A DNA stretch of 20,748 nt, taken from positions 1 to 20,748 of the IMG/VR virus record IMGVR_UViG_3300029319_000643; one strand, 5' to 3'. This DNA comes from a virus. Numbering within the stretch: position 1 is the stretch's first letter; every line of letters begins with the position of its first letter. Made by a program: the position numbers and the translations under genes. The notes under the pieces were generated by a model. It saw nothing but the letters and a program-made list of their open reading frames with translations, ran no database searches and had not been told where the DNA came from. Positions 1 through 20,748 of the stretch are shown in pieces.

Positions 1-1696
1 CAAGAAAAAGCTTGAAGTCGATAAAGAAGCCGCAGCAGCAATAAGCCAAGTAGAGTCTCAAGTTAAAAGTTTAACTTTAGCACTTACTGGAATAAGTGAC
101 CGATGGAAAGATAATCTTGTCGGAGGCTTTGTGCTCGCCTCACAGACCGGCAAGGGCCTTGAAGATGCTATGGTCCGTGCCAAGAAAGCTCTGGATGATA
201 CGTTCAATTCAGCAAACGTGTTGAATTCCATGATGGCCCGTGTTGCACAGTCAACCTTTTTGCTTGCTGTGGAGCAAGATATCGCCATCGCTCAGTTCAA
301 CAAGGCCACAAGTAGTGCTGGAGAGTTCAGCAATCAGCTAGTTGGTATTGAAAGGAACAATGTCGGATTGGGAGTAAGCACCGGCGATGCCGCAGCGGCA
401 TTTGGCACTTTGTTGCAGAATGTCACTTCGTTCGCTAAAACGACCCCGGCCTTGCAATCAGAATTAGCCAACACTGCTGCTAGGATGTCAGCCCTTGGTG
501 TCAGTGTGGAACTAACTGCTAGGACAATGGAAGAGGCCATGAGGCTTTTCGGCATGACCGAAGTTGAATCAATGGATCTTACAAATAGCCTTGCTGCCAT
601 GGCCATTCAAATGAATTTGCCAATTGAGCAGGTTATACAAAACTTTAATGCTGCAATACCAGTTCTTGCTAAGTTTGGAAAAGACGCCCCGGATATATTT
701 AGAAAGGTGCAGGTTGCCTCAAGGTCCCTTGGCGTTGAGGTTGGTCAGTTGCTTAACATCATGGGTCAGTTTGACACATTTGAAGGAGCCGCAACGGCCG
801 CAGGTAAATTAAATGCTATTCTAGGCGGAGACTTACTTAACAGCACCGAACTTCTTTTGGCAGACGAGAGTGAACGTATCAACTTACTTAGAGAATCCAT
901 TGCTCTTTCTGGTAGAAGTTTTGACTCCATGAGTCGTTTCGAGAAAATGGCTGTTGCGAACGCTCTTGGAATCAGCGACGTGTCCGTAGCTCAAAAGATG
1001 CTTAACGGAGACATAGACGCTTATGGCAACGCTTTGGATGCAACCGCTCTTTCGCAACAGGAGATCGATCAAAGAATACAGGCCGCACGCCCGTTGATGG
1101 AGAAGTTGGCTGACACTTTCAGAATGTTTGCAATTTCAATGACCCCTGTCGTACAAGGCTTGCACAGTATCGTTAATGCTATTTTTCAATTAAATCAAGC
1201 AACTGGGAATATGTTAATTCCTGGCCTGATGTTAGCTGGAGGTGCTGCTGCCCTTATAGCCGGCATGGCAGGAACAGGCTTAGCCGCAACTGCAGGCGTC
1301 GTAGGAGGCGCTGGAGCCCTTGGTGTGGGTGCTCTTGGCCTCGCCGGCGCAGCCATGGCTCCTGGGTTCCAAGGCGGCGGCATCGCCGGCGCAGCCATGG
1401 CTCCTGGGTTCCAAGGCGGCGGCACAGGCATCACTGCACCGATAGCTAGAGTGCACAAGGGCGAAGGTGTAGTTATGAATCCTCCCGGCTCCTACAATGT
1501 GATAACAAACAGAAACATTGATAAGTTGAGCAGGATGATGAGTCAGCCCCGCGCTGCAGCACAGCAAACTCAAAGACAGGGAGATATCCAAGTCGTGCTA
1601 AATGTTGATGGCCGCGCCCTTGGACAAGCAACCATCAAAGGAATAGAAAAGTCAGGTAAATACAACGTCAAGGCACTGCCCTACGGAGCAGGTTAA
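1..1696 (+). CDS. Tail tape-measure-like protein, C-terminal part (5' end outside window)
   Basis: The reading frame is already open at base 2, so the gene begins before the window and only about 565 C-terminal residues are visible. The GTG at 131 is just an internal codon. The visible part is a long helical Ala/Leu/Gln-rich region, then a hydrophobic Gly/Ala-rich stretch near 1200-1340. Next come two identical 14-residue units containing APGFQGGG and a C-terminal segment with ARVHKGEGVV. The helical body, hydrophobic segment and 'VHKGE' segment near the end are typical of tail tape-measure proteins, which set tail length and pass through the tail tube. It lies directly upstream of baseplate-type genes, the usual order. 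Family assignment rests on composition, motif and context, so another large virion protein is possible. Confidence 0.7.
   Translation, partial: KKKLEVDKEAAAAISQVESQVKSLTLALTGISDRWKDNLVGGFVLASQTGKGLEDAMVRAKKALDDTFNSANVLNSMMARVAQSTFLLAVEQDIAIAQFNKATSSAGEFSNQLVGIERNNVGLGVSTGDAAAAFGTLLQNVTSFAKTTPALQSELANTAARMSALGVSVELTARTMEEAMRLFGMTEVESMDLTNSLAAMAIQMNLPIEQVIQNFNAAIPVLAKFGKDAPDIFRKVQVASRSLGVEVGQLLNIMGQFDTFEGAATAAGKLNAILGGDLLNSTELLLADESERINLLRESIALSGRSFDSMSRFEKMAVANALGISDVSVAQKMLNGDIDAYGNALDATALSQQEIDQRIQAARPLMEKLADTFRMFAISMTPVVQGLHSIVNAIFQLNQATGNMLIPGLMLAGGAAALIAGMAGTGLAATAGVVGGAGALGVGALGLAGAAMAPGFQGGGIAGAAMAPGFQGGGTGITAPIARVHKGEGVVMNPPGSYNVITNRNIDKLSRMMSQPRAAAQQTQRQGDIQVVLNVDGRALGQATIKGIEKSGKYNVKALPYGAG
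1341..1424 (+). repeat. Perfect 42-bp tandem duplication inside the tape-measure-like gene
   Basis: Bases 1341-1382 and 1383-1424 are identical over 42 bp. The unit is in frame (14 codons) and encodes AGAAMAPGFQGGG plus one residue that differs at the junction (I, then T). The absence of even synonymous differences suggests a recent duplication. It lies between the hydrophobic Gly/Ala-rich region and the conserved C-terminal segment. Confidence 0.95.
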
Positions 1697-1706
1697 GGAA
1701 TAAAGA

Positions 1707-2525
1707 ATGGCAGACCACAAAGTAGAAAAGCTAAGCAAGGTTGAAGAGAATAAGAGGAAGCCGAGTACTTTCAAACAAGCCTATGGTTCCGGCTTGACGA
1801 CACCTCGAAATGATCCGACTGATTATCTTGCATCTACAGAGGGTGGTAATCTAACAATTTATTTTCAACATATTCCCAGTGGCGAGAGGGTTTCCTTCAA
1901 GGCGTTTCTCAGAGGTTTTGCTGACAATTTTGAATCCAGTTGGAATTCCGAACGAGTGTACGGAAGAATGGATCCGATTGAAACATTCCAAGGCACAAGA
2001 AGAAGTATTACTATGGAATGGGATGTCGTGGCGTTCAGCATAGAAGAGGCAAAAGAGAACCTGGCGAAGGTTGATGTGTTTACCAACTTTTTATATCCAG
2101 TATATGAAAGCGTAGCCGGCGGCGCAGGATCTATTAATTCTGCACCACTTTTGAAAATGAAATTTGCCAATCTCATACGACAACCAGGGGCCACAGGCCA
2201 AGTGGGGGCGGATGTAACTACGGGCGGTTTGGTTGGAAGGATAGATGGCCTTAGTTATGAGCCAGACTTTGAAGCAGGCGTTTTCAGAGAGGGTGCAAGC
2301 AATTCTAAACTCTACCCTCAGACGATAACTCTGGCTTGTAATTTTCAAGTTTTTCACACTCACAAGTTGGGTTATCGCAGAAAAGGCAGGAATAAAATCC
2401 AGGCAGCATCTGGGTTTCCACATGGTGAATATCGAAACGCGCCGAATGGCAGCAAGGTTAAGGAAAGTAGAACTGACCGACAGAGACAAGCTGCGGAAAC
2501 GAAGGTGACAGGGGGCAATGAATAA
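1707..2525 (+). CDS. Virion structural protein, probable baseplate/tail-tube initiator type
   Basis: This 272-residue protein starts at ATG 1707, with an AAGGA ribosome site overlapping the previous stop. It has no signal peptide or membrane segment. A central block contains ERVYGRMDPIETF, then TMEWDVVAFS and an 'EEAKENL...FLYPVYES' helix. This is the general pattern of T4 gp48/gp54-like baseplate proteins that cap the hub and start tube polymerisation (in gp48 a 'FTWDLTPRSTEDL' segment precedes a tyrosine-rich helix). The basic tail from about residue 220 looks disordered. Position between the tape-measure and a gp53/LysM-like gene supports a baseplate role. The resemblance to gp48/54 is my recall of pattern, not an alignment, so the safe reading is 'virion structural protein'. 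Confidence 0.6.
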   Translation: MADHKVEKLSKVEENKRKPSTFKQAYGSGLTTPRNDPTDYLASTEGGNLTIYFQHIPSGERVSFKAFLRGFADNFESSWNSERVYGRMDPIETFQGTRRSITMEWDVVAFSIEEAKENLAKVDVFTNFLYPVYESVAGGAGSINSAPLLKMKFANLIRQPGATGQVGADVTTGGLVGRIDGLSYEPDFEAGVFREGASNSKLYPQTITLACNFQVFHTHKLGYRRKGRNKIQAASGFPHGEYRNAPNGSKVKESRTDRQRQAAETKVTGGNE

Positions 2526-2863
2526 TGGCTTCTAGGTATACAAATAGGGCAGTCGCAACCAACAAGGATGAGAACTACAGACACCTTCTTGAAGATAGAA
2601 ATATTAGATTTGTAAAGCAATATAGGACGGGAACACTGAGGCATCCAACAGCATCGGAAATAGCCGACCTAGATACGGTGGCACACGTATGGAAGGTGGG
2701 AGACCGTTACTATAAGTTGGCACATGAATATTATAGGGATTCCACATTGTGGTGGGTCATAGCATGGTTCAACCAGGCCCCTACAGAATCTCACCTTAAG
2801 CTTGGCGATCCGATTCAAATACCTCTACCTCTTGATAGAGTTTTGGGCCTCTTCGACGTATAA
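2525..2863 (+). CDS. LysM-like baseplate wedge protein (gp53-type)
   Basis: The product has 112 residues. Its ATG overlaps the preceding TAA by one base (TAATG), implying translational coupling. The C-terminal half, around residues 58-105, reads DRYYKLAHEYYRDSTLWWVI, then a short loop and LKLGDPIQIPLP. That is the LysM-like arrangement of T4 gp53 and Mu gpX-type baseplate proteins: a 'YKLA..YY.D...WW.I' helix followed by 'GDPIQIP', which ends the second strand. In T4, gp53 clamps wedge subunits around the baseplate hub. The N-terminal half is charged and unassigned. The small size and neighbours (tube-initiator-type gene before, large structural gene after) fit a baseplate component. A peptidoglycan-binding role is less likely because there is no lytic domain. 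Confidence 0.75.
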   Translation: MASRYTNRAVATNKDENYRHLLEDRNIRFVKQYRTGTLRHPTASEIADLDTVAHVWKVGDRYYKLAHEYYRDSTLWWVIAWFNQAPTESHLKLGDPIQIPLPLDRVLGLFDV

Positions 2864-2872
2864 GGTTAATCA

Positions 2873-5854
2873 ATGAATTCAAACACCTTAAGACATACAA
2901 GACATGCGCTTATCTTCCACGGCGGCGGCCACACCCAGGAGGAGCAAGAGGCGGTAAAAGAGGACGCCGAACGTGCGGATGCCGTTGCTCAGGCGCGCCT
3001 CCTTGAGAAAGAAAATAAGAAAACCAAGTTCTCGGAGCAATGCTTCCTTGTGGATAATATGGAACTTTTCTCAGAGAGAAACCGTATAAGAGAAGAAGAG
3101 TATCAATATATTACCAAGTTAATTTCCAAAGAACCTTCTTTGATCCTAAACAAGTTTAATGCACGACCGAACGTTGAGGCAATGTTTAATATAACACCGG
3201 CCCAAGTCGCAGCACTTGTACCAAAGGTTAGGTTGTACAAAGTTTTCCTTGATGAGCAAGCACCCCGCCGCGTTGTCGAGCTTAAGTTTAACGATTCCAC
3301 TTCGAAGACAGCCATCGACAACATGCTTAAGACTAAGTTTGGAAGAGGGGACGGAGTTGGTATCCAGAACGTATCAATCGAAACACAAGGTACCAACCCA
3401 GCCGAAGGCGCCTTGGTCCGGACCAGCATACAAATCTATTTTCAAAACCTTGAAACTTTAGCAAACCGTAAAAACAGGGAAAGTGATTATTTGGAGTTGA
3501 TTTTACGCAGAAACCAATTTGAAAAGACCAAAGACGCTAGAGGTATCACCATACCCGGGTCAAGTAAGATAAATCCAAATTATTTTAAATTGGTGGCATC
3601 GGTTGGCTGGGCATTGCCTGAAGGCTCTTTTGGCAAGAACGATAAGGCTTTGAGGAGAGTCTTAAAGAGATGCACTCAAACAGTGTTCTTGACATTGATT
3701 CATCATGATCTTCAGTTTGAACAAGATGGTACAGCGGTTCTAACAGCAGACTATCAAGGCGCTTTAGACATAATGTTAAATTATAGCGATTTTGATGTCT
3801 TGAGTATAGGCGATCAAAGCGCCCTAGAGACTCAAGACAATACGCTTGAGTATAAAGAAAATAGACTAGCCAAAGATAAGAAAGAGATTAGTGAATCGGA
3901 AAACTTTAATGAAAAGCAGAAAACTGAAAAAGCCAACGCCATCGACAAAAAGCTGAAAGAACTGAGAAAGCAGAGAACGGAGTTATCCGACGAGGCCCGG
4001 GCCATTAAGTACTCTAGGATATTGACAGACCTTTATACAAGGGATAAGATATCATCAATTAGACTTACAAAAGAAGAGATTGAAAATTATGAAAATGGAG
4101 TGGACATCAACCTAAGAGCTATACCTTTGACTAGGGATGACATCGCTCCCCCTGGTAGTGAAGGTTATACGGGCGACATAGCAAACTTCAAGAAGGCGAT
4201 AAAGAAAGAATCCAGTTTCTTTTCAGATATAAATCCAAGAAACCTACTAGCCAGTTTGGCGATGAAAGTGTGGGGAACGCCAGCTAAGGAGTTAGTAGCG
4301 CAAGCTTCCGAGGCACTAACACCAGCCACTAAGGATGGGTTAGTTATATCTTACTTTTATTTTGGAGATCTGGTGGAGGTCGCAGCGAGGATGCTTGAAC
4401 AAAATAGAGCGAACCCAGCGTACTCTAAGACGTTGCCAGATATCAGGCTGATGCTTGGACCAGTAACTTATGATGTTGTTCGCCCAGGTGGCGCCATTGA
4501 GACTCGCACAATGAACATAGCTGATGTCCCTGTGTCTCTTAAGTCTTTTGAGTTTTGGTTCAATAAGAACGTCGTGAAAAGAAAGGCAGATAGTTGGCCC
4601 ATCAGATCGTTTTTAAAGTCGGCTGTATCAGAGCTTGTTCTCAATGCGCTTGGAGAAGCTTGCAGTCAAACGAAGGGTGTGAGAAGAAGAAATCGTATCG
4701 GGTTGCAAAACTTGATGGCTCCTGGTGTTAACGGGAAACATAGAATGCCCACCGGAGAAGTTGACCTGGATGTCTCAACGAAAGTTGTTAATGGTTTCGC
4801 TGAAAGCTTTCCTATGAGCACCATGGAAAAAACCAGCTTCAACAAGTATAAGCATTATATATTGATATATGGAGCTAATGAGGTCCCCGATGAGCGTGAC
4901 CCAAGAAAGAGAGACTCTAGGGGCAGGCTTCAAGATTTTAAAGATGGCGTGTATCATTTCATAGTGGGTGCCGAAGGTGGCTTACTTAAGAGTATTAATT
5001 TTAATAGAACGGATGTCCCGTTCCTCAAAGAGGCCCGCCTTACTGCTCAGGATGCAGAAGAGGGGCAATTGAGAGATAAATATGATGCTACCCTAGAGCT
5101 TGTAGGTTCTAGCGCCTTGTTCACTCCGGGCCAAAAAGTGTATATTAACCCAACACTTGCTGGCCTAGACAACCCAACGAGAAAGGATTCAATTGCGAGA
5201 CAACTGGGTTTAGGCGGCTACTATGATATTGTCAGCGTAAAGACCTCTGTGGGCGTCTCTGGCTTCACTACGAGCCTAGACTGTAGGTGGGTTAGTTTTG
5301 GGCTGACAGAGGGCTCACGGAAGAAGGCAGAGGCCGCTAGACGCCGTGTATCCGGAGAGGACTCGTTCTTGCCACCAATGGTGGATAAGCCGCACGATGG
5401 CGAGCAGCCCCAAGAGCGATCCAGCATTTCTGAATCAAAACTTGAATACGAAAGTAGTGCCTCTTCAAGAATGGAAGAGGAACAAAAGAAGGAAGACATC
5501 GATTCAGAGGGCAACAACACTGATAATCTGGCCCAACAAGAGGTTGAAGAGCCTTTGCCGGAATATTATGAAGTCGAGATAACCGCTCAAAACAGGCAAA
5601 AGCATATTAATACTTTTATAAAGTTTCTGGAAAAAAGGGTCGACAATGAGAATTTGTCACCAGCAGCTAGGAAGGAGCAGCTTGATGGCATCAAAGGCGT
5701 CAGAGCTTCTTTGGAATCTGGAGAGTTCGAGTTACAAGCCTTGGAGGATCCAATTACAAAGGTTGTAGTTTACAGCGCCCAGCCAGCAGGACAACCCGGC
5801 ATCGCCGATGCGGATGAGTTTGACATTCCAGCAGAAGATGTCGTTGAACTATAG
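2873..5854 (+). CDS. Large virion structural protein (993 aa), probable baseplate hub/wedge component
   Basis: No named family is recognisable with certainty. The N-terminal 60 residues are charged and helical. Residues of about 80-320 form a globular region with alternating strands. About 320-395 is a Lys/Glu-rich predicted coiled coil. About 420-830 is a second globular region containing PDIRLMLGPVTYDVV and a strand-rich part ending YYDIVSVKTSVGVSG, a closing pattern that recalls hub-type beta domains. Residues of about 845-895 are a Ser/Glu-rich acidic linker, followed by a helical C-terminal domain. It begins nine bases after the LysM-like gene and is followed at once by another structural-type gene, so a baseplate hub or wedge role is inferred from context. 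No protease, lysozyme or fibre motif was seen. Confidence 0.6.
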   Translation: MNSNTLRHTRHALIFHGGGHTQEEQEAVKEDAERADAVAQARLLEKENKKTKFSEQCFLVDNMELFSERNRIREEEYQYITKLISKEPSLILNKFNARPNVEAMFNITPAQVAALVPKVRLYKVFLDEQAPRRVVELKFNDSTSKTAIDNMLKTKFGRGDGVGIQNVSIETQGTNPAEGALVRTSIQIYFQNLETLANRKNRESDYLELILRRNQFEKTKDARGITIPGSSKINPNYFKLVASVGWALPEGSFGKNDKALRRVLKRCTQTVFLTLIHHDLQFEQDGTAVLTADYQGALDIMLNYSDFDVLSIGDQSALETQDNTLEYKENRLAKDKKEISESENFNEKQKTEKANAIDKKLKELRKQRTELSDEARAIKYSRILTDLYTRDKISSIRLTKEEIENYENGVDINLRAIPLTRDDIAPPGSEGYTGDIANFKKAIKKESSFFSDINPRNLLASLAMKVWGTPAKELVAQASEALTPATKDGLVISYFYFGDLVEVAARMLEQNRANPAYSKTLPDIRLMLGPVTYDVVRPGGAIETRTMNIADVPVSLKSFEFWFNKNVVKRKADSWPIRSFLKSAVSELVLNALGEACSQTKGVRRRNRIGLQNLMAPGVNGKHRMPTGEVDLDVSTKVVNGFAESFPMSTMEKTSFNKYKHYILIYGANEVPDERDPRKRDSRGRLQDFKDGVYHFIVGAEGGLLKSINFNRTDVPFLKEARLTAQDAEEGQLRDKYDATLELVGSSALFTPGQKVYINPTLAGLDNPTRKDSIARQLGLGGYYDIVSVKTSVGVSGFTTSLDCRWVSFGLTEGSRKKAEAARRRVSGEDSFLPPMVDKPHDGEQPQERSSISESKLEYESSASSRMEEEQKKEDIDSEGNNTDNLAQQEVEEPLPEYYEVEITAQNRQKHINTFIKFLEKRVDNENLSPAARKEQLDGIKGVRASLESGEFELQALEDPITKVVVYSAQPAGQPGIADADEFDIPAEDVVEL

Positions 5855-5863
5855 AGGATGATT

Positions 5864-7108
5864 ATGGAACCAAAAGCAACAAATAGATTATCAACCGAAG
5901 AAACTTTCGTTCTTAGAAAGCTTTACAAGGATGATGTGTTCCCGCAATTTGGCCCAAAACACATAGATTACTGGTATGGTCAGCGTTTGTATGGTAGAAT
6001 AGACAGGAGTGAGAATATCGTGACTCCAAAAACAGACCAGTTAAAACAATTATTAACGGACAGGGGGACGCACGTAGCTTTAAATTTTGTTGTAGATTCT
6101 TTCGAGAGTATGCGCGGTGCGTTTCAGCAAGGTTTGATAAGAAATACCATGCGCGCCAATGGCAGCCCCTACTCAGCACTCAGAGTTAGACGGGCAATGG
6201 AGGACCCTGCGGATATGTATTTGGCATATCTAAATGCAGTCGATGAGCTTTTTGTAACAGATTATTTGTTTAAGAGAGGTTTGGTAAAGACAATTAGATC
6301 GTTTGATGAGTACATGCAGCATTACTTGCGTTACATCAAGGACAGAATAGATCTTTTCCCCATGACAAAAACAGGGTTTGTAGCATCAAAGTTTTGCTCC
6401 CCTCTCTGCACTGGCTTGGTGATAGAGATAAATGGCGAAGACCACTCCTCCGACATGCCAAAGAAAGATAACTATCTTATGGATCAAAATTTTGAAATAG
6501 CCAGAAACACAGCGGAGCAATTTGGATTCATGATGGATAAGAATGCTCCTTGGCGATTCACTGCCGACCTTGCTAACCCTTTTATGCAACGTCATGCGGA
6601 GAAATATGGAGTAAAAGAATCTCCTGGTTCAGCGTCGAATATATTTGACACACACTATGACTTAGTGTATAATGATGATATAAAATTACTAAAAAGGTTC
6701 TTCTTGTCGTCTTATGGCTCTTTCACAACAACTTTCCCAAACTACAGAGAGGAAAGTCTGGAATATGATAATGGAGAGCCATCTATCACGATAAAGCAAG
6801 GTCAGAGACAGGCTTACAGTGCTGCAACTTACAGAGAGAAGTATAAAGACCCTTTCTGGTTTAACCTGTATGCAAGCCTTCGTTTGAGAGAGGCAAGAGT
6901 ACCATTGACAAATGAGAGAAGAAGTGTTATCCTTAAGAAAGTAAACTCGCTCTTGAAATATGGAGGCCCCATCCGAACTTTGAAAGTGATCAACGAGACA
7001 GTGCTAAGTTCTAGTCCAAATCGTTGGTGGATGGAGACTGCCGGAGGTCAGGAATCACAAACTGCAGACACTCAGCCGACCGCTGATGGAGATACACAAG
7101 GCTACTAA
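5864..7108 (+). CDS. Probable virion structural protein (414 aa), function unknown
   Basis: I choose ATG 5864 rather than ATG 5858. AGAGG at 5853-5857 is six bases from 5864 but touches 5858. The protein is soluble, rich in Arg/Tyr/Phe and without signal peptide or membrane spans. Segments such as RLYGRIDRSENIV, ELFVTDYLFKRG and KTGFVASKFCSPLCTGLVIEI look like well-folded virion protein sequence. The last 30 residues are Gln/Thr/Asp-rich and probably disordered. It follows the 993-residue structural gene almost without a gap and is the last structural-type gene before the polymerase. I do not recognise a characterised family; 'structural' is inferred mainly from position. Confidence 0.6.
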   Translation: MEPKATNRLSTEETFVLRKLYKDDVFPQFGPKHIDYWYGQRLYGRIDRSENIVTPKTDQLKQLLTDRGTHVALNFVVDSFESMRGAFQQGLIRNTMRANGSPYSALRVRRAMEDPADMYLAYLNAVDELFVTDYLFKRGLVKTIRSFDEYMQHYLRYIKDRIDLFPMTKTGFVASKFCSPLCTGLVIEINGEDHSSDMPKKDNYLMDQNFEIARNTAEQFGFMMDKNAPWRFTADLANPFMQRHAEKYGVKESPGSASNIFDTHYDLVYNDDIKLLKRFFLSSYGSFTTTFPNYREESLEYDNGEPSITIKQGQRQAYSAATYREKYKDPFWFNLYASLRLREARVPLTNERRSVILKKVNSLLKYGGPIRTLKVINETVLSSSPNRWWMETAGGQESQTADTQPTADGDTQGY

Positions 7109-8296
7109 TTGCTATTTCAAGCACTGGACGACAAAGGACAATGTGTTGGGGTCTATGTTGATGGAAAGTTATCGTTCAAAAACATTCCAACGGGACTCAC
7201 AAGCACTTGGGACTACGCAAACTTTCTCAAAGATCAAGACATAAACTACGCTAGGCTGTATTGCGGTGGTCAAACGCTTGATCAAGCCTGTCCGGATCAT
7301 CTTTTGGATGAGTGGCATGAGAAAAGTGCTAAATTGAAGGCGTTTCTCAACTCTTTTAAGGAATCTAAGGTTTCTTTGAGGGAAAATTGCTTCTTCGATC
7401 TTGTTCCTGAGCGTTTTTTGCTTGATTTTTGTGAGATTAAGAACGAAATAACAAAATATATTCTTGAAAATTACGAAAAACCTAAAAATTATGATTTTTT
7501 ATTGCAAACAAACGTAATTTTGTCTAAAATTAAGCAAAATGATCTCGATATTGATGCGGATGCCTTAAAAAACAGGCTACACGAGTTTAAAGTGCGACAA
7601 TTTGTCAATAAACTGGATCGCACTAACAAATATATCGATTTTAACTTGTTTGGTACGAAAACTGGCCGCCTTTCGACGAAAAAAAAGAGTTTTCCCATTA
7701 TGACAATGGACAAGGCGTATAGAAAGGTGTTGCGCCCGAAAAACGAGTGTTTTGTTGAGCTAGACTTCAATGCAGCAGAGCTTCGGACTCTTCTGGCTCT
7801 TTCTGGAATAGATCAGCCGCAAGAAGATCTGCATGATTGGAATATCAACAACATATTTGAGGGAAACGAGACAAGAGAGGAGGCCAAGAAGAGGATCTTT
7901 GCATGGCTTTATAATCCAGAGGCGAAAGATCACTCATTGGATAAAACATACGATAAAAGATCAGTGGTAAAGAAGTATTTTACAGGGAGTGAAGTAAAGA
8001 CGTGCTTTGATAGAACTATCCCATGCGATAGTCATCATGCTTTAAATTATATTATTCAGAGCACGACAAGTGATTTATTGCTTAAACAAATGGTAAAAGT
8101 TGATAAAATATTAGAAGGAACAAAATCTTTTATTGCGTTTCCTTTGCATGACAGTTTGGTGATTGACTTATCGCTCGCCGATCGAGGAATGGTCAAAGAG
8201 TTGGTCGACATCTTTAAGGAGACGGAATTGGGAACATTTAGAACTAACTTAAGTATTGGAAGAAATTTTGGAGAAATGAAAAAATATGAAGTGTAA
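7109..8296 (+). CDS. polA: Family A DNA polymerase, compact, polymerase domain only
   Basis: The 395-residue polymerase carries TGRLST (185-190), motif A VELDFNAAELR with catalytic D219, and motif B REEAKKRIFAWLYN with R256, K260, F264 and Y268 spaced four residues apart as in E. coli Pol I R754/K758/F762/Y766. It also has the IIQSTTSDLLLK segment with Q317 (like Q849) and motif C PLHDSLV with D348. The usual HDE is HDS. No 3'-5' exonuclease motifs lie in the N-terminal 130 residues, which look like a linker and reduced thumb. Only about 49 residues separate Y268 and Q317, against about 83 in Pol I. The start must be TTG 7109: the upstream gene's TAA sits directly before it in the same frame, AAGG lies seven bases upstream, and no ATG or GTG occurs in the first 65 codons. 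A separate exonuclease gene is likely elsewhere. Confidence 0.9.
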   Translation: MLFQALDDKGQCVGVYVDGKLSFKNIPTGLTSTWDYANFLKDQDINYARLYCGGQTLDQACPDHLLDEWHEKSAKLKAFLNSFKESKVSLRENCFFDLVPERFLLDFCEIKNEITKYILENYEKPKNYDFLLQTNVILSKIKQNDLDIDADALKNRLHEFKVRQFVNKLDRTNKYIDFNLFGTKTGRLSTKKKSFPIMTMDKAYRKVLRPKNECFVELDFNAAELRTLLALSGIDQPQEDLHDWNINNIFEGNETREEAKKRIFAWLYNPEAKDHSLDKTYDKRSVVKKYFTGSEVKTCFDRTIPCDSHHALNYIIQSTTSDLLLKQMVKVDKILEGTKSFIAFPLHDSLVIDLSLADRGMVKELVDIFKETELGTFRTNLSIGRNFGEMKKYEV

Positions 8297-8600
8297 CAAA
8301 CTTGTTAGAGACAACATTGTGAAGATTATCGAGGCACAAGGGCGCTCTCACACTTCTCGTGTCTTGTTTAATGATGTGGAGTATGAGACTGCACTTGTTA
8401 GCAAGTTGCGAGAAGAGGTGGAAGAGTTTATAGAGGATCCTTGCAAAGAGGAGATGGCAGATATTCTTGAGGTTTTGGATTGTTTGATGGAGTTTTACAG
8501 TATAGACCCTTATGCCGTAGAAACTGCGAAGCAGGCAAAGGCACATACCCGCGGATCTTTTAAGAAGCGCATCTACCTGGAAGAAGTAACAGACAAATGA
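8286..8600 (+). CDS. MazG-superfamily nucleoside triphosphate pyrophosphohydrolase
   Basis: The product has 104 residues and overlaps the polymerase end by 11 bases. It starts KLVRDNI and continues with REEVEEF (E43, E44, E47) and EEMADILEVLD (E56, D59). This is the EExxE...ExxD magnesium-binding pattern of the all-alpha NTP pyrophosphatase superfamily (MazG, dUTPase, HisE). The 'KLVRD.I..II...G' opening and the 'GSFKKRI' ending match the single-domain branch often annotated phosphoribosyl-ATP pyrophosphohydrolase-like. Such enzymes hydrolyse NTPs to NMP and pyrophosphate. In phages they are thought to clean the nucleotide pool or act on nucleotide signals, though the exact substrate cannot be read from sequence. 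It sits between polymerase and the FtsZ-like gene, coupled to both. Confidence 0.85.
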   Translation: MKCNKLVRDNIVKIIEAQGRSHTSRVLFNDVEYETALVSKLREEVEEFIEDPCKEEMADILEVLDCLMEFYSIDPYAVETAKQAKAHTRGSFKKRIYLEEVTDK

Positions 8601-9460
8601 ATATAGTAGGTCTTGGACAAGCAGGCTGCAACATAGCTGATAGGTTTGGTGAGCAAGAGGAATATCGCACTTACAAGATCGATAGTAGTGAATACACAAA
8701 CCAGATTAACTATTACCAACTTAAACAGCGCGATGACTTCCAAGATTATGAAAAGCATTCGTGTGATCTGCGAGAATACTTTAAGTCCATTGATGACGAA
8801 GTGTATTTCGCAGTGGCAGGTTCCGGCGACACTTCAGGAGCCTCTCTTTGGATTCTTGAACAGTTGAAAAGGTACAAGCCAAACATCTTATACGTTCAGC
8901 CAGATCTTGAATTACTAAGTGGCCAAGCGGCAATGAAAGAGAGAATCTTGAGAGGAGTGCTTCAGGAATATGCAAGGTCTGGACTTTTTGAAACAGCGTA
9001 CTTGGTTGATAACATGATAGTTGAAAACTTCCTGGGTGACATCCCGGTCGCTGGATATTATGACGGCCTTAATGACATTATTGTTTCAACCTTTCATATG
9101 ATAAACGTATTTGAAAATACAGAACCTCTTATAGGCACAATTCAGAAACCACAAGAAAGTAGCAGGATTGCAACCATCGGTGTAGCTAGCTTTGAAAGCG
9201 GCGAGGAGAATTTATTTTACCCATTTGATTTGGTAAGGGAGAAGGCATATTACTATGCGATCAATAAAGAAAAACTGGAGAGCGATGGAAGTTTAATTAA
9301 GAAGATAAAAACACAGATAAAGTCGAAAATGCAAGATAACGTCAGGGTTTCCTACGGTATCTTCCCCACAAACTATGAAGATGATTACATTTTTTGTAAA
9401 GCATACACATCCAAAGTACAACTAGAAAAAGAAGAAGAAAAAGAAGAAAATAATTCTTGA
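8597..9460 (+). CDS. FtsZ/tubulin-superfamily GTPase-like protein
   Basis: The 287-residue product starts at an ATGA overlap with the MazG-type gene. Tubulin-fold landmarks appear in order. GLGQAGCN (5-12) matches the FtsZ GxGxxGxN loop. YKIDSSE (26-32) sits where FtsZ has 'AINTDAQ'. VYFAVAGSGDTSGAS (69-83) matches the FtsZ 'FVTAGMGGGTGTGAA' T4 loop but is two residues shorter. YVQPDLELLSG (99-109) matches 'VVTKPFxFEG', and LVDNMI (136-141) matches 'VIPNDKL'. A second-domain pattern DNVRVSYGIFPTNYEDDYIF occupies about 247-266. The T7-loop NxDxxD that completes the GTPase site in FtsZ is not visible after the central helix. The C-terminus is a charged Lys/Glu tail (EKEEEKEENNS). It is clearly shorter and more diverged than FtsZ or, as far as I recall, jumbo-phage PhuZ. 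It probably polymerises or interferes with host FtsZ, but function is inference. Confidence 0.75.
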   Translation: MNIVGLGQAGCNIADRFGEQEEYRTYKIDSSEYTNQINYYQLKQRDDFQDYEKHSCDLREYFKSIDDEVYFAVAGSGDTSGASLWILEQLKRYKPNILYVQPDLELLSGQAAMKERILRGVLQEYARSGLFETAYLVDNMIVENFLGDIPVAGYYDGLNDIIVSTFHMINVFENTEPLIGTIQKPQESSRIATIGVASFESGEENLFYPFDLVREKAYYYAINKEKLESDGSLIKKIKTQIKSKMQDNVRVSYGIFPTNYEDDYIFCKAYTSKVQLEKEEEKEENNS

Positions 9461-9485
9461 CAAAGCGGTGTATGTTTGATACACT
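9457..9485 (+). promoter_or_regulatory. Sigma70-type promoter for the gp32 unit, with dyad over the -10 box
   Basis: TTGACA (9457-9462) and TACACT (9480-9485) are separated by exactly 17 bases, a near-consensus vegetative promoter. A perfect inverted repeat GTGTAT (9468-9473) / ATACAC (9479-9484) with a 5-base centre overlaps the -10 box and could be an operator. It overlaps the last codons of the FtsZ-like gene and leaves a leader of about 55 bases before the gp32-like gene. Confidence 0.8.
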
Positions 9486-9494
9486 GTATTCAGA

Positions 9495-9514
9495 TGGTTG
9501 GGAGATTAACCAAC
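9495..9514 (+). promoter_or_regulatory. Small leader hairpin upstream of the gp32-like gene
   Basis: The leader after the promoter contains TGGTT (9495-9499) / AACCA (9508-9512) and, alternatively, GTTGG (9497-9501) / CCAAC (9510-9514). Only one of these 5-bp stems can form at a time. In T4, the gp32 mRNA leader is structured and bound by gp32 for autoregulation, so a leader structure here is plausible. The stems are short and the evidence is weak. Confidence 0.3.
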
Positions 9515-9548
9515 TATACTATAGCTAAATGCAAACAAGGAGGCAAAC

Positions 9549-10307
9549 ATGGCTATTGATATGAGTAAGATGGCAGCTAAGAAACAGGCTCTTGAGAACC
9601 GTGGTAACGGAAGCAAGGGTAACTTTTGGCGCCCAGATGACGGAGAGACTACGATTCGTATTCTCCCCACAGCGGACGGAGACCCCTTCAAGGAGTTCTT
9701 CTTCCATTATAACGTAGGCAAGAATCCTGGGTTCTTGTCCCCCAAGAAGAACTTTGGCGAGGAAGATCCGTTGGACACTTTCGTTCGCAACTTGTTCAAC
9801 GAGGGTGATGACGAATCCATTAAGATGGCGAAGTCCCTCATGGCTCGTCAACGCTTCTTCTCTCCCGTGATCGTTCGCGGCGAGGAAGACAAGGGCGTAC
9901 AGATTTGGGGCTACGGCAAGATGGTTTATCAAAACCTTCTTAACCTCGTTCTCAATCCGGATTATGGTGATATCACCGATCCTGAGAGTGGCACTGACTT
10001 GGTTATCCATTACGGAAAGCCTGCAGGTGCTCAATTCCCGCAGACGAAGATTACGCCTCGTCGTAAGTCTTCTGCTCTGTCGGATGACGCTCAAACGACG
10101 GAATGGTTGGAAGCGATTCCTGACTTTAACGATCTCTTTGAGCGAAAGACCCCTGAGGAGGTCGGCGCGTTGCTGGACGAATTCCTCTCTACGGATCAGT
10201 CTGCAGAGAACGACTCCAGCGAGACAACTCGCTACAGTTCCGGACCACAAGCGACCGGAGCCGCATCGTCTGTCGATGATGCATTCAATGAACTGCTAGG
10301 AGCCTAG
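9549..10307 (+). CDS. gp32-like single-stranded DNA-binding protein
   Basis: The 252-residue protein has a very strong ribosome site (AAGGAGG upstream of ATG 9549). The N-terminus has basic KKQALENRGNGSKGNFWRP followed by DDGETTIRILPTADGDPFKEFFFHYNVG. This is the OB-fold opening typical of T4 gp32 family proteins: a 'FW.p.dG...iRiLP' strand pair. A Ser/Asp-rich linker leads to an acidic tail ending VDDAFNELLGA, like the acidic protein-interaction tail of gp32. It coats ssDNA during replication and recombination and recruits helicase and recombinase partners. The protein contains no cysteine at all, so the zinc site of T4 gp32 is absent; the corresponding segment reads FLSPKKNFGEEDPL. It is the first gene after a strong promoter, fitting high expression. 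Confidence 0.9.
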   Translation: MAIDMSKMAAKKQALENRGNGSKGNFWRPDDGETTIRILPTADGDPFKEFFFHYNVGKNPGFLSPKKNFGEEDPLDTFVRNLFNEGDDESIKMAKSLMARQRFFSPVIVRGEEDKGVQIWGYGKMVYQNLLNLVLNPDYGDITDPESGTDLVIHYGKPAGAQFPQTKITPRRKSSALSDDAQTTEWLEAIPDFNDLFERKTPEEVGALLDEFLSTDQSAENDSSETTRYSSGPQATGAASSVDDAFNELLGA

Positions 10308-10316
10308 TGGTCCATT

Positions 10317-10351
10317 CCCCGCAGGGAGGCATGGGGTTATACAGATGCCTC
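10317..10351 (+). promoter_or_regulatory. Intergenic hairpin, copy 1 of a repeated RNA element
   Basis: CCCCGCAGG is followed by the stem GAGGCAT (10326-10332) / ATGCCTC (10345-10351) with a 12-base loop GGGGTTATACAG. A T-rich run and an AAGGAG ribosome site come just downstream. It closely matches the element at 10746-10776, and the stem pairs differ in a compensatory way. It could be an intrinsic terminator or attenuator after the gp32-like gene, an RNA processing site or a translational control element. Confidence 0.65.
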
Positions 10352-10374
10352 AACTTTTATATAAGGAGAGAATT

Positions 10375-10737
10375 GTGAATTTGTTGACAAGTACCATCTT
10401 AGCTGTTTGTTTGGCCGTTGGCTTTACATCCTGCTTCGATGAAAAGTCCAACCTTTCAGTGGCTACCGAAGGAGAAGGAGAGGAAGGCGAGAGTGAAGGG
10501 CCTGTTATCGTAGGAGAAGGCGAGGGTGAGGGAGAAGGCGAGAGTGTAGCTGAAGGTGAAGCTGAAGAGAATGCTCAGGAAGGCGAGGGCGAGATCACAA
10601 GAGCGGTCGATTTTCGGGAATGTTTTGAAGATTGCATGGATGAAAACGACGATGTTGAATCTTGCCGCCTTGGTTGCGCCGAAGCTCGTGGTGACGGCGG
10701 AGCCAATCGACCAGATAGAGGGGACGAGGGCGAATAA
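10375..10737 (+). CDS. Acidic Glu/Gly-rich predicted lipoprotein with a twin CX3C motif
   Basis: I place the start at GTG 10375: AAGGAG at 10363-10368 is six bases upstream, and the same hairpin-then-ribosome-site layout precedes the next gene. An in-frame ATG at 10345 would give a more basic N-terminus but lies inside the hairpin with no good ribosome site. From 10375 the protein has 120 residues. A hydrophobic N-terminus ends VGFTSC20, a plausible though not classical lipobox. Residues 32-73 are a low-complexity Glu/Gly repeat. C83-x3-C87-x9-C97-x3-C101 follows, a twin CX3C pattern able to form a disulfide-locked helical hairpin. It is probably exported and envelope-anchored. Phage lipoproteins often block superinfection or alter the surface, but nothing here proves that. 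Confidence 0.65.
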   Translation: MNLLTSTILAVCLAVGFTSCFDEKSNLSVATEGEGEEGESEGPVIVGEGEGEGEGESVAEGEAEENAQEGEGEITRAVDFRECFEDCMDENDDVESCRLGCAEARGDGGANRPDRGDEGE

Positions 10738-10745
10738 CTTCACAT

Positions 10746-10776
10746 CCGCAGGAAGGCACGGGATTACAGGTGCCTT
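10746..10776 (+). promoter_or_regulatory. Intergenic hairpin, copy 2 of the repeated RNA element
   Basis: CCGCAGG is followed by the stem AAGGCAC (10753-10759) / GTGCCTT (10770-10776) with a 10-base loop GGGATTACAG. The T-rich tail ATTTATTT and an AAAGGAG ribosome site come next. Compared with copy 1, the outer pair changes G-C to A-T and the innermost pair T-A to C-G, preserving pairing. Function could be termination, processing or translational control. Confidence 0.65.
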
Positions 10777-10800
10777 ATTTATTTAACAAAGGAGTTACAG

Positions 10801-11268
10801 ATGAGCTTGCAGAGTAAATTGAGAGAAGCAGAACTAAACGAAGATCACCGTATCACTCTAACGTATGAGACTGGAGCGGATGTTATTCATGCATTTGATG
10901 ACTACGTTGAAGACGTTTTGCAACACACCGATTTTACCGATCGTGTTGCTGAGGTGATTACATTTACAGGTTTTAAGAACGAGGCAATTAAGGAATTGCG
11001 CAACGGCTTTGAGGATTTCCTTGCGGATTATCCTCGCGACGGATCCGGTTTTGAATCTTATGTTTCAGAAGTATTGGCTGATAACATTTACGATTTTAAT
11101 TTCATTGATAGAACGGTCGAGCAATATGATTTTAAGCGCGGGTTCTTGACTCTTGAGGCCAGTGTTGAAACGACAGTAGGAGAGATCATGGCAGCCCCAG
11201 AACATCTCTTTTCCGGATGGAGCACTCGTGTCAGCACCAAGATCGGAGAACTGAAGATCGATGGCTAG
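10801..11268 (+). CDS. Hypothetical protein, 155 aa, upstream of the recombinase
   Basis: The ATG at 10801 follows an AAAGGAG ribosome site. The product is acidic, soluble and mostly helical, with segments DYVEDVLQHTDFTDRVAEVI and FESYVSEVLADNIYDF. It has no cysteine, signal peptide or membrane span. It overlaps the RecA/UvsX start by 8 bases, so the two are co-translated. This suggests a role with the recombinase or SSB, for example as a loader or regulator such as T4 UvsY. There is no sequence motif to prove it, and UvsY is not recognisable by eye. I do not know the family. Confidence 0.75.
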   Translation: MSLQSKLREAELNEDHRITLTYETGADVIHAFDDYVEDVLQHTDFTDRVAEVITFTGFKNEAIKELRNGFEDFLADYPRDGSGFESYVSEVLADNIYDFNFIDRTVEQYDFKRGFLTLEASVETTVGEIMAAPEHLFSGWSTRVSTKIGELKIDG

Positions 11269-12385
11269 CAACGGAAAGGTAAGTATCGCAGAGATGCGCA
11301 AACTTCTCAATAAGAAGGCCGGCGGGAGTGTCGCCTACAATCTTAATGAGGACAACCCTACCGATGTTAAGAAATGGATTCCAACTGGCTCACGCTGGTT
11401 GGATTCTATTATATGCAGAGGTAAACAAGCCGGCATCCCCATGGGGAAGATCGTAGAGATTGCGGGATTGGAATCAACTGGTAAGTCTTACATGGCCAGT
11501 CAAATCGCATCCAATGCTCAGAAGATGGGAATTGATGTGGTGTATTTTGATTCCGAGTCTGCACTTGATTCTTCTTTCTTGGAGAAGGCTGGTTGTGACG
11601 TAGACAACGTTCTTTACGTCCAGGCTACTAGCGTCGAAGCGGTGCTTGAATATATTGAGGAGTTGCTGGGAACGGGGAATCAATTCTTGTTTGTTTGGGA
11701 CTCTCTTGCGTTCACGCCGAGCAAGTCTGACATTGAAGGAGACTTCAATCCATTGTCCAGTATGGCTGTGAAGCCTCGGATTCTTTCAAAGGGTTTGTCG
11801 AAACTTGTGCAGCCAATTGCCAATAGTTCTTCGACGTTGCTGATTCTTAATCAGTTGAAAACCAATATCACTTCGAATGTTGCAGAGGCAATGACAACAC
11901 CTTACTTCACTCCTGGCGGCAAAGCATTAAACTATTCTTATTCGCTCAGAGTTTGGCTAACAGGCCGCAAGGCTAAAGCTAGTTTTATTACCGATGAGAA
12001 CGGCTTCAGGATTGGCTCAGAGGTTAAGGCTAAGATTGAGAAGTCTCGTTTTGGAACCCAAGGTCGTATCTGTACGTTTAAAATTGTGTGGGGCGGAGAG
12101 GATGTTGCAATTCGAGATGAGGAGTCTTGGTTTGAGGCGATCAAATCCTCAGAACACTTGACCAATGCTGGTGCCTGGTTTAGTCTACACTTTGAAGATG
12201 GCAAGGTGGAGAAGTTTCAAAAAGCCACATGGCTTGACAAACTTCAGGATAAAAAGTTCCACGAACGAGTACTTCAAATTATGGACGAGGAAGTTATCTT
12301 GAAGTTTGAAAACAAGACTGGCAAGGCAGATGACTTTTACGCTTTGGAGGAGGAGCAGGAAGCTGCTTCTGCAGAGAAGGCATGA
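11261..12385 (+). CDS. uvsX: RecA/UvsX-type recombinase
   Basis: This 374-residue protein has the RecA core. The Walker A sequence is GLESTGKS (69-76), preceded by MGKIVEIA. The catalytic segment VVYFDSESALD (93-103) and Walker B FLFVWDS (D146) follow. The DNA-binding loop 2 region has NQLKTNITSN and the TPGGKALNYSYSLRVWL strand. ATP-dependent pairing and strand exchange on ssDNA coated by the SSB is the known family role. In T4-like phages this drives recombination-dependent replication. The C-terminal 30 residues are Glu-rich, as in RecA, where the acidic tail tunes DNA binding. The length fits phage UvsX/RecA proteins. It sits two genes after the gp32-like gene under the same likely promoter. 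Confidence 0.95.
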   Translation: MASNGKVSIAEMRKLLNKKAGGSVAYNLNEDNPTDVKKWIPTGSRWLDSIICRGKQAGIPMGKIVEIAGLESTGKSYMASQIASNAQKMGIDVVYFDSESALDSSFLEKAGCDVDNVLYVQATSVEAVLEYIEELLGTGNQFLFVWDSLAFTPSKSDIEGDFNPLSSMAVKPRILSKGLSKLVQPIANSSSTLLILNQLKTNITSNVAEAMTTPYFTPGGKALNYSYSLRVWLTGRKAKASFITDENGFRIGSEVKAKIEKSRFGTQGRICTFKIVWGGEDVAIRDEESWFEAIKSSEHLTNAGAWFSLHFEDGKVEKFQKATWLDKLQDKKFHERVLQIMDEEVILKFENKTGKADDFYALEEEQEAASAEKA

Positions 12386-12702
12386 TAGTTTTTGATTTTT
12401 CAGAGTTCATCAAGAATGAATATTCTTGCAACCAAGCGCTTGAGAATGACGAAGGTGAGTTGATAGGCCATTGCAAGCTCTTTATTAGAGAGGTGAATGG
12501 GTCCAAGCAGTTGCATGCCACCTTTACTCCAGCCGGCGAGGACTTTGACGGCACAAAGCATCCGTTGGTATGGCGAAAGTTACCCGCCGATGCCCCTCTG
12601 ACCAAGGACTATCTTGTTGATATTGTTTCTGATATAGGCGCAGAGCTTTCACTCTTTGTCCAAGGCAGAAGGAGAGTGTTTGACTGGAGAAATAACTTGT
12701 AG
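12382..12702 (+). CDS. Hypothetical protein, 106 aa
   Basis: The ATG at 12382 overlaps the recombinase stop as ATGA, arguing for a genuine, translationally coupled gene. The product is a small soluble alpha/beta protein. It begins MIVFDFSEFIKNEYSCNQAL, has a strand-rich middle (HATFTPAGEDFDG) and ends with QGRRRVFDWRNNL. No family is recognised. Its position at the end of the gp32-recombinase unit suggests a replication or recombination accessory, but this is contextual only. Confidence 0.7.
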   Translation: MIVFDFSEFIKNEYSCNQALENDEGELIGHCKLFIREVNGSKQLHATFTPAGEDFDGTKHPLVWRKLPADAPLTKDYLVDIVSDIGAELSLFVQGRRRVFDWRNNL

Positions 12703-12714
12703 TTCTTGAATATT

Positions 12715-12753
12715 TCCTTGTGTCAGGTCGTCTAATTGATATAGACACAAGGA
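12715..12753 (+). promoter_or_regulatory. Inverted repeat overlapping the ribosome site of the Arg-rich membrane gene
   Basis: TCCTTGTGTC (12715-12724) pairs perfectly over 10 bases with GACACAAGGA (12744-12753), with a 19-base centre. The right arm contains AAGGA of the AAGGAG ribosome site (12749-12754) for ATG 12760, so folding would hide it. The centre also holds a possible -10 box TATAGA (12740-12745), with TTGTGT 16 bases upstream as a weak -35. It could be an operator at a promoter or an RNA switch on translation. Confidence 0.55.
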
Positions 12754-12759
12754 GATATT

Positions 12760-13083
12760 ATGTTAGCAGCAGCTTTAATTATTGCAGGAATCGCAGTTGC
12801 CGTGATGGGTCCACAACCAGTTGTTGTAAATAAAAAGGTAGTGGTACACCGGAGGGCACCTTCAAAGAAGACTGTGATAATACACAAGAATCAAAGGCGA
12901 TATAGGCACCATGTCCGTCGTCAAAGAGTTAAGCAATTGCGCCGCCAACATGCAAGAGAGTTGAGGAGGCAACAGCGTCGTCATGAAAGAGAGATGACGA
13001 AATTACGACGACAGAATGAACGCGAACAGTCGAGAAGAGATAATCAGAACCGGAGAAGTGACAGAAGAAGCCGCAGAAGATGA
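12760..13083 (+). CDS. Small membrane-anchored, extremely Arg-rich protein
   Basis: The 107-residue protein starts at ATG 12760 with an AAGGAG site five bases upstream. Residues 1-17 are an uncharged hydrophobic segment (MLAAALIIAGIAVAVMG). Residues of about 25-107 are extremely basic, with dense RR and RRQ runs ending RRSRRR, and almost no acidic residues until scattered Glu in the middle. By the positive-inside rule, the basic domain should face the cytoplasm, giving a membrane-tethered nucleic-acid-binding arm. If the N-terminus is instead a cleaved signal, it would be an exported polycation. No family is recognised. The gene sits alone behind a regulatory inverted repeat, upstream of the nuclease unit. 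Low complexity reduces confidence in any function, but the ribosome site supports it as a gene. Confidence 0.7.
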   Translation: MLAAALIIAGIAVAVMGPQPVVVNKKVVVHRRAPSKKTVIIHKNQRRYRHHVRRQRVKQLRRQHARELRRQQRRHEREMTKLRRQNEREQSRRDNQNRRSDRRSRRR

Positions 13084-13137
13084 ATTTAGACACTACTTAC
13101 AATAACAAGCTGTAATTTGTTGCTGAGGTGTACATGA

Positions 13138-13338
13138 GTGTCCGGACCAACAGAAAAGAAAGCGCCGTCCTTTTTAAGGAAAGTATTTCTCTCCAAGAGA
13201 GAGCTTAGATACCTTATATCACTATTGAAAGCTGATGCATCACAACCCACCGAACCATGGAAAGAGAAGCTTTTCAAAAAAATCCAAAAACACTATACAA
13301 ATGCTAAGAAGAGAAAGAAGAAGGACACACCAGAATGA
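13138..13338 (+). CDS. Small basic hypothetical protein, 66 aa
   Basis: It starts at GTG 13138, with TGAGG about nine bases upstream; an in-frame TGA at 13135 rules out an earlier start. It ends in an ATGA overlap with the next gene, which supports it being real. The product is Lys-rich. A central helix RELRYLISLLKAD is followed by PWKEKLFKKIQKHY and a very basic tail KKRKKKDTPE, suggesting a small helical hairpin that may bind nucleic acid or protein. No family is recognised. Confidence 0.6.
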   Translation: MSGPTEKKAPSFLRKVFLSKRELRYLISLLKADASQPTEPWKEKLFKKIQKHYTNAKKRKKKDTPE

Positions 13339-13541
13339 GACGCATCCGCGTCGGAGATTTGGTCAAGGCTCGTGAAGAACTTGATGTACCATATGATCCT
13401 ATCGAAGGATTAGGAATAGTTATTGACATTGAGCCCTGGGGAGAGTATAATATACATGTTATTTACTTCTTCGAGCCAAGAGTCATTAGGTGGTTTGAAG
13501 AAGAGGATTTAATTTTAGTAAATTCAGCAAAAGAGGAATAA
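13335..13541 (+). CDS. Small SH3/KOW-like hypothetical protein, 68 aa
   Basis: It is coupled to its neighbours on both sides (ATGA at the start, TAATG at the end). The opening RIRVGDLVKARE, then GLGIVIDIEPWGEYNIHVIYF and IRWFEEEDLILV, give a run of short strands with the 'VGDLV' turn. That pattern is typical of small SH3-like beta barrels common in phage genomes. The exact role is unknown. It lies directly upstream of the FEN nuclease. Confidence 0.7.
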   Translation: MRRIRVGDLVKAREELDVPYDPIEGLGIVIDIEPWGEYNIHVIYFFEPRVIRWFEEEDLILVNSAKEE

Positions 13542-14506
13542 TGAAAAGAGTTTTAATAGTGGACGCGTTGAATATGTATCTTCGTTCATACATAATCAAC
13601 CCCACTCTTTCTTCCAACGGCTCTCCTGTGGGTGGCACTGTGGGTACTTTACAGTCTCTAAACAAGTTAGCTAGAGAAACAAAGCCGGATAGGATTATTA
13701 TTTGTTGGGATGGATCCGGTGGATCGCAGAAGAGAAAGAGTGTAAACAAGAATTATAAGGAAGGTCGGAAACCTATTCGGCTGAATAGGGCGATTAGAAA
13801 CCTCTCGGAAAGTGAGGAGATGGCAAATAAGATTTGGCAACAGACGCGTCTTTTCGAGTATCTCAACGAAATGCCCATCATTCAGATCATCGCCGATGGG
13901 GTTGAGGCAGACGACATTATTTCATATGTTGCCAGACACCCAGAGCACAAGGGTTGGCAAAAAGTTATTATTAGCTCAGACAAGGACTTTATCCAATTAC
14001 TAGACGACGAGACAGTGTTGTTGAGACCAATTCAGAAAGAAGTTCTGAACGCCACCCGGGTCGTCGAGAAGTTTGGCATTCACCCAAACAACTTTGCTCT
14101 CGCTAGATCGATCGTCGGTGACAAGAGCGATAATTTAGTCGGTGTCGGACGCGTCGGCCTACCAACCGTTGCCAAGCGCTTGCCCTTTCTGTCTGAGGAT
14201 AGAGATTGTAGCATTGATGAGGTAATTTCATTTTGCGAATCAGTTGAAAACAAGCTTGCTGCTCACAACAGCATAATCAACGGAAGAGAGATTATTGAGC
14301 AAAATTATAAACTTATGCAACTTTACGCACCTTCTGTATCTATTCAGCAAAAACAATCCATAACTGAGACTCTTGGCAATTTTGATCCAATGTTGAACAA
14401 GACGCAGATTAGGAAAATGCTGGTGGAAGACGGTATTGGGGAAGTTGCTCTGTCAGATCTTTTCCAAAATTTTGCAAGAAACATTTCTGACCACAATGCG
14501 AAATAG
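13541..14506 (+). CDS. FEN-family 5'-3' exonuclease / RNase H (T4 rnh type)
   Basis: The 321-residue protein shows all the acidic metal-site motifs of the 5' nuclease family. These are VDALNMYLRS with D8, IIICWDGSGGSQKRK with D57, GVEADDIIS with E122, D124 and D125, ISSDKDFIQLL with D147 and D149, and GDKSDN with D194 and D197. The last is followed by a helix-hairpin-helix stretch, GVGRVGLPTVAKRL. The length and stand-alone form match T4 RNase H, which removes RNA primers and adjacent DNA from Okazaki fragments. Pol I-fused 5' nucleases are alternatives, but here the polymerase is separate and lacks this domain. The start at ATG 13541 overlaps the upstream TAA by one base. Confidence 0.93.
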   Translation: MKRVLIVDALNMYLRSYIINPTLSSNGSPVGGTVGTLQSLNKLARETKPDRIIICWDGSGGSQKRKSVNKNYKEGRKPIRLNRAIRNLSESEEMANKIWQQTRLFEYLNEMPIIQIIADGVEADDIISYVARHPEHKGWQKVIISSDKDFIQLLDDETVLLRPIQKEVLNATRVVEKFGIHPNNFALARSIVGDKSDNLVGVGRVGLPTVAKRLPFLSEDRDCSIDEVISFCESVENKLAAHNSIINGREIIEQNYKLMQLYAPSVSIQQKQSITETLGNFDPMLNKTQIRKMLVEDGIGEVALSDLFQNFARNISDHNAK

Positions 14507-14741
14507 GAGAAAGAAAAAGGCGATCCCGAAGTTGGATCTTCATCAGGTTAGACACGAGGATGTTAGGGGAAGGTGTATAGAGTTTGTCGAGGCCAATTGG
14601 GACACTGGCGAAGAGATACATATTATAACAGGGTATTCAGATATGATGATGGAACTAGTTATACAAGTATTGAAAGAATACAACCTACGATATGAAGAAG
14701 GAGATTACTTCAACAGGGGCTATATCAAGAGTTGGTTATGA
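14496..14741 (+). CDS. Stand-alone Smr-like domain protein
   Basis: I place the start at ATG 14496, overlapping the nuclease gene by 11 bases; a longer frame from 14436 would only translate nuclease sequence. The 81-residue product opens with a basic RNRRKKK tail, then LDLHQVRHEDVRGRCIEFV and EEIHIITGYSD. These match the Smr hallmarks LDLHG...EA and I.TG.G, though the Gly after LDLH is Gln and the last Gly of the TGxG loop is Ser-Asp. Smr domains nick DNA or cleave RNA and occur at the C-terminus of MutS2 or alone. A helper nuclease for processing branched DNA or phage RNA fits the location next to the FEN nuclease. Catalysis is uncertain given the altered loop. Confidence 0.75.
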   Translation: MRNRRKKKAIPKLDLHQVRHEDVRGRCIEFVEANWDTGEEIHIITGYSDMMMELVIQVLKEYNLRYEEGDYFNRGYIKSWL

Positions 14742-15556
14742 AAGATTCCAATCGTAAAAAAGTGCTCATGTGTGCACCCATACATTATGATATCAAGTAT
14801 TCTATCAACCCATGGATGAAAGATTACGATGAGCCTTTAAATAAGGAATTGGCTCTTGCTCAGTGGTTGAGGCTTTATTCCACCATAGAGAGGATGAGTG
14901 ATGTCACTATTGAGGTGCTAGATACAGCGAAGACCCCAAACAACTGCCCAGACATTGTATTTACGGCCAATGCGGGAATAGTCCACAATAACAAGGTAAT
15001 CCTTTCAAACTTTAAACATCCTGAGCGTCATTGTGAAAAGCCGTTCTATCGCAAGTGGTTTGAAGATAAGGGCTACGAAGTCGATGAAATATTAGAAAGT
15101 TTATATTTCGAAGGCGGCGGTGATTGTATTGTGGTCGGTGACAAATTGGTTGCTGGGTACGGGTTTCGCTCTGAACACATTGCTTTAGAGTTGGTGGCCG
15201 AGAAATTAGATTTAGAATTACATGCTTTTAAATTGGCAGACCCAAGGTTTTACCACCTTGATACTTGCCTCTCCATCCTTGACTCCGAAACAGGTTCTGG
15301 TTTCTTTTACCCAAAGGCTTTCGAGGATCCGAAAGCTTTAAAGAAGATTTTAAAACTCAAATCTGTATCCAAAAGGGAGGCGATGAAATTCTGTTGTAAT
15401 TCTGTGGTGTTAGGGGACAATATTGTAGTTCCAACAGGGTCAAAGAAAATCCTTGAATTCTTGCGAGAAAAAGGTTATAATGTATTTGAAGTCGAAATGA
15501 GTGAGTTCATCAAATCTGGTGGAGCCGCTCAATGTTTAGTACTTTATTTAAACTAG
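14738..15556 (+). CDS. DDAH/amidinotransferase-superfamily enzyme
   Basis: I choose ATG 14738 (ATGA overlap with the Smr stop) over TTG 14732. The 272-residue protein has guanidino-group-modifying motifs in order: MCAPIHYDIKYSINPWM, PDIVFTANAG with D72, YFEGGGDCIVVGDKLVAGYG with E125, FRS with R144, FYHLDTC with H173, and a C-terminal KSGGAAQCLVLY with candidate nucleophile C266. The Cys-His-Glu set and 'FTANAG' segment are typical of the dimethylarginine dimethylaminohydrolase-like branch, which hydrolyses methylated arginine or related guanidino compounds through a thiouronium intermediate. All catalytic residues look intact. This is not a usual phage gene, so it is an auxiliary metabolic gene candidate. 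It lies within a tightly coupled cluster, so it is probably expressed with the replication genes. The substrate cannot be fixed from sequence. Confidence 0.88.
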   Translation: MKDSNRKKVLMCAPIHYDIKYSINPWMKDYDEPLNKELALAQWLRLYSTIERMSDVTIEVLDTAKTPNNCPDIVFTANAGIVHNNKVILSNFKHPERHCEKPFYRKWFEDKGYEVDEILESLYFEGGGDCIVVGDKLVAGYGFRSEHIALELVAEKLDLELHAFKLADPRFYHLDTCLSILDSETGSGFFYPKAFEDPKALKKILKLKSVSKREAMKFCCNSVVLGDNIVVPTGSKKILEFLREKGYNVFEVEMSEFIKSGGAAQCLVLYLN

Positions 15557-15564
15557 GAGTTATC

Positions 15565-16383
15565 ATGTTAAAGAATGTTTTGTTTGTCGTAGCGCTGCTA
15601 TGTGTGCCGTATTACGCCCATGGCCAAGAGGGTGAGTGTGCGGATGGTCTATGTGGCACCCCTGAAGAGTCTGGAGGCGGGGGAGAAGCTGGTGGAGGTA
15701 GTGTGTTAATCGCAAACAGTGATCAGGGAGAAACACAACAATATGCCGATGACTTCGATGAGGATGGCTTCGAAGATGAATATGATAATTGTCCTTGGAC
15801 ATCTAACCCTGACCAGATCGACGGTGACGGCGACGGTTGGGGCGATGCTTGTGACACTTGCCCTATAGCTTGGAACCCCAATCAGTTTGACCACGATAAT
15901 GATGGCGAGGGCGATTGGTGTGATGACGATATCGATGGCGACACTATCCCCAATGGAGAAGATAATTGCGAAACAATTCCGAACCCTGCGCAAGTCGACA
16001 CGGACACAGATCTAATAGGTGATGTCTGCGATGACGATGACGACGGTGATGTGATTCCCGATTATTTAGATGAGTGTCCACTGCTCCACCGTGCTGATTA
16101 CAGTCGCGACATGGAGTGTGTCACGGATCAAGATATGGATAACATCTATGACCACCTTGACAACTGTGTGGATGTACCCAACCTGCATCAAGAGGATCGT
16201 GACGGCGATGGCCGCGGCGACGTATGTGACACAGATGCAGACGGCAATGGCATTGCTGACCATGCAGAGCATCGTCCAGAGAATCTTGATGCAGAGATTG
16301 TTGTTGACAACGGTGAAACAATTGAGGAAGGTGGTTGCAATACAGTAAAAACCTTTTCCTTCCCCCTATTTATTCGTAGGTAG
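15565..16383 (+). CDS. Secreted thrombospondin type 3 repeat (Ca2+-binding) protein
   Basis: It starts at ATG 15565 with AGGAG five bases upstream, overlapping the previous stop; the frame from 15532 would just add upstream sequence. The 272-residue product has a Sec signal peptide (MLKNVLFVVALLCVPYYAHG, cleavage likely before Q21) and a Gly/Ser-rich linker. About 160 residues of thrombospondin type 3 repeats follow (DNCP...NPDQIDGDGDGWGDACD and variants), which bind many Ca2+ ions through Asp side chains and paired cysteines. A C-terminal GGC258 is followed by a short hydrophobic stretch and IRR, resembling a shortened bacterial C-terminal sorting tail. Such repeats are common in surface proteins of Gram-negative bacteria, but in a phage genome they are likely host-derived cargo. 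Possible roles include surface remodelling, adhesion or superinfection exclusion. Confidence 0.85.
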   Translation: MLKNVLFVVALLCVPYYAHGQEGECADGLCGTPEESGGGGEAGGGSVLIANSDQGETQQYADDFDEDGFEDEYDNCPWTSNPDQIDGDGDGWGDACDTCPIAWNPNQFDHDNDGEGDWCDDDIDGDTIPNGEDNCETIPNPAQVDTDTDLIGDVCDDDDDGDVIPDYLDECPLLHRADYSRDMECVTDQDMDNIYDHLDNCVDVPNLHQEDRDGDGRGDVCDTDADGNGIADHAEHRPENLDAEIVVDNGETIEEGGCNTVKTFSFPLFIRR

Positions 16384-16587
16384 ATGATCATATGCATGTG
16401 TCACAGCGTATCGGATAAGCAAATATGCGATAAGCGTTATGACACATTAAGGCAGATGATGTTGGAGACCAAAGCCGGCACAAGTTGTGGCGGATGCATC
16501 TTTCAATTGAAGTTTCGTTTTGAAAAATGTAAAAAACTCAGAGATGAGAGGGGGTCGACCAAAGATGTTAAAATTCCCAGACAGTAA
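16384..16587 (+). CDS. Bfd-like [2Fe-2S] ferredoxin domain protein
   Basis: The ATG at 16384 directly follows the previous stop; the next in-frame ATG (16396) would lose a cluster cysteine. The 67-residue protein begins MIICMCHSVSDKQI and has C4, C6, C35 and C38. E. coli Bfd begins MYVCLCNGISDKKI and has C4, C6, C39 and C42. The CxC...CxxC spacing is four residues shorter, but the 'C.C..(I/V)SDK.I' and 'GTSCGGC' signatures are the same. Bfd passes electrons to bacterioferritin to release stored iron; related domains serve in reductases. The tail is basic and unrelated. A phage copy could mobilise host iron or act as an electron carrier. The neighbour, a phosphatase, overlaps by 23 bases. Confidence 0.85.
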   Translation: MIICMCHSVSDKQICDKRYDTLRQMMLETKAGTSCGGCIFQLKFRFEKCKKLRDERGSTKDVKIPRQ

Positions 16588-17428
16588 GATATATTTTCTC
16601 ACTGACATGCACGCAGATGCTGCAGCATTCAGGCGCAGCATGGAGCGTTGCGAAAAAGATTCCATAATCGTAATCGGCGGAGATACTTTCGATAAAGGTC
16701 CAAGCAACCTTGAACTTTTAAGGGAATATAAAAAGTTTATACGTGACGGTTGGAACTTTAAGTTTGTAATTGGCAACCACGATGTACGCCAATATATGGT
16801 GTTAAAATATTGGTTTCAACAAGGGGATCCCAAATATGCCGCGGCCTTTACTGCTAAGAGGTTTAGGTCTAGGATCAACCCTTTGCTCCACGAATGTGGT
16901 GGCATCGAGAAAGCACAACAAATGTTCCTGTCGGCTGACGGCGAGTTTAACTGGTTCTTCAGGGACCAGCTTTTAATTTATAGAAACAATTCTTTTGCTT
17001 TCGTGCACGCAGGAATCTCTGATTTACTTGCGGAAACAATTGAGCAAACAAGCGTGTTCTCAATCAACCTCAGGTTCAGGGCGATGATGAACGCGGATCC
17101 GTTTGCCTTGTATTATGGATCATTGGGTTCCGCAATTCGAACAAAGTATCGCGACAATGACTTTGCTTTCACCCCTCACGGCACTGCCACTTTGCGTAAA
17201 ACAGGTATCAGTGCGATTGTCAGTGGCCACTTCAATGTTTTGGATGGCCACGAACTCAAGATCATGAATGGGACACCACAGTTTTTTTGTGATTGCGTCG
17301 TTGACAGCGCCTCTAGAAAAAAGTATAATATGAAAACTCCCGGCTGGGCAGTTTTAGAGATCAACCCTCACACCCGAAAAATAATCGGGAGAAGTTCAGA
17401 AAAGACCTTGACACTTTATGAAGAATAG
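16565..17428 (+). CDS. PPP-type metallophosphatase (calcineurin-like phosphoesterase)
   Basis: I choose ATG 16565 (GAGGGGG about ten bases upstream, inside the Bfd-like gene), giving 287 residues; a frame from 16520 would add an N-terminus lacking homology features. Metal-ligand motifs are FLTDMHAD (D14, H16), IGGDTFDKGP (D39, D42), IGNHDV (N70, H71), FVHAGIS and IVSGHFNV. That is the DxH/GDxxDRG/GNHD/H/H set of the metallophosphoesterase fold, with the PPP-family Arg replaced by Lys in GDxxDKGP. Close relatives include lambda protein phosphatase and symmetric diadenosine tetraphosphatase. The substrate could be phosphoproteins, nucleotides or RNA ends (as for T4 PseT, though that is a different fold). 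A 50-residue insertion after GNHD is rich in aromatic residues. Confidence 0.88.
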   Translation: MLKFPDSKIYFLTDMHADAAAFRRSMERCEKDSIIVIGGDTFDKGPSNLELLREYKKFIRDGWNFKFVIGNHDVRQYMVLKYWFQQGDPKYAAAFTAKRFRSRINPLLHECGGIEKAQQMFLSADGEFNWFFRDQLLIYRNNSFAFVHAGISDLLAETIEQTSVFSINLRFRAMMNADPFALYYGSLGSAIRTKYRDNDFAFTPHGTATLRKTGISAIVSGHFNVLDGHELKIMNGTPQFFCDCVVDSASRKKYNMKTPGWAVLEINPHTRKIIGRSSEKTLTLYEE

Positions 17429-17441
17429 GTTATAGTATAAC
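17408..17441 (+). promoter_or_regulatory. Sigma70-type promoter with 13-base palindrome over the -10 box
   Basis: TTGACA (17408-17413) and TATAGT (17431-17436) are separated by exactly 17 bases. The palindrome GTTATAGTATAAC (17429-17441, dyad around a central G) covers the -10 box. The -35 lies within the end of the phosphatase gene. It should drive the two small membrane protein genes that follow. Confidence 0.85.
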
Positions 17442-17470
17442 AATCAAAAACATAACAAGGAGAGATTAAT

Positions 17471-17680
17471 ATGTTTAAAAGTAAGAATTCGAGAGCAATA
17501 GTAAGTTGGGTAGTTATGATGATTTTCAACTTTACGTGCCTTTGGGGCATCACGAATGACCCTGTAGACGCAATCAAGGCCCTCTTGGTGTGCTACTTTG
17601 TCCTCGCCGGTGCTGCAGCCAGTTGGATGATGTTGCAAAATTGGGTAGAGGCAGGAGAGTTAGAAAATGCTGAAAACTAA
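17471..17680 (+). CDS. Small two-span membrane protein, paralogue A
   Basis: The 69-residue protein starts at ATG 17471 behind AAGGAG, first gene after a strong promoter. A basic N-terminal MFKSKNSRAIVSW leads into one hydrophobic segment (about 12-28) and, after a short loop with an acidic NDP, a second (about 36-54); the end is polar. It resembles the next gene in its start (M-x-K-x-K-x-S-R-x-I-x-x-W) and in its two-span plan. Class II holins have this layout, but no lysis genes are nearby, so other roles (exclusion, membrane remodelling) are as likely. Confidence 0.8.
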   Translation: MFKSKNSRAIVSWVVMMIFNFTCLWGITNDPVDAIKALLVCYFVLAGAAASWMMLQNWVEAGELENAEN

Positions 17681-17885
17681 GAAATCACGCAGCATCACTT
17701 ATTGGTTAGTCATCCTCGCTCTGTATGTTGTTTCTGCCGCAGTGCACGCCCATGGGTATGATAACTTTTTTGCAGAATTTGCCAGGTACTTCTCCGCCCT
17801 CGTAGCAGTGTCGTTTATCGCCGCCGCGGTTCTTGGGATTTCTTTCGCAGCCATGGAATGGATCAGTAGAGGTTCTGACGAATAA
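17667..17885 (+). CDS. Small two-span membrane protein, paralogue B
   Basis: The 72-residue protein overlaps paralogue A by 14 bases, with AGGAG nine bases upstream of ATG 17667. The start MLKTKKSRSITYWLV parallels the MFKSKNSRAIVSWVV of its neighbour, suggesting a tandem duplication that has diverged strongly in the rest. Two hydrophobic segments (about 12-28 and 42-62) and an ending RGSDE give the same topology. Function is unknown; a partnered membrane pair (for example holin/antiholin-like) is a possibility by analogy only. Confidence 0.8.
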   Translation: MLKTKKSRSITYWLVILALYVVSAAVHAHGYDNFFAEFARYFSALVAVSFIAAAVLGISFAAMEWISRGSDE

Positions 17886-17894
17886 TAATAACTC

Positions 17895-17930
17895 TTGACT
17901 TCCCTGGTGTATTGCGATATACTAGGGAAG
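17895..17930 (+). promoter_or_regulatory. Sigma70-type promoter for the tRNA/helicase unit, with long dyad
   Basis: TTGACT (17895-17900) and TATACT (17918-17923) are 17 bases apart. A nearly perfect 14-base inverted repeat, CTTCCCTGGTGTAT (17899-17912) / ATATACTAGGGAAG (17917-17930), spans the spacer and -10 box. The core GGTGTAT...ATAyACT recurs at the promoter at 9457-9485. The likely transcription start is about ten bases before the tRNA. Confidence 0.85.
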
Positions 17931-17937
17931 TATTTAT

Positions 17938-18011
17938 TGGCTCATAGCTCAACTGGTTAGAGCACGCTTCTTATAAGGGTGAGGTTCCGGGTTCAAGCCC
18001 CGGTGAGCCAA
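17938..18011 (+). tRNA. tRNA-Ile(UAU)
   Basis: The full cloverleaf folds by eye. The acceptor is TGGCTCA (17938-17944) / TGAGCCA (18004-18010). The D stem is GCTC/GAGC with loop AACTGGTTA. The anticodon stem is CGCTT/GGGTG with loop CTTATAA and anticodon TAT (17972-17974). The T stem is CCGGG/CCCGG with loop TTCAAGC. The discriminator is A18011 and CCA is not encoded. Three of five anticodon-stem pairs are G-U type. UAU should read AUA codons without the tilS-modified CAU tRNA most bacteria use. It is immediately downstream of a strong promoter. Confidence 0.92.
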
Positions 18012-18042
18012 CTGCGAATGAGACACTCAGAATGGACAAAGA

Positions 18043-19434
18043 ATGAATCAGGAAAAAGTAGACTTCTCAAAATTTGGTAAATCATTTCAAGAGAAGTTGG
18101 CACATCTAATCTTACAAGAGAGAGTTTTCTGCGATCAAATGCAGGAAGTCCTCTCAATTTCTTTCTTTGAGCTAAAGTATTTGCAAGCCTTTGTGCGTAA
18201 GATATTTGCGTATAGGGAGAAATACGAGACTCATCCGACTTACGAGATCATGGCGACGATGCTTAGATCTGAGATGGAGGATGAGAGCGGCGCTGTCACA
18301 AAGCAGGTTAGGGACTTTCTAGCCAGAAGCTTATCGTCTAAAGAGATAGAGGAAGCCGAATACATCAAAGATGTCTCTCTTGACTTCTGCAAGAAGCAGA
18401 AGTTGAAAGAGGCAATGATTAAATCTGTTGATCTCTTACAGCACTCATCGTTTGACGAGATCAGTTCAGTTATCAATGATGCAATCAAGCTTGGTTCGGA
18501 TAACAACTTTGGTTACGAATATATAGCTGATTTTGAAGATCGTTATCAGCCAAAGATGCGTCATCCTGTCACGACAGGTTGGAAGCAGATAGATGATATC
18601 ACAAACGGTGGTCTTGGTAATAGCGAGTTGGGCGTCGTTATTGCACCAACAGGTGCCGGCAAGTCCATGGTCCTTGTTCACCTTGGCGCTCAAGCTATCA
18701 GAGAGGGAAAAACCGTTGTACATTATACACTTGAGCTACAAGACATGTCTATCGGACTCCGATATGACAGTTGCTTGACCGGTGTACCGATCAATGATCT
18801 TACACTTTTTAAGGATGAAGTTTACGAAAAAGTGTCCGATTTCGGTGGCAGGCTCATAATTAAAGAGTACCCGTCGAAGACGGCAAGTACGAATACGATT
18901 AAGACGCACTTAGAAAAACTGAAGACAAGAGGAATCGACGTAGACATGGTTATTGTCGATTATGCAGACTTGTTGCGTCCAAAGCGTGTTGAAAGAGAAA
19001 AGAGGCACGAACTTGAAAGCATGTACGAAGAATTGAGAGGTCTGGCACAAGAATTTAAATGTGTCTTCTGGACCGCCTCTCAAACCAACCGCTCAGGTCT
19101 TAATGCGGAAGTTATCACAATGGAGGCAATCAGCGAAGCGTTCAACAAATGCTTTGTTGCCGACTTTATTTGCACCATATCCAGAACAGTTGAAGACAAA
19201 ACTGCGAATACTGGCAGAATGTTTATTGCAAAGAATAGACAGGGGTATGACGGTATGATATATCCTATATTCATGGACACCAGTAATGTAAAGATAAAGG
19301 TCTTCGAACCCACCAAAGAAACAATAGAAGAGATCAATCAAAGTGCCGCTGCGCAGCAGATGAGCAATATTAAAAAGAAATACCAGTCTTGGAAGGAGAA
19401 AGAAAAGGAAAATGCACGACGAAAAACAAGTTAA
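18043..19434 (+). CDS. Replicative DNA helicase (DnaB/gp41-like)
   Basis: The protein has 463 residues. The N-terminal 160 residues are helical, matching the collar/linker part of DnaB-type helicases. The RecA-fold motor follows: Walker A APTGAGKS (201-208), the catalytic-Glu segment VVHYTLELQ (E231), Walker B MVIVDYADLL (D306) and the sensor segment WTASQTNRSG. Then comes KNRQGYDG, the usual 'K.R.G' near the end of the motor. The C-terminus is a Lys/Glu-rich helical tail. As a ring helicase it unwinds DNA ahead of the polymerase. It overlaps the ribonucleotide reductase gene by 23 bases. The length is close to T4 gp41. No primase domain (zinc ribbon or TOPRIM) is present. Confidence 0.93.
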   Translation: MNQEKVDFSKFGKSFQEKLAHLILQERVFCDQMQEVLSISFFELKYLQAFVRKIFAYREKYETHPTYEIMATMLRSEMEDESGAVTKQVRDFLARSLSSKEIEEAEYIKDVSLDFCKKQKLKEAMIKSVDLLQHSSFDEISSVINDAIKLGSDNNFGYEYIADFEDRYQPKMRHPVTTGWKQIDDITNGGLGNSELGVVIAPTGAGKSMVLVHLGAQAIREGKTVVHYTLELQDMSIGLRYDSCLTGVPINDLTLFKDEVYEKVSDFGGRLIIKEYPSKTASTNTIKTHLEKLKTRGIDVDMVIVDYADLLRPKRVEREKRHELESMYEELRGLAQEFKCVFWTASQTNRSGLNAEVITMEAISEAFNKCFVADFICTISRTVEDKTANTGRMFIAKNRQGYDGMIYPIFMDTSNVKIKVFEPTKETIEEINQSAAAQQMSNIKKKYQSWKEKEKENARRKTS

Positions 19435-20748
19435 AGAGAAGACCTTAGAATATTTTAATGGCGATGAGTTGGCCACCAATGTTTGGATGACAAAATATTG
19501 TCTTAAAGACAAGCAAGGCAATTATATGGAACTCACGCCCGATGATATGCATCGTCGATTAGCAAAAGAGTTTGCAAGAATTGAAAGCAAGTTCGAAAAC
19601 TCTCTCAAAGAAGAGGATATCTACGGTCTTTTAAAGAACTTTGACAATATCGTGCCTCAGGGCTCTCCTATGTTTGGGATTGGGAACGATTACGTTAACG
19701 CATCTTTGTCTAACTGCGTCGTCGTTGCTTCTCCTGAAGATAACATTTCTTCAATTATGGATTCTGGGAAGCAGCTTGCCAATTTGTTCAAGAATCGTTG
19801 CGGCGTCGGACTGGATATTTCAGAGCTACGTCCGGAAAACGCTATTGTAAATAACGCTGCAAGGACCACCACAGGCGCCTGGAGCTTCGCTGACTTCTAT
19901 TCGTATGTTTGCCGCATGATTGGCCAAAATGGCCGTAGAGGGGCTCTGATGATCTCTATGGACGTGCGCCATCCTGATATCGAGCAATTTGTAACGATGA
20001 AGCACGATCTCACCAAGGTTACAGGCGCAAATGTATCTGTAAAGATTAGTGATGATTTTATGCGAGCAGTCGAAAATAAAGAAAAGTTCACTTTACAGTT
20101 TCCTGTCGACTCTGATAGTCCCACATATACAAAAGAAGTGGAAGCCGTAGAGCTGTGGACGCAGATTGTAGATTCTGCAACGAAGACAGCGGAGCCCGGG
20201 CTGCTGATGTGGGACAATATCACAAGTCGACTTCCAGCAAACGAGTATGACCAATTTAAAACTATTTGTGTCAACCCTTGTGCCGAGATCGCCCTCTCGG
20301 CTTACGACTCGTGTCGCTTGATCTCGGTTAATTTGAAAAACTTTGTTAAAAACGCTTTCACAGATAAAGCCGAGTTTGATCTGAAAGAGTTTAGCAACGT
20401 TGTCCGAGTGGCAACAAGGTTGTCTGATGATTTGGTTGAACTGGAGAATGAAAAGCTTCTAAAAATTAAAAACTCTTGTGACACTGACGATGAGCGTGCT
20501 TTGTGGGACAACATGATTAGCGCTTGTATGAATGGTCGACGAACAGGGTTGGGCACTCATGGATTGGCAGATGCCATCGCTCGCTTAAACCTCTCCTACG
20601 ACAGCGATGAGGGCATTAGCATAGTAGATGAGATTTACAGGATTATGAAAGTCTCTGCATATGAAGAGAGTGTCAAGATGGCCCAGGAGCGGGGAGCATT
20701 CAAGGCTTTTGACTGGGACGTAGAAAAGGAAAACTCCTACATTAAAGA
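19412..20748 (+). CDS. Ribonucleotide reductase catalytic subunit, N-terminal part (3' end outside window)
   Basis: The frame starts at ATG 19412 inside the helicase gene and stays open to the window edge (445 codons visible). Conserved features are NASLSNCVVV with C102, the first cysteine of the redox pair, RCGVGLDISELRP, RRGALMISMDVRHPDIEQF, and NPCAEIALSAYDSCRL. NPCAEI carries the N288/C290/E292 active site, in which the cysteine becomes the thiyl radical. The N-terminus is short, so there is no ATP-cone regulatory domain. Wording such as NPCxEI and RRGAxM...HPDI recalls class II (B12-dependent, NrdJ) or phage class I enzymes. The visible part does not separate them, and no NrdB is seen. 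The role is dNTP supply for phage replication. Confidence 0.9.
   Translation, partial: MHDEKQVKEKTLEYFNGDELATNVWMTKYCLKDKQGNYMELTPDDMHRRLAKEFARIESKFENSLKEEDIYGLLKNFDNIVPQGSPMFGIGNDYVNASLSNCVVVASPEDNISSIMDSGKQLANLFKNRCGVGLDISELRPENAIVNNAARTTTGAWSFADFYSYVCRMIGQNGRRGALMISMDVRHPDIEQFVTMKHDLTKVTGANVSVKISDDFMRAVENKEKFTLQFPVDSDSPTYTKEVEAVELWTQIVDSATKTAEPGLLMWDNITSRLPANEYDQFKTICVNPCAEIALSAYDSCRLISVNLKNFVKNAFTDKAEFDLKEFSNVVRVATRLSDDLVELENEKLLKIKNSCDTDDERALWDNMISACMNGRRTGLGTHGLADAIARLNLSYDSDEGISIVDEIYRIMKVSAYEESVKMAQERGAFKAFDWDVEKENSYIK

Follow-up and report, generated by a model that had tools for sequence, protein, structure and literature searches.

A 20.7-kb phage fragment (the window, meaning the whole 20,748-nucleotide stretch analysed) carries two short, closely similar intergenic elements on either side of a small lipoprotein gene, which raises the question of what these repeats are and what they do for the genes beside them. 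A sequence-only reading had taken them for a repeated RNA hairpin under selection. We find instead an apparently undescribed small knotted RNA, whose basic site is the junction between the genes for SSB and the recombinase.

Two elements between SSB and uvsX

Genes for DNA polymerase A, SSB, UvsX, a 5'-3' exonuclease and a DnaB-type helicase lie in the window, together with a putative baseplate-like gene. The features from SSB to uvsX are all on the + strand. The gene for SSB, a gp32/SPO1-type single-stranded DNA-binding protein (9549-10307; PHROG 1192, E 2.3e-29), ends in TAG and is followed after 10 nt by element 1 (10318-10351), by an A/U-rich tail with the Shine-Dalgarno AAGGAG (10352-10371), and by a gene for a small Glu-rich lipoprotein with a GTG start and a lipobox-like FTSC (10375-10737). 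Seven nucleotides past the TAA of the lipoprotein gene comes element 2 (10745-10776), with its own A/U-rich tail and the Shine-Dalgarno AAAGGAG (10777-10795), and then an open reading frame for a 155-aa protein (10801-11268), a P155-type product of no assigned function. The latter overlaps uvsX (11261-12385), which encodes a UvsX/RecA-like recombinase (PHROG 97, E 9.4e-53; Pfam RecA, E 4.1e-36) and forms the far end of the interval that houses the element. Neither the lipoprotein nor the 155-aa protein has a match in PHROG or Pfam; homologues of the 155-aa protein come after the element in other phages (a cluster of 20), and the lipoprotein gene is one of the variable genes between SSB and uvsX. 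As listed by the program, the lipoprotein reading frame starts at ATG 10345, within the hairpin of element 1.

Three further reading frames of the window were noted in passing. One (14732-15556) resembles the dimethylarginine dimethylaminohydrolase and arginine deiminase families (Pfam PF19420, E 4e-16), the next (15532-16383) has a signal-peptide-like start and thrombospondin type 3 calcium-binding repeats (E 7.1e-37), and the third (16384-16587) encodes a 67-aa BFD-like [2Fe-2S] domain protein (Pfam PF04324, E 5.2e-08), unexpected in a phage.

The shared features that had been read from the two copies are all present in the sequence. CCGCAGG (10319-10325 and 10746-10752) is followed by a 7-bp stem, GAGGCAT/ATGCCTC in element 1 (10326-10332/10345-10351) and AAGGCAC/GTGCCTT in element 2 (10753-10759/10770-10776), and then by a T/A-rich stretch and AAGGAG. 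The compensatory changes from G-C to A-U and from U-A to C-G within this stem are likewise real. A third such change is found between the copies, C10318-G10336 in element 1 becoming U10745-A10763 in element 2; here the base before CCGCAGG covaries with the fourth base of the loop, which reveals a pseudoknot. A 17-nt core, at no more than three mismatches, occurs twice in the window, as against a mean of 0.06 in shuffled sequence. The covariance model R1 scores element 1 at 50.1 bits (10313-10351) and element 2 at 52.3 bits (10740-10776); it finds no third copy in the window, where the next match reaches 7.3 bits. Energy folding gives z = 0.26 for element 1, whose minimum-energy structure is another fold, and -1.39 for element 2. 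As ViennaRNA cannot form a pseudoknot, energy folding of single copies is uninformative and insufficient by itself, and the evidence for the element is comparative, namely copies elsewhere and strong covariation.

A covarying pseudoknot family in uncultured phages

IMG/VR was scanned for CCGCAGGRAGGCAYGGG, and at least 119 stretches matched; nearly all of those listed have the complementary 3' stem, although the pattern did not require it. Seven first-scan matches without a proper hairpin were excluded or ignored (L101, L116, L132, L170, L186, L192, L195). Further scans were made with the stem freed and with L1 freed, and all scans together yielded at least 487 elements in at least 320 loci, at least 399 of them with distinct contexts; the contigs are redundant, and the counts of distinct contexts are drawn from the matches listed in the sampled uncultured-phage contigs. 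Among the matches listed, CCGCAGG recurs in 94 of 99 and CCACAGG in 4 of 99 when L1 is freed, and the third pair is G-C in all 165 when the outer stem is freed.

On this comparative evidence the fold is a classical H-type pseudoknot, in which a 5' NCC pairs with GGN' of the hairpin loop. The parts run in the order S1 (NCC), L1 (GCAGG or ACAGG), S2 (RAGGCAY), L2 (G or A), S1' (GGN'), L3 (UUACAG and variants) and S2' (RUGYCUY), about 34 nt with ten base pairs. In element 1, S1 is formed by 10318-10320/10334-10336 and S2 by 10326-10332/10345-10351, with L1 GCAGG at 10321-10325, L2 G at 10333 and L3 at 10337-10344. In element 2, S1 is 10745-10747/10761-10763, L1 10748-10752, S2 10753-10759/10770-10776, L2 G 10760 and L3 10764-10769.

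Across 111 aligned copies, 99.4% of the cells of the ten pairs are paired and six of the ten pairs show changes on both sides; the covariation score was reached by none of 500 shuffles and was destroyed when the partners were slid. The first S1 pair, which covaries across all four Watson-Crick types, is paired in 350 of 377 listed copies (93%) versus 46% expected from composition, as A-U in 176, C-G in 108, U-A in 31, U-G in 16, G-C in 13, G-U in 6 and other combinations in 27. The second is C-G, with a G-C variant in L117, L161 and L349. Hardly any variation is seen in L1 (GCAGG), the GGC/GCC core or GGG..CAG, and among the copies listed the first base of L1 is coupled to L2 (G/G 350, A/A 32, A/G 11, G/C 6). 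L3 carries insertions in some copies, either an extra hairpin or about 30 nt (L072, L076, L095, L103, L120). On the coding strand, wobbles in S2 are G.U in 103 cases versus A.C in 8, which indicates that selection acts on the sense RNA. Selection on RNA structure is thus strongly supported by the sequence comparison, and the near-invariant loops suggest recognition by some factor. The sequence-only reading holds in its claim of selection, and the outcome that would have refuted it, a lack of further copies and of covariation in relatives, did not occur; its simple hairpin gives way to the pseudoknot.

The element, a strongly covarying structured RNA of hundreds of phage contigs that is absent from Rfam, is a new RNA family within the data searched. 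Against Rfam 15, neither window copy rises above a gathering threshold, only a tRNA at 17938-18011 passing, and even at E 10 there are just two far sub-threshold matches near the elements, neither a credible family match. Among the papers searched, none matched the element. Eighteen of 20 long contigs carry it, at one to four copies each (31 in total), and among bacterial genomes of 84,980 species it was seen in a single contig (L279, 5.6 kb, binned in a Flavobacteriales MAG), where two copies adjoin small genes. No named phage gave a blastn match to a consensus copy, a weak test with its 39-mer query, and the covariance model found nothing significant in four named relatives; E-values from R1 are rough. 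The SSB of the phage group carrying the element has no named relative above 36% identity.

Position among genes

Among the matches listed, 442 copies share a locus with SSB or UvsX, and every one lies in the sense of these genes, none in the opposite one. In loci holding both genes, 378 of 386 listed copies lie between them, a figure that partly reflects how the loci were gathered; SSB is also present in 91 of the 117 listed loci found purely by sequence pattern. The element stands alone or flanks inserted small genes. SSB-E-uvsX (E for the element) is the order in at least 48 loci, and others are SSB-E..E-uvsX, SSB-E-FKBP-E-uvsX and SSB-E-P155-E-uvsX, with tandem copies in L023 and L147. Lipoproteins, single-pass membrane proteins, FKBP-type isomerases and small proteins are among the varying products of the interval (for example in L027, L052, L102 and L122), and the genes downstream of the element fall into 57 clusters among the matches listed. 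In L021, L022, L093 and L135, a CTAGTTACTAGTAGTTATGGAA-like repeat opens a gene for a membrane protein of about 100 aa that lies past the element and lacks a clear Shine-Dalgarno.

The element mostly lies 5 to 13 nt past a stop codon. Among the copies listed, 350 of 399 have the stop codon of a long reading frame within 20 nt upstream (mode 6 to 8 nt), so that a trait of terminators, a stable GC-rich hairpin at a gene end, is present in its 7-bp stem. A start codon follows at 10 to 40 nt, usually 20 to 30, in 312 of the 388 listed copies with enough downstream DNA. Among the 384 listed copies with enough DNA on both sides, a nearby stop and a nearby start are both found in 279, a nearby stop without a start in 58, a nearby start without a stop in 36, and no close neighbour in the remaining 11. 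A strict 3'-UTR model was rejected, as the 36 start-only copies have no near stop codon; several of these stand behind another hairpin or another copy. Four copies, with little or no U-tract, are 5 to 9 nt before tRNA genes (L239, L286, L336 and L350; Asp, Met, Ala and Thr), and six of the 399 listed are followed by a sigma70-like promoter, not a gene. Taken together, position favours a role at the 3' end moderately but not decisively. As a separate observation, TGA is scarce among the stop codons that precede the element (20 of 350 versus 706 of 2587 long reading frames of the same loci, among the matches listed); shared ancestry of the SSB genes may explain much of this.

Exchange with terminators and the role of the element

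Seventy-nine loci were chosen by SSB similarity alone. The junction after SSB holds the element in 48 of them, a canonical terminator in 17 (for example GGGGGGCUUCGGCCCCCC-U8 in L049) and neither in 14. Mapped on the SSB tree, the element must have switched state about 15 times, at least six of these switches being forced by well-supported branches; such recurrent replacement at a single junction is what best supports a terminator-like function. Among named relatives, Mel-JY01, immuto and LysYB1 keep the order of SSB and recombinase; LysYB1, a Herelleviridae relative, has a terminator-like hairpin at the junction, and the gaps in Mel-JY01 (8 nt) and immuto (2 nt) are too short for structure.

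With intrinsic (Rho-independent) terminators the element shares a GC-rich hairpin past the stop codon, an often T-rich tail and the coding sense, besides the swap between relatives. It differs from them in its pseudoknot, its 9- to 11-nt loop and a sequence conserved across distant phages, and in being placed at times directly before a tRNA gene. Both stem and U-tract are also weaker: the median hairpin energy is -9.7 kcal/mol versus -12.5 to -22 for canonical terminators at the same site, and 4.3 T are found in the first 9 nt after the stem versus 6.8. T is enriched at +3 to +7 (55-71%), and TTTT occurs within the first 12 nt in about half of the copies listed. The conservation of L1 and L3 counts against a terminator, since termination has no need of it, and so do the four tRNA-adjoining copies, because termination there would cut off the tRNA. 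Weak U-tracts and copies before tRNAs speak for protection or processing more than for intrinsic termination alone; with the 36 start-only copies, they leave room for translational or protein-binding roles.

We judge the element most likely, at about an even chance, to be an intercistronic cis-acting 3'-end element, acting as a leaky terminator, as a barrier protecting the upstream mRNA 3' end, or as both. The pseudoknot would fold just past the stop codon of the upstream gene, an mRNA 3' end would form by partial termination or by processing, and the pseudoknot would cap and protect it. Some polymerase would read on to uvsX or the next gene, so that SSB, needed in bulk, would be made in excess of the recombinase and the inserted small genes. 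The element would in this way probably shape the ends and relative amounts of the SSB and recombinase messages. The attenuator or processing site proposed earlier would fit both the position and the replacement by terminators. More tentatively, and with rather less confidence, it may represent a new class of phage RNA, a conserved pseudoknot that determines 3' ends in a factor-dependent way or bars exonucleases, and that replaces ordinary terminators, sets the SSB-to-recombinase ratio and travels with genes entering the interval.

Similar systems are known, the T4 gene 32 operator, PeSLs and riboswitches among them, but none fits the element. The autoregulatory pseudoknot of T4, T2 and RB69 gene 32, which in T4 lies about 67 nt upstream of the gene, is bound by gp32 (PMC3014915). 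Like the element, it is H-type, adjoins a phage SSB gene and is followed by an A/U-rich stretch and a ribosome site. By analogy, the element could lie in the leader of the downstream gene as a translational operator to which a phage protein, possibly SSB, binds, thereby repressing or coordinating translation of the genes that follow SSB. The regular distance to a start codon, kept by the 36 copies without a near stop, agrees with this, as does the surface for recognition that near-invariant L1 and L3 suggest. However, the element is placed after SSB and between later genes; R1 finds no copy upstream of the window's SSB gene, in the leader position that defines the T4 operator, and L052, with three copies there, is the only exception seen. 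The 58 stop-only copies have no start within 45 nt and include the four before tRNA genes and the six before promoters, and close relatives with a homologous SSB have a plain terminator instead. We regard such an operator as unlikely, though worth serious consideration. It is less probable still that the element serves mainly as a boundary for recombination or for cassettes, a repeat letting small genes enter and swap between SSB and uvsX. The range of gene orders, the diversity of the inserted genes and the tandem copies speak for it, and the boundary proposed by the sequence-only reading is supported in so far as SSB-E-uvsX alternates with SSB-E-gene-E-uvsX; it is not specific to the lipoprotein gene, as relatives mostly have other small genes there. 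Multiple copies flanking exchangeable genes also recall the promoter early stem-loop (PeSL) cassettes of T4-type phages, in which intergenic stem-loops recur on either side of shuffled small genes; as described in PMC4503421, these cassettes include an early promoter, and that description mentions no conserved pseudoknot. Promoter patterns are, in contrast, rare beside the element, and the pattern used found none on the + strand near either window copy. Covariation and sense-only G.U pairs moreover mark selection on RNA, and copies within a locus resemble each other little more (85%) than copies of different loci do (82%), which makes homogenisation by recombination weak.

A compact pseudoknot with near-invariant unpaired bases would also suit the aptamer of a ligand-sensing riboswitch or other factor-dependent regulator, but the Rfam result and the lack of a pathway common to the flanking genes (lipoproteins, FKBP-type isomerase, recombinase, tRNA) make this very unlikely. 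Least credible of all is a stimulator of stop-codon readthrough or frameshifting. Retroviral recoding pseudoknots sit 5 to 9 nt past the recoding site and share the H-type fold; the element's usual 6 to 8 nt from the stop codon matches this spacing, and in window copy 2 the frame beyond the TAA continues into the next gene. Unlike them, the element is free of frame constraint: neither spacer length nor downstream start prefers a frame (100/98/91 among the copies listed), the in-frame path is open in 273 of 350 listed copies versus 240 and 276 in the other frames, and the stop is most often TAA (203 of 350).

Should the element prove to form the 3' ends of mRNAs, it would offer a pseudoknotted alternative to intrinsic terminators, an idea that the natural swaps at one junction make directly testable. 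If it binds a protein, the two would be a conserved, compact phage RNA-protein pair of practical use. Four loci with neither the element nor a canonical terminator (L059, L062, L065, L081) have long imperfect hairpins after the SSB stop, whose loops share a UUCCCCC-like run and which are possibly another type of element at this 3' junction.
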